A DNA stretch of 59,340 bases from positions 1 to 59,340 of IMG/VR virus record IMGVR_UViG_3300038455_000058; one strand, given 5' to 3'. The stretch is from a virus. Both the position numbers and the translations under genes were made by a program. The notes beneath the pieces were generated by a model. That model was given only the letters and a program-made list of their open reading frames with translations, did no database searches and was not told the origin of the DNA. Position 1 is the stretch's first letter. Each line of letters begins with the position of its first letter. Positions 1 to 59,340 of the stretch are shown here, piece by piece.

Positions 1-75
1 GTAAAGCATGCAGGCAATCACATGAACTGCGCCGCTCTGGTCTCGGGATGCTCGGACGACGTTCCGACCTACTGA
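1..75 (+). CDS. possible 3' end of a gene entering from the left
   Basis: Frame 1 is open from the first base to a TGA at 73-75 and would encode the last 24 residues of a plus-strand gene. It converges on the lipoprotein that stops at 69. The stretch is short and has two Cys but no family signature. It could be chance, or it could be the end of the late operon that leaves this window on the right if the genome is circular. Confidence 0.3.
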   Translation, partial: VKHAGNHMNCAALVSGCSDDVPTY

Positions 76-590
76 TCGCACACGGGCAGGTGCATTACAT
101 ACAACGGGGCCTCGTCGTAGTTCCCATTGTGCGTGTCGGCGACGATTGAGATGATGGTGCACGCAAACCCGTCGTCCCTGATGTCTCCCAACGCGGCCCC
201 CTCGAAGCCAATGTAGGGAGGGAGGTAGCCTCCGTAGGAGTACCCAACAAGGACTCCATCTGTGGTGTTATAAAAGTACTGAAACCGGGTGGTAGTTTGC
301 TTTGGCGCCCAGCCGAGGCAGCGCCACCCGGTTTCGGCGTCCCCCGTGTCGAAGTCATCAGGCGCATATGCGTATGGGCCCCCAATCAGGTCGTCTTTCT
401 GCGCTGGCACTGGGGCTGCCGGATTGCAGATCGCCACGTCGCCAGTGCCTTCATAGTGGGCACGAGCAGCATCGACGATCTGTCGCACATTGTCGATGGC
501 GATCTGTTCATCGTCCTGCGGCGCTGGCGCCCTCCCCACCTCGCTCGAGCACCCCACCAGCACACACGCCGCAACAAGTAGACGTCGCAT
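69..590 (-). CDS. lipoprotein with type IV pilin-like domain
   Basis: A 173-aa exported lipoprotein. Residues 1-14 form a signal peptide ending in the lipobox LVGC, with Cys14 as the lipidation site, followed by a short linker. From about residue 30 the chain looks like the extracellular part of myxobacterial pilins: a helix (NVRQIVDAARAHYEGTG), then a Trp-Arg-Cys motif (GWRCLGW), an aromatic strand (TRFQYFYNT), and a late strand reading FEGAALGDIRDDG. It has no pilin-type prepilin cleavage site, so it should sit in a membrane as a lipid-anchored mimic. Possible roles are lysogenic conversion or blocking pilus-dependent superinfection; both are inference. It is separated from the next gene by a GC hairpin. 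A TAGGAT box lies 6 nt before the ATG without a clear -35. Confidence 0.7.
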   Translation of the reverse strand: MRRLLVAACVLVGCSSEVGRAPAPQDDEQIAIDNVRQIVDAARAHYEGTGDVAICNPAAPVPAQKDDLIGGPYAYAPDDFDTGDAETGWRCLGWAPKQTTTRFQYFYNTTDGVLVGYSYGGYLPPYIGFEGAALGDIRDDGFACTIISIVADTHNGNYDEAPLYVMHLPVCDQ

Positions 591-625
591 CGTCTCATCC
601 TACTCTCTGCGGGGCTCCCCGCCTA

Positions 626-660
626 GGCCCTCGGCGTCGTGCCGGGGGCCTTTACTTTTC
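626..660 (+). terminator. stem-loop with T-rich tail
   Basis: A 10-bp stem (GGCCCTCGGC paired with GCCGGGGGCC, one G-T pair) closes a GTCGT loop and is followed by TTTACTTTT on the plus strand. A second GC hairpin (GCGGGGCTCCCCGC, 609-622) abuts it. The T tract supports termination of plus-strand transcripts. On the minus strand it only separates the lipoprotein from the upstream operon. Confidence 0.35.
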
Positions 661-837
661 TGGGTCCTTGGGAGGCGCGCCATGGGCCTTCTCGTAGTGC
701 TCTACGGCGCCCTCTAGCTCGCGGGCCGTGTGCCACTCCCATCGGCTCCGGTCGTGCTCGCCGTTCTCCATGGCCTCGGCTTGGGACTTGCGCAGTCGCG
801 CGGCCTCGGCTCGCATCCACTCGATCGTTTCGTTCAT
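652..837 (-). CDS. small hypothetical protein
   Basis: A 61-aa, highly charged, helical protein rich in Glu, Arg and Lys (HTARELEGAVEHYEKAHG). Its ATG overlaps the stop of the upstream gene as ATGA (834-837), so it is translationally coupled and last in the leftward run before the hairpin at 626-650. No Cys pairs or membrane segment are seen. Function unknown. Confidence 0.6.
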   Translation of the reverse strand: MNETIEWMRAEAARLRKSQAEAMENGEHDRSRWEWHTARELEGAVEHYEKAHGAPPKDPEK

Positions 838-1076
838 GTCTCATCTCCCGGCGCCGGCTCGCCGGACCGGATGCGGGCGGCGATGTATGCGGCCGTGCCA
901 CACGGCGTGTATTCGCATTCGGAGAGCACCGCCTCCACGATCCGAACGCAGCGCTCGCGTTCGGCGGCGATGGCGGCGGCGATGCGCCCCTGTACTCGCT
1001 CTTCCTCGACGGCAGGGCATCCGGCTGCGCAGAACCAATCGCCATCGCTGCGGAAGCACCCTTTTATGTGGCTCAT
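834..1076 (-). CDS. small hypothetical protein, Cys-containing
   Basis: An 80-aa protein that starts with an ATGA overlap on the upstream stop. It opens with a Cys-containing stretch (DGDWFCAAGC) and continues as one long amphipathic helix (AAAIAAERERCVRIVEAVL). This short ERC-type helix is common among phage accessory proteins, but I cannot assign a family. Confidence 0.6.
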   Translation of the reverse strand: MSHIKGCFRSDGDWFCAAGCPAVEEERVQGRIAAAIAAERERCVRIVEAVLSECEYTPCGTAAYIAARIRSGEPAPGDET

Positions 1077-1372
1077 CTCCCACCCTCCCCGTCGTCGCCC
1101 GACCGTGGGCCGGGGCAGGGGCCAACGTCCGTCGTTTTCAGGAAATCACACGCCTTGCAATATTCGCCAAACTTGTCCCAGATCCACACGTGCCTCCGCG
1201 GCACCGCGTGGATCTTGCCGTCTGGCCCGAGCTCCGCGCGGTCGCCGGGTTCGCATGGGGAGCCGATGAGGAAGGTTTGGGGCATCTTGAACCGCCCTAC
1301 GGTGCACCCGAAAACGCATCCCCTTGCATCGCAACCGTTCGCGTGCTTCTCGTCGTACACGTTCTCCTCCAT
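1073..1372 (-). CDS. Cys-rich hypothetical protein
   Basis: I place the start at ATG 1372, giving 99 aa. The frame is open further upstream to 1582, but that part has implausible composition and overlaps the zinc-ribbon gene. Two Cys clusters (NGCDARGCVFGC near the N terminus and CKACD..CPGP near the C terminus) suggest metal binding. A central segment reads KMPQTFLIGSPCEPGDRAEL. The stop overlaps the next start (ATGA at 1073-1076). No known function. Confidence 0.55.
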   Translation of the reverse strand: MEENVYDEKHANGCDARGCVFGCTVGRFKMPQTFLIGSPCEPGDRAELGPDGKIHAVPRRHVWIWDKFGEYCKACDFLKTTDVGPCPGPRSGDDGEGGR

Positions 1373-1400
1373 CCCCGGCGCCAGTGAGGGCGGGCGGGGG

Positions 1401-1604
1401 TTACATCCGGCTCGCGTAGTACTCTTGCCAACGTTCATCCCACATCGCGTGGTGCTCCTCGGCGCAGTCTCGACAGAGCAAGAGTGGCGCGTTTGGGTCC
1501 GGCTCACCGGGCTCATGGTGGTACATGGTGCGCGAGTCTTCCCACCTGACACCCTCACGTGAGCCGCAACATTCGCACTCATCGTGACTCCGGCACGTGC
1601 TCAC
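1401..1604 (-). CDS. small zinc-ribbon protein
   Basis: 67 aa from a GTG at 1604, preceded by GGAGG at 4-nt spacing. It has two Cys pairs (ECECCG and LLCRDCAEEHH), followed by a Trp/Tyr-rich tail (MWDERWQEYYASRM). Short proteins with C-x2-C pairs and a W...EYY tail are frequent in actinobacterial and proteobacterial phages and have no defined role. The start overlaps the preceding 25-codon frame by 26 nt. Confidence 0.6.
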   Translation of the reverse strand: MSTCRSHDECECCGSREGVRWEDSRTMYHHEPGEPDPNAPLLLCRDCAEEHHAMWDERWQEYYASRM

Positions 1605-1656
1605 GCTTCCTCCGCTCCCGCTCCAGCCACCGCGCAACAACCTCGGACCGCGACAC
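1579..1656 (-). pseudogene. truncated ribbon-helix-helix fragment
   Basis: A 25-codon frame opening with GTG 2 nt after the stop of the RHH gene at 1659. Its sequence (SRSEVVARWLERERRKREH) aligns with the second half of the RHH protein at 2383-2553 (SRSEIVSRLVEAERRRVQH). It lacks the beta-strand and first helix, so it is best read as the leftover end of a duplicated RHH gene, or a translated helical fragment. Confidence 0.4.
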
Positions 1657-1658
1657 CC

Positions 1659-1841
1659 CTACCGCTTGATCTTGTACTCCGCCTCCAACGATTCCAGCCC
1701 CCTCACCAGGGCCGCCCGGTGGGCGATGCTCACGTCCGATGCCAACCCCGGCACTTTGGCGGCGAGGACCTCTGCAAGGCGCTCCAGCCGCGCCACGATG
1801 GTCTCGTCGAGGCGGATGCCGAGTTGTTTGGTGGGGCTCAT
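1659..1841 (-). CDS. ribbon-helix-helix-like DNA-binding protein
   Basis: 60 aa from ATG 1841, which overlaps the upstream stop (ATGA 1838-1841). A short strand (QLGIRLDE) is followed by two helices (TIVARLERLAEVLA and HRAALVRGLESLEAEY), the layout of a MetJ/Arc-type RHH dimer. This type usually acts as a small repressor or copy-control protein. Its target is unknown; palindromes at 2229-2382 and 2912-2927 are nearby candidates. Confidence 0.55.
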   Translation of the reverse strand: MSPTKQLGIRLDETIVARLERLAEVLAAKVPGLASDVSIAHRAALVRGLESLEAEYKIKR

Positions 1842-2023
1842 CTGCGAGCCCCACGACGCATCGCCCGAATCGGGCGCCGCCCCTCGCGCAGCGAATCCTG
1901 TCCACACTGTGGGCAGTGTGTCTCTATGTAAGGAGAGTTGATCTCTCCGCTCCAGCACGCCCTCGCGCGAGAGCAATAGTAAACTCTCTTGGTCATGGAC
2001 ACGGGCCAGGGGGTCTTGATCAT
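1838..2023 (-). CDS. small zinc-ribbon protein
   Basis: 61 aa from ATG 2023, chosen because GAGGAG lies 6 nt upstream; ATGs at 2029 and 1996 are alternatives. Cys pairs YYCSRARAC and HCPQCG are spaced as in a compact zinc ribbon. The C terminus is Arg-rich (RPIRAMRRGARR), suggesting nucleic-acid contact. Coupled to the RHH gene by ATGA. Confidence 0.55.
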   Translation of the reverse strand: MIKTPWPVSMTKRVYYCSRARACWSGEINSPYIETHCPQCGQDSLREGRRPIRAMRRGARR

Positions 2024-2033
2024 GACCATCTCC

Positions 2034-2228
2034 TCAGTGCGTCAGGGTCCCGCGAATCTCGAAGCAATCCACGGACTCGACACGAACATGCGTGCGCCAG
2101 CCTGCCGCGTTGCCGAGGCCCGTCACGAAGAGTGCGCCGTCGGCACGCACGCCCTCAACGCGGACGCCGTAGCGGGCGAAACCGGTCACCAGCACCATCT
2201 CGCGACCCACCAGGTTCGTCGTCTTCAT
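2034..2228 (-). CDS. small hypothetical beta-rich protein
   Basis: 64 aa beginning MKTTNLVGREMVLVTG. The sequence is predicted mostly as beta-strands (ARYGVRVEGVRADGALFVTG). It is the first gene after a 154-bp gap, so it may start a transcript, although no strong Shine-Dalgarno or -35 is seen; GGGGAG is about 16 nt upstream. Function unknown. Confidence 0.5.
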   Translation of the reverse strand: MKTTNLVGREMVLVTGFARYGVRVEGVRADGALFVTGLGNAAGWRTHVRVESVDCFEIRGTLTH

Positions 2229-2382
2229 GTGCAGAACCTATTGCACTCCCCGTGCCACCGTCCAGCAACGCTAACCATCGGTAATCTTCGCTCGACAACG
2301 CTGTTCAGTATGACACGGCAACGGCACGGTCCATGCGCCACGGGAAAACCGGCATGACATCGGTGTCACTGCTATGCAACGT
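2229..2382. promoter_or_regulatory. non-coding gap with operator-like repeats
   Basis: A 154-bp gap between two leftward genes. It holds the palindrome TGACATCGGTGTCA, plus inverted copies of CATCGGTAA and of TGTTCAG at its two edges; the right-hand copies lie in the 3' end of the RHH gene. This fits a control region for 2034-2228, possibly bound by one of the RHH proteins. It is also a candidate place for attP, since the integrase is nearby. No gene seen. Confidence 0.35.
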
Positions 2383-2553
2383 TTACCGATGCTGAACACG
2401 GCGGCGTTCTGCCTCGACGAGGCGGCTCACAATCTCGGACCGCGACACCCCCGCCGCGGTGGCGAGGGTGGTTAGGAACTCGACCAGGCCCCGCGGTAGG
2501 GTCAGGTCCAGGCGCACGCGCACGGCCTCGGGGGGCAGGCGGGGGCGAGGCAT
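2383..2553 (-). CDS. ribbon-helix-helix DNA-binding protein
   Basis: 56 aa from ATG 2553, which shares its A with the upstream TGA. Strand RVRLDLTLP is followed by helices RGLVEFLTTLATAAG and SRSEIVSRLVEAERRR, a textbook CopG/Arc RHH. The SRSE turn is typical. Probably a dimeric repressor of the local leftward genes. A truncated relative lies at 1579-1656. Confidence 0.65.
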   Translation of the reverse strand: MPRPRLPPEAVRVRLDLTLPRGLVEFLTTLATAAGVSRSEIVSRLVEAERRRVQHR

Positions 2554-2744
2554 CAGGTGTCCCTCCGAATCCACTTCCCGCCGCAGAACTCGAACCCGTT
2601 GGACTTGAGCCATGCACGCTCGGCATCGGTTGCTGGACCGTCCAAGCGCACGACCCATCCGTACACGTGACGGGAGTGCGGAGGATTCCCGCTAAGCACT
2701 CGACGCCTGGGGTGCGACGCCTGGATACTTTCGGGGAAGTTCAC
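2553..2744 (-). CDS. small protein with GFxFxxGKW motif
   Basis: 63 aa from GTG 2744, overlapping the upstream stop as GTGA. The C-terminal half (LKSNGFEFCGGKWIRRD) matches a motif repeatedly seen in phage and plasmid accessory proteins, where a short helix precedes GF-x-F..GK-W. No enzyme activity can be inferred. Confidence 0.55.
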   Translation of the reverse strand: MNFPESIQASHPRRRVLSGNPPHSRHVYGWVVRLDGPATDAERAWLKSNGFEFCGGKWIRRDT

Positions 2745-2908
2745 TTGACCTGCTCCGAGCTGCCGTAGCAGTTCACGATGCGGATCCCGAGAGAGTCCGA
2801 CCAATAGGCGCGCGCCTCCTTGAGGGCCTCCTCGCGCGAAAGCCGGTAACCCTTCGTCACGGCCTTGAAGTGCTCCGTCCCCCAAAACTTGACTTCCACA
2901 TTCCACAT
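2741..2908 (-). CDS. small hypothetical protein, leaderless start
   Basis: 55 aa from ATG 2908 (MWNVEVKFWGTEHFKAV). A consensus -10 ends 7 nt before this ATG, so the mRNA probably begins at the start codon. The sequence has strand-helix character (YRLSREEALKEARAYWSD). It is the first gene of the leftward unit running from 2908. Function unknown. Confidence 0.6.
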   Translation of the reverse strand: MWNVEVKFWGTEHFKAVTKGYRLSREEALKEARAYWSDSLGIRIVNCYGSSEQVK

Positions 2909-2943
2909 GCCAGGGATAATAATCCCTGCGTATCCCGTGTCAA
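2909..2943 (-). promoter_or_regulatory. leaderless promoter with palindromic operator
   Basis: Reading leftward: TTGACA (2938-2943), 16-bp spacer, TATTAT (2916-2921), then 7 nt to ATG 2908. A perfect inverted repeat AGGGAT-N4-ATCCCT (2912-2927) covers the -10 box, so a dimeric repressor would shut this promoter off. It is the best promoter match in the window. Confidence 0.7.
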
Positions 2944-3043
2944 GGGCCCGGGGCCCATTCCAGGTCAATCCGCCCCACGACGGTCCCAAACCTACGGATA
3001 ACGCTACGGAATTGCACTGGTAGGCATAGTTGGGGTCCTCAGC

Positions 3044-3553
3044 TCAGTCCGCCCCACGCGGGTCTCCTGCAAGCTCCTGGGTCAGCGCGATCAGTTCCTC
3101 CGTTGGTTCGAACCACTCGCCGTTGTGGGCCATGCGCGCGCCAGCGAAGGCTCGTTGCAGCGCACGCTCAAGCTTCGGGCCGCCGGGCAAGACGCAGAGC
3201 AGACGCATGCGGCGGCCCGCGGATCCTGTTTGCAGAGCGTAGAGACGCGTCTTCTGGTTTTTAGCCCGGCCGATCTTGATGGCTCCAGCTTCCCCGTCCT
3301 GGATGAAGTAGACGTAGGTGCTCGGCTGCCCAGGCCTCTGGCCTTCTACAGACGCAGGATTCGAGATGCGCTCCCAAGCGTAGGCTACGGCCCTCTCAGC
3401 GGCCTCACGCGTGTCGTGGAGCCCTAAGCTGATTCGTTGCCCACCTACGCGGATGCGTGCTCTGAACCGCGAACCAAGCTGGCATACGCCGCCCCTGGGG
3501 CGCCTCATCGGAGCCGGCTCTCTTAGATTCTCTGGAGATAAAAGATCACTCAT
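3044..3553 (-). CDS. AP2-like plus GIY-YIG/T5orf172-type protein
   Basis: 169 aa from ATG 3553, chosen because a promoter ends 9 nt upstream; ATGs at 3610 (with AGAGG) and 3646 are alternatives that overlap the integrase. Residues about 22-61 (RFRARIRVGGQRISLGLHDT..EAAERAVAYAW) resemble an AP2-type DNA-binding fold. Residues about 79-160 carry a T5orf172/Mug113 GIY-YIG-like core: YVYFI (80-84), AIKIGRA (91-97), Arg103, LERALQRAF and GEWF (145-148). AP2 plus nuclease is the architecture of homing endonucleases. It sits directly after the integrase, so it may be a mobile nuclease or may help integration; the first is better supported. Confidence 0.65.
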   Translation of the reverse strand: MSDLLSPENLREPAPMRRPRGGVCQLGSRFRARIRVGGQRISLGLHDTREAAERAVAYAWERISNPASVEGQRPGQPSTYVYFIQDGEAGAIKIGRAKNQKTRLYALQTGSAGRRMRLLCVLPGGPKLERALQRAFAGARMAHNGEWFEPTEELIALTQELAGDPRGAD

Positions 3554-3590
3554 ATCACGTTCAGTATAAGACGGACGCCGCACTTCGCAA
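3554..3590 (-). promoter_or_regulatory. promoter for the AP2/GIY-YIG gene
   Basis: Leftward TTGCGA (3585-3590), 16-bp spacer, TATACT (3563-3568), then 9 nt to ATG 3553. It lies just inside the integrase stop (3595), so the downstream gene can be expressed without integrase. The predicted 5' leader is 0-2 nt. Confidence 0.5.
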
Positions 3591-3594
3591 CAGA

Positions 3595-5082
3595 CTAGAT
3601 CGCCTTCCATTCGGCCTCTAGGCGCCATGTCCCCGTCCGTTGCCACTTGGCCCGAGCGGTAGAGTAGACACTCAGCCGGCTGGCGAGACGGGCTATCTTG
3701 GCGCGCTTCTCGGCAGTGGTGAGCGAGCCCCAGGCCGCCCGTACCTGGACGACGCTGGCGAGGACGGCGCGCCTATCTGTTGCCGTCTGTGCTGGGTGGT
3801 CTTCCTGGACTGCGCGCTCGCGCTCCACATCCTCGATGCCAGTCCGTATCTCGTCGAGTGTCTCACGGGCTTCCTCGTCGGACACAACGCCGCTGGCCAC
3901 CTTGCCCATGACGGTACGGCGCATCTTGAGGAGCGTCTCCTTGCGCTTGTCGTACTCATCCATCTTGGGTGGCGGTGGGACGCGCTTGGGCTTCGCCAGC
4001 TCGGCCGCTGACGCTTCCAGGTGTGCGAGCGCCAGCTTGTCCACGGCCGCGTCTAGCTCCGCGTGGCGCACAAGCGGCCCACGTTCGCACCTGTTTTCAT
4101 TCCCGTCCTGCCTGCGGCACATGTAGTAGCCGCCGTGTGTCACCGAGCCGCCGGGGGTGGGGGAGTGGCTGCGCATCACGTAGCCGCAGTGACCGCACCG
4201 CACGATGCCTCGCAGTAGGAAGTCCGCCGTCCTAGACTCATCGCTACCAGGTCGGCCGAGACACCTCCTACGTGAGAGCGTCTCCTGTGCTTGGCGCCAC
4301 GTCGCGCGGTCCACGATCGGCGGGTGGGATTCGATCCACTGGTCGCCAGGTTTGGCCGCCACACCCTTCTTGGCGGTGGGTCGCATCTCGCCGAGGTAGA
4401 CGCGGTTCCGAAGCTTGCGTGCGATGGCCGCTGGATCCAGGCCGCCGACGTCCGGATACGAATTCTCCAGCGCCGCTGATATCTCGCGCGTGGACTTGCC
4501 TGCGATGCACATGGCAAACATCCGCCGCACGATGGCCGCCTTGGCATCATCGATCGCGATGGTCCTCTCGGTCCGCTCCGCCCTGTATCCGAACGGCACG
4601 GCTCCCTCTACGAACTTCCCCATGGCCCGCAGCCGGCGCCTAGCGCCAACGGTGCGGTCACGGATGCGCGCGTGCTCCAGCTCGGCGACGTTGGCCATGG
4701 TGGCCGCCGCAAACTTGCCTTCTGGGGTGGATGGGTCGAACCGCTCGGCGATGGAGAAGAACCGCGCACCGCGCGAGATGATCTGCTCAACTGACTGGAG
4801 GTAGAAGAGCGTGTATCGGCTCCAGCGGTCTTGCTTGGAACACAGGACGAGATCCCCATCCCTGACATCGGCGAGCAGCCTGTGGAGTTCCAGCCGCTTC
4901 TCAAGCTTCTCCTGGCCGCCGCCCTCTACTTCGATGTAGACGCGTGGCTTCGGGTAGCCGCTGGTAGCGCAGTACCTGTCAAACTCTTCTTGCTGCGCCT
5001 CGAGTGAGGTGCCGCGCTCGTCTTGTTGTGTGCTGCTGACCCTGGCGTACGCGAGGACGCGCTTTGGCTTTTGCTGTCGCAT
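3595..5082 (-). CDS. int: large serine recombinase (phage integrase)
   Basis: 495 aa. The N-terminal resolvase domain has the catalytic motif YARVSS with nucleophile Ser16, the DRWSR active-site loop (85-89), and the ELEHARIRDRT helix (134-144) typical of large serine integrases. The recombinase domain follows (PFGYR at 163-167, about 160-270). A zinc ribbon has Cys296, Cys299, Cys322 and Cys332, and a coiled-coil C terminus runs about 340-430. It should integrate the phage by attP x attB recombination through a Ser-DNA intermediate, with a separate directionality factor for excision. No attP could be located by eye. The start has a poor Shine-Dalgarno and is overlapped by another frame (4926-5183). 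Confidence 0.93.
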   Translation of the reverse strand: MRQQKPKRVLAYARVSSTQQDERGTSLEAQQEEFDRYCATSGYPKPRVYIEVEGGGQEKLEKRLELHRLLADVRDGDLVLCSKQDRWSRYTLFYLQSVEQIISRGARFFSIAERFDPSTPEGKFAAATMANVAELEHARIRDRTVGARRRLRAMGKFVEGAVPFGYRAERTERTIAIDDAKAAIVRRMFAMCIAGKSTREISAALENSYPDVGGLDPAAIARKLRNRVYLGEMRPTAKKGVAAKPGDQWIESHPPIVDRATWRQAQETLSRRRCLGRPGSDESRTADFLLRGIVRCGHCGYVMRSHSPTPGGSVTHGGYYMCRRQDGNENRCERGPLVRHAELDAAVDKLALAHLEASAAELAKPKRVPPPPKMDEYDKRKETLLKMRRTVMGKVASGVVSDEEARETLDEIRTGIEDVERERAVQEDHPAQTATDRRAVLASVVQVRAAWGSLTTAEKRAKIARLASRLSVYSTARAKWQRTGTWRLEAEWKAI

Positions 5083-5183
5083 CGGTCCAACCCGCGCAGC
5101 AATACCACACGCAACTCCTCCAGGTCATCCTCTGAGAGCCGGTCAGGTGCTACTAGAGGAAGTGCCGCTGCGCGTGTGTTCAT
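4926..5183 (-). CDS. frame overlapping the integrase start
   Basis: ATG 5183 is preceded by AAGAGG at good spacing. The first 34 residues (MNTRAAALPLVAPDRLSEDD, then LEELRVVLLRGLDR) look protein-like. Beyond 5082 the frame runs 157 nt through the integrase gene with Ser/Thr-rich, out-of-frame composition. Likely a short leader peptide that couples translation to the integrase, or the N-terminal part of an integrase made by -1 frameshifting near 5082. An even smaller frame (28 codons from ATG 5229) precedes it. Real status unclear. Confidence 0.35.
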   Translation of the reverse strand: MNTRAAALPLVAPDRLSEDDLEELRVVLLRGLDRCDSKSQSASSRTPGSAAHNKTSAAPHSRRSKKSLTGTALPAATRSHASTSK

Positions 5184-5239
5184 GGATCCTCTTGACGGCG
5201 GTGACGGTACCTCGGTAGCGCGCGGTCATGGGCGGGAGT

Positions 5240-5431
5240 CTACGGCGCCCCAGCGTCGAGGCAAGGTACCACCCGGTGGAACCCACAACAGCGGCACACC
5301 TTGTGAAGATGCTCCGTCTTGTGGCCAGAGTCGCACCCATCGAAGTCACAATATTTGGTGGTCTCACCCGCCTCCGAACCACACTTTGGACAGACCGCCG
5401 TGGCCGCATCGCGATAGGGGCTAGGCGACAT
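5240..5431 (-). CDS. small zinc-ribbon protein
   Basis: 63 aa from ATG 5431, which overlaps the 3' end of the PP-loop gene (stop 5421). Cys/His clusters are CPKCGSEAG, KYCDFDGCDSGH and VCRCCGFHRVVPC, so probably two zinc sites. It sits directly after the PAPS-reductase-like gene and may be its partner; this is inferred from position only. Confidence 0.6.
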   Translation of the reverse strand: MSPSPYRDAATAVCPKCGSEAGETTKYCDFDGCDSGHKTEHLHKVCRCCGFHRVVPCLDAGAP

Positions 5432-6359
5432 CCTCATCCTCCATGGCGAGCGCATCCGCGCCATCACACGCGCACGACCATGGCTCCGACTTGGGCTTGA
5501 GTTCCTGAATCACGATCAGTTTCCTCCGTCTCTCATCGAGTCCGGCTGGTCGTGCCACGATGCAGTCACCGCGCGTTATCGATTCTCGGATCTGCATCCT
5601 GGCCGGCGCTTCAGCTAGTACCTGTGCATAGGACGTTCGACCACGGCGCATCGGAGCGTAGTCCCTCTCGATGGCCAACCATCGCTCGGCACCTGTCTCC
5701 GGATCGAGGAGGGCCGTAGCAAGGTCTCGCTCGTCCTTCATGAAGCACGCCTTACAGTTGCCAAGATGCTCTGGGATCTCTAGGTCGTATGGCTTGGCAC
5801 GCCACCACGAGATCACATCCGGCTTCGTGATGCCCGCGTCATATAGCGGGAACTGGATGTCAACGTTTCGCCGAGCCGAGGCGCGCTGCTTGCGCACCCG
5901 GTCAGGCTCATCGAATCGGAGCCCAACGTAATCCGTATACACTTCCCAGCCAAGTGACTGTGCATAGCGGTGCTTCGTCTTGATTTTGAGGTGAGCGGTG
6001 CACACACGCCGCCCAGCCCATGGCGCGATGGGCGGCTCCGGGGTTTCCTTCTGGGCGCGGAATGCGGCGAACATCTCCAGAAGTTCGTGTAACGGCTCTC
6101 CCTTTCTTGATAGTTCGGCGTGGGACACCTCCTCGAAACCGGCCAGGCGTGGCGGATCGCCACGATTCGGTGGTGGGCGCCATTCCAGGCGAACGATCGG
6201 CCTCTTCAGATCATCTTCCAGGCGGCAAAGAAACTCCAGCGTCTTCTCGTGCTCTTCGCCGGTGTTCTGAAACGTAAGTATCGTGTCGGCCGGCAGCATG
6301 AACGCCATGCGAGCCGATGTCCTTCCGCCGGAAATGCCGGCGAGGGAGTGCCAGCTCAC
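5421..6359 (-). CDS. PAPS reductase-like PP-loop protein
   Basis: 312 aa. The PP-loop SGGRTSA (10-16) binds ATP or PAPS in the adenine-nucleotide alpha-hydrolase fold. NTGEEHEKTLEF (32-43) and VCTAHLKIKTKHRYA (119-133) match the phosphoadenosine phosphosulfate reductase family. Cys120 and the NCKACF pair (Cys202, Cys205) could bind metal or take part in sulfur transfer. Phage versions are not assimilatory enzymes in context. Relatives include DndC-type DNA phosphorothioation proteins and tRNA sulfur enzymes, so DNA or RNA modification is plausible but unproven. Confidence 0.75.
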   Translation of the reverse strand: MSWHSLAGISGGRTSARMAFMLPADTILTFQNTGEEHEKTLEFLCRLEDDLKRPIVRLEWRPPPNRGDPPRLAGFEEVSHAELSRKGEPLHELLEMFAAFRAQKETPEPPIAPWAGRRVCTAHLKIKTKHRYAQSLGWEVYTDYVGLRFDEPDRVRKQRASARRNVDIQFPLYDAGITKPDVISWWRAKPYDLEIPEHLGNCKACFMKDERDLATALLDPETGAERWLAIERDYAPMRRGRTSYAQVLAEAPARMQIRESITRGDCIVARPAGLDERRRKLIVIQELKPKSEPWSCACDGADALAMEDEDVA

Positions 6360-6583
6360 GTCCCCTCTCCCTTCCTCCCCAGTCTCTTGCTCACCCGCGC
6401 AACATCCTCTGCCCGTGCCGGCCGCGGGGCGCGGATGAGCTGGGGTTTGCGGATGGGGTCAGGCGGGAAGCGCTTGAGGTACTCGGCGAGGAGCTCATCG
6501 GCCGCGAGTGCGTGGCTCAGCATAGTGTCGTACTCTCCGAGCGCCGCCGCGGCGAACCGGACCCAGGCTTCGGCGGGGGTCAT
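6356..6583 (-). CDS. small hypothetical protein
   Basis: 75 aa, helical, beginning MTPAEAWVRFAAAALGEYD, with a basic tail (SKRLGRKGEG). It overlaps both neighbours by 4 nt, so it is part of one leftward operon between the 242-aa phage protein and the PP-loop gene. No family recognised. Confidence 0.6.
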   Translation of the reverse strand: MTPAEAWVRFAAAALGEYDTMLSHALAADELLAEYLKRFPPDPIRKPQLIRAPRPARAEDVARVSKRLGRKGEGT

Positions 6584-7308
6584 GAGTCGTCCCCCGTCGT
6601 GTCGCCGAGGGCGGCGCGGGCGGCCATCACCTTCTCATCGCGCTCCTCCTCCCGGAGCAGCCGGTCAATCTCCGCAGCGATCAGCGCTCCAGCTTTCGTC
6701 AGTAGAGCGATGCGATCGGCGCGCGTGGCTGTCTCTGGCGCCACTACGTTGCCGTCGTTCGGGTGAGGGCGCTTGTCGTACCGCTGGTCCCATGGCCACG
6801 GATCGCGAAACGTCTCACCAGCCGCAAAGACGTGGCGCTCGAAAATTCGAGTCGGTGCGGCGTAGCAGGCCGCGGCCATGGCAAGACTGCCATCCTTGTG
6901 ATGGTCATCGTGGTCGATGTCGTAGCCCTCGCCGGTGATCTGGCGCGCCAGCTCAGTAGCGATGCGCTCGGCACCGCTTGGGACAGTTCGCGCGCCACCG
7001 ACCGCGGCGCGGGCCTCGTCTATCCAACTATCACCAGCCGGCCAGCGCCCGACATCGACCAGGTAGTGATTGGACCACTCCAGCACTCGGCGCAGCAACG
7101 CCCGCGCCTCGTCCCTCTCCCGCGTCCGCTCCGCCAGCTCGGCGGTGAGGGCGTCGACGTGGCGCAGGAGGGCGGCGCGGTCGGCGTGGCCCGCGGCCCC
7201 ATGGCGGTATGCCCAACGCGCCTCCGTCATGGTGGCGCGCGACACGCCAGCGGAGACGCCGCGCTTCCGGATCTCGGCGAGCTCGGCGGGCGTGAGCGTA
7301 GTAGTCAT
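6580..7308 (-). CDS. conserved phage hypothetical protein
   Basis: 242 aa from ATG 7308, with GGGAG 7 nt upstream; an earlier start at 7329 is less likely. A coiled-coil N-terminal half (LTAELAERTRERDEARALL) leads to a conserved module: GEGYDIDHDDHH, SLAMAAACYA, PWPWD..YDKR and RIALLTKAGALIAAEIDRL. This module is widespread in phage and prophage hypothetical proteins, often next to ead/Ea22-type genes. The His/Asp cluster suggests metal binding. Function unknown. Confidence 0.65.
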   Translation of the reverse strand: MTTTLTPAELAEIRKRGVSAGVSRATMTEARWAYRHGAAGHADRAALLRHVDALTAELAERTRERDEARALLRRVLEWSNHYLVDVGRWPAGDSWIDEARAAVGGARTVPSGAERIATELARQITGEGYDIDHDDHHKDGSLAMAAACYAAPTRIFERHVFAAGETFRDPWPWDQRYDKRPHPNDGNVVAPETATRADRIALLTKAGALIAAEIDRLLREEERDEKVMAARAALGDTTGDDS

Positions 7309-7493
7309 CGGCTTCTCTCCCTCCGCCACCGCGCCCGCTCGGCGCGCATGAAGCTGACGATGGCGCAGTGCACATGGTGCACCAACAGCCCCATGTCATC
7401 GTCGCTGAGCTGGCCGCGCCTATGGTTGAAGCTGTCGGCCGCGGACCACGCCGCGCGCCGAATGCGCTCGTGCTGTGTCTGGCGGCGGGTCAT
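7305..7493 (-). CDS. small hypothetical protein
   Basis: 62 aa from ATG 7493 (ATGA overlap with the upstream stop at 7490). It is Arg- and His-rich (TQHERIRRAAWSAAD, HHVHCAIVSFMRAERARWRR), helical and probably basic at neutral pH. No known family. Confidence 0.55.
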   Translation of the reverse strand: MTRRQTQHERIRRAAWSAADSFNHRRGQLSDDDMGLLVHHVHCAIVSFMRAERARWRRERSR

Positions 7494-7744
7494 TCGTCCT
7501 CCGGCGACCAGCACCCGTCAGCCAGCACAATCCGTCCAGCGACACGCTCAAGTCTGGCGATTGCTAGGCTCGGAGTGCGCCCCTCGCCGCAGATCCAAGG
7601 CCCATCGTTCGTGCCGATACCGAAAACGGCATCTCCGCCCGAGACGCCGGAGATCTTCTCGGCATCAATGCGGCTGATCGAGTAGCACGCCCTCCACATT
7701 CGCGGGCCCATCTGGTACAGGCCGATCGTCGGCTTATCGCTCAC
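7490..7744 (-). CDS. small hypothetical protein
   Basis: 84 aa from GTG 7744 (GTGA overlap). It contains a Trp/Cys/Gly-rich core (IGLYQMGPRMWRACY, GIGTNDGPWICGEG) and then a helix (TPSLAIARLERVAG). Length and layout suggest a single alpha/beta domain. Unknown function. Confidence 0.55.
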   Translation of the reverse strand: MSDKPTIGLYQMGPRMWRACYSISRIDAEKISGVSGGDAVFGIGTNDGPWICGEGRTPSLAIARLERVAGRIVLADGCWSPEDE

Positions 7745-8649
7745 CGCCCGCCCTCCTCGCAGTACGGCGCACCACAACCGGCGCAGGCGGTTCGCCTCAA
7801 CCCTGCAGGTCGCATCGAGCAGTCGCCGGGCACGCACCCGTGGTCTCGATCCGTGGCAAACTCCCACCCGCACCGGTCGCACCTGTTGCAGTGCCCGCGC
7901 GGGACCGTGGCAGGCCCATACGCCGCCGCCCCAGGGCCCACGAAGATGCCATGGCGGACGTCGGGCTCGACGGGTGCGGCACTGCCTCGGCGAACGCTCT
8001 CCTCGATTATGTGCGCCGTCGACGAGCCATCGACGTCTCTCGCGTCGCGGCATCGATCGTGGACGTACCGAGCAACGCCGGCGCACCGCTCCTGCTCGGC
8101 AGCACGGCCGGCTTCGTGGGCGCGGCGGAGCAACGCAACCAACGCCTCGCGTCCTCCGGCGCGTGAGAGGACGTGGGTCCAGTCCCGGTCATAGATGTTG
8201 GCCTCTCGCTCCACATCGAACGCCGGCGCCGCGGCGGGCTGCGGCTCCCCTGGCCTCGGGAAGGCGATCCTCGCCTGTCGCTCGCCCCCCGCGATCGCGG
8301 CTCGGATGTCGTGGTCGAACCACGCCCCCGAGTCCGGATCGCTCGGGGGAGTTATTCGTCCGGCGCCCGAAGGCACCGACCCCGCCGCCTTCCGGTCGGC
8401 AGCATCCTCCGAACGATCCGGGCTCAGAGGCGCGTCGAGGGCGGCGAGGACCATGCTGCGCGCGATCTCGCCGAGCGCAGTATTGCCGAACAGCGCCCGC
8501 ACCTGCTCGCGGCACCACTCGAGCGTGCGGGCGTGCTGCGCGCTGGCGACGGCATGGGCGAAGCTGTTGCCATCGGCGGTCTCGTATGCGTCTCTCCAGA
8601 TCTGGTAGGCGCGCTCGGGCGTCATCAGCGGCCCCTTCGTGTCACCCAT
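7741..8649 (-). CDS. phage protein with C-terminal zinc motifs
   Basis: 302 aa from ATG 8649; a GTG at 8652 is an alternative. A helical N terminus (ERAYQIWRDAYETADG, HARTLEWCREQVRALFG) and a low-complexity Ala/Pro middle are followed by a second helical block (RAAEQERCAGVARYVHDR). The C terminus has Cys pairs (HCNRCDRCGWEF, GCVPGDC, CAGCGAPYC) that can bind two zinc ions. It resembles modular early-region proteins of tailed phages and cannot be assigned. Confidence 0.6.
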   Translation of the reverse strand: MGDTKGPLMTPERAYQIWRDAYETADGNSFAHAVASAQHARTLEWCREQVRALFGNTALGEIARSMVLAALDAPLSPDRSEDAADRKAAGSVPSGAGRITPPSDPDSGAWFDHDIRAAIAGGERQARIAFPRPGEPQPAAAPAFDVEREANIYDRDWTHVLSRAGGREALVALLRRAHEAGRAAEQERCAGVARYVHDRCRDARDVDGSSTAHIIEESVRRGSAAPVEPDVRHGIFVGPGAAAYGPATVPRGHCNRCDRCGWEFATDRDHGCVPGDCSMRPAGLRRTACAGCGAPYCEEGGR

Positions 8650-8960
8650 CACATCTCCTCCCTCTCCGCCAACAGCGCATCTCTCTCAGCCGCTGCGGCG
8701 AGTGCGGCTAGGCGCCATTCGTCGCGCGAGGATTCGGCGGCGCGAAGACGCCGGATGAGATCGAGCATTGTGGACGGTCTGGCCTCAGATACGTACTCAC
8801 GATCCTCGACGCTCATCCAGAGCGGCTCACCGCCAACTCCGGCGATGATCGTTCGGTCGTCGAAGGTTCGGCATCTGAGCTCGCCGCAGCCGTAGTCCTC
8901 CCAGATCCACTCGCCGAGCGTTGCTGAGGCGGCCACGCACTCCAGTTCATCCAGGTTCAC
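8649..8960 (-). CDS. ead/Ea22-like phage protein
   Basis: 103 aa from GTG 8960, preceded by GAGGAGG at 5 nt. It shows the ead/Ea22 pattern: ELECVAASATLGEWIWEDYG at the N terminus, a middle with the sample-date-like strand EREYVSEARP, then LDLIRRLRAAESSRDEW. A second protein of the same type is at 25963-26295. These are accessory early proteins of lambdoid phages with no firm role. Confidence 0.6.
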   Translation of the reverse strand: MNLDELECVAASATLGEWIWEDYGCGELRCRTFDDRTIIAGVGGEPLWMSVEDREYVSEARPSTMLDLIRRLRAAESSRDEWRLAALAAAAERDALLAEREEM

Positions 8961-8986
8961 GCCATCCTCCTCGCGCGGTGGTGGGG

Positions 8987-9430
8987 TCAAAAGGGCGCGT
9001 CCGTGTCATACTGAGCGGCGTAAACCTCACCATCTACCTCTCCAGGATCGTCCGTGTACTCGGCCTCTGGAACGACAGTGCGCGTCACGAGACCAGCCCG
9101 CACTCTCTTGGCCCAGCCGCGGGCCCTGGCAGCGTCCTTGTCCTTGTAGCCGGCCTTCTTGTCCTCGCCGTTTTTGCGAGCCATGTATGCGGCAGCGGAC
9201 AGGTACTTTGCTTGCGCGTCGAGGTATTCAGCTGGGCACTGGGAGAACGTCTTCCCCACGTAGGACACGCCGGCCCAGTACTTCTCGCGCGGATCGAAAC
9301 GGATAGTCGGATTCCCGTACTGAGAATCGAGATCCGCGTCGTCTGCCACAGCGTTCCGATCGATGCCGTTCGCGCGCAGCGCGGCAACCTCAGCCTCCAA
9401 CTTCGCCACCCTCGTTTCCAGATCGTTCAT
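8987..9430 (-). CDS. hypothetical protein with coiled-coil N terminus
   Basis: 147 aa from ATG 9430 (ATGA overlap with the nuclease stop), with GAAGGAAGG upstream. A short heptad region (LETRVAKLEAEVAALRANG) is followed by a basic segment (YMARKNGEDKKAGYKDKDAA, RARGWAKRVRAG) that could contact DNA, and by an acidic tail. Directly after the recombination nuclease, it may be an accessory of that module. No family recognised. Confidence 0.55.
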   Translation of the reverse strand: MNDLETRVAKLEAEVAALRANGIDRNAVADDADLDSQYGNPTIRFDPREKYWAGVSYVGKTFSQCPAEYLDAQAKYLSAAAYMARKNGEDKKAGYKDKDAARARGWAKRVRAGLVTRTVVPEAEYTDDPGEVDGEVYAAQYDTDAPF

Positions 9431-10167
9431 GACACCTTCCTTCGTTTCTTGGTCACAGCCGATTCGCACACAGTCCTCAGCGGGCACCACTCTCCCTCGC
9501 ACCACCTGCCGCCGCGTGGCTCCGTCCTACTCGGCAACCCAAGCGCGAGCTGTCTGTTGCCTTCCTCAACCCAAAACAACTCCAGCTCATCCAACTCCCC
9601 GCCGCTTATTAGCCCTCCTGGTAGGTACGCCAGCTCAACCCTCACCGTCTCGTAACCGTAGATGCGAGCCGCAACTAGACCACAGATCCGCGTCTGCTCT
9701 GCCTCCGTTGCGTGCACAGGCGATGGTCTCGAGCCTTTCCAGTCGCGGTAAGTCAGTCCGCCGTCAGTCCTACCCATCACCAGATCCGCAATCAGCACCA
9801 TCTCACCGGCGCGCTTGTCGAATCGATCGTTAGCCTTGCGCGCTTCACCGGTGATTGGGTTGTACGCGTACACCTCTTCGGCAACTCGCCACTCGAAGTC
9901 ATCGCGCGCCAGGATCTCCAGTCCCTTGGCAAACGAGCTGCTGATCCACTCAATCTCCTCGAGACACCCGAAGTCCGCCGCCGTTGCGGCAACTCCGATC
10001 GGATCGGTGTCTGTCCCCATCGCCGCGAGCTCCAACAGCTTGTGGACAGCCTTGCCGCGGGCGGTGTACTTGGTGTCTGGTTCATCTGGCCACCGTATGC
10101 CGCTGGTCCACGGGTAGGCGCATTCCTTGGCCAGACTGAGCTTGCTTGCGGAAGGGAGCTTAACCAC
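9427..10167 (-). CDS. PD-(D/E)XK nuclease, RecB/Cas4-like
   Basis: 246 aa from GTG 10167, 13 nt after the upstream stop; there is no earlier start outside the SSAP gene. Motifs of the RecB-family exonuclease fold are in order: ARGKAVHKLLELAA (H-x3-E type), LIADLVMGRTDGGLTYRDWK (catalytic D...DxK) and QTRICGLVAARIYG (QxxxY-like helix). Cys16 near the N terminus and C-x4-C-x5-C (WCEGEWCPLRTVC) near the C terminus form a Cas4/AddB-type iron-sulfur cluster. With the adjacent annealing protein it forms a SynExo recombination pair: the nuclease resects dsDNA ends and the SSAP anneals. Confidence 0.8.
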   Translation of the reverse strand: MVKLPSASKLSLAKECAYPWTSGIRWPDEPDTKYTARGKAVHKLLELAAMGTDTDPIGVAATAADFGCLEEIEWISSSFAKGLEILARDDFEWRVAEEVYAYNPITGEARKANDRFDKRAGEMVLIADLVMGRTDGGLTYRDWKGSRPSPVHATEAEQTRICGLVAARIYGYETVRVELAYLPGGLISGGELDELELFWVEEGNRQLALGLPSRTEPRGGRWCEGEWCPLRTVCESAVTKKRRKVS

Positions 10168-10180
10168 ACGCGCACCATAA

Positions 10181-10978
10181 TCACTCCGCAGCGGGCGGCT
10201 GGACGCGATTTCGGGCCGAGGTGAATGCAGCGGCAACACGCTTGCGAATATGGCTCGGCGCAAACTTGAATTCTGGTGTCGCCTTATCAGACAGCTCCTT
10301 GATGCGAACAGAGTCCGCCTCCTTAAGCGCCTCCTCCAGCGTAGTGACGATGGGCTCCCAGTCCCTCGCAGCTTCCGCCACGGCCTGCGCAGCCTTGGCG
10401 ATCTCGGCGGGTGGCATGGGCTCTCCCTCGATCTCCCCGGTCTCCACGCTCACGTTGACTCGCCGAGCACCCGGCACGCTGTCAACCTCAGTCTCGTCCA
10501 GCCAACCGAGACCGCACACCGAAAGGGTCGCGCGTCGTTTTGCCTTCGTCTCAGCCTTCATGAAGGCGTTTGCCAGTGCCTCACCCTTGAGGCCACCAAT
10601 CGGGACGGCGCCGGTGGAGTCCGCGAATCGCCCGCTCGACGTGGTGGCTCGAGCCGTCACGATGTAGATGTCTTCGATCCGCTCCTTGCCCATGATCTGG
10701 GTGGACACTCCGCTGTGTTTCCCGAGCTGCTCCGTGGCGTCCTTGCGAGCGTACAGTGTCAGCTTGCCCTGGAACGTGATGTATTGAAACGGACGTGTGA
10801 GCGGATTCAAACCCAGGCTCTCACACGTGGCGCTGTAGTAATTCACGCGTTGTTTGGGCGTGAGCTTGGCAAGGTCGCCGTCCACCAATACTTGCTCCAG
10901 TACGGGCGCGTCGATGCTTGCCGTCCCATCCGTGGACTTCGCCAGCGTCATTGCCGCAGAACCATTCGATGTCGTCAT
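10181..10978 (-). CDS. putative single-strand annealing protein
   Basis: 265 aa, with AAGGAAACAAGG before the ATG. The core is conserved among phage recombination proteins: CESLGLNPLTRPFQYI, GKLTLYARKDATEQL, GRFADSTGAVPI and LANAFMKAETKAKRRATLS, then GLGWLDETEV. The C terminus is helical and variable. I read it as a RecT/Erf/Rad52-superfamily annealing protein because of this core and the RecB-like nuclease immediately downstream; the exact superfamily cannot be fixed by eye. It would act in homologous recombination and in repairing or circularising phage DNA. Confidence 0.6.
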   Translation of the reverse strand: MTTSNGSAAMTLAKSTDGTASIDAPVLEQVLVDGDLAKLTPKQRVNYYSATCESLGLNPLTRPFQYITFQGKLTLYARKDATEQLGKHSGVSTQIMGKERIEDIYIVTARATTSSGRFADSTGAVPIGGLKGEALANAFMKAETKAKRRATLSVCGLGWLDETEVDSVPGARRVNVSVETGEIEGEPMPPAEIAKAAQAVAEAARDWEPIVTTLEEALKEADSVRIKELSDKATPEFKFAPSHIRKRVAAAFTSARNRVQPPAAE

Positions 10979-11149
10979 CCTTGTTTCCTTTCTGAAAGTT
11001 GGGGACTCTTCCGGCTACACTTCGTCGGCTGGGCACCGGACCCCAATCGCCTTGCGGACACCGCCATCCGCCCACCGTACTCGTCCCCGGGGGAGTCGAA
11101 CCCCGCACCTCTTATGCCGCCACAAGCGGTCAGCGGCGCCGCTGTGCGG
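10979..11149 (-). promoter_or_regulatory. structured leader upstream of the SSAP gene
   Basis: 171 nt between a small membrane protein gene and the SSAP start. It contains nested GC hairpins (GCCGC-ACA-GCGGC, then GCCGC...GCGGC) and a tRNA T-arm-like hairpin (GGGG-TTCGACT-CCCC). No matching tRNA acceptor or anticodon arm was found. It may be an mRNA leader with a regulatory fold. Confidence 0.35.
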
Positions 11150-11248
11150 CTACCAGAACTTAGCGACCATGTGGATCACAACGAAGAGTGTGCCACCAAC
11201 TGCCGCCAACCATAGAAGCACAACCGACACAGCAACGACCTCCCTCAT
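11150..11248 (-). CDS. tiny membrane protein
   Basis: 32 aa from ATG 11248, overlapping the upstream stop as ATGA. The sequence MREVVAVSVVLLWLAAVGGT then LFVVIHMVAKFW is a single transmembrane helix with a short basic end. It has the same style as the 31-aa membrane protein at 29854. Possibly a membrane effector or regulator; no family. Confidence 0.6.
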   Translation of the reverse strand: MREVVAVSVVLLWLAAVGGTLFVVIHMVAKFW

Positions 11249-11409
11249 GACTCCTCCTCAAACACAACCTCGCCAGCGATAACGGACGTCTCCAGCATGT
11301 CCTCGCCCGTGTCCTCGGTCAGGCCAGCATCGAATGTCTCACACGGCACCTCGATGCCGGCGGTGAGGCTGGCGATGATGAGATCGGTGGTTGCGCTCTG
11401 CTGCTTCAC
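11245..11409 (-). CDS. small acidic hypothetical protein
   Basis: 54 aa from GTG 11409 with GGAGG 7 nt upstream. Strongly acidic (DAGLTEDTGEDMLETS, EVVFEEES), beginning with KQQSATTDLIIASLTAG. Negatively charged small proteins of early phage operons sometimes mimic DNA, but there is no specific evidence here. Confidence 0.55.
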   Translation of the reverse strand: MKQQSATTDLIIASLTAGIEVPCETFDAGLTEDTGEDMLETSVIAGEVVFEEES

Positions 11410-11568
11410 CTAACCACCTCCAGACGTGAGGTGCCACGCGCCGCATCGACACCTGTACACGTGGTGCTCGACCTTGCCGCGGTATTGCCCACGACGACGG
11501 CGCCTAACCACCCGAAGCGCCTCACTCGCGGCCGGCTTGTTTGCGTACGGGACCTTGTGGCAGTCCAT
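11410..11568 (-). CDS. small zinc-ribbon phage protein
   Basis: 52 aa from ATG 11568, sharing a base with the upstream TGA. CHKVPYANKPAASEALR starts the chain, followed by a basic stretch (VVRRRRRGQ) and the pair VYRCRCGAWHLTS. This C-H...R-C-x-C-G-x-W-H-L pattern is a recurrent short phage/actinobacterial family, with the Cys/His set able to bind one zinc. Likely nucleic-acid binding; role unknown. Confidence 0.65.
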   Translation of the reverse strand: MDCHKVPYANKPAASEALRVVRRRRRGQYRGKVEHHVYRCRCGAWHLTSGGG

Positions 11569-11816
11569 CACTTCGCCTCCCGCGCGGCCAGCATTGCGTC
11601 CGCAAACGCGTATGCCTGCCCGGCCGTTGCCGGATAGTCCGAGCCCTTTCCAATCACGATCCGGTCTCCGATGCCGGCAACGAACGCCATCGCGAACCTG
11701 TCCCTCAGCGTCGGCATCTCATCGGACATCGCATCAAGCACGGACCTGATGGCGTAGATGCCGCTATCGATGCTCTCCAAGCTTGAGGCTGCACTCGGCG
11801 GTGGGGTTGAGCTCAT
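11568..11816 (-). CDS. small hypothetical protein
   Basis: 82 aa from ATG 11816. Helical and Ala-rich (DSGIYAIRSVLDAMSDE, TLRDRFAMAFVAGIGDR), ending QAYAFADAMLAAREAK. No Cys, no membrane helix. Part of the small-gene leftward operon. Confidence 0.55.
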   Translation of the reverse strand: MSSTPPPSAASSLESIDSGIYAIRSVLDAMSDEMPTLRDRFAMAFVAGIGDRIVIGKGSDYPATAGQAYAFADAMLAAREAK

Positions 11817-11817
11817 G

Positions 11818-12213
11818 TCACTCCTCTGACGCCGCAAGCGGCGAGTAGTAATTAGCCACCATTTGCTCCACCCGCTGCGGCCGATCGCTGCCACTCGCAA
11901 TCTCCGCGGCGCGGACGAAGTGGCCAGCGCCGGCACCATCCATGTGATGGCTCAGAAGCGTGCCAAGAGCCGAGGCGAGCGCGCCACGGATGCACTTCAC
12001 CTCGAACGCCTCCACCGTCTTTCCGATCCGATCTAGTCGCGCGGCCACGGCATCCACCCTGACCATCCAGTCCTCGGCTGCGCTGTGGTCTGCTGTCAGA
12101 GACCGGAGGCAATCGAGTAGATGCGCGGCATCTTTCTCCCCCGCCGCTCGGAGCACGCCCACTGCCGCATCTCGGGCCGCGTACACACCTGCCAACTCGG
12201 CTTGGATATCCAT
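11818..12213 (-). CDS. hypothetical helical protein
   Basis: 131 aa from ATG 12213; the frame is open further upstream but that part lies over other genes. All-helical composition (IQAELAGVYAARDAAVGVLR, WMVRVDAVAARLDRIGKTVE), ending ANYYSPLAASEE. Length and spacing fit a coding gene within the operon. No family recognised. Confidence 0.55.
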   Translation of the reverse strand: MDIQAELAGVYAARDAAVGVLRAAGEKDAAHLLDCLRSLTADHSAAEDWMVRVDAVAARLDRIGKTVEAFEVKCIRGALASALGTLLSHHMDGAGAGHFVRAAEIASGSDRPQRVEQMVANYYSPLAASEE

Positions 12214-12214
12214 G

Positions 12215-12427
12215 TCACCCTCCCACCACGGAATCGTACTGAAGCGCGTACGGCTCCGAATCGACAGCGGTGTCTTCGTCGCATAGGCAATCCTCGTGCA
12301 GCTCACCGCAGGCGCCGCAATTCGTCCTCTCGCGGCACGGCGCACACAGATCCACATCCTCGCGGTTGACGATGCATAGTTGGACGTCATCGCAGTTATT
12401 GCACATGTCACAAACTGGATCAGACAT
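12215..12427 (-). CDS. Cys-rich acidic protein
   Basis: 70 aa from ATG 12427. Nine Cys in closely spaced pairs (CDMCNNCDD, LCAPCRERTNCGACGELHED, CLCDED) suggest two or more zinc sites like treble-clef or rubredoxin knuckles. The rest is acidic. Position between small Cys proteins suggests an early accessory role. Confidence 0.55.
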   Translation of the reverse strand: MSDPVCDMCNNCDDVQLCIVNREDVDLCAPCRERTNCGACGELHEDCLCDEDTAVDSEPYALQYDSVVGG

Positions 12428-12608
12428 TGCCCCAGTCCCTTCCGGGCGCGTCGCGCATCGCGCACGACCTATGTTCTGGTGACTCGTACTCAGACACCTT
12501 GAGTTGCTGCCCGCACGAGCTGCATCGGCGCCTTGGTTCGGCGGCATCCAGCGGGCGTCTCCCAGCCACGTCCGTCGCCGTCTCCGTGCTGTAGTATCGC
12601 TTCTTCAT
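12420..12608 (-). CDS. small zinc-binding protein
   Basis: 62 aa from ATG 12608 (ATGA overlap with 12605). A basic N terminus (MKKRYYSTETATDVAGRR) is followed by RRRCSSCGQQLKVSEYESPE and HRSCAM. Three Cys and a His are arranged as a zinc ribbon. Function unknown. Confidence 0.55.
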   Translation of the reverse strand: MKKRYYSTETATDVAGRRPLDAAEPRRRCSSCGQQLKVSEYESPEHRSCAMRDAPGRDWGNV

Positions 12609-12850
12609 ACAGCCTTCCTCAGACAGCCTGGGCACTCCACCTCACCGGTCCACGGCAGCGCCCTCGCTGGCACGTAGCATCCACACAACGTGTGATGATC
12701 GTTGTTTCTACGGTAGTGCCCGACGCCAACCTTGACCTTCTCGAGGCGGTCGTTGGCGGCCGCTCGCCTGTGGCTACGAATCATCTCGGCCTGACGCTCT
12801 AGGCGTTGCTGCCGTTGCTCCCATGCTTGGTCATTCGCGTCGTATGCCAT
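12605..12850 (-). CDS. small protein with CGCY and CPGC motifs
   Basis: 81 aa from ATG 12850. A charged helix (QRQQRLERQAEMIRSHRRAA) precedes KVGVGHYRRNNDHHTLCGCY and ECPGCL. The His and Cys set suggests one zinc site. Unknown role; coupled to both neighbours. Confidence 0.55.
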   Translation of the reverse strand: MAYDANDQAWEQRQQRLERQAEMIRSHRRAAANDRLEKVKVGVGHYRRNNDHHTLCGCYVPARALPWTGEVECPGCLRKAV

Positions 12851-12996
12851 CAGTACACCCGAGGCCGCCCGTGCAGAACAGCCTCGTCCTCCTCGATCCC
12901 AAAGATGGTGTCGACTGTGACCACGAGCCTTCCGACGGGCGCGTCGCAGTCAAAACAGCTGGCATTGCTTGTATACGTGTCATGACCTCGGACCAT
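12850..12996 (-). CDS. small hypothetical protein
   Basis: 48 aa from ATG 12996, overlapping the upstream gene's end by 17 nt. Two Cys (NASCFDCDAPVG) then a beta-rich stretch (RLVVTVDTIFGIEEDEAVL). Longer starts exist up to 13071 but overlap the upstream gene heavily. Unknown. Confidence 0.45.
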   Translation of the reverse strand: MVRGHDTYTSNASCFDCDAPVGRLVVTVDTIFGIEEDEAVLHGRPRVY

Positions 12997-13234
12997 CTTT
13001 CTGATCTCGCACCGCGCGAACGGTCTCATCCAGCCACAGCACGGTACGAACATCTGACGTGTCGAGGGCAAGCGCAGCGTCTACGACAGCACACAGAGCT
13101 GCGATGTCGGCTATGTGATCGGCTTCGCGGCACGACCGGCAGCGCGTTCCCCACTCGGCGCAAGCGTCGCACATCCGGTTTTGGTCCTCTCGCTGGCCTG
13201 CCGGCCAGAGCCTGAGACGCGCCCATGCGTTCAT
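12980..13234 (-). CDS. small Cys-rich hypothetical protein
   Basis: 84 aa from ATG 13234. Cys cluster MCDACAEWGTRCRSCREADH, then helices (AALCAVVDAALALDTSDVR, TVLWLDETVRAVRD). The four-Cys/His arrangement suggests zinc binding. No family recognised. Confidence 0.5.
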   Translation of the reverse strand: MNAWARLRLWPAGQREDQNRMCDACAEWGTRCRSCREADHIADIAALCAVVDAALALDTSDVRTVLWLDETVRAVRDQKDGPRS

Positions 13235-13265
13235 GTGCGCGGTGCCAATAGCGATAGTTTGACGT

Positions 13266-13517
13266 TCACAAGACCCCCGCGACCGCATTCATGAACTCCG
13301 CCATGGCTACGCGACGCACCTTCACATCTCGCGGCCTGACAATAAGAGCTGCGATGCGCTTGTAGTGACGCCAGCGGCAAGCCGACGAGCGGGCGCGGTC
13401 AAGCGCCTCGTCAGAGCGGTAACGGGCGCTGCCGTCAGTGTCACCGCCCATGCGACAGATCGACGCGAAGTAACGCGCCTCATCGTAATACGCCATGGCG
13501 AGCTGATACGCGTTCAT
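13266..13517 (-). CDS. small hypothetical protein
   Basis: 83 aa from ATG 13517 (ATGA overlap). Helical and basic (AYQLAMAYYDEARYFASICR, RSSACRWRHYKRIAALIVRP). It could be a nucleic-acid-associated factor from its charge; no family seen. Confidence 0.55.
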   Translation of the reverse strand: MNAYQLAMAYYDEARYFASICRMGGDTDGSARYRSDEALDRARSSACRWRHYKRIAALIVRPRDVKVRRVAMAEFMNAVAGVL

Positions 13518-13687
13518 TGAGATCCCTCCGCGCTCGCGCGATCCCGCATCCCCTCCGCGATCGTGACCGCCGCGAGGAGCTCGGCAAACGATGCCTTCCC
13601 AGCCACAACGCGGGCGAAGATGGCGTCCACGGCGCTCTCGGCTTGGGACTCGCTGTACTTCGGCGCGCGGACAGTCTTGCCGTTCAT
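13514..13687 (-). CDS. small hypothetical protein
   Basis: 57 aa from ATG 13687, with an excellent Shine-Dalgarno (AGGAGG, 6 nt upstream). Sequence MNGKTVRAPKYSESQAESAV then DAIFARVVAGKASFAELLAA, helical. Overlaps both neighbours by 4 nt. Unknown function. Confidence 0.6.
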   Translation of the reverse strand: MNGKTVRAPKYSESQAESAVDAIFARVVAGKASFAELLAAVTIAEGMRDRASAEGSQ

Positions 13688-13887
13688 CTCGGCCTCCTAG
13701 GGACACCACGCATCAGATCCAGCGCACCAAGATCGATCTGCTGAATCAGCTCGATCTCGTGCTGCGCGACGTTGGCGTGGCGTCCGATCAGACGGAGCGC
13801 CGTGGCGAGCCGCTCGAGACGCTCTGCCAGGTTGATCTGCTGTGCCGCCGCGGGGCTGCGCAGGGTCTTACGTGCTCGCTTGGTCAC
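13684..13887 (-). CDS. first gene of the leftward operon
   Basis: 67 aa starting at GTG 13887, 6 nt after a -10 box, so the mRNA is probably leaderless. Sequence MTKRARKTLRSPAAAQQINL, then a helix (AERLERLATALRLIGRHANV) and IELIQQIDLGALDLMRG. As first gene from the PL-like promoter it could be an early regulator. No recognised domain. Confidence 0.6.
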   Translation of the reverse strand: MTKRARKTLRSPAAAQQINLAERLERLATALRLIGRHANVAQHEIELIQQIDLGALDLMRGVPRRPR

Positions 13888-13926
13888 GCACCCATCGTGC
13901 GTCCTACTGGCATCGCTGTCAACTGG
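13888..13926 (-). promoter_or_regulatory. PL-like promoter/operator
   Basis: Leftward TTGACA (13917-13922), 17-bp spacer, CACGAT (13894-13899), 6 nt, GTG 13887. The 29 bp at 13898-13926 are repeated in inverted orientation at 14539-14567 with two mismatches. Each copy contains two CCAGT half-elements in direct order, a likely repressor binding site. Confidence 0.65.
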
Positions 13927-13971
13927 ACACGAGGCGGATAAATCTAGGCGGTCGCAACTGGGCGCAAGATG

Positions 13972-14487
13972 TCAGTTTTTCTTGGGACGGGTAGGGCGCG
14001 CCTGGGTCTGTGTGGGCGCGACTTCTTGGAAGCCGCTTTGGGGCGGCGCCGGCCTGGACCCAACGGCCTCACCGAGGACGGCCTCCACCCTATCTAGCCA
14101 TGCCTCGATCTCCCTGTTGGTCATGCCTCCGCCGGCGCCAACTCCCATCCGGAGAGCCGTCTCCACGGTGTACTCGGACCACCTACCTGGCGCTTCTCTG
14201 AGCGAGTAGGTCAGCACCGCCTCGAGTGGGCCGGCCGGAGAGACCACCGGTGCGGCGCGTCTCCTGGTGCCCGTGGACACCATGTCCACCGCCTCTAGCC
14301 ACTCCACCGTGACACCGAGGGCTACGGCGATCCTGGAGACGAGCTCGTGTGGCGCCCTCCTCCCACGCTCGCCGCGCAGCAAACGCGAGGCGTAGCCCCT
14401 GGGTAGGTCTGCGGCGCGCTCCAGATCTCCGCCTGACCACCCAAGCCGATCTACCGCTTCGCGAAGCCGTTCCTTTGAGATTGGCAT
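13972..14487 (-). CDS. CI-like XRE-family repressor
   Basis: 171 aa. Residues 3-65 form a Cro/CI helix-turn-helix (RLREAVDRLGWSGGDLERAA, RGYASRLLRGERGRR, then VSRIAVALGVTVEWLE). The C-terminal part (about 70-171) has no S24 protease Ser-Lys pair that I can see, so RecA-stimulated self-cleavage is not supported; it may act as a plain oligomeriser. It is flanked by inverted copies of the same 29-bp promoter/operator and has its own promoter, matching the immunity region of a temperate phage. Confidence 0.8.
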   Translation of the reverse strand: MPISKERLREAVDRLGWSGGDLERAADLPRGYASRLLRGERGRRAPHELVSRIAVALGVTVEWLEAVDMVSTGTRRRAAPVVSPAGPLEAVLTYSLREAPGRWSEYTVETALRMGVGAGGGMTNREIEAWLDRVEAVLGEAVGSRPAPPQSGFQEVAPTQTQARPTRPKKN

Positions 14488-14524
14488 AGGGCAAATCCTG
14501 AGGCAGATGGCGCCGGCGCGTCAA
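14488..14524 (-). promoter_or_regulatory. repressor promoter (leaderless)
   Basis: Leftward TTGACG (14519-14524), 18-bp spacer, CAGGAT (14495-14500), then 7 nt to the repressor ATG at 14487. The -35 lies 15 bp from the PR-like operator, so repressor bound there could touch this polymerase, as at lambda PRM. Confidence 0.5.
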
Positions 14525-14538
14525 CGCCCATCTTGCCG

Positions 14539-14571
14539 CCAGTTGACAGCGCTGCCAGTCGGACGCATGGT
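14539..14571 (+). promoter_or_regulatory. PR-like promoter/operator
   Basis: Rightward TTGACA (14543-14548), 17-bp spacer, CATGGT (14566-14571). The 29-bp repeat 14539-14567 mirrors the PL copy. It faces the long rightward operon. No leaderless start follows at the usual distance, so the first mRNA would carry a leader of over 100 nt containing a CTCACCC-GCAAG-GGGTGGG hairpin (14692-14710). Confidence 0.6.
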
Positions 14572-14742
14572 CCAGTGACGAGCGCCCGAGACGCATCGTC
14601 GGGAGCGCCCGTAGTGAACTGCACGACTGACTAAATGATCGCGAGGGCGGTGATGGTACTTGGTCATGGCGGCGATGGTGGGTGCGTAAAGCCTCACCCG
14701 CAAGGGGTGGGTCAGCACGTACCTCAAACGCAAACCTGTTCA

Positions 14743-14922
14743 GTGGATCTCGAGGTGCTCAAGTCCTGGTGTCTTCAGGCACTGAAGCGGTCACGCGGTC
14801 TTTCTGATGAACAGATCGGCCGGAAGCTTGGCGTGACTGGACAGATGGTCTTCGCGTACCGAAGCCAGAAGCGCCGCATTCCGACAGACAAGGCCGTCAA
14901 GCTGGGGCTGGTGCCGGCATGA
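14743..14922 (+). CDS. Cro-like small HTH protein
   Basis: 59 aa if GTG 14743 is used; GTG 14686 and ATG 14635 are in-frame alternatives. The HTH reads LSDEQIGRKLGVTGQMVFAY (20-39), followed by RSQKRRIPTDKAVKLG, typical of Cro/YdaS-type proteins that read invertebrate-like short operators. As first gene of the rightward operon, facing the repressor across the operators, it probably plays the Cro role. It is coupled to the next gene by ATGA. Confidence 0.65.
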   Translation: MDLEVLKSWCLQALKRSRGLSDEQIGRKLGVTGQMVFAYRSQKRRIPTDKAVKLGLVPA

Positions 14923-15113
14923 GCTGCCGATGTCGTCCGTGCTCACAGTGGTGCCGTGTAGCACGCACTCTACAGAAGCGAATCAAGACGGCGGCTTCGG
15001 AGCTTGCCGATCCTCTCACGTCTGAGCCTTATCTTACGCGTGCACGCAATGCCTACAACATGGCTGAGCGAATGCTACGCGGGCATCTAGCCAGGAACGC
15101 GAGGAAGACGTGA
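14919..15113 (+). CDS. small hypothetical protein
   Basis: 64 aa. Opens with a Cys cluster (MSCRCRPCSQWC), then basic helices (RVARTLQKRIKTAASELADP, RNAYNMAERMLRGHLARNAR). Overlaps the Cro-like gene (ATGA) and the next gene (GTGA). Possibly a zinc-containing DNA-binding protein; unassigned. Confidence 0.55.
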   Translation: MSCRCRPCSQWCRVARTLQKRIKTAASELADPLTSEPYLTRARNAYNMAERMLRGHLARNARKT

Positions 15114-15388
15114 CGAACAATTACTACAAGGTCACCCAGTTAACCGACGGCACCATCGACGGGCACGGACGCATACTGTCCGATGACCTCGCATACCTGC
15201 CCTTCGATGATACGGACCCTATCTCCACCGGTATCGCCTTTCGAAAAGCACAGGAATGCGCGGCACTGAATCCGCGCACGTGCGTATCGGTGTGGCGCAC
15301 GCCGTCGGTGCCTGGCGAGTGGGCGCACATTCCTGTCGTCGGCGCGCTTTTCAAGACGGACGCATGGCGAGCCGAGGCGTCGGCATGA
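15110..15388 (+). CDS. small hypothetical protein
   Basis: 92 aa from GTG 15110. Strand-rich N terminus (NNYYKVTQLTDGTIDGHGRI) and then helix (STGIAFRKAQECAALNPRT). No motif known. Overlaps both neighbours by 4 nt. Confidence 0.55.
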   Translation: MTNNYYKVTQLTDGTIDGHGRILSDDLAYLPFDDTDPISTGIAFRKAQECAALNPRTCVSVWRTPSVPGEWAHIPVVGALFKTDAWRAEASA

Positions 15389-15711
15389 ATGAGTTTCGAG
15401 TACGGATCGATTTGAACGGCGCCTACTACTGGCTCCATCCGATCGAATTCGAAGACACCGACGTCTCCGAGACACTCGAGGCGTGGAAGGGCGCGCTGGA
15501 TGTTGTCCAGTCCCTTCGCAATGAAACAGTCTTCCGCATGCTGGACGACAACAAGCCGGACTTGACTGGGCTGTGGGCTGATTTGTACGTCGAGCGCGAG
15601 ATACCGCACCGCGGACCGTGGTCAACGATCGCGCTGGTGGAGACGGCTGAGGAAGAGGACGAGCCGGACACCGTTGTGACGGACGGTCCGCTGTTTGGTG
15701 GTGCGCCGTGA
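15385..15711 (+). CDS. hypothetical acidic protein
   Basis: 108 aa from ATG 15385 (ATGA overlap). Alternating strands and helices (NEFRVRIDLNGAYYWLHPIE, SETLEAWKGALDVVQSLRNE), ending in an acidic tail (ETAEEEDEPDTVV). Function unknown. Confidence 0.55.
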   Translation: MNEFRVRIDLNGAYYWLHPIEFEDTDVSETLEAWKGALDVVQSLRNETVFRMLDDNKPDLTGLWADLYVEREIPHRGPWSTIALVETAEEEDEPDTVVTDGPLFGGAP

Positions 15712-16073
15712 AGGGCTCGGACCTCCTTGCCGCCTACCTCGCGCGCTACGCCATCACGCCGGCTCATGCGGCATCGGCGCTGGTGACGACGGTCGGTGAG
15801 ATTCGGCGCCTACTCAGCGCAGTTGACGCGCCAAGCGAAGTGATGGCGGACCGCATCGAAGACTGGAGCGGCGGTGCAGTGCCAGCGTCTTCGTGGTGGA
15901 CCGAAGAGCCGCCAGCGATGACGTACCGCGAGATCGGAGATGAGCTCGGTCTCAGCGATGAGCGGGTGAGGCAGATCGAATCGGTAGCGCTATCGAAGCT
16001 TCGCCACAACGCAGCGCTGCGCGCGGCGTGGTTATCCTCGGACGGGGTGGAGTGGAGATCCAGATGGGAATAG
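15708..16073 (+). CDS. XRE-like plus sigma-70 region 4 regulator
   Basis: 121 aa from GTG 15708. Residues 1-64 look like a YdaS/Cro-type HTH (ITPAHAASALVTTVGEIRRL, then MADRIEDWSGGAVPASSWW). Residues 70-101 (AMTYREIGDELGLSDERVRQ, IESVALSKLRHN) match sigma-70 region 4.2, including the RVRQIE recognition helix. Two DNA-binding modules in one short chain suggest a transcription activator or sigma-appropriating factor for middle or late genes. No sigma region 2 is present, so it cannot replace sigma alone. Confidence 0.7.
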   Translation: MKGSDLLAAYLARYAITPAHAASALVTTVGEIRRLLSAVDAPSEVMADRIEDWSGGAVPASSWWTEEPPAMTYREIGDELGLSDERVRQIESVALSKLRHNAALRAAWLSSDGVEWRSRWE

Positions 16074-17902
16074 CTGAGGTGCTGGCGGGGACTGAGAGGT
16101 GGTGGGTGGAGCATGGGGACTGTCTCCGCACGATGAAGACCTTACCCGATGCCTCGGTTGACGCGATCGTTTGCGATCCGCCGGCAGGCATTGCCTTCAT
16201 GGGTAAAGCATGGGACGGCGATAAGGGCGGCAGAGACAGGTGGATCGAGTGGCTCCACGCCAGGATGCGCGAAGCCATCCGCGTCCTCAAACCCGGCGGA
16301 CACGCCCTCGTGTGGGCCCTGCCGCGCACGTCGCACTGGACCGCGACGGCTATCGAGGACGCGGGGTTCGAGGTGAGGGACTGCTTGACTCATTTGTTCG
16401 GGTCAGGCTTCCCCAAGTCGCTGAACGTGTCGAGGGCGATCGACGCGGCCGATGGGTTGAAGGACAAGCGCGAGGTCATCTCGACGTACACGGCCGGCGG
16501 CAATGCCGGCGTCTCGACCGCCGACAAGGGCGGAACGTATGGCGTTGGTGTCGGTACCGCGCCAGCAGTGGAACTCGCCATTACGCGCGGCGCGTCCGAG
16601 CGCTCCCGTGAATGGGACGGCTGGGGCACCGCCCTCAAGCCAGCATCCGAGCATTGGTGGCTGGCGCGCAAGCCCCTGGCCGGGACCGTGGCTTCGAACG
16701 TGCTCGCGTATGGGACGGGGGCCCTGAACGTGGACGGGTGCAGGATCGGGACGGACTGGTCCGAGCGGTCCGAGGCGTGGAAGCGGTCGGGACACTCTGC
16801 CAAGCCTGACGCCGAGAAGATTGCTGCCCCGCCTGGCACGGGCATCAACTGTCATGAGCTCGGCCGCTGGCCCGCGAACGTTACCCTCGACGAGGACGCC
16901 GCGGCGATGCTCGATGAGCAGAGCGGGACGCTCAAGAACGGCGGTCAGAATGCGACGAGCAATCGGAAGTCCGAGTCCGTCGCGCATGGCGAGTATGCCG
17001 ACAGCAAGCCTACCGCGCACGCTGGTGACTCCGGCGGTGCGTCCCGTTTCTTCTACGTGGCCAAGCCCTCGACCAAGGAGGAAAGCGAATGGGAAAGCGG
17101 GGACCTAAGCCGACAAGACCAGACGGGTGTCACGTCACCAAGAAGGGATATCTCAGGAAGAACGTCGATGGCGGCACAAGGCTCAAGCTCCAGCACCACA
17201 TTGTGTGGGAAGAGCACTATGGGCCAGTGCCAGCTGGATATCGCGTCCACCACAAGAACGAAGACAAGCAAGACAACAGAACCGACAACCTCCAACTTGT
17301 CGACTCAGTTACCCACAAGCGAATCCATTCTGGATGCGAATTGCGAGACGGCGTGTGGTGGAAGCCGTGCAGAGTCTGCGGAGAATTCAAGTCCGTCGGT
17401 GGAGAGCACTGGTACCTCTCCATCGAGGGATGGCCCCTCTACGGGAAGTGCAAGCTCTGCCATCGCGCCCGCGTGGCAGCCGACTATCGTAGGCGCAAGG
17501 TTCCTGTATCGGGCTAAGCCGTCCACGCGAGAGAGGGAGGCCGGCTGCGATGCACTCCCGCTTGTCTCAGCCGGCAATCTTGTGGACCGAGAGGAGGGCG
17601 CTCCGGGCACACAGTCTCCGCGCGCGGGAGCAGGTAGGACGTCGGCCGGGCGTCGCAATTCGCATCCAACCTGCAAATCCATCGCCCTCATGCGGTGGCT
17701 GGTCCGCCTTGTGACCCCGCCCGGGGGGCTCGTCCTGGATCCGTTCTGCGGCTCCGGGACGACGGGGTGTGCGGCGGCATTAGAGCGCTTTCGGTTCATC
17801 GGCATCGACGAAAACGAGGACTATGTGCGCATTGCGAACGCCCGCATTGCCTACTGGGCTCAGCCGCGCCAACAGGCGGCACTATTCGAGGTGTCGAGAT
17901 GA
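16064..17902 (+). CDS. DNA methyltransferase carrying a nested HNH gene
   Basis: 612 aa from ATG 16064 (GGAG upstream). A beta-class N4/N6 amino-MTase with motif IV before motif I: VCDPPAG (37-42; unusual, normally DPPY or SPPY), LKPGGHALVWALPRTSHWTA, GSGFPKSL, and the AdoMet motif LVLDPFCGSGTTG (556-568). Residues 328-478 are abnormal: RFFYVAKPSTKE at 328 is repeated as RFLYRAKPSTRE at 479, and the 151 codons between read as a Ser/Thr-rich string because an HNH gene (17089-17517) lies there in another frame. The MTase frame stays open throughout. Function: phage DNA methylation, probably protection from host restriction. Whether the long insert is tolerated is unknown. Confidence 0.85.
   Translation: MGIAEVLAGTERWWVEHGDCLRTMKTLPDASVDAIVCDPPAGIAFMGKAWDGDKGGRDRWIEWLHARMREAIRVLKPGGHALVWALPRTSHWTATAIEDAGFEVRDCLTHLFGSGFPKSLNVSRAIDAADGLKDKREVISTYTAGGNAGVSTADKGGTYGVGVGTAPAVELAITRGASERSREWDGWGTALKPASEHWWLARKPLAGTVASNVLAYGTGALNVDGCRIGTDWSERSEAWKRSGHSAKPDAEKIAAPPGTGINCHELGRWPANVTLDEDAAAMLDEQSGTLKNGGQNATSNRKSESVAHGEYADSKPTAHAGDSGGASRFFYVAKPSTKEESEWESGDLSRQDQTGVTSPRRDISGRTSMAAQGSSSSTTLCGKSTMGQCQLDIASTTRTKTSKTTEPTTSNLSTQLPTSESILDANCETACGGSRAESAENSSPSVESTGTSPSRDGPSTGSASSAIAPAWQPTIVGARFLYRAKPSTREREAGCDALPLVSAGNLVDREEGAPGTQSPRAGAGRTSAGRRNSHPTCKSIALMRWLVRLVTPPGGLVLDPFCGSGTTGCAAALERFRFIGIDENEDYVRIANARIAYWAQPRQQAALFEVSR
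17045..17533 (+). repeat. imperfect coding direct repeat flanking the HNH insertion
   Basis: Copies at 17045-17080 (RFFYVAKPSTKE) and 17498-17533 (RFLYRAKPSTRE) are 453 bp apart, an exact multiple of three. They have diverged at many silent sites, so this is not a recent duplication. The HNH start codon lies 9 nt after copy 1 and its stop lies inside copy 2. Confidence 0.75.
17089..17517 (+). CDS. HNH homing endonuclease, nested in the MTase gene
   Basis: 142 aa, in the frame +2 relative to the MTase. A strong Shine-Dalgarno (AAGGAGG, 7 nt from ATG) sits inside MTase copy 1. Core: QHHIVWEEHYGPVPAGYRVH then HKNEDKQDNRTDNLQLV, with His36, His37, His54, His55, Asn57 and Asn67 as HNH_3 residues. 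A C-terminal zinc region has C-x2-C pairs (PCRVCGEF, KCKLCHRAR). It should cut DNA at unoccupied MTase alleles and spread by repair. No intron or intein signature fits in the insert. Confidence 0.88.
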   Translation: MGKRGPKPTRPDGCHVTKKGYLRKNVDGGTRLKLQHHIVWEEHYGPVPAGYRVHHKNEDKQDNRTDNLQLVDSVTHKRIHSGCELRDGVWWKPCRVCGEFKSVGGEHWYLSIEGWPLYGKCKLCHRARVAADYRRRKVPVSG

Positions 17903-18312
17903 CCACCCAACTAGGCCCCGTCGAGGAGTTCATCCTGACCGAGGCGAGGCGGCGCCTGTCTGACGGTGCGGACGTCTATGGTGCGTGGCCGGAGGACGAC
18001 CAACGCGATCTGACACTCGAAGCGAACGCGGAGCTTGTCGATTGTCTGCACTACTCGCTCGCCGAGATTCGCCAGCTACGCCGTCAGGTCCGCGACCTCC
18101 AATCCGACTCCACTTCCAAGCTGGAGGAGAACCGGACCCAACGCACCACGATCGCCGAGCTCCGCGCCGGCAACGAGGCGCTGATGCGTGCATTGCGCGA
18201 GAGAGACGAGACGATTGCGCACCTGGAGCACGAGCTGGCAAGCGCCAGCGCGCTGCTTTTCACGGAGGCGGAGATCGAGTCACAACCCGAGCCGGAGATG
18301 GAGTTGCCATGA
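17899..18312 (+). CDS. coiled-coil hypothetical protein
   Basis: 137 aa from ATG 17899 (ATGA overlap with the MTase). N-terminal helix (VEEFILTEARRRLSDG, WPEDDQRDLTLEANAELVD) followed by a long coiled coil (about 55-125: IRQLRRQVRDLQSDSTSKLE, MRALRERDETIAHLEHELA) and acidic tail. Likely an oligomer; function unknown. Confidence 0.6.
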   Translation: MTTQLGPVEEFILTEARRRLSDGADVYGAWPEDDQRDLTLEANAELVDCLHYSLAEIRQLRRQVRDLQSDSTSKLEENRTQRTTIAELRAGNEALMRALRERDETIAHLEHELASASALLFTEAEIESQPEPEMELP

Positions 18313-18587
18313 AAGATAGCGATAGAGCCGCCATCCTCGCGCTGGCGTACGGCGTTTCGCAGCCCATCCGCGTGATCGGGCAAGCTCTCCTCAGGATCCA
18401 CGAGGAGCTTGAGTGCTTCGCCGAGTCCCTCTCCGTCGAGTCCACTGAGACCGCCAAGGAGTGCCAGACGATACCTGCGCCGCCGCCTGAGGTGCTTGCC
18501 GATCCTGACGGGTGGGTGGCGGATGGCGAGGCATTGAGACGCAAAGATTGGGAGAGCTACCTAGTTCCCAGGGTGAGTGAGAGATGA
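18309..18587 (+). CDS. hypothetical protein
   Basis: 92 aa from ATG 18309. Helical N-terminal half (AAILALAYGVSQPIRVIGQA, LLRIHEELECFAESL) and a Pro-rich, acidic C terminus (IPAPPPEVLADPDGW). Overlaps both neighbours by 4 nt. Unknown. Confidence 0.55.
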   Translation: MKDSDRAAILALAYGVSQPIRVIGQALLRIHEELECFAESLSVESTETAKECQTIPAPPPEVLADPDGWVADGEALRRKDWESYLVPRVSER

Positions 18588-18967
18588 CCGACTCGAGCAT
18601 TCGCGAGGCGTTCCGCAAGATGCAGCGCCAAGTCTACGCCCTCGCCGCAGAGAAGGGGTGGCACCCGGATGGTAGGGCGGACACGCCGGACAAGATTGCG
18701 GATTACGTGCCTCGCGCCGTCGCCAACCTTCATGGCGAGATGTCCGAGCTGTGGGAGGCATACCGCGCAGGCAAGCTTTACGAGCCGTGCGACAAGGCGG
18801 ACCGCATGGAGGAGCCGCTCACGTGCCTGGAGGAGGAGCTCGCTGATATCGGGATCCGATTGATGGATGGGGCAGAGAAGCTTGGCGTGGACCTGGGTAG
18901 GGCCATCGCGATTAAGCATTCCTACAACTCTGTGAGGCCGCATCGCCACGGCGGGAAGTTGGCCTGA
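18584..18967 (+). CDS. MazG-like nucleotide pyrophosphohydrolase
   Basis: 127 aa. The MazG/dUTPase-2 core is visible: [18 protein letters not shown] (E-x-x-E metal-binding helix), then [20 protein letters not shown] with E-E-x-x-D. It ends [17 protein letters not shown], a conserved phage MazG tail. It should hydrolyse (d)NTPs or alarmones to monophosphates, adjusting pools during replication. Its last 13 codons are echoed at the end of the next gene. Confidence 0.8.
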
Positions 18968-19467
18968 TGCCACGCAAAGCAAAGCCTACAGAATCTAGGT
19001 TCTGGCCCAAGGTGGAGAAGTCTGACGGTTGCTGGGCCTGGATTGGCGGAACATTCAAGCGCTCTGGGTATGGTGCCTTCAATGACACGACTAGGGTAGT
19101 TACGGCACACAGAAAGTCCTGGGAACTGCACTTCGGCGAGGTCCCTTCTGGTCTATTCGTGCTGCACAAGTGCGACAACCGCGTGTGCGTTAATCCAGAG
19201 CACCTATTTCTTGGAACTCACGCAGACAACATGGCCGACATTGGTGCCAAGGGGCGAGCTAGATCAGCAACACTGTCTCGCGATGAAATCGAGTCAATAC
19301 CGTTGTCGCGGGCCAGCGGTGAGTCATTGGCCACCATATCCGAGCGCCTGGGCGTGTCTAAGCAAGCCGTCTGCTACTGGATCAAGAAGCTTAGCGGTAG
19401 GGCTACGAGGCGTCGTAGCAGTTTTAATGCCACACGGACACACCGCCATGGCGGAAAGGTTGCCTAG
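18967..19467 (+). CDS. HNH homing endonuclease with mazG-tail copy
   Basis: 166 aa. HNH_3 core: [48 protein letters not shown], with His48, His67, Cys69, Asn71, Cys74, Asn76 and His79. A C-terminal HTH ([20 protein letters not shown], 119-138) gives specificity. The last 13 residues ([13 protein letters not shown]) repeat the MazG C terminus ([13 protein letters not shown]), 9 of 13 identical. This suggests the element inserted in the 3' end of mazG, supplied a replacement tail, and captured the displaced one. Confidence 0.85.
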
Positions 19468-19469
19468 AT

Positions 19470-20561
19470 ATGGACATCACAGTTGCACGTAAAGACCTGC
19501 TGCGCCTCGTGGGTCGCTGTCAGGGTGTCGCGGACAAGAAGAGCGCGATGCCCATGCTGGCAAACGCGTTGCTGGCGGCGGAGAGTGACTCGCTCCGCGT
19601 GAGCGCCACGGACTTGTATCTCAGCGTGTCCGGCTCCTGTGATGCCGAGGCGGCTAAGCCAGGTACCATCGCCGTCCCCGCCAAGGACCTCATGGAGCGC
19701 ATCAAGATGATGCCCGATGGTCCTGTGCGGCTCACCGCAAAGGACTGCAAGCTGACGCTGAAGGCTGTTGGCGCGGCTCGGCGGTACACGCTGCAAGGGA
19801 TGCCGGGGGAGGAGTTTCCGAAGCTGGCAGCGCCCGCCGGGCGCGCGATGGAGTTGCAGACTGACGCGTTCCTGAGCCTCATCGATCGGACGGCCTTCAG
19901 CATCTCGCCGGACGAGACCAGGGCACACGTCAACTCGGCGCTCCTGGAGCTCCGCTCCGCATCGTGCCTCATGGTCACCACCGATGGGCACCGCCTGTCC
20001 AAGTGCGAGGTTGGGATGCCCGATTCGGGACCTGATGACCACTGCCAGCTGTTGCTACCCAAGCGCGCCGTGGACGAGATCAAGCGCCTACTGGACACGG
20101 ACTCTGGGACTTTCACGTTCTCCACCGAGGGACCGTACGCGTTCTTTGCGGTCGATGGCTTCCAGTTCGCCTGCAAGCTCACCGACGCCAACTTCCCGCC
20201 CTACGCACAAGTCATCCCGAAGACCACCGCAAACAAGCTGACCGCGCCTCGCGCATTGCTTGCCGACGCCCTCCGTGCCGTCTCGCTGGCGTCGAGTGAC
20301 GGGACGGGCGGCGTCAAGCTCACGATCGAGCCGGATAAGCTGACCGTCACCGCCGAAAGTCCAGACAGCGGCAACGCGTCGGACGAGGTGGCGGTGGTGA
20401 GCTCGGGCAAGGGCGTTATCGGCGTCAACGCGCGGTACGTGCTCGATGTGCTTGGGTGTCTCGAGTGCGAGGAGGTGGAGGTTGGGTTTGGGGGTGAGCT
20501 GGATCCGGTGGTGATTCGGGATGGTGAATATGTGGCGGTTGTGATGCCGATGAGGGTGTGA
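19470..20561 (+). CDS. dnaN: DNA polymerase III beta sliding clamp
   Basis: 363 aa, full length for a bacterial beta clamp. Three-domain pattern is visible: ITVARKDLLRLVGRCQGVAD at the N terminus, AVPAKDLMERIKMMPDGPV, RAMELQTDAFLSLIDRTAFS, MVTTDGHRLSKCEVGMPDSG (MATDGHRL-type signature), and a C terminus YVAVVMPMRV like VMPMRL. It is a ring that tethers the replicase to DNA. It starts 2 nt after the HNH stop and leads the replication block. No polymerase gene is present in the window. Confidence 0.92.
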   Translation: MDITVARKDLLRLVGRCQGVADKKSAMPMLANALLAAESDSLRVSATDLYLSVSGSCDAEAAKPGTIAVPAKDLMERIKMMPDGPVRLTAKDCKLTLKAVGAARRYTLQGMPGEEFPKLAAPAGRAMELQTDAFLSLIDRTAFSISPDETRAHVNSALLELRSASCLMVTTDGHRLSKCEVGMPDSGPDDHCQLLLPKRAVDEIKRLLDTDSGTFTFSTEGPYAFFAVDGFQFACKLTDANFPPYAQVIPKTTANKLTAPRALLADALRAVSLASSDGTGGVKLTIEPDKLTVTAESPDSGNASDEVAVVSSGKGVIGVNARYVLDVLGCLECEEVEVGFGGELDPVVIRDGEYVAVVMPMRV

Positions 20562-21533
20562 ATGGATCCTCTGATCCCCATCATCCCGAGGCAGAAAGTC
20601 ATCTCCTGGCCAAAGTACCTTTATGGTCCAGCGGTGCCATATCTGCCGCTCTCGGCGGCATTGACTGGCACATACTCAACTGACGCCCATACGGCCGCGT
20701 ACTCGGCGCCTGATGTCCCAAGGCGTCTCTGTCTTGATGCCGTTCGATCACCTCAGGCGATCGTGGACCTGGACGGCGGAGTGGACATGGTGCTCGCCAT
20801 GTTCGATGTCGACAGACACGACACTGGAGATGTACCGACGTGGTGGTCAGCAGAGCACAAGAAGTTGCGCGCGCTTCTGGCGTCTCACTGGAACGGCTTC
20901 GTGTATCGCACTAGAGGCGGATACAGGATCGTCTATCGGATCGATCCGATCCTCATCGGCTCCGATGCGGACGCGGCACTCTGGACGCGGCGCTATCTAG
21001 CTTGGTGCGTTCACCTAAAGAAAGGCTTCGATATCGATTGCGACCCGTCGTGCTCTGAGTGGGTGCGTCTCTACCGGTTGCCGCACGCGACTCGAGATGG
21101 CTCCACTGAGCCAGAGAACCTTCCGACGCTTGGTGACGCGCGCAACGTTGGCATCTGGCGCCCAGAGCTATCAGAGTACGACTGGGTGCTAGCTGACTCG
21201 TTCAAGCCGACGAAGCGCCGCGAGTACCAGCCACGTGCCCATTCTACGGCCGCCGGTGACGGCGTTCTGTTCTACGCCTTCCGCGCTAGGGGGTGGGTGG
21301 GACAGGCCGTTTCTCCGGGCAAGTGGTCGGTGACGTGCCCGTGGGAGTCGTCGCACTCGAAAGGCGACCGGTTCAACACGTCCACGATTCTGTATGCGCC
21401 GGGCCATGGCGAGAAGCTCGGGTGGTTGAAGTGCAGTCACGCCCACTGCCAAGGGAGGACGATGAAAGACCTTTTGAGCCAGTTCTCCGAATACGAGATC
21501 GAGCGGGCCGAAGTCTGCGCGGGTGTGAGATGA
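20562..21533 (+). CDS. primase, archaeo-eukaryotic (AEP/Prim-Pol) type
   Basis: 323 aa. MFDVDRH (80-86) supplies the AEP D-x-D catalytic pair (Asp82, Asp84). Further motifs are GFVYRTRGGYRIVYRID, KGFDIDCDPSCSEWVRLYRL (the DpsC..RLPH pattern of PrimPol). The C terminus has a zinc-like module (SVTCPWESSHSKGD, LKCSHAHCQGRTMKDLL) found in phage primases. It would make primers at the fork, between the clamp and the initiator gene. Confidence 0.75.
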   Translation: MDPLIPIIPRQKVISWPKYLYGPAVPYLPLSAALTGTYSTDAHTAAYSAPDVPRRLCLDAVRSPQAIVDLDGGVDMVLAMFDVDRHDTGDVPTWWSAEHKKLRALLASHWNGFVYRTRGGYRIVYRIDPILIGSDADAALWTRRYLAWCVHLKKGFDIDCDPSCSEWVRLYRLPHATRDGSTEPENLPTLGDARNVGIWRPELSEYDWVLADSFKPTKRREYQPRAHSTAAGDGVLFYAFRARGWVGQAVSPGKWSVTCPWESSHSKGDRFNTSTILYAPGHGEKLGWLKCSHAHCQGRTMKDLLSQFSEYEIERAEVCAGVR

Positions 21534-22405
21534 GCTGGATCAAGCTCGATGACAACTTTGCCGACCACCCCAAGATGGTGACCGCTGGCCCGTTGGCGAT
21601 GATCCTACATGTGAAGGCCATGCTGTACTGCGCCAGGTACCTCACCGACGGATTCGTCCCGGCAGGCATAATCAACTCTCTGGTTGACTGGGAGCACGCT
21701 GGCGTATGTATCCGTGTGTCGTCGGGGGACTTCTCGGAGTCCTTTGAGCAACCAAACAATCAAGCACTTGCTCAAGCACTTGCTCAAGCACTTGCTTGGC
21801 ATGTTGTTGACGGTGGGTATGAGATCCACGACTACCTCAAGTACAACCCCTCTAGGGATGAGTGTCTCGCCAGGAGAGCTAAGCGCAGTGAGGCTGGAAA
21901 AAACGGCGGCAAGAGGTCTGCCACATTACGTTCCGAAGCAAAGTCTCAAGCAAACGGCAAGCAAGAGGTCAATCAAACCGCCAAGCAAACGGCAAGCAAA
22001 ACTCAACCCCGTACCCGTACCCGTACCCCTAATAGAGAGATCGCGGCTGCCGCCGCGGCCCAAGGTGAGCGTTCGGACTACACCAAGATCGTCGACTTCT
22101 ACTTCCAGGAGTTTGAGCGCGTCAGAGGGTCCAAGCCACCATTCGGGGATCGGGAGGGCAAGTCGGTCAAGCAACTCCTGGAGTCCACCAAGTCAGCCAA
22201 GAGCGCATGCGACGTCATCAGGACAGCCCTCAACCACAGCTTCTTCGGACCCCAGACCAGCATCAACGCCATCGCCGCAGACCCTGGCAAGTTCGTCGCC
22301 AAGACACCGGCACAGTCTCACAACGTGCTCGATGACGAGCTTGATGATGGTCCCATCGCTCCGGAGATGGGCGCCCTGTTCGCCGACATCGGGAGGACAT
22401 CGTGA
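21530..22405 (+). CDS. replication initiator / helicase loader-like protein
   Basis: 291 aa from ATG 21530 (ATGA overlap). N terminus (WIKLDDNFADHPKMVTAG, YCARYLTDGFVPAGIINSL) matches the phage replisome-organiser winged-helix domain. A Gln/Asn/Lys-rich linker (about 75-170) follows, then a C-terminal domain (FYFQEFERVRGSKPPFGDRE, GKSVKQLLESTKSAKSA) like DnaB-loading proteins. The linker is encoded by clustered direct repeats, the same arrangement as lambda O, whose gene contains the origin. Confidence 0.75.
   Translation: MSWIKLDDNFADHPKMVTAGPLAMILHVKAMLYCARYLTDGFVPAGIINSLVDWEHAGVCIRVSSGDFSESFEQPNNQALAQALAQALAWHVVDGGYEIHDYLKYNPSRDECLARRAKRSEAGKNGGKRSATLRSEAKSQANGKQEVNQTAKQTASKTQPRTRTRTPNREIAAAAAAQGERSDYTKIVDFYFQEFERVRGSKPPFGDREGKSVKQLLESTKSAKSACDVIRTALNHSFFGPQTSINAIAADPGKFVAKTPAQSHNVLDDELDDGPIAPEMGALFADIGRTS
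21761..22025. repeat. iteron cluster, candidate replication origin
   Basis: Three perfect tandem copies of CAAGCACTTGCT (21761-21796), two copies of CAAGCAAACGGCAAGCAA (21947-21964 and 21982-21999, 35 bp apart), and three copies of CCCGTA (22008-22025). The stretch from 21895 to 22005 is notably A-rich for this genome. All lie in the linker part of the initiator gene, just before the DnaB gene. Confidence 0.55.
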
Positions 22406-23799
22406 GGCTTCTCCCGTGCGACCTAGACGCCGAGGCGGCAGTTGTGTCCGGGTGCGTCTACCACGGTGCCTTTGACCTCATCGCCGACGCCACACGCCCC
22501 GAGCACTTCATGTCGGACGCGTTCGCGAAACTCATCGAGGGCTGCTTCGAGGTATCGCGAGGCGGCGCCAAGCCTGACAGCGTAACAGTAGGCTCCTGGC
22601 TCAAGTCCACGGGCGTGCCGGATCGCTGTGATGACCTTGAGAAGCTAGCCGGGCGCTGTCCAGACCCATCGCAGATCGAAGCGTACGCCAAGATTGTTCG
22701 CGAGAAGTCCATGCAGCGCCGGGCCATCAAGTGGGCCGAGCAGACCGCTGCGCAGGGCTACGAAAACGTAGCCGACGTAGGCGAGTGGCTTTCCGGATGT
22801 GAGCGAGGTCTGTTCGATCTGACCCAGGACAAGCGCGCCGACACGGGCGCAGACATGTCATCGGTGCTTCGGGATGCGTTCTCGGTCCTACTGGAGATCG
22901 AAAACGGCACCCGCCCGGCCATGGGGCTCGAGACCGGCCTAATAGGCTTCGACACCTACACCACGGGCATGAGGCCTGGCGAGCTGTTCGTTGTGGCGGC
23001 TCGTCCTGGGATGGGCAAGACAGCGCTGGCAACCCAGATCGCCGACTACGTTTCGTCAGGCGAGAATCCGGTTGGCGCAATGCTCTTCTCGCTCGAGATG
23101 CCGCGCGAGCAGCTGGCACTACGACTTGTGGCCTCAGAGGCCCACGTTGACTTGCGAAAGCTTCGGTGCGGTCAGCTGGACAGAGTGAAGCTGGACCACT
23201 CAGGGCAGACGGACCATCAACGCGTTGTCGAGGCCGCACGCAGGCTGGCCAGGTCCAATCTGTGGATCGATGATCAGCAGGGCATCACCCCAATCGAGTT
23301 GCTGAGCCGCGTGCGCCGCCGCGCGGCCGAGTGGTCTCGCCGAAACATCAAACTCGGACTCGTTGTCGTCGACTACATCCAACTCATGTCTGGCGGCAAG
23401 AAGTGCGACAACCGTCAGGATGAGGTCTCGTACATTTCGCGGAGCCTCAAGTCTCTTGCGCGCGAGATGAAGATCCCGGTCATTGCGCTGGCACAGCTTA
23501 ACCGCAACGTTGAGAAGCAGCAGGACAAGCGCCCAAACCTTGCGGACCTCCGCGAGTCAGGCGCCATCGAACAAGATGCCGACTGCGTGTGCATGCTGTA
23601 CCGAGACGAGTACTACACGAAGGGAAAGAACCCAAAGACCGTGGGCTACTGTGAGCTCATCGTGGCTAAGCAGCGCAACGGTCCAACCGGGATTATCGTC
23701 CTTGGGTTTGATGCGCAGTGCACCTACTTCAAGAATGTCGATGCCGATGCGCGCAAGCGTTACAAGATTGCGGTAAAGCTGATGGACTCCGGGGACTAG
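22402..23799 (+). CDS. dnaB: replicative DNA helicase, DnaB-like
   Basis: 465 aa from GTG 22402 (GTGA overlap). The N-terminal helical domain starts with LLPCDLDAEAAVVSGCVYHG (DnaB N-domain style). The RecA-like domain has Walker A ARPGMGKT (200-207), LFSLEMPREQLALRLVASEA (H1a/motif 2), Walker B LVVVDYIQL (320-328), ALAQLNRNVEKQ (motif H3) and LRESGAIEQDAD. A hexameric 5'-3' helicase. With clamp, primase and loader it forms a near-complete initiation set. Confidence 0.93.
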   Translation: MRLLPCDLDAEAAVVSGCVYHGAFDLIADATRPEHFMSDAFAKLIEGCFEVSRGGAKPDSVTVGSWLKSTGVPDRCDDLEKLAGRCPDPSQIEAYAKIVREKSMQRRAIKWAEQTAAQGYENVADVGEWLSGCERGLFDLTQDKRADTGADMSSVLRDAFSVLLEIENGTRPAMGLETGLIGFDTYTTGMRPGELFVVAARPGMGKTALATQIADYVSSGENPVGAMLFSLEMPREQLALRLVASEAHVDLRKLRCGQLDRVKLDHSGQTDHQRVVEAARRLARSNLWIDDQQGITPIELLSRVRRRAAEWSRRNIKLGLVVVDYIQLMSGGKKCDNRQDEVSYISRSLKSLAREMKIPVIALAQLNRNVEKQQDKRPNLADLRESGAIEQDADCVCMLYRDEYYTKGKNPKTVGYCELIVAKQRNGPTGIIVLGFDAQCTYFKNVDADARKRYKIAVKLMDSGD

Positions 23800-23804
23800 T
23801 AGCA

Positions 23805-24332
23805 ATGACCTGGCACAACCTAGCCGAGGACCTCTCCGAGGAATTCAGCTCGGATTCAAGTATCGATCCGGAAGACCTCGTGTCAATGAATCTGCGATGG
23901 CATCCCACACCACTGAGGTATCTCGAGGGATGGGACAACTACTTCGTCAGGCTGCGCGAGAAGAAGACCGCGGCGACGCCCGAGCGAAAGGCGCCGAAGC
24001 GCAAGCCCGTGTCCAAGGCGAAGCCGTGCAGTGGCGTGTGTGGCTGGTGCGGCGAGCTGTTCGAGAGGGACAAGACCGATCGCTGGGTAAGGTTCTGCGG
24101 CAGGAAATGCCAGCGGCTGCACTGGGACCACCATCACCTCGAGGCGGTGAGGGCGCAGAGCCGTGCATCGCAGGCCAAGTACAGGCGCAAGGTGGCAGAC
24201 AAGCGCGCGGCGATGCGGTTGACGTGTGCATGGTGCCGCGCCGAATTCTCTCCGGGTAGGTTTGGTCAGATTCCAAGGTACTGCGGCAAAGTGTGCATGA
24301 ACAAGGCATTCAATCGGAGGCGCCATGGCTGA
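23805..24332 (+). CDS. zinc-finger protein
   Basis: 175 aa from ATG 23805. After an acidic N terminus there are two similar Cys modules: GVCGWCGELFERDKTDRWVR then FCGRKCQRLHWD, and LTCAWCRAEFSPGRFGQIPR then YCGKVCMNKAFNRR. Each looks like a treble-clef C-x2-C...C-x3-C finger separated by a charged coiled segment (SRASQAKYRRKVADKRAA). Probably binds nucleic acid; homology to replication or resolvase-associated zinc proteins cannot be confirmed. Confidence 0.6.
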   Translation: MTWHNLAEDLSEEFSSDSSIDPEDLVSMNLRWHPTPLRYLEGWDNYFVRLREKKTAATPERKAPKRKPVSKAKPCSGVCGWCGELFERDKTDRWVRFCGRKCQRLHWDHHHLEAVRAQSRASQAKYRRKVADKRAAMRLTCAWCRAEFSPGRFGQIPRYCGKVCMNKAFNRRRHG

Positions 24333-24558
24333 TGCACTTGTCTCTCGCGGCTCCCTCGCCTCAATCCAGCGCCTCCGCCGGCTGCACAAGGATCCGCACC
24401 TCTTGGTCCTGGACTTCTGCACCCAGTCCGATGGCGCGAAGGTAACCGAAGAGCGCGAGCTGCCGTTGGACAGGATTCATCGGATGGCGGATGCAATGCG
24501 CGAGAAGATGGCTAGGTTGGATCCAATGACTGGATTGCCGAAGGAAGAGGATCGATGA
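24325..24558 (+). CDS. small hypothetical protein
   Basis: 77 aa, overlapping the previous gene by 8 nt. Charged alpha/beta sequence (ASIQRLRRLHKDPHLLVLDF, RIHRMADAMREKMARLD). No known motif. Confidence 0.55.
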   Translation: MADALVSRGSLASIQRLRRLHKDPHLLVLDFCTQSDGAKVTEERELPLDRIHRMADAMREKMARLDPMTGLPKEEDR

Positions 24559-24857
24559 TGTCCGGATACAATGGTGTCCCGAAGACACACAACGGAGAGC
24601 CATTTCCGTGGCGCAAGGCGCAGCGTCTTGCCAAGCTGCGCGCGTTTCTGGACCGGATGGCTGTGTATGAGCTGCCAGGATGCGCCAAGTGTGAGGGTGT
24701 TGTGATTGGGCTGCGCGTGCCCAAGAGACACCAGCGCAACTGCAAGAAGCGAGGCTTTCGTGTTGTCGTGGAAGATGGCATGAACGCCAGACAGCGCAGA
24801 GCAGCAAAGCGAGCGGCGACGCGAGCGGCAAAGGAGAACGGCGATGGCGAAGGTTGA
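24555..24857 (+). CDS. hypothetical basic protein
   Basis: 100 aa. A single Cys pair (GCAKCEGVVIGLRVPKRH) with a following Cys (QRNCKKRG), then a very basic Ala/Arg/Lys tail (ARQRRAAKRAATRAAKEN), suggesting nucleic-acid binding. Overlaps the next gene by 14 nt. Confidence 0.55.
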   Translation: MMSGYNGVPKTHNGEPFPWRKAQRLAKLRAFLDRMAVYELPGCAKCEGVVIGLRVPKRHQRNCKKRGFRVVVEDGMNARQRRAAKRAATRAAKENGDGEG

Positions 24858-25596
24858 GGTTGGGCAAATTTGGCAGTACAGGAATTGTACTGGTGGCGGC
24901 GGTTCCACGTGGCGTGTGACTAGGGTCGAGTCCGGCACGGTGGCTATGTGCGAGTGTATCCAGTCAGACGACGGCTTGAATCTTGGCGTCTCACTATGGA
25001 CCCTCGAATACCCTGGCTGGACCCTAGTATCCGAGTCGGAGGGGCGGGTGGAAACGGACGATGAACTTCGCGAGCGGCTCCTGGCATATGGTGGTTGGGA
25101 TGTTGACGGTGTGCCGGCCATCATGCGCGCCGACTCCGAGAGACTGGACGTGATCGCGGAGAGTATCGGAATTCATCGGCGCGAGGCGAAGGTGCCAACC
25201 GCGTGCGTGACTCCAGGAGTCGAGTACAAGCGCTTTACCATCAACGGCGCTGCCACCACGCCAGCCAACGTAAAAGTGGCGTGCGCAGACTTCGTTCAGC
25301 AGCACCGGATCGAGCTCCCTGGCGGCGACATTGCTGATGTCAAGGTTTACGCGGTGCCGCGTGAAGCACCCAGGCCCGTCCCGCCCGAATTCAGAGCCGA
25401 AGTGTGGACCGGCGGGCGCCTGTATTTGAAGCACTGCAACGCAGACGCACATCCAGACGACGTGGTGCTGATGGAGCGGACTGGAGCCAAGTCATGGCGG
25501 GCGCACACGATGGAGTGCGGCACCAGGCGGCTGAGGGATGCGAGCCGTGGGTACGCGGATGCAATCGCCCGTTGGCGCGCTGGGAGCGGACAGTGA
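24844..25596 (+). CDS. hypothetical protein with SH3-like N terminus
   Basis: 250 aa. Residues 1-65 (VEVGQIWQYRNCTGGGGSTW, RVTRVESGTVAMCECIQ) look like the short beta-barrel found in many phage accessory proteins; a similar opening occurs at 29274. The middle is helical; the C terminus (EFRAEVWTGGRLYLKHCN, RRLRDASRGYADAIARW) is unassigned. Function unknown. Confidence 0.55.
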   Translation: MAKVEVGQIWQYRNCTGGGGSTWRVTRVESGTVAMCECIQSDDGLNLGVSLWTLEYPGWTLVSESEGRVETDDELRERLLAYGGWDVDGVPAIMRADSERLDVIAESIGIHRREAKVPTACVTPGVEYKRFTINGAATTPANVKVACADFVQQHRIELPGGDIADVKVYAVPREAPRPVPPEFRAEVWTGGRLYLKHCNADAHPDDVVLMERTGAKSWRAHTMECGTRRLRDASRGYADAIARWRAGSGQ

Positions 25597-25718
25597 AAGA
25601 AACTCTTGTCGTCCTAGGCATCCTCCTGGTCCTGTCAGCAATCCCAGCATGCTGCGGCGCCATCGCGTATGGCTGCGCGAGAGTGGCTGGAGCCGGGTGG
25701 AAGGCGGGGACGCGGTGA
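25593..25718 (+). CDS. tiny membrane protein
   Basis: 41 aa from GTG 25593 (GTGA overlap). KETLVVLGILLVLSAIPACC then GAIAYGCARVAGAGW forms one hydrophobic segment with Cys residues and a basic end. Could be a small inner-membrane protein or, less likely, a lipoprotein (Cys20-21 lack a good lipobox). Confidence 0.55.
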   Translation: MKETLVVLGILLVLSAIPACCGAIAYGCARVAGAGWKAGTR

Positions 25719-25966
25719 GTAAGTACGCGTGTCTCACGTGTGGCGAGGAGCCATCGGTGCGGCCTGGGTATGTACTCTACAGCTGCGGATGTGTAAACGG
25801 TAAACAGGCCAAGCGCTGCGATAGATGCGAAAGAAAGATGCACCATCTCACCATTCCGTGCCCAGATGATCGGCCGGGATGTCTAGTCTCGCATGGACGC
25901 TGGGTATGCGCAGTCTGCGAGGAGTGCGATATGCGTGCCGCGGCAAACGAGAGGTGTGGACTATGA
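25715..25966 (+). CDS. Cys-rich zinc-ribbon protein
   Basis: 83 aa from GTG 25715. Thirteen Cys: YACLTCGEEPSV, YSCGCVNGKQAKRCDRCERK, PCPDDRPGCLV and VCAVCEECDMR. Probably several zinc sites in tandem. Accessory protein of unknown role. Confidence 0.55.
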   Translation: MSKYACLTCGEEPSVRPGYVLYSCGCVNGKQAKRCDRCERKMHHLTIPCPDDRPGCLVSHGRWVCAVCEECDMRAAANERCGL

Positions 25967-26295
25967 CCCCCGCGGCGAAGTACCTGGCGGAGGTGCGGAA
26001 GCTCCTCGAGGCGGCGACGCCGGGAAAATGGGAGTGGGACGGCAGCTATATCAACGCAACGGAGTCCTGCACATCAGTGGTGGCAGGCATCTACAGCTAC
26101 CCACTGGCCATCAGTGATGCCGACGCCAGCCTCATCGCTGCCGCGCCCGAGGCGCTGGCGAAGCTGGTGGCTGTGGCTGAGGCGGCGCTGGAGCTGTCTC
26201 AGGGCTACCACCTGATCCATGCGACGCCTGAGCGTCGGGCGGCAGGGGCAAGACTGCGCGAGGCGCTCGCCGCGCTGGGGGAGGGCGGGGAGTGA
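25963..26295 (+). CDS. ead/Ea22-like phage protein
   Basis: 110 aa from ATG 25963. Clear ead/Ea22 pattern: VRKLLEAATPGKWEWDGSYI, then ISDADASLIAAAPEALAKLV and a helical end. These proteins are common in early regions of temperate phages and have no settled function. A second family member lies at 8649-8960 on the other arm. Confidence 0.7.
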   Translation: MTPAAKYLAEVRKLLEAATPGKWEWDGSYINATESCTSVVAGIYSYPLAISDADASLIAAAPEALAKLVAVAEAALELSQGYHLIHATPERRAAGARLREALAALGEGGE

Positions 26296-26347
26296 GGCGG
26301 CGTTCTGTGCCCGAAAACAGAGGTAATGCAGTGGTTAGTTTCAATGG

Positions 26348-26980
26348 GTGAGCAAAGACAGAGTACGCGCGGGTTACCTGGCTCGGTTACCGAGATACGA
26401 GCGGATGCGGACTCCTCGCAGGACGGCGAGGATACTTGGCGTAGTGATGGAGTTCGATCCATGCGTCTACTGTGGCATGCCGAGCGACGATGTGGATCAT
26501 GTCCCGCCCCTGTCTCGCGCCGAGACGCTGCTGGACCTAGATCCAGACATTCCGCTGTGGACCGTTCCAGCGTGCTCAACCTGCAACAGGTGGCTGGGCT
26601 CGGCGCCGACACACACCGTCGGTGGACGTCGCTCTATCATCATAAGCAAGCTCGCGAAGCTGGCGTCGGGTCGTGGGTTCGCGTGCTGGACCGAGGAGGA
26701 GTTATCGGAAATAGGGCCCAATATGCAGCGCGAGATCCGCTCCAAGATGCGGCAGGACGATCTGTTGCTGTCTAGGCTCCAGTGGGCCCGCGATATGCCA
26801 GTCCTGCTGGATATTAACGGGGAGGCGGTCCCCGAGCACATGCTGAGGACGCCAGCGCGTATAGTTGACGCCATGTCGTGTCGACACTGCGGCGAAGAGT
26901 TCGTGAGGGGCTACAAGAACCAGGCCTATTGCTCTGCTGTGTGCCGCAAGACTCACAACAAGAGGCCCGCCGAGCGGTGA
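26348..26980 (+). CDS. HNH-like nuclease or zinc-finger protein
   Basis: 210 aa from GTG 26348; ATG 26447 is an alternative that would skip a basic N terminus. Core FDPCVYCGMPSDDVDHVPPL then LWTVPACSTCNRWLGS has the C-x2-C...D-H-V-P-P...C-x2-C-N spacing of HNH nucleases, with DHVPP carrying the His. A second zinc motif closes the protein (SCRHCGEEFVRGYKNQAYCS, AVCRKTHN). It may be another homing-type nuclease or a phage recombination or packaging HNH protein. Confidence 0.6.
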   Translation: MSKDRVRAGYLARLPRYERMRTPRRTARILGVVMEFDPCVYCGMPSDDVDHVPPLSRAETLLDLDPDIPLWTVPACSTCNRWLGSAPTHTVGGRRSIIISKLAKLASGRGFACWTEEELSEIGPNMQREIRSKMRQDDLLLSRLQWARDMPVLLDINGEAVPEHMLRTPARIVDAMSCRHCGEEFVRGYKNQAYCSAVCRKTHNKRPAER

Positions 26981-27071
26981 AGCAAAACATTGTGCCTTGC
27001 CGCCCGGTAGGCTGGCGGTGCGACTCTGGCAAAACAACCCCCACAAAATCCGAGAAACAGGAGATGGATCC

Positions 27072-27392
27072 GTGACAGTTTCAAGAATACAGGCGCCAGA
27101 CCGCCACGCCCTCTACCGGGCCCTTGGGAACGACCGCAGGCCGGTTGTTGCGGCGGCACGGGCCGGTGGGTGTGACCTGGATAGGTGGCGTCACAATGAC
27201 TGGCTCGCCATGGCCCACGCTATTACGCGGCTAGAGGACACATTGGAGCACATGTATCCAAGCGCATCCAGGCTGGCCAGGCGGGCTGAGATCCGCGTGG
27301 CAAGGCGTGTCCTGGAGGATGCCCACCGCGCCGCCGATGCTGTGGAGCTGGATAGGCGCGATGGGACATCCAGGGTGCGCCGTGCCTCGTAG
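27072..27392 (+). CDS. hypothetical helical protein
   Basis: 106 aa from GTG 27072, preceded by AGGAG at 8 nt. Helical and Arg/Ala-rich (HALYRALGNDRRPVVAAARA, LARRAEIRVARRVLEDAHRA). It lies just before the RusA gene and overlaps it by 11 nt. No family recognised. Confidence 0.5.
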   Translation: MTVSRIQAPDRHALYRALGNDRRPVVAAARAGGCDLDRWRHNDWLAMAHAITRLEDTLEHMYPSASRLARRAEIRVARRVLEDAHRAADAVELDRRDGTSRVRRAS

Positions 27393-27849
27393 ACCAGCCG
27401 CAGACGGTCTGGACCGCATCTTCGTTGGGTTCGGCAACAAGGCGGAGGCTGCGCTCGAGAGGCTGGCGCAGGAGGCCGAGAACCCCACGCTTAGGCTGGT
27501 GGTCTTGGGTCCTCCTGTACCCAAAGGTAGGCCGCGCCACTCACGCAACGGCCACACATACACCCCGCAAGCCACCAGGGACTATGAGCGTCTTATCCAG
27601 GCGGAGGCGATCAAGGCTGCGATTCCGTTCGGGCGAATGCCTGTGTTCGATAAGGGCGTGCCCGTGATCGTGACACTGCGGGTATACCGGGTAGCCAACA
27701 GGGGTGACCTCGACAACTTCCAAAAGTGCCTGGACGCGTGCAATCGGATTCTGTGGGCGGACGATCGGCAGGTGGTGGCAATGGATGCATGGATGGGCGT
27801 GGACAAGGAGAATCCGAGGCTTGAGGTGACAGTGAGGCGGCATGTCTAA
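27382..27849 (+). CDS. rusA: RusA-type Holliday junction resolvase
   Basis: 155 aa from GTG 27382; ATG 27361 is a possible earlier start. RusA features are clear: LGPPVPKGRPRHSRNGHTYT, then TRDYERLIQAEAI, and the acidic motif RGDLDNFQKCLDACNRILWA, followed by DDRQVV. The Asp residues of G-D-L-D-N and D-D are the catalytic metal ligands. It resolves Holliday junctions or branched replication intermediates before packaging. Confidence 0.88.
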   Translation: MPRRPAADGLDRIFVGFGNKAEAALERLAQEAENPTLRLVVLGPPVPKGRPRHSRNGHTYTPQATRDYERLIQAEAIKAAIPFGRMPVFDKGVPVIVTLRVYRVANRGDLDNFQKCLDACNRILWADDRQVVAMDAWMGVDKENPRLEVTVRRHV

Positions 27850-28069
27850 GGCGCTAGCGATCAGGCTGATGCCCAATATCGACCTATCTCACCAGGTCAA
27901 TGTCTCGCTTACCCGCGCTATGTGGCCGCCCATCCTGACCGGCAAGATCACCGTCTCGTGTCCACCAGGTACCGAGGGAGAGGCGTTGCGCGGCCTGTGC
28001 CGGTGGCTCGGCATCGTGGTGGAAACGGGGCAGGACGGAGTGATTACTGTGGCGGTGGGAGATGCTTGA
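27842..28069 (+). CDS. small hypothetical protein
   Basis: 75 aa, overlapping RusA by 8 nt. Alpha/beta sequence (LAIRLMPNIDLSHQVNVSLT, LRGLCRWLGIVVETGQDG). No motif recognised. Confidence 0.5.
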   Translation: MSKALAIRLMPNIDLSHQVNVSLTRAMWPPILTGKITVSCPPGTEGEALRGLCRWLGIVVETGQDGVITVAVGDA

Positions 28070-28373
28070 CCTCACCGAAGTCCCTCCGGGATGGCACGAC
28101 CTGGTGCGCAACATGCGCGCCGATCTGCCGCCGTGCGTGGAGGTAAGGCACGTCAAAAGCAAGTTTGCGAAGCTTGCAGTCGTGCTGAGTGGACCAACGC
28201 CAGACGCGGTAGCTGATGGGTACCACATTGCGGCGAAGTGGACTGATGCGAGCATGCGCACGTGCGAGGAATGTGGTGCGGCTGGATGGTTGAGAGAAGG
28301 TGGATGGATCCGGACACTGTGCGATGCGTGTGAGAAGGTGACAAGGGCTGCGCGGAGGGCGAGTGATGGATGA
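28062..28373 (+). CDS. hypothetical protein with zinc pair
   Basis: 103 aa. Beta-rich first half (CVEVRHVKSKFAKLAVVLSG) and a C-terminal zinc finger-like part (RTCEECGAAGWLREGGWI then TLCDACEK). Two C-x2-C pairs suggest one zinc. Unknown role. Confidence 0.55.
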   Translation: MLDLTEVPPGWHDLVRNMRADLPPCVEVRHVKSKFAKLAVVLSGPTPDAVADGYHIAAKWTDASMRTCEECGAAGWLREGGWIRTLCDACEKVTRAARRASDG

Positions 28374-28590
28374 CATGAAACACCCGAACCTGGAGTCCAT
28401 GCTCTACGAGCTGTGCTTCCTGTCCGCAGTCAACATCATTCGAACAGATGGCGGGAAGTTCATGTGCGTGTGGTGGGATGAGAAGCACGGCGTTATCCAT
28501 ACGCGATACGGCGATACGGCGACTGAGGCGGTGGGCGGCGTTTGGGTGGCCCATCACGAGCACCCATTCGACCATGGTGGCTGGTTGTGA
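28366..28590 (+). CDS. small hypothetical protein
   Basis: 74 aa from ATG 28366; GTG 28363 and ATG 28375 are nearby alternatives. HPNLESMLYELCFLSAVNII then FMCVWWDEKHGVIHTRYGD. Looks like a compact alpha/beta domain. Unknown. Confidence 0.5.
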   Translation: MDDMKHPNLESMLYELCFLSAVNIIRTDGGKFMCVWWDEKHGVIHTRYGDTATEAVGGVWVAHHEHPFDHGGWL

Positions 28591-28781
28591 TGGCCGCGCT
28601 CTTCCGCCGCATCTCCGACAACGCCCGAGCACGGCTCGTTGGCATCGACGAATCCGACGCGTGGCCGCCGGCTAATCGTAGGCTGGAACTCGAGGGCGAG
28701 GATGGGGTGAGGTATTTGGTTTCCGATTGGGCGTTCGTTTCTGGATGGGAGAGAGCTGACGAGGATTTGGAGGACGCATGA
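28590..28781 (+). CDS. small hypothetical protein
   Basis: 63 aa from ATG 28590, sharing a base with the previous TGA. Short alpha/beta chain (ALFRRISDNARARLVGIDES, VRYLVSDWAFVSGWERADED). No known family. Confidence 0.5.
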   Translation: MAALFRRISDNARARLVGIDESDAWPPANRRLELEGEDGVRYLVSDWAFVSGWERADEDLEDA

Positions 28782-28975
28782 GCACCCTGATGTTCATTCT
28801 CCGCCACCCAATCATGGCGTGGCGCGCTATCAGAGCCGCCAAGAGGGAGCTGGACGAACTGGAGGACTTCCTCGGCCGCAACCCATTCGGCAACGTGAGA
28901 GTGATTAGGTTGGTGCCGCCGGTGGAGATGGCGGAGCAGCCACCGCAGCCCAAGCACAAGTACGAGGTCAACTGA
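28778..28975 (+). CDS. small hypothetical protein
   Basis: 65 aa. An amphipathic, partly hydrophobic N-terminal helix (STLMFILRHPIMAWRAIRAA) could be membrane-associated; a charged middle (KRELDELEDFLGRNPFG) follows. Tail PKHKYEVN resembles MAKHRYEV at the end of the 33838-34050 protein. Unknown. Confidence 0.5.
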   Translation: MSTLMFILRHPIMAWRAIRAAKRELDELEDFLGRNPFGNVRVIRLVPPVEMAEQPPQPKHKYEVN

Positions 28976-28976
28976 C

Positions 28977-29213
28977 ATGAAAGCACGCTGGGTATCTGTA
29001 GCTCTAGGGTGCCTGGCTGGCGCTGCGATGGGTGCATCGTGCATGCTCGTGGTTGACGTGGACGCCGAGGTGAATGTGGAAGGGACACACGTTTGCGAAG
29101 CACTGGACGGTTCGGTGCCAGAGGACGCGCCATCGTGCGGACCTGACACGCCGTGCACCGAGCTGGGATCCGCATGTGTTTGCCAGGTATGTGTCAAGAT
29201 CGGTGGATTGTAA
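28977..29213 (+). CDS. small exported Cys-rich (lipo)protein
   Basis: 78 aa. Signal peptide MKARWVSVALGCLAGAAMGA followed by SC; Cys12 (VALGC) or Cys22 (MGASC) could be the lipidated residue, the first being closer to a lipobox. The mature part has seven more Cys (HVCEALDG, SCGPDTPCTELGSACVCQVC), suggesting a disulfide-stabilised periplasmic or surface fold. Possible moron or superinfection factor; inference. Confidence 0.55.
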   Translation: MKARWVSVALGCLAGAAMGASCMLVVDVDAEVNVEGTHVCEALDGSVPEDAPSCGPDTPCTELGSACVCQVCVKIGGL

Positions 29214-29552
29214 ATGCCGTGCGTAAGGTTCAGATTTGTTATGAGTGGGCGTGGAATCACGTGTGTGGCAGACATGAGTGTGAGCGTTGGGGATCAGTAC
29301 GTAAACGGCAGTGGTGACGTGCTCACCGTCAGGAAGATTGCGGGTGGCGTCGTGTTCTTCACCGATCCGCACATCTGTCCGCCGATGCTCGAAGAGGAGA
29401 TTGACATGCTGTGCACAAGCGGTGTGTGGCGCAAGACGCTGGCGATGGCAGTGGTGAAGTTGCCGCCGAAGTGTACGCGGTGCGGCACCATGAATGAATT
29501 CAGAGACGGGCCATACACATGCTGGGCTTGCAGAGAGGGGGCGAACACGTGA
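29214..29552 (+). CDS. hypothetical protein with SH3-like fold
   Basis: 112 aa from ATG 29214; ATG 29274 (MSVSVGDQYVNGSGDVLTVR) is an equally likely start. A beta-barrel-like first half is followed by a Cys pair module (KCTRCGTMNEFRDGPYTCWA, CREG). Unknown function. Confidence 0.5.
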   Translation: MPCVRFRFVMSGRGITCVADMSVSVGDQYVNGSGDVLTVRKIAGGVVFFTDPHICPPMLEEEIDMLCTSGVWRKTLAMAVVKLPPKCTRCGTMNEFRDGPYTCWACREGANT

Positions 29553-29857
29553 AGGCACCCGGACCGAAGAAGAGGGCGGAGAGGTTGGTGGGGTGGTCTA
29601 TGCTGTACAGCCCGGTGCTCCACATCGGTGGCGTGGCCGTATACACTGGCGATGACGTGCCCAGTGAAGTGGTTGGTGAAGTGGTTGGTGATGTGCGCGC
29701 CGAGCTCACCAAAGAATTCCGCGCCTGCCGCCGCGCCGCACTCACGCGGGCGATGCGCCTATGCCAACAGGAGACCATGCACCGTTCTCCGGAGTTCAAT
29801 GATGGGATCGGTGTGTGTCTGGACATTCTGTCGGACCTGATTGGAGAGTACAAGTGA
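29549..29857 (+). CDS. hypothetical protein
   Basis: 102 aa from GTG 29549. Basic N terminus (KAPGPKKRAERLVGWSMLYS), a tandem VPSEVVGEVVGDVRAELTKE segment, then helix (ACRRAALTRAMRLCQQETMH). The GEVVGD stretch is encoded by a short repeat (AAGTGGTTGGTG twice near 29668). No family. Confidence 0.5.
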   Translation: MKAPGPKKRAERLVGWSMLYSPVLHIGGVAVYTGDDVPSEVVGEVVGDVRAELTKEFRACRRAALTRAMRLCQQETMHRSPEFNDGIGVCLDILSDLIGEYK

Positions 29858-29949
29858 TTCACTGGATCCTGTTGGTGTTGTGCGCGATTGGTGTGGCCTA
29901 CTGCTGGTGGAGTGTGTGGCACTTCGTCAATACGGCGGAGAAGAAATGA
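29854..29949 (+). CDS. tiny membrane protein
   Basis: 31 aa from GTG 29854 (GTGA overlap), ending at TGA 29947-29949, which overlaps the next ATG. IHWILLVLCAIGVAYCWWSV then WHFVNTAEKK is a single transmembrane helix with a positive C-terminal end. Similar in style to 11150-11248. Confidence 0.6.
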   Translation: MIHWILLVLCAIGVAYCWWSVWHFVNTAEKK

Positions 29950-30281
29950 CGCCAGTCCAAGCACTCACCGCCGCGCGCAAGATCGTTGCAAACCACAAGA
30001 CGTGGACCCAGCGATGCCGAGCCAGGGACGCAAGGGGTGATGCTTGCCCAACACTGGCGCCGTTTGCAGCAAGATGGTGTCCAGAGGGAGCCGTGATCAA
30101 GGTGACTATCGCAACGTGGAGTGAGGCCAACAATGACGTGTGCACGGCTGCGATCGATGCGCTTGACGGGGCCGCCATGGAATTGTTTGGCTACTCGATC
30201 ACGTCCATCAACGACAGCGAGGGTGGCCGTGAGAGGGCGCTGAGGTGCTTTGACCTGGCGCTTGAGAGGGCTGGGGGATGA
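29946..30281 (+). CDS. hypothetical protein
   Basis: 111 aa from ATG 29946. Alpha/beta chain (TPVQALTAARKIVANHKTWT, VIKVTIATWSEANNDVCTAA, IDALDGAAMELFGYSITSIN) ending in a helix. The ALTAARK...W.....AR pattern is shared by several short phage proteins. Function unknown. Confidence 0.5.
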   Translation: MTPVQALTAARKIVANHKTWTQRCRARDARGDACPTLAPFAARWCPEGAVIKVTIATWSEANNDVCTAAIDALDGAAMELFGYSITSINDSEGGRERALRCFDLALERAGG

Positions 30282-30571
30282 AGGCTAGCGACATCTCTGA
30301 TCGTGACGTGCTGGAATTCCTCGCCGGTCATCAGGGTCACTGGTCCACATGGGGCGTTGGCTACAGCATCATGCCCACGGTGCAAGATGCGATGCCGCTG
30401 GGCACGCCCGAAAAGGTCCAGCTGGCCAAGATGAGGCAGCTGCATAAGCGCGGCTTCGTTGGCGGGTGCACGTGCGGATGCCGCGGTGATTGGGAGATCA
30501 CAGACAAGGGGCTGGCGTTTATAGGGCGCGAGAGAACGGTGCGGTACAATGGTTATGGTGAGGTTGAATGA
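30278..30571 (+). CDS. small protein, possible winged-helix
   Basis: 97 aa. ISDRDVLEFLAGHQGHWSTW, then VQLAKMRQLHKRGFVGGCTC and GDWEITDKGLAFIGRER follow the helix - helix - wing order of winged-helix regulators (the last piece is the typical ITxKG wing). Candidate small DNA-binding regulator. Confidence 0.5.
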   Translation: MKASDISDRDVLEFLAGHQGHWSTWGVGYSIMPTVQDAMPLGTPEKVQLAKMRQLHKRGFVGGCTCGCRGDWEITDKGLAFIGRERTVRYNGYGEVE

Positions 30572-30810
30572 TCCACGCTGACCCCTACTTCGGACTCGGC
30601 ATGGGCTACTCTCCGGTTGCCACGGAGGAGTGGGATGGGCCGGCGACGCAGAGGCAAGCGGTGGTGCAGCTGAAAGCGCCGGTGTGTCCACAGCGCGGAT
30701 GTGGACGTGAGGGTGTGAAGGCTAGGAAGCTAGAGCGCAATGAGACGGATGCGTGGCTATGCGATCGGTGTTGGATTTGGCTCGTGAGGCCGCAAAGCAC
30801 GAAGCCATAG
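30568..30810 (+). CDS. small zinc-ribbon protein
   Basis: 80 aa. PVCPQRGCGREGVKARKLER then WLCDRCWIWL gives two Cys pairs of a zinc ribbon; the N terminus is hydrophilic. Overlaps the previous gene by ATGA. Unknown role. Confidence 0.5.
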   Translation: MIHADPYFGLGMGYSPVATEEWDGPATQRQAVVQLKAPVCPQRGCGREGVKARKLERNETDAWLCDRCWIWLVRPQSTKP

Positions 30811-30859
30811 CGTGGTTAGCCTATGTGGTGTGGTGAGCGGACGGGAGCCGCTCGAGATC

Positions 30860-31507
30860 ATGGGTAAGAGTGCTGAGAGTAAAAAGCCGCGTGCCGAGCT
30901 GGCACTCGTTCACGCGAGTCTGCTTAGTGGCGTTCAAGAAGCGGAGCTGATCGAATACCTGAATTGGTCGGATGCGTCGGCTGGGCTCAAGAGTGCGCTT
31001 GGCATCCACCTGGACCGCATGCGAGACGGCGTGCATCAAGTCGCGTTCCCGAAGGACCCCGAGGATGGCATCATCCGCCGGCTGGACATGATTGCTAGGC
31101 ACAGGGTCATCCATCGCGCCATGGGCATGATCGGGTACCACGCACGGACGTTGACCCAAGCCTATACGCTGGCACTCAAGCCGATCTACGTGGTCCGCGC
31201 TTACGGGCACTGGCACTCGGGTGTGGCGTTGGCGGTGTGCGATGACCTCGAGGCGCTGGTGATTGCGTGCCGCGATGTGCAGCTCGGCGATCCGGAGCAA
31301 AGGAAGGCGGCCAAAGCGCTGATTCACAGGCTAAGGGTGAAGGTGTGCAAGCTGTTCAACGATGCGGTAAAAGCCTATCTGGTAGCGATTCAGGAGGCCA
31401 GGGCGCAGCTGGTGAAGCCAGTGGAGCCCAGACCGGTGAAGAGGCTGGAGCATATCTGCAGGGTGGGGAGTCCGATCCACAAGTGTCCATGTGGGGGTGA
31501 GGTGTGA
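30860..31507 (+). CDS. hypothetical protein
   Basis: 215 aa from ATG 30860; GTG 30812 would add 16 residues. All-helical (ALVHASLLSGVQEAELIEYL, IHRAMGMIGYHARTLTQAYT, AAKALIHRLRVKVCKLFNDA), with a C-terminal Cys cluster (HICRVGSPIHKCPCGGEV). It precedes the HNH gene. No family recognised. Confidence 0.5.
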   Translation: MGKSAESKKPRAELALVHASLLSGVQEAELIEYLNWSDASAGLKSALGIHLDRMRDGVHQVAFPKDPEDGIIRRLDMIARHRVIHRAMGMIGYHARTLTQAYTLALKPIYVVRAYGHWHSGVALAVCDDLEALVIACRDVQLGDPEQRKAAKALIHRLRVKVCKLFNDAVKAYLVAIQEARAQLVKPVEPRPVKRLEHICRVGSPIHKCPCGGEV

Positions 31508-31968
31508 AGATCTGTATCGACTGCGGCGAGACCAAGGAGCGGGGCGAGTTTACGCGCCACTCAGCCGAGGTGGACGGACTGCGCTCCAGCTGCCGCCCAT
31601 GCTGGCGCGCCAGGGTGCGAGCATGGATCTCAAACAACCCAATACCGCACGCATTGGGTAGGTGTAGGAGGCGCGCCAATGTGGGAGGCTTTCCGTGCAC
31701 AATCACCCTGGCCGATCTCGTTCCAATGCCCGATGCGTGTCCAGTGCCTGGGTGTGGCGTGCGCTTAGCCCGCGGCGTTGGCAAGAACGCCCCGAGTAGC
31801 CCTAGCGTGGATAGAATCATACCAGACCTAGGCTACATTCCAGGCAATGTCGTGTGGATGTGCCACGCCTGCAACTGGAAAAAAAACAACGCCTCTGCAG
31901 AGCAGCACGAGTATTTCGCATGTATCATGCGAGACGCAGCCACGCGAATGCGCGAGGGCGCGGCGTAG
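31504..31968 (+). CDS. HNH endonuclease
   Basis: 154 aa from GTG 31504 (GTGA overlap). N-terminal zinc module ICIDCGETKERGEFTRH then SCRPCWRARVRAW, like endonuclease VII-type N-termini; the catalytic region is PSVDRIIPDLGYIPGNVVWM then CHACNWKKNNAS (HNH with D-R-I-I and C-x2-C-N-x2-K). Free-standing, compact, inserted between unrelated small genes: probably a homing nuclease. Confidence 0.75.
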   Translation: MKICIDCGETKERGEFTRHSAEVDGLRSSCRPCWRARVRAWISNNPIPHALGRCRRRANVGGFPCTITLADLVPMPDACPVPGCGVRLARGVGKNAPSSPSVDRIIPDLGYIPGNVVWMCHACNWKKNNASAEQHEYFACIMRDAATRMREGAA

Positions 31969-31970
31969 CC

Positions 31971-32177
31971 ATGGGTGCCTTCGCCATCAAGGCCCACTAC
32001 ACCGTCAGGGAGGTGGCGGAGATACTGGGCGTGCACAATCACACGGTGTATAGGTACATCAAGAAGGGGAAGCTGGACGCTGAGAGACTCGGGCGCCGGT
32101 ACATAATCCCACTGTCCAGTCTCTACATGACCGCATCGCTCATTGACAGCATGCAGCTGATGGGCTCTCTTGAGTGA
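31971..32177 (+). CDS. excisionase-like HTH protein
   Basis: 68 aa from ATG 31971. HYTVREVAEILGVHNHTVYR then YIKKGKLDAERLGRRYIIPL is the MerR-like HTH_17 fold of excisionase/Xis proteins (helix-turn-helix, K-x-G-K-L wing, R-R-Y-x-I-P). It lies far from the integrase, but serine integrases need a directionality factor that can be encoded anywhere. Three 10-bp repeats begin just downstream. Confidence 0.7.
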   Translation: MGAFAIKAHYTVREVAEILGVHNHTVYRYIKKGKLDAERLGRRYIIPLSSLYMTASLIDSMQLMGSLE

Positions 32178-32181
32178 CGAT

Positions 32182-32210
32182 ACGTTAGCACACGTGAGCA
32201 TATGTTAGCA
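32182..32210. repeat. three 10-bp iterons after the Xis-like gene
   Basis: ACGTTAGCA (32182), ACGTGAGCA (32192) and ATGTTAGCA (32202) repeat with a 10-bp period, one helical turn. This layout is what cooperative HTH_17/Xis proteins bind. They start 5 nt after the stop of the excisionase-like gene. Confidence 0.6.
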
Positions 32211-32318
32211 ATCGACGGGGCGGATAGGGTAGGCGTGCGCGAAGCCAAAGGCTTTCCGGAAGCGACGCCCCAGCCCCAGGACCCACACGCGACAGCGATG
32301 GCGAGGGCTAAGTTTTGA
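32202..32318 (+). CDS. possible 38-aa protein
   Basis: ATG 32202 lies in the third iteron; the frame ends at TGA 32316-32318, overlapping a TTG start as TTGA. Sequence MLAIDGADRVGVREAKGFPE then ATPQPQDPHATAMARAKF. The overlap style matches neighbours, but the sequence is not distinctive. Confidence 0.35.
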   Translation: MLAIDGADRVGVREAKGFPEATPQPQDPHATAMARAKF

Positions 32319-32545
32319 GCAAGATTCTGGTCCATTCTGACGTCACAGATTGCCTGCCGGATGCGCATCTGCTGGCATTCGAAGACGTATACTGTGATAC
32401 TTGCGGCGCGATGCTACACGCGCTGAACAATGAGTGTATGCAGACGTGGGTTGAGTGTGAGCGGCAGAATCTGTGCGCTGGTTGCTACGGGCCACACCGT
32501 TCGTCGTTCAAGCGGGCGTTGGCACTGGAAGTGAAGGGCCAGTGA
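32315..32545 (+). CDS. small Cys-containing protein
   Basis: 76 aa from TTG 32315, with GAGG about 8 nt upstream. VYCDTCGAMLHALNNECMQT then WVECERQNLCAGCYGPHRSS contains two C-x2-C pairs plus Cys, likely one or two zinc ions. Unknown. Confidence 0.5.
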   Translation: MSKILVHSDVTDCLPDAHLLAFEDVYCDTCGAMLHALNNECMQTWVECERQNLCAGCYGPHRSSFKRALALEVKGQ

Positions 32546-32796
32546 AACGCCGCCTCTTCCTCGCATCCCTCGGGCTGGCAGCCACCGAGCCGTATGTCCT
32601 CCGGGCGTACAGCTTTCTGTGGGCGCCGGTGCTCGTGCCCGGTTGTTACCGGTTCATCAGCAAGCCGAACGAGATTGTGTTCGACTCACCAGATGGCCGC
32701 CTGTTTTTGAAGCCAGGATCGTTCGAGTTCACCAACCCGAACTATAGGCTCATAAGTGGAGACGGACTCCACGTAGAAAGACTTAGCTGGTGCTAG
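32542..32796 (+). CDS. small protein with signal-like N terminus
   Basis: 84 aa from GTG 32542. The N terminus KRRLFLASLGLAATEPYVLR has a twin basic start and hydrophobic run, so export or membrane anchoring is possible. The rest is beta-rich (RFISKPNEIVFDSPDGRLFL). Unknown function. Confidence 0.45.
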   Translation: MKRRLFLASLGLAATEPYVLRAYSFLWAPVLVPGCYRFISKPNEIVFDSPDGRLFLKPGSFEFTNPNYRLISGDGLHVERLSWC

Positions 32797-33034
32797 CGCC
32801 AGCGAAGCGGACCGGGGTTGATCACCCGGGTCGTTACTGAGCAGTATGGCAGCAGCCGGTTAGCTGGCTGCACCGCCTTCCCGGGGGACACGCGGGTGCC
32901 GTTTGGCATGTGCGTGCCGCAGGTTCGACTCCTGCGGGGTGGGCGGCTCAGCCCTGGATCGTGGGCTGCTAAGGAGGCTCGCGCCGAGCCCGGCAAGTAC
33001 ATGCGGTGGGATGAGCGTGGTTATGGTGGGTGAG
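32797..33034 (+). other. 238-bp non-coding region with T-arm-like hairpin
   Basis: No convincing gene. Contains CCGCAGG-TTCGACT-CCTGCGG (32917-32937), a perfect 7-bp stem with a tRNA-type T loop, and a CAGCAGCCGG-type hairpin (32849-32871). A weak acceptor pairing (CCGCCTT with GGGGTGG) can be drawn, but no anticodon arm fits. Could hold a degenerate tRNA, an attachment-site remnant or a small structured RNA. Confidence 0.35.
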
Positions 33035-33223
33035 ATGAACGACCCTAGACCCATCTGCCGATACTGCTCGCGCCGCTGGCTACCGCCGGCTGGCGTTGAC
33101 GCAAACAAGAGCTTCTGCCGCCGATGTGCCCCCGAGCGCAGGGCACACGCCGAGGCCGCAATCAAAGCGTCTGGCAGGGTTCCAGTCCAGATTGGTGGCT
33201 ACGTGCTCTGGGTGCCCAAGTGA
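33035..33223 (+). CDS. small zinc-ribbon protein
   Basis: 62 aa from ATG 33035 (ATG 33023 and 33011 in frame). PICRYCSRRWLPPAGVDANK then SFCRRCAPERRAHAEAA has two C-x2-C pairs and a basic helix. Overlaps the next gene by GTGA. Unknown. Confidence 0.5.
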   Translation: MNDPRPICRYCSRRWLPPAGVDANKSFCRRCAPERRAHAEAAIKASGRVPVQIGGYVLWVPK

Positions 33224-33462
33224 ACACCACCGACGACATCATCGCAGCAGCCGAGAAGCGGTTGGCTGAGCTGGACGCTGAGGCTACGAAGCTTCGGCGA
33301 ATGATTGCGGCGGCTAAGGGTGAGGTGTTGGCGCCGACGGTGAATCAGCCGCCGTACATGCCGATACCTATGCCATTTCCTGTGCCAGGGGTGCCAATGA
33401 TCGAGCCATGGAAGCCAATCGGCTGGCAGTTCATGCCGGAAGTTTGGTGCGGCACAACTTGA
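33220..33462 (+). CDS. coiled-coil protein with Pro-rich tail
   Basis: 80 aa from GTG 33220. A short coiled coil (IIAAAEKRLAELDAEATKLR, RMIAAAKGE) is followed by a Pro/Met-rich tail (PPYMPIPMPFPVPGVPMIEP). The LRRMIxAAxGE helix recurs in the 38296-38709 protein next to the portal. Confidence 0.5.
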   Translation: MNTTDDIIAAAEKRLAELDAEATKLRRMIAAAKGEVLAPTVNQPPYMPIPMPFPVPGVPMIEPWKPIGWQFMPEVWCGTT

Positions 33463-33465
33463 TCC

Positions 33466-33618
33466 GTGAGCGCTACACCTGAGCAGTTGGGGCGCTGGTC
33501 TAGACCAGGAGAGCGCCGATTCCACAAGCGCTATACTTCGCGCGCTAGACGCAGAAAGCTCAAGCAGTTGTGGCGTGAGGCACCACAGTACAACCGCTAT
33601 TCTGGGTACGTGGATTGA
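33466..33618 (+). CDS. small basic protein
   Basis: 50 aa from GTG 33466, 3 nt after the previous stop. SATPEQLGRWSRPGERRFHK then RYTSRARRRKLKQLWREAPQ is rich in Arg and Lys and may bind nucleic acid. Coding status rests on position, composition and lack of other genes here. Confidence 0.5.
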   Translation: MSATPEQLGRWSRPGERRFHKRYTSRARRRKLKQLWREAPQYNRYSGYVD

Positions 33619-33622
33619 ACCC

Positions 33623-33838
33623 ATGACCAAGCTCTACAAGCTCCACGTCCGCCTCACCGAGGACGAGCGCGTCAAGCTGGACATCCTGGCAGCCGCTAGG
33701 GATTGCTCGCCCGCTGAGGTGCTTTGCGAGGCGCTTGAGCTGCTGTGGGACCTCGCCTCCGAGTGTCCGGACTGCGACGAGATTGACGCCGCGTGGAGCT
33801 CGGACGAGCATGGCGGATGGCAGGGAGCGCCTAGTTGA
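33623..33838 (+). CDS. ribbon-helix-helix-like protein
   Basis: 71 aa from ATG 33623. TKLYKLHVRLTEDERVKLDI then LAAARDCSPAEVLCEALELL follows the RHH order strand-helix-helix. Acidic C terminus with a Cys pair (ECPDCDE). Candidate transcription regulator just before the packaging genes. Confidence 0.55.
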   Translation: MTKLYKLHVRLTEDERVKLDILAAARDCSPAEVLCEALELLWDLASECPDCDEIDAAWSSDEHGGWQGAPS

Positions 33839-34050
33839 TGGGTGCCGCTAAGAGGTTCCGCGCCGAGCACTGCCCCATCAAGGGGCACACGCGTATCTAC
33901 TTCCCGGCGCTCGACATGTTCGCATGCAAAGAGTGCGATGCGTGGCTGTCTGATAGGTGCGGCTGCCCACCAAGCGCATGCGAGTTTGCGGCGCAAAGGG
34001 TCCCACGCGATCCCAGCATGGCGAAGCACCGATACGAGGTGATGCCGTGA
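33838..34050 (+). CDS. small Cys-rich protein
   Basis: 70 aa from ATG 33838 (TTG 33835 also possible). MFACKECDAWLSDRCGCPPS then ACEFAAQRVPRDP suggests one zinc site; the tail is MAKHRYEVMP. Unknown function. Confidence 0.5.
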   Translation: MGAAKRFRAEHCPIKGHTRIYFPALDMFACKECDAWLSDRCGCPPSACEFAAQRVPRDPSMAKHRYEVMP

Positions 34051-34229
34051 GAAAACGCCTTCGCCACGGCGGCCGCCGCGCATCGCAGCGTCAGCGCTCA
34101 GTGTGCCAGCACCCACCGCGTGAAGACGCGCCGATGTGCTACTCCGTGAAGAACGGGAAGCGGTGGATCGTGCGGCACAAGCCGTACGAAGAGTTCGGCG
34201 ACGATAATCAGGTTCAACACACCGAGTAA
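34047..34229 (+). CDS. small basic protein
   Basis: 60 aa from GTG 34047. An Arg-rich N terminus (RKRLRHGGRRASQRQRSVCQ) and a C-terminal half (YSVKNGKRWIVRHKPYEEFG) that looks like two strands. Unknown. Confidence 0.5.
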   Translation: MRKRLRHGGRRASQRQRSVCQHPPREDAPMCYSVKNGKRWIVRHKPYEEFGDDNQVQHTE

Positions 34230-34232
34230 CCA

Positions 34233-34385
34233 ATGCCCCTCAAGTCCGGCTCGAGCAACAAGACCGTCAGTGCCAACATCCGCGAGCTCCGCAACACCGG
34301 CAGGCCGCAGAAGCAAGCCGTGGCCATCGCACTCTCGAAGGCTGGCAAGAGCAACAAGCCCAAGGGTGGCGGCGGCAAGAAGTAG
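34233..34385 (+). CDS. conserved small phage protein
   Basis: 50 aa from ATG 34233. [20 protein letters not shown] then [20 protein letters not shown] is a common short phage pattern (PLKSGSS..T...NI.E....[12 protein letters not shown]) seen near packaging and replication genes. Basic Lys/Gly tail. Function unknown, but the family is recognisable. Confidence 0.75.
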
Positions 34386-34397
34386 GGACGGTGGCCC

Positions 34398-34748
34398 TTG
34401 GCGGGCCGCGTAGGTAAGAGAGAACTAGTCGAGATAGCTCGGGAGATGGGGCTGAAGCGCTTCGAGCGCTTTGCCCGCTACGCCGAGAGACGGCTAGTTG
34501 AGAGCGTGAGGGACTGCGGCGATGACAGTCCGCGGTCTAAGGCAGAGACCACGAGGGCGGCCGTTGACGGCTACTCGAGGCTGGCTGGCATCGGCAAGAC
34601 CGTGTACGAGGCCGAGCTGGTGGCCGAGCGGCTCCGCGAGCTGTTTTCGGGAGAGACTAAGGCGCCGCCTCCCAAGATCGAAATAGTGCTTGAGGATCAA
34701 GCTGAACAAGCCGGAGACGAAGGCCCTCCGGAACATTCTGACGAGTGA
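34398..34748 (+). CDS. terS: terminase small subunit (putative)
   Basis: 116 aa from TTG 34398. Helical N-terminal region (GKRELVEIAREMGLKRFERF, ARYAERRLVESVRDC) and later helices (GIGKTVYEAELVAERLRELF), with an acidic tail. Assigned by position: directly before and overlapping the large terminase gene by 59 nt. No classic HTH is obvious. It would recognise the packaging site. Confidence 0.6.
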   Translation: MAGRVGKRELVEIAREMGLKRFERFARYAERRLVESVRDCGDDSPRSKAETTRAAVDGYSRLAGIGKTVYEAELVAERLRELFSGETKAPPPKIEIVLEDQAEQAGDEGPPEHSDE

Positions 34749-35961
34749 CGGTGAGATAGAGCGCGAGCGCGTTCATGTCTTGCCGTGGGGCCGCGGCGTC
34801 GGTAAAAGCTGGTTTATCAGGCTGCTGTGGTGGCTCCTGATATCCCGCTGGGATGGGAGGATTAGGCCTGGAGCCAGGTCTCCTGGCATTCGGATAGTGG
34901 TCGCGATGCCGTCTTACAGACAGGCAAAGGCGGTGCACTTCCGCGAGATCCTGACCGAGCTGTACGGCGAGTGGAAGCACCTTGGCGGCACGCTGAATAG
35001 GTCCACGCTTGAGATATCGTTCCCGGGCGGCTCCTCGATTCGCTGGGTGACTGCCGAGAATCCCGTGGGCGCACGCGGATTGCGGTGCGACGTGGCGTTC
35101 TTCGACGAGGCGGACGACATCCCCATCGATATGTACGATGCGGTGTGCGTCCCGTGGTTTACCGAGCCGCATTCGTTCAACGTACGCGTGCTTTGCGGCA
35201 CGCCGATGCGCGGGCGTGGTGGCCTGCTATACCGCGAGTACGACGCTGCCAAACGCGGTGTGGATGGGTACTACGCCGTCCATGCTACGTATCTAGACGC
35301 GCCTAGCCACGCCAACATCGAGCGGGCTGAGCGGGCTCGAGAAAACATGCCGGATGCATGGTTCCGGCGCGAGTACCTGTGCGACTTCGACGCGGCGGAG
35401 GGGCTCGTTTACCCCGAGTTCAGCCGCGAGAAGCACATCGTTCCTTGGGACAAGTCCAAGCGTCCCAACGAGTGGATCTGCGGCGCGGACTTTGGTAGCG
35501 GCGTCCCGTCCTGCTACCTCGCGATCGCATATGATGGCGTGAAGTGCCACGTCGTACGCGAGGTCTACAAGGCCGGTATGCGCGACGAGGAGCTGGCGTC
35601 GATTGCCCGCACCTGGTCCAACGACTTTCCGCGCGCGAAGTGGTATGCGGACTACGCGTGGCCGAATACGATGGACTATGTACGCCGCCACGGTGGCATA
35701 AACATGGTCAACGCCGACAAGTCGGTTGAGGATGGGATCCTCACCGTTGGCTCATGGATTCACCGCGACAGGTTGCTGATTGACCCGTCGTGCAAGAACC
35801 TGATCGAAGAGATTCAGCAGTATCGCTGGACAACCGTCCGCAACCAGGACGGGCTGTTCAAGGACAAGCCGGACAAGAAAAAAGACCACGCCGTAGACGC
35901 CCTAAGATACGCGATATTCACGCGGTTCGGTAGGCCGCCGGCAATGCGCATCGAGCTGTGA
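34690..35961 (+). CDS. terL: terminase large subunit
   Basis: 423 aa from TTG 34690. ATPase: Walker A GRGVGKS (34-40), AMPSYRQAK (adenine/relay region), Walker B VAFFDEADD (135-143), coupling motif CGTPMRGR (169-176). Nuclease: ICGADFGSG with Asp267, an acidic strand (KWYADYAW), and DHAVDALRY (399-407, Asp403), giving the RNase H-like three-Asp centre. It pumps DNA into the prohead and cuts it. Confidence 0.92.
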   Translation: MRIKLNKPETKALRNILTSDGEIERERVHVLPWGRGVGKSWFIRLLWWLLISRWDGRIRPGARSPGIRIVVAMPSYRQAKAVHFREILTELYGEWKHLGGTLNRSTLEISFPGGSSIRWVTAENPVGARGLRCDVAFFDEADDIPIDMYDAVCVPWFTEPHSFNVRVLCGTPMRGRGGLLYREYDAAKRGVDGYYAVHATYLDAPSHANIERAERARENMPDAWFRREYLCDFDAAEGLVYPEFSREKHIVPWDKSKRPNEWICGADFGSGVPSCYLAIAYDGVKCHVVREVYKAGMRDEELASIARTWSNDFPRAKWYADYAWPNTMDYVRRHGGINMVNADKSVEDGILTVGSWIHRDRLLIDPSCKNLIEEIQQYRWTTVRNQDGLFKDKPDKKKDHAVDALRYAIFTRFGRPPAMRIEL

Positions 35962-36509
35962 TTATATTCAATCAGATGTGCCCAGTTGACGGTTGCGATC
36001 GTGTCGCTCGCGTCCGCGGTTTCTGCCACAAGCACTACTATGCAAAGCGGCGTTCCGGCGAGCTCCAGCTTATTTGTCGCCCTGTGAACTGTCTGGTTGA
36101 TGGATGCGAATCTAAGCCCAGGGGGCTAGGGTATTGCAGAAAGCACTATCAGAGGGTTAAGGTTCACGGAGATCCGAGCATCACACTTAGGGCGCCCCGT
36201 GGTGCCGGCAGAATAGACCCCTGTGGGTACAGGGAAGTATATCGCCCAGGTCATCCGAACGCAAATGTGTCTGGGTATGCCCGAGAACACAGGGTGGTGA
36301 TGTCAGAGGTGCTCGGCAGAGCCCTAATGGACCACGAAGTCGTCCATCACCTCAACGGCATAAGATCCGACAACCGACCAGAGAACCTAGAGCTTTGGAG
36401 CATCGGTCAACCTCCTGGGCAGAGGGTATCGGATAAGCTGGAGTGGGCCAGAGACTTCGTGATCCAGTATGGTAACGGGGTCGTGCATGACCACGACTAC
36501 GTTTGGTGA
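35958..36509 (+). CDS. HNH homing endonuclease between terL and portal
   Basis: 183 aa from GTG 35958 (GTGA overlap with terL). Two tandem zinc knuckles (CPVDGCDRVARVRGFCHKHY and CLVDGCESKPRGLGYCRKHY) precede an HNH_3 core: EHRVVMSEVLGRALMDHEVV then HHLNGIRSDNRPENLELWS. Its stop overlaps the portal start. The terL-portal junction is a frequent homing site in tailed phages. Codon usage is less GC-biased than in its neighbours (for example TTATATTC near its start), a sign of separate origin. Confidence 0.88.
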   Translation: MIIFNQMCPVDGCDRVARVRGFCHKHYYAKRRSGELQLICRPVNCLVDGCESKPRGLGYCRKHYQRVKVHGDPSITLRAPRGAGRIDPCGYREVYRPGHPNANVSGYAREHRVVMSEVLGRALMDHEVVHHLNGIRSDNRPENLELWSIGQPPGQRVSDKLEWARDFVIQYGNGVVHDHDYVW

Positions 36510-38299
36510 CCCAGTATCTCAACGAGGCCAGGGCGCGCCGTGCCCTGGCCAAAAACCTGTCTCCCAGGTTCCTGCGCCTCGACCGGCTAGAACGCTATGT
36601 CGTAGGCACCCAGTATGCTGGGCGTCAGCCGTTCTGGGATAGCGATACGCCAGTCTACGATCGCGCCCCGTGCGTTGTCTACCCCATCGTCCAGTCTGCC
36701 ATTCGCAGCAACGTGGACCTGTGCCTTGGTGACAACAGGTTCCCGCACCTGACATCGTTCGTTGACGAGGACGACACCGTTTTCGATGACGAACAGGGGC
36801 TGAGCGAGGACGATAGTGAGCTACTGGATCGGTGGCTTGAGGTGGCTGGTGACCAAGCGCGTCTCCAGTCCGTGTGCCGCGAGCTCCTGTCACAGGCGCA
36901 GTCGTGCGGCACGGCGGTAGCCATCTGCTCGATCCGCAACGGGCGGGTGCGCATCGACACGACGCGTGCGAAGTGGTGCACGCCGAAGTTCGATGCCTCG
37001 TTTCCTGACGAGGTTGAATCGCTCGAGATCCAGTACCCATATCTCCAGGAGTACTACGACGAGGTAGCGCAGCGGTGGGGCTTGCGCTGCATGCTCTATC
37101 GACGGCTCATCGACGAAGAGAGCGACGTCACGTTCTTCCCGATCGAGGCGGACGACACGGGACGCAAGCCAGCCGAGAGCAGCTGGAAGCGAGATGATTC
37201 GAAGAGTCTGGACCACGGCTTGGGCTTCTGTCCGGTGGTCTGGTACAAGCATCTTCCCGAGTGCACGACCGTTGACGAGATCGACGGCACCGCGATCCAC
37301 GTCCACCTGACGGACGAGATCGACGCGCTCAACGTGGCGCTGTCACAGAAGTACGTGGCCTCCCTTGTGGCCGCGTCTCCGCCCACGATCGAGATCGGGG
37401 TGGATGAGGACCACGAACCTGGTCAGCTTGGCCGGACGGCTCAGAGCCTGTGGCTCCCCACTAGCTACACCGACTGGGCTGCGATGCCGGCGGATGACCC
37501 CGCTAATCGGCAGTGGCAGTTCCAGGGAGGTGCACAGCGTCCGGCGCGGAAGCGCGGTCCTGGCATCGTCTGGCGCTATCCCAATCCTGACAGCAAGGTC
37601 GAGCAACTCGTTTTGCCGGGCGACGCACTCAAGACGATCGAGGAGGTCTGCCAGGACCTCCGCGCCAAGATCGCCGAGGCGCTCAGCGTGGTCTTCACAG
37701 ACCTGCAAACGCAGCGGAGCCAGCTCGATATCAGCGGCAGAGCCCTGCGAGAGCAGCATAAGCGGCAGATCGAGCGTTGCGACATCATCCGCGACGACTT
37801 CGGCGACAACCTGATTCTACGTCTCGTCGATATCATTGCGCGGCTGGTGCTCAAAACACCGGTCGAAAAGCTACGCATTCCTGGCGTTGCCAAGGTGCTT
37901 CCGCTACTCAAGCGGTTTATCGTCCAGGTAGAGGACGAGACTGGTGAGACTGGCGAGGAGTGGGCGCCGCCGAAGTTGGATCTCATGTGGGGCGAGTACT
38001 TTACGCCGAGCGAGATGGATCAGAAGGCCGTTGTTGACGGCACGATTGCAGCACTCAACGCCACGATCATCAGCAAACGGTCTGCGGTGCAACGCGTTGC
38101 TGATTACTATGACATCGGCAACGTGGACGAGTACCTAGACACACTCGAGGCCGAGGCGGAAGAGAAACAGCAGAAGGCGCTGGAGAACGCCGAGGCTATG
38201 GCCCAGATCCAGCCAGCCGGTGCGCCTCCTGGGCAGCCCAAGCCCAACGGCGCGGCGAAACCCATGGCGCCCAAGCCCAAGCCGGCGGTGGCATCGTGA
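36506..38299 (+). CDS. portal protein
   Basis: 597 aa from GTG 36506 (GTGA overlap). Position after terL, length, and motifs support portal: FLRLDRLERYVVGTQYAGRQ, VVYPIVQSAIRSNVDLCLGD, an EIDALNVALSQ..VASLVAA.P stretch, LPGDALKTIEEVCQDLRAKI then AEALSVVF (stem), and an acidic, Pro/Lys/Ala-rich C-terminal tail (PGQPKPNGAAKPMAPKPKP). Forms the dodecameric DNA channel at the head vertex. Confidence 0.85.
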   Translation: MTQYLNEARARRALAKNLSPRFLRLDRLERYVVGTQYAGRQPFWDSDTPVYDRAPCVVYPIVQSAIRSNVDLCLGDNRFPHLTSFVDEDDTVFDDEQGLSEDDSELLDRWLEVAGDQARLQSVCRELLSQAQSCGTAVAICSIRNGRVRIDTTRAKWCTPKFDASFPDEVESLEIQYPYLQEYYDEVAQRWGLRCMLYRRLIDEESDVTFFPIEADDTGRKPAESSWKRDDSKSLDHGLGFCPVVWYKHLPECTTVDEIDGTAIHVHLTDEIDALNVALSQKYVASLVAASPPTIEIGVDEDHEPGQLGRTAQSLWLPTSYTDWAAMPADDPANRQWQFQGGAQRPARKRGPGIVWRYPNPDSKVEQLVLPGDALKTIEEVCQDLRAKIAEALSVVFTDLQTQRSQLDISGRALREQHKRQIERCDIIRDDFGDNLILRLVDIIARLVLKTPVEKLRIPGVAKVLPLLKRFIVQVEDETGETGEEWAPPKLDLMWGEYFTPSEMDQKAVVDGTIAALNATIISKRSAVQRVADYYDIGNVDEYLDTLEAEAEEKQQKALENAEAMAQIQPAGAPPGQPKPNGAAKPMAPKPKPAVAS

Positions 38300-38709
38300 G
38301 GTGCACGGTCTGCAAGTACGAGGGGCACCCGGTCCAGGACCTGACGACCGTGGTGGTGCCCGAGACTGGGGCGCCGACCACCGTGCTCCAGGACGTCTGT
38401 CCTAGGTGCAAGGAGCCAATCTGGTCCGCACAGGCGCCGGACGCTCACGCAGCCAGCGAGAGCCACAAGGCGCTCCAGGCGGCTCCTAGGGCCCTCAGGA
38501 AGACATCTGGCGAGCGGAAGCCACGAGAACCCAAGGACGCGCTGACGCGGACCAGGGAGCGCCTGGCGGTGGTGGAGCGGAAGCTAGCCGCCATGCGGGG
38601 CCTCGAGGCTGAGGCGGCGATGCTGCGGCGGATGATCGTCGCGGCCGAGGGCGAGCAGCCCATCAAACAACCCAACGGATTCTGTAACCCACCCAACTGG
38701 ACGGCCTAG
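38296..38709 (+). CDS. hypothetical protein with zinc pair and coiled coil
   Basis: 137 aa from GTG 38296. N-terminal Cys pairs (CTVCKYEG, CPRCKEPIW) form a zinc ribbon; the C-terminal half is a coiled coil (RERLAVVERKLAAMRGLEAE, AAMLRRMIVAAEGE). Its end resembles the 33220-33462 protein. Possibly a minor structural or assembly factor from position. Confidence 0.55.
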   Translation: MRCTVCKYEGHPVQDLTTVVVPETGAPTTVLQDVCPRCKEPIWSAQAPDAHAASESHKALQAAPRALRKTSGERKPREPKDALTRTRERLAVVERKLAAMRGLEAEAAMLRRMIVAAEGEQPIKQPNGFCNPPNWTA

Positions 38710-38897
38710 TGAAACTGTGCGGATGCTGCGGACACGAGTCCGATGATGCCACCTGCCAGAGGTGTGGCGAGGCCTCGTGGCTCGTGCGCCTCGACGCTGC
38801 CGGCGCCGCGAAGCTTGAGGTGCTTGCCGTGGTCACCGCATCCGATGATGCGGCAGAGCCTGCCGAAGTGGCGAAGCCGAAGCGGAGCCGCAAGTGA
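38709..38897 (+). CDS. small zinc-ribbon protein
   Basis: 62 aa from GTG 38709. KLCGCCGHESDDATCQRCGE is a compact four-Cys zinc ribbon; the rest is Ala-rich with a basic end (AKPKRSRK). Lies between portal and the decoration-type proteins. Unknown. Confidence 0.55.
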   Translation: MKLCGCCGHESDDATCQRCGEASWLVRLDAAGAAKLEVLAVVTASDDAAEPAEVAKPKRSRK

Positions 38898-39325
38898 CCG
38901 TCCAGCTGCACACCATCTCGGACACGTCTCCCGCCGCGGCCTCCACGGCTGCCGGCGACATCCTCCTTGGTCTTGGCCGATACGACGCGCTCCAGATCAC
39001 GGCGGAGCTCGTGGGGGCCACCGGGGGCACGCTCGACGTCTACCTCCAGACGTCTCCAGATGGCGGTACCAGCTGGTACGACTACATCCACTTTCCCCAG
39101 CTCGCAGCGGCTGCAAGCGCCGTGAAATACATGGTCAACGTGCCGCAGGCTGGCGCCACTGGAATCACAGTTGTTGGCAAGGATACGACTCCGGCGCTCG
39201 CAGCCAATACGGTGGTAGGCGGCTCGTGGGGTGACAGGCTTCGGCCTCTGTACGTGGCCGGCGCTAGCACATCGGCTGGTGCGGCCGTCTTGATTCAAGT
39301 TCTTGGGTATCAGCGCAAACTTTAG
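38894..39325 (+). CDS. beta-sandwich virion protein, decoration-like (copy 1)
   Basis: 143 aa from GTG 38894. Core ALQITAELVGATGGTLDVYL then QTSPDGGTSWYDYIHFPQLA, with a final strand RPLYVAGASTSAGAAVLIQV. It shares the order TL-x-strand-D-x-x-T-W with the proteins at 41595, 42023 and 43129, suggesting four paralogues. Likely a head decoration or head-fibre base protein. Confidence 0.55.
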   Translation: MTVQLHTISDTSPAAASTAAGDILLGLGRYDALQITAELVGATGGTLDVYLQTSPDGGTSWYDYIHFPQLAAAASAVKYMVNVPQAGATGITVVGKDTTPALAANTVVGGSWGDRLRPLYVAGASTSAGAAVLIQVLGYQRKL

Positions 39326-39335
39326 CTTTAGCTTA

Positions 39336-39350
39336 GGCGCCGTTCGCGCC
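39336..39350 (+). other. short stem-loop
   Basis: GGCGC-CGTTC-GCGCC in the 44-bp gap before the next gene. No T tract follows, so it is not a typical terminator; it may stabilise mRNA or be an attenuator. The following ATG has CGAGG upstream. Confidence 0.3.
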
Positions 39351-39369
39351 GACACACGAGGATCTTAGC

Positions 39370-39744
39370 ATGGGTGCAAAGAGCGGAACGATTGTTGGTA
39401 TCGTGATGAGTGGTGAGCCGTTTGGTGGTGCCACCTCGCGACACCGCGCCGAGGTGTTCGTCACTTATCCGGCGTACACCGCGTCTACCGACACCACGAC
39501 CGTCGCCGCGGTTGGTGCTGCGATTGCCGCGAAGCGCAGGGATGGTAAGACCGTCGCGCTGACCGACGTCTGCCAGGGGCAGAGCGGCTCGGACGGTACC
39601 ACGGAGTTCTACAACGACACGCTTGCGGTCTCTACCGACGCGATCACGGGTGAGCTGAGCGACATCGCCGGCACCGAGATCGATGCTGCGTCGGGCGTCA
39701 CCGCTCGTCCGTGCTCGTTCATGGTCTCGTACGACGCGACCTGA
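39370..39744 (+). CDS. hypothetical virion protein
   Basis: 124 aa. Small, Ala/Thr/Ser-rich beta protein (GTIVGIVMSGEPFGGATSRH, TTTVAAVGAAIAAKRRDG, ARPCSFMVSYDAT). Position between portal and scaffold suggests a head protein. No family recognised. Confidence 0.5.
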   Translation: MGAKSGTIVGIVMSGEPFGGATSRHRAEVFVTYPAYTASTDTTTVAAVGAAIAAKRRDGKTVALTDVCQGQSGSDGTTEFYNDTLAVSTDAITGELSDIAGTEIDAASGVTARPCSFMVSYDAT

Positions 39745-39752
39745 TTCACACG

Positions 39753-39780
39753 CGTAGCGCCGCTCTGCGGCTCGTCTACG
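39753..39780 (+). other. imperfect stem-loop before the scaffold gene
   Basis: CGTAG...CTACG encloses GCCGC-TCT-GCGGC in the 80-bp gap 39745-39824. No T tract. Together with the hairpin at 39336 it may tune the high expression of head genes. Confidence 0.35.
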
Positions 39781-39824
39781 TCTCAATACGCCCACTCGAG
39801 CGGTAATCGAGGTTGGAGACAAAT

Positions 39825-40478
39825 ATGAGCGATCTTGAGCGCGCTTCTGAAAGCGTCGTGGATGTAGAGGTGCCTGCTGCACCGGTTGTGAAGCCGGCTG
39901 TTGCACAGGCGGCAGCTGCCGAGCCGGCAAAGCAAAGCGAGGAGGCGATCCCTGTCTCCGCGCTGAAGCAGCGGCTCGAGCAGAAGGAGCGGTCCTTGCT
40001 GAAGGAGATCGGATTCAACGATCTCGAGAGTGCGAAGGCCGCCGCAGCCGAGCTCGCCAAGCTCCGTCAGGAGCGCATGTCCGAGGAGGAGCGCGCCAAG
40101 GCTCGAATCGCCGAGCTGGAGGCCGCCGCCAAGGAGAGGGACGAGCTGCGCGCAGACCAGGCCGAGCTTGCCGAGGCCGAGCTTGCCAAGCTGACCGAGG
40201 AGCAGCGCGCTTTCATCATGGAGGCCGCGCCGCGGTCTCCGGCAAAGCAGCTGCGCCTCATTGGCAAGCTTGGCACCGTGGCACCTCAGCCTGCAGTGCG
40301 TGCCGCGCCGGCCAATACGGCGCCTGCGGCAAGGGCTCCGACGCCCACCGCAGCCGAGGCTGACAACGTTCTGGAGACGTATACGCGTCTTCGCGCAAAG
40401 GACCCGGAGAAGGCGGCCCTCTACCAGCTCGCCAATCTGGATCGGTATCTTGAGGCGGTTAATAAGGCCCGTGCCTAA
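39825..40478 (+). CDS. scaffolding protein (putative)
   Basis: 217 aa from ATG 39825, with GGAG 7 nt upstream. Highly charged and helical: coiled coil (SALKQRLEQKERSLLKEIGF, AELAKLRQERMSEEERAKAR, ELRADQAELAEAELAKLTEE), Ala/Pro-rich linker and a helical C terminus (YQLANLDRYLEAVNKARA). Composition and position directly before the capsid gene are typical of scaffolding proteins, which line the prohead and leave before packaging. Confidence 0.7.
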   Translation: MSDLERASESVVDVEVPAAPVVKPAVAQAAAAEPAKQSEEAIPVSALKQRLEQKERSLLKEIGFNDLESAKAAAAELAKLRQERMSEEERAKARIAELEAAAKERDELRADQAELAEAELAKLTEEQRAFIMEAAPRSPAKQLRLIGKLGTVAPQPAVRAAPANTAPAARAPTPTAAEADNVLETYTRLRAKDPEKAALYQLANLDRYLEAVNKARA

Positions 40479-40511
40479 CCATAAGACGCGCGGGAATAGG
40501 AACACATAAAC

Positions 40512-41585
40512 ATGTCTTCGATTTCTCGCTCGACTCTTCCCACGGAATTCTTCGACATCACCAGCTCGATGCTGCTGGTGCAGCCGGAGCCTCAGTACCT
40601 CGTCGGCGCTCTCATGAAGAGCGCAATGGGTGCCTCGCTCGCTCAGGAGAGCGATATGGGCCTCCCGTTCCGCATGCTCGGCGGCGCTGGTGCTGCCTAT
40701 GGCAGTGCCGATGACGATCGGCTCCAGCTTGAGCAGCGCGCCATCGCCGCACAGGCGGTGATCGTGGTGCCCGAGCTCGGCAAGCCGCCGGGTCACACCG
40801 TCCGCCTCAACCGGCCGGCGTACACGGACAGCACGTACACGGAGGCCGCGCGTCTTATCCCGACCGGCTCGACCATCTCGACCACGCCGATCAGCCTCGG
40901 CAGCGAGCAGACGTCGATCACCATCAAGCGCTTCGGCGGCCCTTACTCGGGTGGCGTGGCGCCGTACGGCCTCGCGAAGTTTGACGCTGGGATGGCGCTA
41001 CACAAGCTCGCCTCGGTGGCTGGCCGCCACCTCAAGCGCGATTATGACAAGTGGATCGACGCCGTTGGCGTTGCCCTCTTCTCGAGCGGAGCCAACACGA
41101 TCCGCCCGCTCGGCTTCACGGCGGACACGGATGGCCTCGTTGCCGGCGACATGCCGATGGACTTCGAGACGCTGACCCGCGTTGAGCTCAAGATGGACGA
41201 GCTCAACATCCCGTTCTTCTCGAATGGCAAGAGGATCTGCATCCTCCACCCGCGCCAGATCCAGCAGCTCAAGGCGGACCCGGCGTTCCAGCGGCTCGGC
41301 GTCTTCACCAACCCGAAGAACCCCCTGTGGACGAGCCACGTTGCCACCGTTGGCAACCTGGATGTCTACCAGAGCAACACGCTCACCACGGCGTCGAGCA
41401 CGACCACGATCTATCGTGGCGTTGCTTTCGGTCCTGGGATGGTTGCCTGCGGCGTGTCGCGTCTCCCCGAGGTTGTGCCGAGCACGGCGGACAACTACGG
41501 CGAAGACATCCTCGTCGTGTGGCTGACGTACATGGGATTCCTCGTCTCTGACAACCGCTTCGGCGTGCTTGTCAGCACGAACTAA
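40512..41585 (+). CDS. major capsid protein
   Basis: 357 aa, with AGGAACAC upstream. Position, size and composition fit a HK97-fold capsid: N-arm (RSTLPTEFFDITSSMLLVQP), IKRFGGPYSGGVAPYGLAKF, HLKRDYDKWIDAVGVALFSS (spine-helix-like), FFSNGKRICILHPRQIQQLK, and DILVVWLTYMGFLVSDNRFG at the end. No internal protease gene is seen, so cleavage is not predicted. Confidence 0.8.
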   Translation: MSSISRSTLPTEFFDITSSMLLVQPEPQYLVGALMKSAMGASLAQESDMGLPFRMLGGAGAAYGSADDDRLQLEQRAIAAQAVIVVPELGKPPGHTVRLNRPAYTDSTYTEAARLIPTGSTISTTPISLGSEQTSITIKRFGGPYSGGVAPYGLAKFDAGMALHKLASVAGRHLKRDYDKWIDAVGVALFSSGANTIRPLGFTADTDGLVAGDMPMDFETLTRVELKMDELNIPFFSNGKRICILHPRQIQQLKADPAFQRLGVFTNPKNPLWTSHVATVGNLDVYQSNTLTTASSTTTIYRGVAFGPGMVACGVSRLPEVVPSTADNYGEDILVVWLTYMGFLVSDNRFGVLVSTN

Positions 41586-41594
41586 GGACCAGCT

Positions 41595-42023
41595 GTGGCA
41601 TTCAATAACAAGGTCAAGACGGCGCAGAACGCGAAGGCCACCACGGCTCTCACTGGCGCCGCACCACAGGTTGGCACCGGTAACACGGTGCTGATGTCGA
41701 ACGTCGTGCCCGGCACTCTGTCTGCAAAGATGGCGCTGTCGTGCAAGACGAGCAACATCACGCAAACGCCGAGCTGGCAGGTCAGCGCCGATAACTCGAC
41801 GTGGGTAGACTTCAAGGGTGTCAACAACCCTGCGCAGGTCGCCACGGCGGGCGGCACTGGCAGCCAGGTCGTCACGACGATCGTTCTAGAGGGACCTCCG
41901 TCGCTGTCTGGGTGGAGATACGTGCGGGCGATCACGACGACCGCGGTTGGAGTCGGTGACGGCTCAACGTCTGGCGACGCATACACGATCAGCTACAGCT
42001 GGCTCCAAGCTGACCAGTTCTAG
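41595..42023 (+). CDS. beta-sandwich virion protein (copy 2)
   Basis: 142 aa from GTG 41595. PGTLSAKMALSCKTSNITQT then PSWQVSADNSTWVDFKGVNN, ending in SGWRYVRAITTTAVG and SGDAYTISYSWLQADQF. The same frame of TLSA - W-x-V-S-x-D - T-W - GW..R - Y-x-I-S-Y occurs in the next two proteins. Probably a head decoration protein made in many copies. Confidence 0.6.
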   Translation: MAFNNKVKTAQNAKATTALTGAAPQVGTGNTVLMSNVVPGTLSAKMALSCKTSNITQTPSWQVSADNSTWVDFKGVNNPAQVATAGGTGSQVVTTIVLEGPPSLSGWRYVRAITTTAVGVGDGSTSGDAYTISYSWLQADQF

Positions 42024-43132
42024 TGACGGTCCTTAGCGGCTACCTGGCGACCGGCTCGCTCGATCTCGACGCCACTGATAACGGTGACGTTGCGGGCGGG
42101 CCGGCGCTGGACATGTCCCTCGTGGAGCGCGGGACGCTATCTGCTCTCGTGGTACTTCACGCTGAGACCGCTAGCCTCACCATTGCGCCGCTCTGGCAGG
42201 TGTCCCTTGGTGATGGCGTCTGGATCAACGCCGTGTCCACGGCCAACCCGGCGCCGAATGTTGCCGCTCCGGTAGACTTTGGCGCCGACATCAACTCGAT
42301 CGCACTGTCTGTTGCCGGTGTGGTGGCTGACGCTGATGCGATCGTGCTAGACATCGCCACCGATGACACAGAGGGCGGCGTCACGCTGAGCGGCACCGAT
42401 CTGGATGGTCTGATCGGCGATGGCGCCATCAGCCCAACGCGAGCGATTTCGATCACCACGGCGGCAAACGCGGGTAGCTACAACATCGCCGATCCGATCA
42501 CGGTTACCGGCACCGACGTGGACGGCAACGTCCTGGTGGGCACCGGGACGCTCACGGATGCCGATGGTAACGAGACGATCGAAATCTACGGCGGAGTGGG
42601 CCAGGACAAGGGATTCGCGTCCGTTGTGTCAGTTGCGCTGCCGGCGATGAATGACACAGACGGCACCATCTCGGTTGGCGTGCTCAGCGAGATGCTCAAC
42701 GACAGCTCGCTAACTGGGCTTCTCGGCGATGGCACGATCGACCCGCCGCGGCATGTGGTCCTGACTACCGCGGCGAGTGCCAGCAGCTACAACACAGATC
42801 CGGTCACCATCGCGGGACTTGACGAGGCGGGCGATCCTGCAACTGAGGATCTCACCATCACCGATGCCGATGGTGACGAGACGCTGACTACGACTGGTCT
42901 CTTCTCCAGGGTGGACCTGGTGTTCATCCCGCCGATGGTGGACACGGACAGCTCGTTCCAGGTTGGTACGGACGCTGGCAGCCTCCAGGATGCGCTGATG
43001 TCACTTCCCGCACCGGCTGCGGTGTACGGCTGGCCACAGGCTCGGATCGCGCTCCTCGTTGCGGGCAACGACGGAGACGCCGTGGACACGTACGAGGTGT
43101 CGTACAACTTCCAGAAGCGGGACAACCGGTGA
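42023..43132 (+). CDS. beta-sandwich virion protein (copy 3) with inserted repeat domains
   Basis: 369 aa from GTG 42023. The two ends match copies 2 and 4 (RGTLSALVVLHAETASLTIA, PLWQVSLGDGVWINAV at the start; VYGWPQARIALLVAGNDGD and DTYEVSYNFQKRDNR at the end). About 210 residues are inserted between them, made of two tandem related modules: DLDGLIGDGAISPTRAISIT...TLTDADGNET and SLTGLLGDGTIDPPRHVVLT...TITDADGDET. The modules look Ig- or bacterial-adhesin-like and may project from the head surface. Confidence 0.6.
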   Translation: MTVLSGYLATGSLDLDATDNGDVAGGPALDMSLVERGTLSALVVLHAETASLTIAPLWQVSLGDGVWINAVSTANPAPNVAAPVDFGADINSIALSVAGVVADADAIVLDIATDDTEGGVTLSGTDLDGLIGDGAISPTRAISITTAANAGSYNIADPITVTGTDVDGNVLVGTGTLTDADGNETIEIYGGVGQDKGFASVVSVALPAMNDTDGTISVGVLSEMLNDSSLTGLLGDGTIDPPRHVVLTTAASASSYNTDPVTIAGLDEAGDPATEDLTITDADGDETLTTTGLFSRVDLVFIPPMVDTDSSFQVGTDAGSLQDALMSLPAPAAVYGWPQARIALLVAGNDGDAVDTYEVSYNFQKRDNR

Positions 43133-43515
43133 AGCTAGCCAGAGACTACAGCGACACCGGAGAGCTTTCGTTGCTCGGCCAGACGGCATCGTCTCAGGCG
43201 AACGGCAACATCGTCCATCTCGCGCTCGTTGTGCCGGGCACCTTGTCCGCGCTTGTCACCCTCGGCGTGGTGACCGCTGGTCTTGGGCTCCTCCCCAAGT
43301 GGGAAGTCTCCGCGGACCGGTCCACCTGGTACACGGCGGCGCCAGACGACCCGTCTACGCCAGTTGCGCTCGGCATCGGGGCTGCGACTGTGCAGGCGAG
43401 CTCGGCCGTCTACGGTTGGAACTGGGCGCGATGTAGCCTTGTGGTGACCGGCGCATCGGGGCAGGCGAGCGACACGTATCAGATCTCGTACAGCTTCGAA
43501 CGCACGCGGGAGTAG
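43129..43515 (+). CDS. beta-sandwich virion protein (copy 4)
   Basis: 128 aa from GTG 43129. PGTLSALVTLGVVTAGLGLL then PKWEVSADRSTWY, VYGWNWARCSLVVTGASG and SDTYQISYSFERTRE. The closest full-length relative of the framework seen in copies 2 and 3. Tandem paralogue, likely decoration. Confidence 0.6.
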   Translation: MKLARDYSDTGELSLLGQTASSQANGNIVHLALVVPGTLSALVTLGVVTAGLGLLPKWEVSADRSTWYTAAPDDPSTPVALGIGAATVQASSAVYGWNWARCSLVVTGASGQASDTYQISYSFERTRE

Positions 43516-43517
43516 CC

Positions 43518-44123
43518 GTGGCCCTGCTGGATAGCGAGGTCTACCGCATCAAGGCGGAGCTCGGATACAACGTCCTGACAATCGGGGCCATCCCTTTTGT
43601 CGCCCACACCGCCCTATTCGAGCAGGTCATTGTCCCCTACATGTCGAGCGGGGCAACGACCACGAGCACGACGTCCGTTACCGCGGCGTCTACGCCTACG
43701 CCGGTGGTGCTCACGCTAGCTGATGCAACGGGCTTCTCTGCGGGCGCGACCGTTGTAATCGACGTTGACGATCGCCAGGAGCGCGTGACGATCGAGAAGC
43801 TGAGCGGCGCGTCCATGACTGTGCTGTTAAGCAAGGCCCACGCGACAAGCTACCCGGTCACGGTTGAGGGCGGAGAATCGATCGTGCGTGAGTATCTTGG
43901 ATATCTCGCCGAGTGCCGATCCAAGATCAACGCGGCGAGCAAGACGGCGGGCCTAAAATCGGCCGGTCGTGGCGCCGTCGAGTGGTACGGCGGAAGTGGA
44001 GGCGGCACGGTGCTGTCGTCCCTCCGTAGCATCCAGTCTCATTGGCGTAACGAATTGGCATCGGTGCTTGGGCTGGCGAATCTGAGCCGGCGCGGAGGCG
44101 GTAGCCGAACCGAGGTTTACTAG
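43518..44123 (+). CDS. head-tail connector / virion protein
   Basis: 201 aa from GTG 43518. N-terminal helix (VYRIKAELGYNVLTIGAIPF), then an inserted Ser/Thr-rich beta domain (STPTPVVLTLADATGFSAGA, TVVIDVDDRQERVTIEKLSG, which resembles a small beta-barrel inserted in adaptor proteins) and a helical end (RSIQSHWRNELASVLGLANL). Position suggests adaptor. Confidence 0.5.
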   Translation: MALLDSEVYRIKAELGYNVLTIGAIPFVAHTALFEQVIVPYMSSGATTTSTTSVTAASTPTPVVLTLADATGFSAGATVVIDVDDRQERVTIEKLSGASMTVLLSKAHATSYPVTVEGGESIVREYLGYLAECRSKINAASKTAGLKSAGRGAVEWYGGSGGGTVLSSLRSIQSHWRNELASVLGLANLSRRGGGSRTEVY

Positions 44124-44533
44124 TGGCCACGCTTAGTGACGACATCCTGCCCATCGTGGATGACGCGTGGACGCTGGTAGATGACCTTGGGTTCTCTCCA
44201 AACTCGATCACGATTCGCACGCGTACCTGGTCTGGTGGAGAGGTGCAGGTCGGCGATCCTACCGTAAGCGATCTGGTGCTCGAGCCGAATCCTCCGACCA
44301 AGGAGATTGGCGGAGACAAGATCCTTTTGGTTGGTCCGATCACGCCCACTCACTCGGCTGGCGGGTACAGCTACGCGCAGCTCCGACCGAGCGACGTTGC
44401 TGGCACCGAGTACTACTACATCGTTACCGGCAACAACGGGGCGAATCGATACGCGTTGAAGTCGATAGACACCTCCGAAAGCTTCGAGATGATGCTCGTT
44501 CTTGAGGCGCTCGAGAGACGGATGCCGTTTTGA
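44123..44533 (+). CDS. head completion / stopper-like protein
   Basis: 136 aa from GTG 44123. DAWTLVDDLGFSPNSITIRT, then KEIGGDKILLVGPITPTHS, YSYAQLRPSDVAGTEYYYIV, RYALKSIDTSESFEMMLVLE. The order resembles a beta-barrel head-closure protein. Its position fits, but the family is not certain. Confidence 0.5.
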   Translation: MATLSDDILPIVDDAWTLVDDLGFSPNSITIRTRTWSGGEVQVGDPTVSDLVLEPNPPTKEIGGDKILLVGPITPTHSAGGYSYAQLRPSDVAGTEYYYIVTGNNGANRYALKSIDTSESFEMMLVLEALERRMPF

Positions 44534-45315
44534 CCTCTCAGCTTGGTGGCCTCACCCTACCGATTCCGGCTGGTGTAGCAAACAGCGAGATAGACGATCC
44601 GGTGGTGAGCGGCCTCGCCGCGTACCTCGCGTTCTATCTCAACGATGCGCTTAACACGAAGCTCGCCAACCTCTCCGGCACGAGCGCAGAGGCGGTGCCG
44701 AGCACGAACACGTTTCTGTGGGACCCGTCCACGTACTTCGTGAGGGGCCGAGGCGACGGCGACGCCTCGCCCTTCCCCGCCTTGTATGTATGGTGGGACG
44801 GTCGCAGCCAGCATGCACTTGGTCGTGAGACGCTGATCTACGATTGCCGCGAGCGGCTCATCAGCGTCATGTATCTGTTTGAGGAGCTGAACTTCCCAGG
44901 CGCGGCGAACGCAAGGCGCGGGCTCCTCGGCGCAGTTGACGCGGTGTTCTTCAAGGCTGGTGAGAGGTGGCGTCATGCCAGCTTCTCTCTGGGCACTGAC
45001 GCACTCAACTCCTGGTTGCTCCATGAGCTCAACATCGTGGACCTCCGCTACATGGGCGGGACGCGCGGCGAGCTGAAGGCAAGCATCCCTGAGGCAAGCG
45101 CTCGAGCCGGTGGCAGTGGCGAAGGCGCGCCAACGCGCGGATACCCGGCGCTAAGCGGTCAATTTCGCGTCTGGGAGCAAGTGGAGCAGGACTCGAGCGA
45201 TGAATTCGCTGGCGATGTGGAGCTCGATATCCGGGCTTGCGAGGGGCTGGACGAGCCGGTGGACTTCATGACGCGATACCTTCCTGGACCTGACGGATCC
45301 GAAGAGGAACCGTAG
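44530..45315 (+). CDS. tail completion/terminator-like protein
   Basis: 261 aa from TTG 44530 (TTGA overlap). An alpha/beta fold with SGLAAYLAFYLNDALNTKLA, PFPALYVWWDGRSQHALGRE, ERLISVMYLFEELNFPGAAN. The last 157 nt are covered on the other strand by an endonuclease VII gene. Likely the joint between head and tail; assignment by order. Confidence 0.5.
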   Translation: MTSQLGGLTLPIPAGVANSEIDDPVVSGLAAYLAFYLNDALNTKLANLSGTSAEAVPSTNTFLWDPSTYFVRGRGDGDASPFPALYVWWDGRSQHALGRETLIYDCRERLISVMYLFEELNFPGAANARRGLLGAVDAVFFKAGERWRHASFSLGTDALNSWLLHELNIVDLRYMGGTRGELKASIPEASARAGGSGEGAPTRGYPALSGQFRVWEQVEQDSSDEFAGDVELDIRACEGLDEPVDFMTRYLPGPDGSEEEP

Positions 45316-45803
45316 CGCTCCAGGTATGGGATGACGAGTACGCTCCCATAGCCGTGCATCTCGTATCCGGCGATCAAGAGGTTGCACGCACGGTGCACCA
45401 GGCCGCGCACATCGCCAGTCTTGTGGTTGTGGTCAACACAGTCTCCGGCGCCGCGAGCATCACCAAACCCGTCGCCGCACAGTGCACACACACCGCGCTG
45501 CGCAAGCATCATCTCGGCATACATCTCTGGTGTGATGCCGTATCTGCGCCTCTGTTGAAGCGCGCGAATCCTGTCTGTGTTAGTGCGATACCATCTCTGT
45601 TTACTCTCCCGTATCTTGTCGCGGTTGGCGCCACGGTACTTCTGCTGACTCTCGAGAAACTTGTCTGGGTTAGCGCGACGGTACTCGCGAGCGCGTACGC
45701 ACACGCAATCCTTGCACTCACCCCTGAGACCATTATTCCTGCGAGAGTCTCTGTGAAAGTCACCCGGTCCCTTCTCCACTCCGCATTTCGTACACGTCGG
45801 CAT
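45159..45803 (-). CDS. endonuclease VII-type homing nuclease
   Basis: 214 aa on the strand opposite to the late genes. N-terminal zinc module CTKCGVEKGPGDFHRDSRRN then CKDCVCVRAREYRRANP; a repeated helical linker with NPDKFLES/NRDKIRES/NTDRIRAL; catalytic core CALCGDGFGDARGAGDCVDH then NHKTGDVRGLVHRACN, giving Asp124-His125-Asn126-His127 and zinc ligands Cys106, Cys109, Cys140. From about residue 165 the frame runs antisense through the end of the 44530 gene and loses sense (SSSDPSGPGRYR...). An insertion between tail genes. Confidence 0.88.
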   Translation of the reverse strand: MPTCTKCGVEKGPGDFHRDSRRNNGLRGECKDCVCVRAREYRRANPDKFLESQQKYRGANRDKIRESKQRWYRTNTDRIRALQQRRRYGITPEMYAEMMLAQRGVCALCGDGFGDARGAGDCVDHNHKTGDVRGLVHRACNLLIAGYEMHGYGSVLVIPYLERYGSSSDPSGPGRYRVMKSTGSSSPSQARISSSTSPANSSLESCSTCSQTRN

Positions 45804-45838
45804 CGCACGTAGATAACCACCCAGAATCCACCTGCTGA

Positions 45839-46351
45839 ATGGCGAATCCGCTGCGTGCCCCCACCGTCTACCTATCGCTTGCGCAGCTCGCGAATCAGCC
45901 CGGCCAGCCGACTCCTCGATACGCCATTCCGCTCGACCGTCCCAGGCTCTACGAGTGGATCCCGCTCAACGCTGACGATGCTGACGATCTCAAGACGCTC
46001 GACGCGAACGGCGGGATTCTCGGCACGTGGCAAGAGGTCCGCTGTCCTGACCGAGGCGCTGACCTCACAGACGCCAACGTAGACTTGGCTGTTGGTGGCA
46101 ACGGGTGGCGAGTGTTGCCTGCCGCAACGCTCAGCACCAATCGGACGGCCACGCTCCTCGTAGACGGCGCTCTCGAGGGCGACACGATCGAGATTACAAG
46201 GCTCGATCAGACGGCCAACACGTACACGTTGGCAAACGACGGCACCGGCGGCGGCAACGTATTCGTTTTGCCGGCTAGTCAACGGTGGTGGTGCGTCGCG
46301 TACTTCGATGGCACCGATTGGATTCCTAGAGCTGCTGGGCAGCTCCCGTAG
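45839..46351 (+). CDS. virion protein (tail-associated)
   Basis: 170 aa from ATG 45839. Beta-rich: RLYEWIPLNADDADDLKTLD, DLAVGGNGWRVLPAATLSTN, GDTIEITRLDQTANTYTLAN, WWCVAYFDGTDWIPRAAGQL. The last strands resemble small beta-sandwich virion modules. Lies between two opposite-strand endonuclease VII genes, so it may have been part of a continuous tail operon. Exact role unknown. Confidence 0.5.
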   Translation: MANPLRAPTVYLSLAQLANQPGQPTPRYAIPLDRPRLYEWIPLNADDADDLKTLDANGGILGTWQEVRCPDRGADLTDANVDLAVGGNGWRVLPAATLSTNRTATLLVDGALEGDTIEITRLDQTANTYTLANDGTGGGNVFVLPASQRWWCVAYFDGTDWIPRAAGQLP

Positions 46352-46360
46352 CCCGCAGGC

Positions 46361-46849
46361 TTAGCTTCCTTCCTTGATCTCAATCTTCGGTGGTTCTCGA
46401 AGGTATGAGGCGGCCCTGTAGCACAGGTCTGCATCGTCTCGAAGGTGGCCGATTCCGATATTGCACGATCTGCAAAGCAGGCCGCGCACGTTACCAGTGA
46501 CATGATCGTGGTCGACGCATGATTCTCGTAGGCCCATTCTACAACAGCAGACTCGGCAAGCACCATGCTGGGCATCATAAAGCTCAGCCTTCTGAGACCA
46601 CTCAATGCCGTATCTCCTGCGAACATGTCGCATGCGATCCTTGTCCCTAACCCTGTCCAGGTTGTTGCGCCTATACTCGGCATTAGCTGACTTCATTTGT
46701 TCGCGGTTAGAGTCGTAGCGAGCCCTGCCGGCTATTCGGCGGCACTCTATGCAGCTGTGCCTGAGGCCGTCGGCAGACCTCTTGTCTAATCCGAATTGGC
46801 TCTCCTCCAGCAACCTCCCACAGCCACTCTTCTTGCTACAAAGCTTCAT
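46361..46849 (-). CDS. endonuclease VII-type homing nuclease
   Basis: 162 aa, opposite strand. MKLCSKKSGCGRLLEESQFG starts a zinc module (SCIECRR); core CRVCCCRMGLRESCVDHDHV then TGNVRGLLCRSCNIGIGHLR, with Asp113-His114-Asp115-His116 and Cys126, Cys129, Asn130. Tail LREPPKIEIKEGS. Related in layout to the gene at 45159 but clearly diverged, so two separate invasions or an old duplication. A TACATT box lies 6 nt before the ATG without a good -35. Confidence 0.9.
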   Translation of the reverse strand: MKLCSKKSGCGRLLEESQFGLDKRSADGLRHSCIECRRIAGRARYDSNREQMKSANAEYRRNNLDRVRDKDRMRHVRRRYGIEWSQKAELYDAQHGACRVCCCRMGLRESCVDHDHVTGNVRGLLCRSCNIGIGHLRDDADLCYRAASYLREPPKIEIKEGS

Positions 46850-46918
46850 TCGCCGAATGTAACCATTCTGCGCGGCTCAGAATTGTAGGTGGGCTCGATC
46901 CCACGGAGTCACCAATCG

Positions 46919-47191
46919 ATGTCACAGCTTCGCTTTATGGCCGTTGAAGGAATTTTGATGCCGGACCCTATTCATCACGGCCAGTTTCTCGGCCGCTTGA
47001 ATATCCCCGCGCCGCCCGATGGCTGGCCTGCGGGCACCAAGAAGGAAGCCGTTCACCCGATCGATCCAAATGGTGGGAGCGTCGATCGCAAGGACCGCCT
47101 CCGCTGGCTTGCTGTCTGGGATGCGCTCCGCAAGGGCGTCGATCTGAAGCCGATGGCTGAGCCCAAGGCCCCCAAGAAGGCGGAAAAGTAA
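46919..47191 (+). CDS. small tail-region protein
   Basis: 90 aa from ATG 46919, with GGAG 11 nt upstream. SQLRFMAVEGILMPDPIHHG then LRWLAVWDALRKGVDLKPMA and a Lys/Pro tail. Abuts the sheath gene. Similar short proteins sit before sheath genes in Mu-like phages, where a DUF2635-type protein occupies this place; its PxxGxxVP-like motif is only partly visible (VHPIDPNGGSV). Plausible member. Confidence 0.55.
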   Translation: MSQLRFMAVEGILMPDPIHHGQFLGRLNIPAPPDGWPAGTKKEAVHPIDPNGGSVDRKDRLRWLAVWDALRKGVDLKPMAEPKAPKKAEK

Positions 47192-48757
47192 ATGGCACTG
47201 ACTGGGCTTGATCCCAATGGGCGTACGCCCGGCATTTGGCGCGAGTTTGCTTTTGCGCAGGGCCCCGGCTCGAGCGGCACCACGCGCGACGTCCTCATCT
47301 ATTGCAACAAGACGAGCGCTGGTAGCGAGACGGTTGAGGTCATCGGAGACCCGATCGTTGACCGTACGGACGCCAAGGCACGCCTTGGCGCGCGGAGCGA
47401 GGGCTTCGCGCTCTACAAGATGTTTACCGCGATCGACAAGACCGCGAATGTCTACGTCGGCGTTGCCACAGAGGGCACCGGATCCGTTACCCGCACCGTG
47501 ACGTTCGGCTCTGCTGAGACTGACGTCACCACGGCGGCCACCACGTGCAAGATCGAGTTCCAGGGCGAGGAGGCATCGTTTGCCGTGGCCAACGGAGCCA
47601 CCACGGCAGCGATGGCTGCAGCATTCGTTCTCGCGTTCAACAATGCGTCCAGCGGTGAGTGGCAGGCCACGGCGGCGGCAGGCACCACGCCCAACCTCCA
47701 CGTGGTCACGATCACGATGGCGCAGCTCGGTGCGCGTTGCCATCCGCTCCTGAACAAGTCTCTTCGGGTGACGTTCGCCGCTAGCTGCGGGATCTCCGTC
47801 TCGCTCGGCTCGACCAGTGCAGCCGGCACGGACGACGACTTTACCAACGTGTACGCGGCGGCGGACTCGGGAGAGTACTACTACCAGGTCAATCCGAAGT
47901 TCAGCGTTTCTGCGCCCACCGCAACGGATAACGGCGTTGGTGAGGGGCTGCTCAACATGCGGACCTGGAACCTGCCGGCCAACGGCAAGGCCGGTCAGAT
48001 GCATTTCGGTCTGACTGGTACGCAAGCGCAGAGCACCACGGTCGCCACCGACGCCGACGCGAACACCACGCTCGGGTACTTCTGGCACGCCGAGAACTCG
48101 CCGTGGAGCGCAGGCATGATTGCGGCACACTGGTGCGCTGTTAAGCGCGTCAAGGAGATCGCTCACCCAGCTGCAAACCTCGCCGGTCTCCGTTCGAGCG
48201 ACACGCTTCCGATCCTCGGGCCTCCCGATCCGATCGACAAGGCAGACCGTCCCACCGCGTCCGAGGTGGAGCTTGACCTCCGCAATGGCGTCTCGGCGCT
48301 GGCGTTCACGTCTCGCGGTCAGGTCTACCTTCCTCGCTCGATTACATCCTACTCGGAGGTGTCTACCGGAGTGAAAGACTACCGCGCGAGCGAGGGGCAT
48401 ATCCCGAGCGCGATCCACTTCGCGTGGGACACGCTCCGCGCCAGGTGGGAAGCCGAGAAGCAGCCATTCCTCGCGGATGATCCGCCCGCTGGCTCCAAAC
48501 CTCCGGTCAAGACGAGCACGCCAGGTCAACTCAAGGCTCTTATCAACAGCGTGATCGACGATCTCACCGCTACGAGGCCGCTGGGTCTCTACGAGGGGCC
48601 GATCCTTTCGCCATCGCCGTCTGACGTGCAGGCGATGCGCGACTCGATCGTTGTGACGCACTCGCCCGGCGCACTCCGCGCCAGCGTCGACTTCCGCGCG
48701 GTCGAGCACAATCTCAAGACCGAGGTCAAGGTCAACGAGACCTCACCCGCTTACTGA
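47192..48757 (+). CDS. tail sheath protein
   Basis: 521 aa. Mu gpL-like sheath: GIWREFAFAQGPGSSGTTRD, EVIGDPIVDRTDAKARLGAR, KMFTAIDKTANVYVGVATEG (domain I beta stretch), and the conserved C-terminal domain NSPWSAGMIAAHWCAVKRVK, TASEVELDLRNGVSALAFTS, YLPRSITSYSEVSTGVKDYR. It contracts to drive the tube through the envelope, so the phage is a myovirus. A 595-codon open frame on the other strand (46922-48709) is only its shadow. Confidence 0.88.
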   Translation: MALTGLDPNGRTPGIWREFAFAQGPGSSGTTRDVLIYCNKTSAGSETVEVIGDPIVDRTDAKARLGARSEGFALYKMFTAIDKTANVYVGVATEGTGSVTRTVTFGSAETDVTTAATTCKIEFQGEEASFAVANGATTAAMAAAFVLAFNNASSGEWQATAAAGTTPNLHVVTITMAQLGARCHPLLNKSLRVTFAASCGISVSLGSTSAAGTDDDFTNVYAAADSGEYYYQVNPKFSVSAPTATDNGVGEGLLNMRTWNLPANGKAGQMHFGLTGTQAQSTTVATDADANTTLGYFWHAENSPWSAGMIAAHWCAVKRVKEIAHPAANLAGLRSSDTLPILGPPDPIDKADRPTASEVELDLRNGVSALAFTSRGQVYLPRSITSYSEVSTGVKDYRASEGHIPSAIHFAWDTLRARWEAEKQPFLADDPPAGSKPPVKTSTPGQLKALINSVIDDLTATRPLGLYEGPILSPSPSDVQAMRDSIVVTHSPGALRASVDFRAVEHNLKTEVKVNETSPAY

Positions 48758-48769
48758 GGACCTACCTAG

Positions 48770-49141
48770 ATGGCAATTTTCGATAGAGCTTTCGCTTTTG
48801 CGAACGGCGCCGTCCTTGGCATGGCCAGCGGCGGGTCTCTTGAGGGGCAGGGCGACCCGCTTCCCGTTGACACCATGGTTGAGGAGCTCGCCGGTGTCAC
48901 TCCTGTGCCCAAGCACTTCATTCTGTCGACCGACTCATTCGTCCCCCAAACGGGGCTCGAGTTCGATGCAGTGAAGAAGTGGTTGGATACCGAAGAGGTG
49001 AGCTGGAAGGTCCAGTTTGGTGGCAGCGGCAAGGCTGTTACCATGAAGGGATACCTCCAGGCGCCGTCTCTCAAGTGGGGAGCGGCGGACCACACGATGC
49101 TCTCTTTCAAAGCAATCTGCAAGGCCGCACCGTTCAAGTGA
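48770..49141 (+). CDS. tail tube protein
   Basis: 123 aa right after the sheath. AIFDRAFAFANGAVLGMASG, VSWKVQFGGSGKAVTMKGYL then QAPSLKWGAADHTMLSF matches the small tube proteins of Mu-like phages. Forms the inner hexameric tube. Confidence 0.8.
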   Translation: MAIFDRAFAFANGAVLGMASGGSLEGQGDPLPVDTMVEELAGVTPVPKHFILSTDSFVPQTGLEFDAVKKWLDTEEVSWKVQFGGSGKAVTMKGYLQAPSLKWGAADHTMLSFKAICKAAPFK

Positions 49142-49148
49142 CTAACGC

Positions 49149-49721
49149 TTGCGCCACGTACTCCCACCCAAGGGTGTAGCTCCCGAAGTACTCTTCCGAA
49201 GGCTCCTCACGTTTCCAGCTCCCTCGGCACCGGTTGACTACCGGATTCGAGGTCTCGAACATAGCCTGGCCGCCACAGCACTGCCAGCCTCTCTTATCGC
49301 AACGGCAATTGAAGCCGGTGGCGACGTTGGGCTAGCAACCGTTATAGCCCACTCGCTGACCGCGGGTGGGCTATTGGTGTTTGGTGGCCCCGACGAGGTG
49401 CTCGATCTGACGGTAGACGAGTTTGCGGCACTCGCCACGTCATTTCAGGCGGCCTTTGACGGCATCTGTCCGATCCGTACCGAGTGTGCATATGCAGCTT
49501 GGATGGAGACGCTTACGAAGGGCGCAAGCCACGAGAGCAACGCTACGGCTAGGGAGCTGCTTGGCGGGTGCTACGAGTCAATCAACGTCGGGAAGCACAT
49601 CCGGATCATCAACAGACCGGAGAGGTACTTCGGATGCGCACCGCGCGAGCTACTGGACGGGCACCTGATGTGCGTCGAGGCGGCTCGCAGACTGCATGAA
49701 CAGAAGTATTCCACCGCATGA
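49149..49721 (+). CDS. tail protein, chaperone-region gene
   Basis: 190 aa from TTG 49149. Helical chain (SLAATALPASLIATAIEAGG, DVGLATVIAHSLTAGGLLVF, DEFAALATSFQAAFDGICPI). Lies where tail assembly chaperones precede the tape measure gene and overlaps the next frame by ATGA. No slippery site was seen near its end. Unassigned. Confidence 0.5.
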   Translation: MRHVLPPKGVAPEVLFRRLLTFPAPSAPVDYRIRGLEHSLAATALPASLIATAIEAGGDVGLATVIAHSLTAGGLLVFGGPDEVLDLTVDEFAALATSFQAAFDGICPIRTECAYAAWMETLTKGASHESNATARELLGGCYESINVGKHIRIINRPERYFGCAPRELLDGHLMCVEAARRLHEQKYSTA

Positions 49722-50320
49722 GTGAACGATCCAAACTCGGCGAGCTCATCAAGGCTCAGCCGCGCAAGACGTACGAGTTCCCCGTTGATGCATTCGCCGC
49801 GCTGGGCGGTGAGGTGCACAAGGTGGCCATCCGCGTTGCCACCAAGAAGGAGCAGGACGTGGCGCTGAAGAGTGCGCGGGCGTACGTGGCCCGCATGCTC
49901 GAGAGGGGCGAGAAGCCGGAGGACGCGGACGAGTTCTTCGAGGACGCCAAGAGCGCCGCGATCGTTGCGGCGTGCTGCCTCGATCCTGAGCAGGGAATGC
50001 TCCCAGTGTGGCCCAACGTGGATGTTGTGTCCGAGGACCTCACCCCCGATCGGATCGCCGTTCTCGTGCGCATGGTCAACGAGGTGCGGGCCAAGGATGG
50101 TCCGGTGCCCATCGATCTGGACGATGCCCGCGTTGAATCGTTCGCCACGATGGCAGCCGTTGGCGCATGCACAGACGTACCGGACACCCTCCTGACACCA
50201 CTATCCCACCCGTACCTGGTCCACCTGTACGTGCTCACCGCATTGAAGCTTCAAGAGGCTCGAGCCGAGCTGGCGAGGCTGGCGGCGAAGCCGGAAGAGC
50301 CGGAGACCGCCGATGTTTGA
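49718..50320 (+). CDS. tail protein, chaperone-region gene
   Basis: 200 aa. KLGELIKAQPRKTYEFPVDA, VAIRVATKKEQDVALKSARA, then ACCLDPEQGMLPVWPNVDVV and a helical end. Size and location fit a tail assembly chaperone or gp41-like protein before the tape measure. Function inferred only from order. Confidence 0.5.
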   Translation: MSERSKLGELIKAQPRKTYEFPVDAFAALGGEVHKVAIRVATKKEQDVALKSARAYVARMLERGEKPEDADEFFEDAKSAAIVAACCLDPEQGMLPVWPNVDVVSEDLTPDRIAVLVRMVNEVRAKDGPVPIDLDDARVESFATMAAVGACTDVPDTLLTPLSHPYLVHLYVLTALKLQEARAELARLAAKPEEPETADV

Positions 50321-50657
50321 GGTGGACATCAGCGAGGTGATCGAGCTGGAGGCACTCGCGCGTGCAGAGCTGCAAAGTGTGCCGCGTGTCATGAAGGCTG
50401 TGCTTGACGTGGCTGCACTCGAGGAGCGCCGATCGCACGAGTATCGCAACAGGACCGGCAACCTCCAGCGGTCTACGCAAGCTCGCATTGATTCCAGGAG
50501 CGCCGATGGCGCGTCCGTTGAGCTGGAGATGGGCGAGGACTACGCGAGTTACGTAGTCCGTAAGGGACTCAGCCACATCGAGGAAGAGGCACACATGGCC
50601 GAGCGCGGGATCGATCTGGCGCTTGAAGCCATGGCTGGACGCATCGCGAGCAAGTAG
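50313..50657 (+). CDS. small tail/adaptor-like protein
   Basis: 114 aa. Helical then RSHEYRNRTGNLQRSTQARI, which matches the Y-x-N-R-T-G-N-L-x-x-S motif of HK97 gp10-type tail completion proteins, and ASVELEMGEDYASYVV. It overlaps the tape measure gene by one base. Confidence 0.65.
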   Translation: MFEVDISEVIELEALARAELQSVPRVMKAVLDVAALEERRSHEYRNRTGNLQRSTQARIDSRSADGASVELEMGEDYASYVVRKGLSHIEEEAHMAERGIDLALEAMAGRIASK

Positions 50658-52786
50658 TGGCTGCGGTCCGATTCATTTTCCAGGCTAGTGGCCTCTCCGA
50701 GACCAAGGCAGCCTTCTCGTCTGTTACCGCCGCGGCTAGGCAGACTGCAGCTGCCGTATCGAAGTCCGGGCAGGCGTCCGCATCCGGTGCCAAGGCCGCT
50801 TCGCGTGAGATGGCGCAGGAAACCGCCATCGCAAGGCGCCTCCTGGCCATCAGGAACGCCGAGGCCGCCGCCGCACTCAAGTCCTCGCGCGCAGCCGGCG
50901 CAGCGTTTGACGCCAAGCTGAGGGCCCAGGAACGGGCTACGGCCGCATACGAGCGGAACCTTCGCAAGCAAGTGGCTGCTGACGAGGCGGCGGAGCACCG
51001 CAAGACCCAGATCGCACAGCGCGAGACGGAGAAGAGGGAGAAGGCCGAGGCTCGAGCGACAAGGCGCATGGAGGCCGAGCGTCTCCGCACGATGAGCCGG
51101 ATCGCTGGACGCGTTGGAGGCGCACTCTACTCCGTTGGCGCCGATCTGAGCCGGCGCGCCTTCGACACGGTTGGTAGCGCCGTCAGAGACTCTCTGGCGC
51201 TGGGCGACCTGGCCAACCAGATCTCGATCAAGGGCAGACTACCTGGTCAGGAATACGCAGATCCGCGCGAGCTGCAGCGTCAGTTCCAAAACGCCGCTAT
51301 CGCCAACCCAGGGACGCGCGCCGCCGACATCGCCGCTGGTGTCCAGGAGTACCTGTCGAAGACCGGCGATCTGAAGACTGGCATGTCTCTAACCGAGACG
51401 TTTGCGAAGGCGCAGTCAGCCACCGGTACAGATGCCAAGGCACTCGCAGCCACCACCGCGGCCTTGTCTACAAACTTCAACTTCCAAGGGCTGAAGGACT
51501 TCCAACAGGCTCTAGCCGTACTGACATACCAGGGCAAGCAGGGCGCCTTCGAGCTTGAAGACGCGGCCGCACAGTTCACCCGCCTTTCGGCAGCGGCCAA
51601 TGCCTTCAACATCGGCAAGGGCGGGCAGGCAGTGGCCACGCTGGGTGGGCTAAGCCAGATCGCTTTCCGAGGCACCGGCAACGCACGTGCGGCTTCCACT
51701 GCCCTGCAGAACGTCTTCGCTGGCCTCACTACCAAGGCTCCGCGCGATCTCGTCTACACAAAGGAGGGCGGCAAGCGCGACATCAAGGACATCCTGGTAG
51801 ATGTCATCTCCAAGACTGGCGGGAATGACTTGGCTGCGAAGGAAGCTGGCCTCGCCAAGTTGTTTGGTAAGCAGGGCATCCGAGCCATCAACCCACTTTA
51901 CGCCGCGTTCTCTGACACGTTCCGCGCCACCAAGGGGACCGACGCCGAAAAGACCGCCGCGGGCATGGCGAAGCTGAGGCAGGTGCTGGACGAAAACATC
52001 CAGACCGTAGCCAACTGGTCAGACGTGGAGAGCGACGCCGCTCGAGCACAGGATAGCAACTCATCGAGGGTCACCGCCGCGATGGAGCTACTCCAAGCCA
52101 AGGTTGCGACGGACCTTGTGCCGGCGTTGATCCCGCTCATCGGCAAGCTTCCAGTGCTGATCGATGCGCTCGATCCGGTGATCGACATCTTCACCGACCT
52201 TGTTGGCGTCATCGGCGATCTGATCCAGTTCCTTGAGGAAGCCGACATAATCAAGCGCTCGCCGGGATCTGAGCAACGCAAGGCGCAGCGCGAGCTGGAC
52301 AAGCTCAACTCGGACATGAACGGCAGGATCGGTCCGCCATCAGAAGAGGAGCTGCGCCGCAAGGCCGCGCTTGAGTATCAAGTCAGAGCCCTCGGAGACG
52401 TGGAACATCAACCAAAAGAGGGCGACAGTGGCGCCGGGAAGCGCGTCATCAAGGGTGCAGCAGTTGGCGCTGCCGTCGGTGGAGCCATTGGTGGGAAGCC
52501 AGGCGCAGCAGTCGGCGCCACGTTGGGAGTGGTATCTGCGAAGGCCGCCGAGGAGCAGGCCAAGGACGCCGCTAACCAGCGAGGTCAGGGCTACATCGAG
52601 ACCGCATCTGGAGCCATCATCAGCGTTGGATCGATGCGAGATACAGCAGCTCACGCCGGTGGCGGAAAGGCGCCAGAGATCGACACTACCAAGGCTCAGG
52701 CTGGGATCGGAGCATTCACCTCGGCGCTTCTGGCTGCGGCAAAGTCGATTAGCGCAGCTGGGCAACCAACAGCCGGCAACCTCTGA
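50657..52786 (+). CDS. tape measure protein
   Basis: 709 aa from GTG 50657. Long Ala-rich helical N terminus (ARQTAAAVSKSGQASASGAK, QERATAAYERNLRKQ), then a phage minor tail (TP901-type) core: NPGTRAADIAAGVQEYLSKT, FAKAQSATGTDAKALAATTA, RDIKDILVDVISKTGG. A hydrophobic segment (DLVPALIPLIGKLPVLIDAL) and a glycine-zipper (GAAVGAAVGGAIGGKPGAAV) near the C terminus could insert in the host membrane. Length sets tail length, about 100 nm by the usual 0.15 nm per residue rule. Confidence 0.85.
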   Translation: MAAVRFIFQASGLSETKAAFSSVTAAARQTAAAVSKSGQASASGAKAASREMAQETAIARRLLAIRNAEAAAALKSSRAAGAAFDAKLRAQERATAAYERNLRKQVAADEAAEHRKTQIAQRETEKREKAEARATRRMEAERLRTMSRIAGRVGGALYSVGADLSRRAFDTVGSAVRDSLALGDLANQISIKGRLPGQEYADPRELQRQFQNAAIANPGTRAADIAAGVQEYLSKTGDLKTGMSLTETFAKAQSATGTDAKALAATTAALSTNFNFQGLKDFQQALAVLTYQGKQGAFELEDAAAQFTRLSAAANAFNIGKGGQAVATLGGLSQIAFRGTGNARAASTALQNVFAGLTTKAPRDLVYTKEGGKRDIKDILVDVISKTGGNDLAAKEAGLAKLFGKQGIRAINPLYAAFSDTFRATKGTDAEKTAAGMAKLRQVLDENIQTVANWSDVESDAARAQDSNSSRVTAAMELLQAKVATDLVPALIPLIGKLPVLIDALDPVIDIFTDLVGVIGDLIQFLEEADIIKRSPGSEQRKAQRELDKLNSDMNGRIGPPSEEELRRKAALEYQVRALGDVEHQPKEGDSGAGKRVIKGAAVGAAVGGAIGGKPGAAVGATLGVVSAKAAEEQAKDAANQRGQGYIETASGAIISVGSMRDTAAHAGGGKAPEIDTTKAQAGIGAFTSALLAAAKSISAAGQPTAGNL

Positions 52787-53700
52787 TGAGCAACGTAATT
52801 GGCGATCTCGCGCCGCTGAAGTGGCGCGGGCTTTTGGCTCCATGTGAAGCTGCGTCCTACCGTGGCGCGCACTCTCAGGCTAAGCGCCAATACCCGTACA
52901 TAGACGCGGCTGGACACGATTGGACAGGCAGGGACGCTTACGCGTTTCAGCCGACACGCTTGCACTTTCTCAACACTATCAAGCCAGGAGATTGGTACCC
53001 CACGAAGTGGAACGACTTCCGCGCCGCACTCGAGGACGGCTCCGCCGGTGACCTGGACCACCCCGATCTAGGCAGCGTAAGAGCCAGGGTACTCACGTGG
53101 GACGTTGCGCTGAATGCGCAGAACCGCGGCGGTGTGGTTGTCGAGGTTGTGTGGGAGGAGACGATCGACAACCTGGATGAGCGTGTCGTGTTTCTCGGTC
53201 CGGACATCTCGCCCAAGGCGCTTGCCGCGGGCGCAGACTCGGACATGGCGAAGCTTGGTATCGCGTATCCAACCGGGAAGCCAAACACATCGCTCACGGA
53301 CATGATCAACCAGATCGATGGGCTCGCCTTTTCGGCAACGCTCAGCGCTCAGGGGCTGATTAACCAGGCGATGGGCACCGTGTCCGGGCTCATCAAGACC
53401 ATTGACAGGCTGAACGACCACACCACTTGGGCCCTGCACGGGAACCTCGTGGCGCTGTGGAACGCGCTCCGTGCGATGGCTGCTGAGGTGGTTTCGGTGA
53501 ATCGCGCCACTCGCGTCATCGTGACCACAGCCGAAACAACGCTCGATCAGATTGCGCGAGACGCCGGTAACACGGTTGACGAGATTGTTGGGCTCAACCT
53601 GTCCCTCGTTAGCTCCCCGAGCGTTCCGAAGGGCTCGCGCGTTACCGTGTACTCCGGCGGAGTAAGCGTCAGTTCCCCGCTCAGGAAGCCGGGGCCGTGA
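52786..53700 (+). CDS. Mu gpN-like DNA circulation/baseplate protein
   Basis: 304 aa. N terminus (PLKWRGLLAPCEAASYRGAH, KRQYPYIDAAGHDWTGRDAY) matches the DNA circulation family (Mu gpN), now known as tail/baseplate hub components. The C terminus (ETTLDQIARDAGNTVDEIVG then VPKGSRVTVYSG) is a LysM-like module, suited to cell-wall binding. First of the baseplate block. Confidence 0.75.
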   Translation: MSNVIGDLAPLKWRGLLAPCEAASYRGAHSQAKRQYPYIDAAGHDWTGRDAYAFQPTRLHFLNTIKPGDWYPTKWNDFRAALEDGSAGDLDHPDLGSVRARVLTWDVALNAQNRGGVVVEVVWEETIDNLDERVVFLGPDISPKALAAGADSDMAKLGIAYPTGKPNTSLTDMINQIDGLAFSATLSAQGLINQAMGTVSGLIKTIDRLNDHTTWALHGNLVALWNALRAMAAEVVSVNRATRVIVTTAETTLDQIARDAGNTVDEIVGLNLSLVSSPSVPKGSRVTVYSGGVSVSSPLRKPGP

Positions 53701-54902
53701 GTGTTCCGGTTGAGCTCAGGTTCTCGGGCGGCGAGATCCTGAGAGCGTGGGAATCTGTGTCCTTAAGGGACACTTTCACGGACCCACTCGGTGACGCCTC
53801 CCTGACGGCCCGTCCGCCGCGCGAGCTGATCGAGAGTTACAACGCCAGGCTGGTCAAGGGCTCGCTGGTATCTGTCATCGTGAACGGTGCGCCGCAGGGC
53901 GTGAATCTGATCCAGTCGGTGACGCGCCGGATCGATCGCAACGGCGTCTCGTTTGACGTGGAGTGCCAGTCTGTGCTGGCCACCCCGTACGAGGCAAGCG
54001 CAAACCCGGACTATGCCTTCTCCAGCAAGACTGACACGCCCATCTCGGCCGTGGTCCTGGACATCATGCGCCCATTCGGCTTCGAGGAGGTGTTCATCAA
54101 CGCAGAGGATGACGTTCCTGCGCGGATGGGCAAGGCGCTCAAGCACACCGGCGGGAAGCTCTTCGTCGAGGCGCTTAAGCACCAGGACTGCCAGGTCCAG
54201 GAGGGGGAGACGGCGTACGGCGTTGTCGATCGCATCGTCAACCGCCTGGGTCTCATCCTGCGCGTGGACGTGGCCGGACGACTTCTGTTGGTGCGCCCAC
54301 GATACGACCAGGATGCGGCGTACACGCTGGTGCACGATTTCCTGAACACGCACCGCGGCGATCACATGCTCGATGGGATCGAGATCCGCGACACCAACAA
54401 GAATCAGCACAGCGAGTGCGTGGTGCGCGGTGTGGCGAAGGACTCCGGCGACCAGACCCAGACTTCGCAGCCGATCGCCAGGGTTGGCAAGAGCGGCTTT
54501 CGTCCAACGACGGCGCCATACGGCAAGGTGCCGCTCACCACACTCGAGGACGGGCGGCACACCTACTCTTCGGACGACAGCATCGCGCCGTACAAGCCCA
54601 AGTTCTTCAAGGACAAGAAGATCCGGGACAAGGCTCGAGCCCAATCGCTCGCCAAGCTGATCCTGGGCATGAAGGCGAAGGACGCGTTTACCGTCAAGTG
54701 CGAGGTTGCGGGCTTCGTCTCACGAGAAGGGCGCGTGTGGAGCATTGATACTGTGGCTCGCGTGGTCATCGGATCGATCGGACTCGATGAGAACATGTGG
54801 ATCCTGTCCCGCGAGCTGAAGGCTGACCGCCAACGCGGGCAGATCACCAGCTTGGAACTGATCCCGCTCAATAGTCTGCAGCTTGGCGACGTGCCGACGT
54901 GA
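53697..54902 (+). CDS. Mu gpP-like baseplate hub protein
   Basis: 401 aa from GTG 53697. VELRFSGGEILRAWESVSLR, SVLATPYEASANPDYAFSSK and a late conserved region (GFVSREGRVWSIDTVARVVI, ENMWILSRELKADRQRGQIT) match Mu gpP / T4 gp27-type hub proteins. Forms the trimeric ring on which the spike sits. Confidence 0.75.
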   Translation: MSVPVELRFSGGEILRAWESVSLRDTFTDPLGDASLTARPPRELIESYNARLVKGSLVSVIVNGAPQGVNLIQSVTRRIDRNGVSFDVECQSVLATPYEASANPDYAFSSKTDTPISAVVLDIMRPFGFEEVFINAEDDVPARMGKALKHTGGKLFVEALKHQDCQVQEGETAYGVVDRIVNRLGLILRVDVAGRLLLVRPRYDQDAAYTLVHDFLNTHRGDHMLDGIEIRDTNKNQHSECVVRGVAKDSGDQTQTSQPIARVGKSGFRPTTAPYGKVPLTTLEDGRHTYSSDDSIAPYKPKFFKDKKIRDKARAQSLAKLILGMKAKDAFTVKCEVAGFVSREGRVWSIDTVARVVIGSIGLDENMWILSRELKADRQRGQITSLELIPLNSLQLGDVPT

Positions 54903-55360
54903 TTATCTATAGCTGGACAGCGTTTCGTCACCACTTCAACCCGTTCGGGGACATCGGTCCAGACGGCGTGGAGGGGTGGCCGATCGATGACGTGAGGGCC
55001 GGCGGATTCGACGGCGGCTTCTCTGGCATCGCTGAGCCAATCACGGCGTTTCCGATTGATGTATCCGTTGACGGCAGCGCGTCCGGTGCACTCGCGTACC
55101 ACGCGTACCTCAGCCAGAGGACCGACGATCCGGATGCTCAGTACCTGTCTATCATCAGGAAGAGCGGCAAGAGCGGGACGTTTACGATCGGGCTGACGGC
55201 GCTTGCAGTGACCGAACTTGGGTTGACGCTGGCCACCGATCCAGTCAGCTCGGCGCAGCTCATCCAGGCCCTCAAGTACGTGACTCTCTACGTCCAGCGC
55301 CTCTCTGATGGCGCGATCCAGCTGGTGAACTTGCTGGACGCGACCTTGCCAGACGCATGA
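54899..55360 (+). CDS. baseplate-associated hypothetical protein
   Basis: 153 aa from GTG 54899. GGFSGIAEPITAFPIDVSVD, AYLSQRTDDPDAQYLSIIRK and FTIGLTALAVTELGLTL. Beta-rich first half, helical end. Lies between hub and spike genes; no family seen. Confidence 0.5.
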   Translation: MIIYSWTAFRHHFNPFGDIGPDGVEGWPIDDVRAGGFDGGFSGIAEPITAFPIDVSVDGSASGALAYHAYLSQRTDDPDAQYLSIIRKSGKSGTFTIGLTALAVTELGLTLATDPVSSAQLIQALKYVTLYVQRLSDGAIQLVNLLDATLPDA

Positions 55361-56046
55361 TCAAATTCGCCGACCACACTACCGGCATCTCAGACGTCCT
55401 CGGCTCGAGCGTGGACGGTGGAGAGGTGCGGCTCAACCTGGGTTTCTACCAGGGGACGAGCGAGGACCTTGGGATCGGTGCCGCCTCGCCGATGTGGAGT
55501 CAGGCTGGCTTCGCCTCTAGACCGGCTGACCCTGGGTCTGGTGGTGCCGCTATGGCACTGTGGCTCCAGGATGGGGACCAGCGTCGCGTGCTCGCGACCA
55601 GGGACAATAGGCGCGTAGAGAAGGTCGGGGATCTGAAGCCAGGTGGCGTCGCTATCTTCTCTAGCGGCACGTCAAACAGCTTCGTCACGCTCGACGGAGA
55701 GAACGGAACTATCTCGATCTACTCCCCGTACGCCTACTCGTCTGACGTGCCAGGCAAGGCGCACCTGATCGCGCTCAACACAGAGTCGGGCAATGAGTCC
55801 ATCTCGATCGTGCACGGTGAGGGGCACTCGATCCTGATGACTACGAGCGGGAGCCTTGTGTTGAAGAACAAGGCCGGAGACGCGTACATCGAGATCAATG
55901 ATGGCGGCATCGTGCTCAACGGCAACGTGACAATCAACGGTGGATTCGTCGCTGGTGATGTCACTACAGCGCTCCCAGTACTGGTCGGTACACCGCCAGG
56001 TACTCCGTCGACGGTCGTCAAGATCAGCATCAACCCGCCGCCTTGA
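55357..56046 (+). CDS. Mu gp45-like baseplate spike protein (gpV)
   Basis: 229 aa. OB-fold-like N terminus (VDGGEVRLNLGFYQGTSEDL), WSQAGFASRPADPG, then a beta-rich helical spike stretch (FVTLDGENGTISIYSPYAYS, EGHSILMTTSGSLVLKNKAG, GGIVLNGNVTINGGFVAGDV). Ends GTPPGTPSTVVKISINPPP without the iron-binding H-x-H tip known in Mu gp45. Trimeric membrane-piercing spike. Confidence 0.8.
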   Translation: MIKFADHTTGISDVLGSSVDGGEVRLNLGFYQGTSEDLGIGAASPMWSQAGFASRPADPGSGGAAMALWLQDGDQRRVLATRDNRRVEKVGDLKPGGVAIFSSGTSNSFVTLDGENGTISIYSPYAYSSDVPGKAHLIALNTESGNESISIVHGEGHSILMTTSGSLVLKNKAGDAYIEINDGGIVLNGNVTINGGFVAGDVTTALPVLVGTPPGTPSTVVKISINPPP

Positions 56047-56348
56047 GCAATTGTGCATTCCCTGCGCTGAGCCTGTCCTTGGCGCTCCCGGCACTGCCAG
56101 GGCTCAGCCTGCCATCCTTGCCGTCTCTACCACCTCTCCCGAGCCTTCCAGGGCTGCCAGCGCTCGACATCAGCCTGGCACTTCCGGCGCTCCCAGGGCT
56201 CTCCCTGCCGTCTCTGCCGAGTCTCCCGAGCCTGCCGAGCCTCCCAGGATTGCCGTCTCTGAGCCTGTCCCTGGCAATCCCATCGCTGCCAGGGCTGACG
56301 CTGCCGAGCCTACCGGCGCTACCAAGCCTCTTCTGTCCGCTGGACTAG
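56043..56348 (+). CDS. Leu-Pro-Ser repeat protein, possible spike tip or needle
   Basis: 101 aa from TTG 56043 (overlapping the spike stop). Almost entirely Leu, Pro, Ser, Ala and Gly in a three-residue rhythm (LPSLPSLPPLPSLPGLP), arranged as three 32-residue repeats beginning at L11, I43 and L75 (LSLALPALPGL, ISLALPALPGL, LSLAIPSLPGL). One Cys near each end (Cys4, Cys98). The repeats are also visible at DNA level, so the array may change length by slippage. The triplet pattern favours a polyproline-II rod. Gene position right after the spike suggests a spike extension or apex. Confidence 0.6.
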   Translation: MSNCAFPALSLSLALPALPGLSLPSLPSLPPLPSLPGLPALDISLALPALPGLSLPSLPSLPSLPSLPGLPSLSLSLAIPSLPGLTLPSLPALPSLFCPLD

Positions 56349-56551
56349 GGGTAGACAACGACACACACGTAGGCGCCGTCGTTGCGGGTGAAGCACTTGC
56401 ACGACATGTGCTCGTAGAGCGCCAGGAAGCCGATCGCCAGCGCCACGCCGACAGCGAGCCGAACTACCACGGCTGGGCTCGGTCTGGGCTTCGGCTCGAC
56501 CACCTCGACCACATCCTCGGCGCGCAGCTCCTCAGGCTCCATGAGAAGCAT
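56345..56551 (-). CDS. small membrane protein (moron gene 2)
   Basis: 68 aa from ATG 56551. An acidic N terminus (EPEELRAEDVVEVVEPKPRP), a transmembrane helix about 28-47 (VVVRLAVGVALAIGFLALYE), and a Cys-containing outer end (CKCFTRNDGAYVC). It follows the lipoprotein gene by 8 nt on the strand opposite to the tail operon, and its stop meets the repeat-protein stop. Likely co-expressed with the lipoprotein in the lysogen. Confidence 0.65.
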   Translation of the reverse strand: MLLMEPEELRAEDVVEVVEPKPRPSPAVVVRLAVGVALAIGFLALYEHMSCKCFTRNDGAYVCVVVYP

Positions 56552-56559
56552 GCTACCGC

Positions 56560-56949
56560 CTACTCCGGCAGCTTGTCCACACACAAGCCATTCCCGTTGC
56601 AGACGCCCTCAGAGCACGGGAAGCCAGGCGGCATGGCAACGATGCCACAGACGCCATGACCGCACGTCTTGCTCCAGCAATCAGGCGATCCAGACACGAC
56701 GCCGTGGCTCACCACCACCGGATCTGGGCACTCCAGTGCGCACGCACAGTAATCGGCGTTCGGGACCACGCCACATGGACCTACATCTGGCTTGACAGGC
56801 GGCGGGATGTGCGGAGTGACGATCTCGCCTGAGCCGCCAGCACCATCACCGCCGGCACCACCGCCACCAGTTCCGCCTTCGGTGGAATCGTCAGTGGCGC
56901 CACCGCAGGCGCAAAGCGCAATCGCGATCACAGCAAACAGAGTCCTCAT
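56560..56949 (-). CDS. lipoprotein (moron gene 1)
   Basis: 129 aa from ATG 56949. Signal peptide and lipobox ALCAC (Cys15), then a Gly/Ser/Asp linker (GGTGGGGAGGDGAGGSGE) like surface lipoproteins of Polyangia. The folded part has ten Cys (PCGVVPNADYCACALECPDP, CWSKTCGHGVCG, PCSEGVCNGNGLC), probably disulfide-paired. A TTGACA promoter precedes it. Proposed role: lysogenic conversion or exclusion of other phages at the envelope; inference. Confidence 0.75.
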   Translation of the reverse strand: MRTLFAVIAIALCACGGATDDSTEGGTGGGGAGGDGAGGSGEIVTPHIPPPVKPDVGPCGVVPNADYCACALECPDPVVVSHGVVSGSPDCWSKTCGHGVCGIVAMPPGFPCSEGVCNGNGLCVDKLPE

Positions 56950-56984
56950 TCCGCGCAGGCTAATCACCCCACAGAGACTGTCAA
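56950..56984 (-). promoter_or_regulatory. leaderless promoter of the moron
   Basis: Leftward TTGACA (56979-56984), 16-bp spacer, TAGCCT (56957-56962), then 7 nt to ATG 56949. Same geometry as the promoter at 2909-2943. It makes the two opposite-strand genes independent of late transcription. Confidence 0.6.
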
Positions 56985-56987
56985 CGC

Positions 56988-57377
56988 GTGCCTTACACGA
57001 AGGGTCCATACTCCACGCCGTCATCGATTCCGGCGCCAGACCGCCCGGAGCTTTCTGATAGCCGTGGAATCCAGTTCTCCACAGGCACCTATATCACGAA
57101 TTCCGCCGGTGGATTCGATGCGATGCCGCCGATTGCCCAGCGTGTCCTGCTCCTCGTGGCGTTTGCGGGCGGCACACCAGACCCGCTGATTACGCCCCAG
57201 GCGATGGCGTCCGCCAAGGACCGCATCCGCAAAGCTCTATCGATTCTCACCAGCGGGAAGACGCCAGCCATTCGGATCGATGAACTCGAAGCGTCCCGCA
57301 CCGGCGCCGGCACAACCGGAATCACACTTAGGTTTAAGGACTTGACTACTTCGCTTAGCCACACGGTGCAGCTGTGA
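56988..57377 (+). CDS. baseplate wedge protein, gpW/Mu gp46-like
   Basis: 129 aa from GTG 56988. IQFSTGTYITNSAGGFDAMP, PIAQRVLLLVAFAGGTPDPL, then SAKDRIRKALSILTSGKTPA and TGAGTTGITLRFKDLTTSLS follow the W / gp25-type wedge layout. Coupled to the J-like gene by GTGA. Its start lies just outside the opposite-strand promoter. Confidence 0.65.
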   Translation: MPYTKGPYSTPSSIPAPDRPELSDSRGIQFSTGTYITNSAGGFDAMPPIAQRVLLLVAFAGGTPDPLITPQAMASAKDRIRKALSILTSGKTPAIRIDELEASRTGAGTTGITLRFKDLTTSLSHTVQL

Positions 57378-58870
57378 CGCTACCCGCAGTTGACGGCGTA
57401 CTGTATCCGACGCCTCAGGAGTGCCTTGACCAGGTACTGGACGACATCCGCTATGCGTACGAGCAGCGCGGACTCGTTGCCAATGTTGACGAGGGTAGCG
57501 ATCACTGGATCCGCGCGAAGGCATATGCAGCGCGGGCGTCGATCTCATTCCAGAACAACAAACTGTCCCTCGCCAACCTGTCCCCGCGTACGGCTACGGG
57601 GGACGCACTTGAGGACATCTGCGCCGTATACGGCGTCTCGAGGCGCGCGGCCTCTAAGGCGTCCGGCTTCGTTGAGATCTCGTCAACCGGCTCCGTCACA
57701 ATCCCAGCCGAGTACGCGCTCAGCGCTCCCAACGGTGAGCGGTACCAGACCATCACGGCCAACACGGTTGATGATGGCGACCTGGTTGAGATCATCGCGA
57801 TCGGCACCGGAGAGGCTACCAACCAGGATGCCGACACTATTCTCCAGTGGGAAAGCTCGGCCGTTGGCGGTCTCCAGCCAACGGCCACCGTAGACTCTGG
57901 TGAGATTGACGGCGGCGAGGAGGAGGACGACGACGAGACGCTAAGGGATCGGCTCATCCGCCGCCTATCTACTCCGGCACTCGGCGGCACCGCAGCACAG
58001 GTTGCGCAGTTCGCCGAGGACGCCAGCGCGGGTGTGGAGCAAGCCTTCGTCTACGCGTCTGTCCGTGGTCCAGGTAGCTACGACGTTGCCGTTACAGCGG
58101 CCGGCGGGGATCGCACTCTGTCACCCACCACGGTTGGCGTGGTCGACGATGCTGTGCGCGCCGAGTTCCCAGGCATCGTAGACCTCAACACCACCAGCGT
58201 CTCACCGCAGGAAGTGGACGTCATCCTAAATATGACGTTGCCCCTTCCGCTTACCGCCGGCGGCTCTGGCGGCGGATGGCGCGATGCCTCACCGTGGCCC
58301 AGCACCAACGACGGCACGCTGGCGAAGGTCACCAACAAGAGCGGTACCACAGTCACCGTCAACTCCACCAGCTCGGATCCTCCTGTTGCTGGAAAGCGAT
58401 TCGGAATCTGGGATCCGGTTGGCGGCGAGATGCTGGAATTCACCGTCCAGTCCGTTGCCGGATCCACTGGCGCGTACGTTGTCACGCCAGACCCCGCGGT
58501 GAGCTCGCCGCTGACTGCAGTTCAGATAGGCGCATATGTATCCGCCGGCGCGCTCAGCCTGACCGAGTACGCAACGGACTTCGCCGATCAGATTGCCACG
58601 CTTGGTCCAGGCGAGAAGACCGACAACGCAAACATCCTCCCGCGCGGAAGGCGACAGCCGTCTCCGGACACGGACAAGCCCGCTGCGCTCACCACGCTTC
58701 AGATCGCTGGCGTCACCGGAGCACACGCCGAGATCCTGAATCTCGAGTACGCGGCGAGATACGCGACCGGCACGACCACACCTCTCACATCGCCGAGCTT
58801 GCCAGCTACCACGGCTGACCCGCCTCGGATTCTGGTGCTAAAGCACCTTTCCTTTAGGCGACAGATCTAA
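57374..58870 (+). CDS. baseplate J-like protein (Mu gp47)
   Basis: 498 aa from GTG 57374. J-like pattern: LDQVLDDIRYAYEQRGLVAN, VDEGSDHWIRAKAYAARASI, GFVEISSTGSVTIPAEYALS, DETLRDRLIRRLSTPALGG, then GVEQAFVYASVRGPGSYDVA. Two acidic/Thr-Ser segments (about 175-190 and 290-390) enlarge the C-terminal half, including a small beta insertion (VAGKRFGIWDPVGGEMLEFT). Forms the baseplate wedge ring. Confidence 0.85.
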   Translation: MTLPAVDGVLYPTPQECLDQVLDDIRYAYEQRGLVANVDEGSDHWIRAKAYAARASISFQNNKLSLANLSPRTATGDALEDICAVYGVSRRAASKASGFVEISSTGSVTIPAEYALSAPNGERYQTITANTVDDGDLVEIIAIGTGEATNQDADTILQWESSAVGGLQPTATVDSGEIDGGEEEDDDETLRDRLIRRLSTPALGGTAAQVAQFAEDASAGVEQAFVYASVRGPGSYDVAVTAAGGDRTLSPTTVGVVDDAVRAEFPGIVDLNTTSVSPQEVDVILNMTLPLPLTAGGSGGGWRDASPWPSTNDGTLAKVTNKSGTTVTVNSTSSDPPVAGKRFGIWDPVGGEMLEFTVQSVAGSTGAYVVTPDPAVSSPLTAVQIGAYVSAGALSLTEYATDFADQIATLGPGEKTDNANILPRGRRQPSPDTDKPAALTTLQIAGVTGAHAEILNLEYAARYATGTTTPLTSPSLPATTADPPRILVLKHLSFRRQI

Positions 58871-59340
58871 TGCTTAGCCGAGACATCGACGATTTCGGTG
58901 GCGTCCGAGTTGACGCCAAGCCCATCTCTAACCCGCAGACTCAGGTCTCCGCGGCCTCTCTGAATCGCCTCCTCGAGGACGTGGCCCAGATGACGCGCAC
59001 TGCAACGCGCGCCATCATCCACTTCTCACCGGTGCCGTCTGGTGACCCGACCATCTCGTACTTCACGAGCGTGTGGGGCAGCGGAAGCGAGCAGACTCCA
59101 GATGCCGAGAGGACTGGCACCGGCGTCTACGTGTTCACGTTTGATACATCGTTCACCGATTCTCTAGGCGAGTCCGAGGACGTCTCGTTTCTGTCTGGCG
59201 TCACCGGCACGATCGGTGAGACCACCGGTCGCGCCGAGATCCTGTCACTGGCCGACAACGTTGTGACCATCGGAATCCTTGATGACACGGACATGGCGTC
59301 CGATCTCACCGGTGCCGAGACGATCGTGGTGTGGCTTAGA
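58870..59340 (+). CDS. tail/baseplate protein, truncated by window end
   Basis: The first 157 codons from ATG 58870 (shares a base with the previous TAA). SRDIDDFGGVRVDAKPISNP, VSAASLNRLLEDVAQMTRTA, then beta-rich YVFTFDTSFTDSLGESEDVS. After a J-like gene, Mu-like phages encode gp48 and then the fibre; the sequence could be either. The gene continues beyond the window. Confidence 0.55.
   Translation, partial: MLSRDIDDFGGVRVDAKPISNPQTQVSAASLNRLLEDVAQMTRTATRAIIHFSPVPSGDPTISYFTSVWGSGSEQTPDAERTGTGVYVFTFDTSFTDSLGESEDVSFLSGVTGTIGETTGRAEILSLADNVVTIGILDDTDMASDLTGAETIVVWLR

Follow-up and report, generated by a model that had tools for sequence, protein, structure and literature searches.

A Leu-Pro repeat protein encoded beside phage and injection-system spike genes is a candidate spike tip

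To our knowledge, those contractile injectors that have been studied well finish with one of two structures, a spike apex tied by metal or a PAAR cap. The viral DNA analyzed here (IMG/VR record IMGVR_UViG_3300038455_000058, 59,340 nt, referred to below as the window) carries a Mu gp45-type spike gene followed by a small open reading frame rich in Leu, Pro and Ser, which raises the question of whether this frame is a real gene and, if so, whether its product could form the tip of the spike.

The repeat gene behind the spike gene of the window

Reading of the window's open frames confirmed a real gene at this position, and with it the original prediction of a 101-residue protein built of three 32-residue repeats of Leu, Pro, Ser, Ala and Gly with a Cys near each end (Table 1). 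The product, referred to here as the LP protein, is laid out as Cys4, the three repeats and a terminal Cys98-Pro-Leu-Asp, and consists of 33% Leu, 24% Pro, 19% Ser, 9% Ala and 5% Gly (90% for the five together), with no Lys, Arg, Glu, His, Tyr or Trp and with two Asp as its only charged residues. The predicted coupling to the gp45-like spike gene was likewise borne out: start and stop overlap in TTGA (a gap of -4 nt), the last two bases of the TTG start being common to the stop codon. The spike itself had been described as having no clear metal-binding tip, and we indeed find neither an HxH motif nor any His in its last 60 residues.

When the LP protein is compared with itself, shifting it by 32 residues gives an identity of 0.71 and shifting it by 64 gives 0.57; none of 2000 shuffles of three-residue blocks, which keep the LPx rhythm, reached the observed repeat identity. 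These protein repeats agree with the DNA-level array reported by Tandem Repeats Finder at 56064-56305 (period 96, 71% matches). Differences between repeats fall mainly in third codon positions (0.34, 0.24 and 0.56 at positions 1, 2 and 3, respectively) and protein identity between repeats is highest in the coding frame among the six, so that the LP frame is under selection. One might suspect a frame that is open by chance in repetitive, GC-rich DNA, comparable to antisense reads of collagen-like genes, given that antisense frames of the collagen-like kind and LP-rich proteins of no relation (L004, L006, L007, L009, L010, L035 and L036) were also returned in numbers by searches with the LP protein. 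We reject this explanation, which is refuted by conservation and retains next to no credibility, on the grounds of the third-position bias, the start-stop overlap with the spike gene, and the conservation of both ends and position at 13 distinct loci; frame disruption, named in the original prediction as counter-evidence, was found in none of the relatives.

By profile comparison of its OB region with cultured gp45 proteins (hhalign probability 91.6%, E 8e-7), the neighboring spike gene is assigned as a homolog of Mu gp45, and it also gives a weak match to the phi92 spike gp138 (E 0.006). The window follows the Mu order of hub, spike, gp46 and gp47, and the presence of a tail sheath gene indicates that the tail is contractile.

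Table 1. Features of the tail region of the window
Feature	Position	Strand	Basis
Tail sheath	47192..48757	+	phrog_165 E 4.3e-26
Baseplate hub, Mu gp44/gpP-like	53697..54902	+	phrog_177 E 1.7e-24; GpP fragments in Pfam
153-aa protein between hub and spike, conserved in L015	54899..55360	+	
Mu gp45-type spike without C-terminal HxH apex	55357..56046	+	gp45 OB-region profile; no HxH
LP-repeat spike-tip candidate, 101 aa, TTG start	56043..56348	+	sequence; 12 further family members in spike/baseplate operons
Cys4	56052..56054	+	Cys near N-terminus kept in all members
Repeat unit 1, residues 5-36	56055..56150	+	period 32
Repeat unit 2, residues 37-68	56151..56246	+	period 32
Repeat unit 3, residues 69-100, including Cys98-Pro-Leu	56247..56342	+	period 32
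C-terminal C-P-L-D motif	56334..56345	+	family form CP[LFIA][DNE]; CPC in L003
Protein at Mu gp46 (baseplate wedge) position	56988..57377	+	matches in LP-bearing L005, L015, L016; Mu gene order
Baseplate J-like protein (Mu gp47)	57374..58870	+	PF04865 E 4.3e-25; phrog_6

The LP family and its gene neighborhood

A search of viral contigs with the LP protein returned 25 loci, five of which hold real homologs (L002, L003, L005, L015 and L016); most were rejected as antisense collagen-like or other LP-rich frames. A sixth homolog, L027, came from a search with the spike, L044 and L057 were reached through baseplate J searches, and most members were retrieved with the LP protein alone. The original prediction had pointed to metagenomic phages as a place to look for similar frames behind the spike, and 12 further distinct members were found, which together with the window form a family of 13 (L002, L003, L005, L015, L016, L027, L029, L030, L031, L043, L044 and L057; L032 is the same phage as L030 and was counted once). 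They stem from uncultured phage contigs, the GenBank metagenomic phage MW202476 (L044) and one CIS-like cluster; all are metagenomic and none comes from a cultured phage, MW202476 being so classed by the source line and generic name of its record.

All 13 members carry a Cys near the N-terminus, and all except L003, which ends in CPC, terminate in C-P-[LFIA]-[DNE]. Three units of 32-40 residues are present in 12 of the 13 members; L057 has two (71 aa) and an exact DNA repeat of about 57 nt, its two-unit form having possibly arisen through assembly collapse. In 11 of the 12 members tested, self-comparison peaks at one and at two unit lengths, the unit being 32-38 residues long; L002 features three units of 39-40 residues each with a small shift. 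In most three-unit members the chain after the first Cys equals a whole number of units within 1-2 residues, and the second Cys lies near the end of the last unit, such that the pair is separated by about a whole number of repeats, a spacing that suggests joining of the ends or a shared metal site. Across the family, Pro ranges from 17 to 37% and Gly from 0 to 12%; L031 and L044 carry 15-16 charged residues, and several members have strand-like alternating stretches (e.g., RFRVDVDIGVSLDI and TFSLDLDLKL) that are clearest in those same two. An alignment of all members contains few conserved blocks, too few for a joint scan of the collection. We also note that L003 (L003:5049-5393) combines an N-terminal CxC with its C-terminal CPC, four Cys that could bind metal, unlike the members with two.

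All 13 LP genes lie in spike or baseplate operons, and in 12 they directly adjoin the spike gene, at distances of -4 to +19 nt; in L002 the LP gene stands 485 nt behind the spike in the same operon, with a 156-aa open frame between. The partner spikes are of the Mu gp45 type in eight loci and of the Phage_base_V/gpV-VgrG type, related to solved CIS and T6SS spikes, in five. The spike precedes the LP gene in 11 loci, comprising six of the Mu type (the window, L015, L027, L031, L044 and L057) and five with the order gpV spike, LP, gp25 and baseplate J (L002, L003, L029, L030 and L043), where LP occupies the place expected for PAAR; the LP gene comes first in L005 and L016. The linkage therefore survives rearrangement, and since L027 was fetched by the spike and L044 and L057 by baseplate J, it also holds from both sides. 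The L043 record looks like a contractile injection cluster, judged by its first 20 kb, where domains of sheath, CIS_tube and T4 gp19 are encoded. Mu and its annotated cultured relatives have no LP gene between gp45 and gp46, the latter coming right after the former. Small or Ala-rich proteins also recurrently adjoin the spike or LP gene (L003:5419-5691, L043:6342-6593, L002:4517-4987 and L071:2492-2704) and possibly constitute another spike-associated family.

Comparison with PAAR caps and metal-bound apices

In PAAR proteins, a single chain that is pseudo-trimeric where it starts and narrows to a point caps the trimeric spike, and spike tips are generally closed by metal (PMC10715212). No PAAR domain (PF05488) was detected at E<=0.1 in any of 12 LP-bearing records, several of which are fragments, under conditions where control genomes do match, and the LP proteins themselves have no PAAR match in Pfam. 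Like PAAR tips (T6SS PAAR, T4 gp5.4, eCIS Afp10/PVC10), LP proteins are small and encoded beside trimeric spike genes of the VgrG, gpV or gp45 type. A single LP chain is proposed to cap the trimer with pseudo-three-fold symmetry, and its Cys may tie the tip. Unlike PAAR, they feature three long LP-rich units, with neither sequence relation to PAAR nor its motifs, and in contrast to its usual four-ligand zinc site, most members have two Cys and no His, with four Cys only in L003.

HxH motifs bind iron at the apex of the central spikes P2 gpV, phi92 gp138 and R2 pyocin (PMC6116203), and the Mu gp45 apex holds Fe and Ca (PMC11915804). An HxH apex (P2 gpV, phi92 gp138, R2 pyocin PA0616, Mu gp45) shares with the LP protein its place and its presumed job of closing and hardening the spike end; the former is built by the C-terminus of the spike itself, to which three chains contribute six His, whereas the latter is a separate gene product. 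None of the eight LP-bearing Mu-type spikes has HxH, versus 15 of 17 cultured Mu-type spikes that have no LP gene, a contrast (Fisher p 4e-5) that counts related sequences rather than events, as the LP-bearing Mu-type spikes may form one lineage, in which case 0/8 would reflect few independent events. Direct inspection found no LP gene beside the spike in any of the 17 cultured regions; composition-filter matches there were only minus-strand open frames over the hub or spike gene and were discarded. Exceptions with neither HxH nor LP are Paraburkholderia phage IPK and a Silvanigrella phage (Mu-type spike at L071:1926-2480). By contrast, all five LP-bearing spikes of the gpV/CIS type keep HxH near the C-terminus; the exclusion is therefore limited to the Mu-type group, and LP is not a simple HxH substitute everywhere.

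The three-residue rhythm with Pro recalls collagen-like and other low-complexity phage fiber proteins. LP proteins differ from collagen in having no Gly-X-Y, that is, no Gly at every third residue, and from fiber proteins in being short and fixed, with three units between two Cys and a spike rather than fibers as neighbor.

A candidate cap and its alternatives

We consider it fairly likely that the LP gene encodes a dedicated tip, or cap, of the trimeric membrane-piercing spike, with three units matching the three-fold spike, probably used where a metal-tipped or PAAR-capped point is missing. In each unit of about 32-40 residues, successive [hydrophobic]-Pro-x triplets, which probably adopt a polyproline-II or extended conformation, would lead into a short stretch resembling a strand; if polyproline-II, the LPx runs would have one face lined by Leu, another by Pro and the third by Ser, Gly or Ala. 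As a homotrimeric spike presents three equivalent chains at its end, each LP unit may meet one of them, so that a single virion-borne chain would bind the apex, pack its units round the three-fold axis with pseudo-three-fold symmetry and close the blunt end in PAAR-like manner for piercing. At the point where unit 3 comes back to unit 1, the N-terminal Cys would contact the Cys-Pro-Leu-Asp of the C-terminus, and this contact, a disulfide or a shared metal ion, could lock the ring. LP would replace the gp45 His-x-His iron apex in Mu-type phages and sit at the expected PAAR position in gpV/CIS-type clusters.

The cap reading is supported by the observations that most members found by the LP protein alone still adjoin a spike, that family members accompany spikes of both the Mu gp45 and the Phage_base_V/VgrG type, and that the chain after the first Cys equals three units in most members. 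It is weakened by the two units of L057, by the HxH kept in gpV-type spikes, and by the lack of a confident AlphaFold fold, a solved or named homolog, or a cultured-phage member. The AlphaFold2 models were too poor to be of use, both for the window protein run together with 10 relatives (pLDDT 58.9, pTM 0.13) and for L005 with L016 (pLDDT 34). Of the roles originally proposed, that of a spike tip or extension receives strong support from the neighborhood at 13 loci, the absence of PAAR and the HxH exclusion in Mu-type spikes, while a sheath is not supported; the polyproline-II conformation stays plausible for the LPx runs, AlphaFold being uninformative here and several members having strand-like stretches.

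In a homotrimeric needle, three LP chains would each extend one spike chain as a polyproline-II/strand bundle, the repeats setting length only, which would accord with the continuous LPx rhythm, the two units of L057 and unit lengths that range between 32 and 40 residues. Tandem repeats easily change number, so that copy number should differ between members if the protein were purely a length ruler, yet three units persist in 12 of 13 members despite large sequence divergence, and the two Cys of a chain are spaced by roughly a whole number of units; we therefore regard a needle as unlikely. Phage chaperones are often encoded beside their clients, and a small co-transcribed gene adjoining the spike in either order could specify an assembly factor, a chaperone or plug that folds or loads the spike and is not part of the virion. 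Such a role would leave both the HxH loss in LP-bearing Mu-type spikes and the PAAR absence unexplained, and a composition with 17-37% Pro and conserved Cys ends is unlike that of known chaperones, making it distinctly improbable. The window member, one third Leu and charged at two Asp only, would also suit a hydrophobic, membrane-active piece borne by the spike, which would disrupt the outer membrane or a lipid layer of the host or insert itself there, tip shape being secondary; that extreme hydrophobicity is not conserved, as the 15-16 charged residues of L031 and L044 attest, and we give this explanation very little weight.

A spike tip is a role of known kind, which the LP protein would fill in a new way. 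Pfam and PHROGs hold no meaningful family for it, sequence matches in the PDB were set aside as chance leucine-rich-repeat, collagen or short low-complexity hits, and tblastn against cultured phages gave no match, a silence that the low-complexity filter makes uninformative. In a profile search of 399 and 397 genomes of two phyla, the sole match was an LP-rich protein of Mycobacterium whose gene does not neighbor a spike. Four whole-genome matches were dismissed as other LP-rich proteins or unverified low-complexity frames. Within partial literature coverage, we found no named family, solved relative or published description. It is conceivable, if somewhat short of probable, that the family represents a third solution to spike sharpening unrelated to PAAR and HxH: a non-metal Leu-Pro pseudo-three-fold cap with joined ends, common to Mu-like myophages and CIS-like clusters, with a polyproline-II/strand fold absent from solved structures.

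Were the cap reading true, a widespread third kind of tip would imply that metal is not essential, and a small three-fold-matched module would offer a natural place for cargo attachment. LP-type proteins would also become candidates for the missing tip of some clusters, e.g., the Streptomyces CIS, reported without a spike-tip candidate (PMC10286715). Annotation readily overlooks LP-type genes or assigns them a wrong frame: the one in MW202476 (4938-5249) is unannotated, and the deposited CDS UOF77303.1 (4940-5395) covers the locus in another, wrong frame.

Other features of the window include two opposite-strand genes between the LP and gp46-like genes, at 56560-56949 (-) and 56345-56584 (-), one encoding a Cys-rich lipoprotein-like product (a signal, then CGG and a Gly-rich linker) and the other a small membrane protein with a single helix. 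At the corresponding position, MW202476 likewise carries a gene on the opposite strand for a similar, lipoprotein-like product (L044:5344-6138 (-)), and the Gly-rich style recalls, in our impression, myxobacterial lipoproteins, which we take as a hint at the host. Inside the tail region, the opposite strand holds two genes of the endonuclease VII type (PF02945), at 45162-45803 (-) and 46364-46849 (-), which are probably free-standing mobile endonucleases. Finally, the left part of the window contains short tandem repeats at 21760-22002, with units of 11-12 bases (TCAAGCACTTGC and CAAGCAAACGG).
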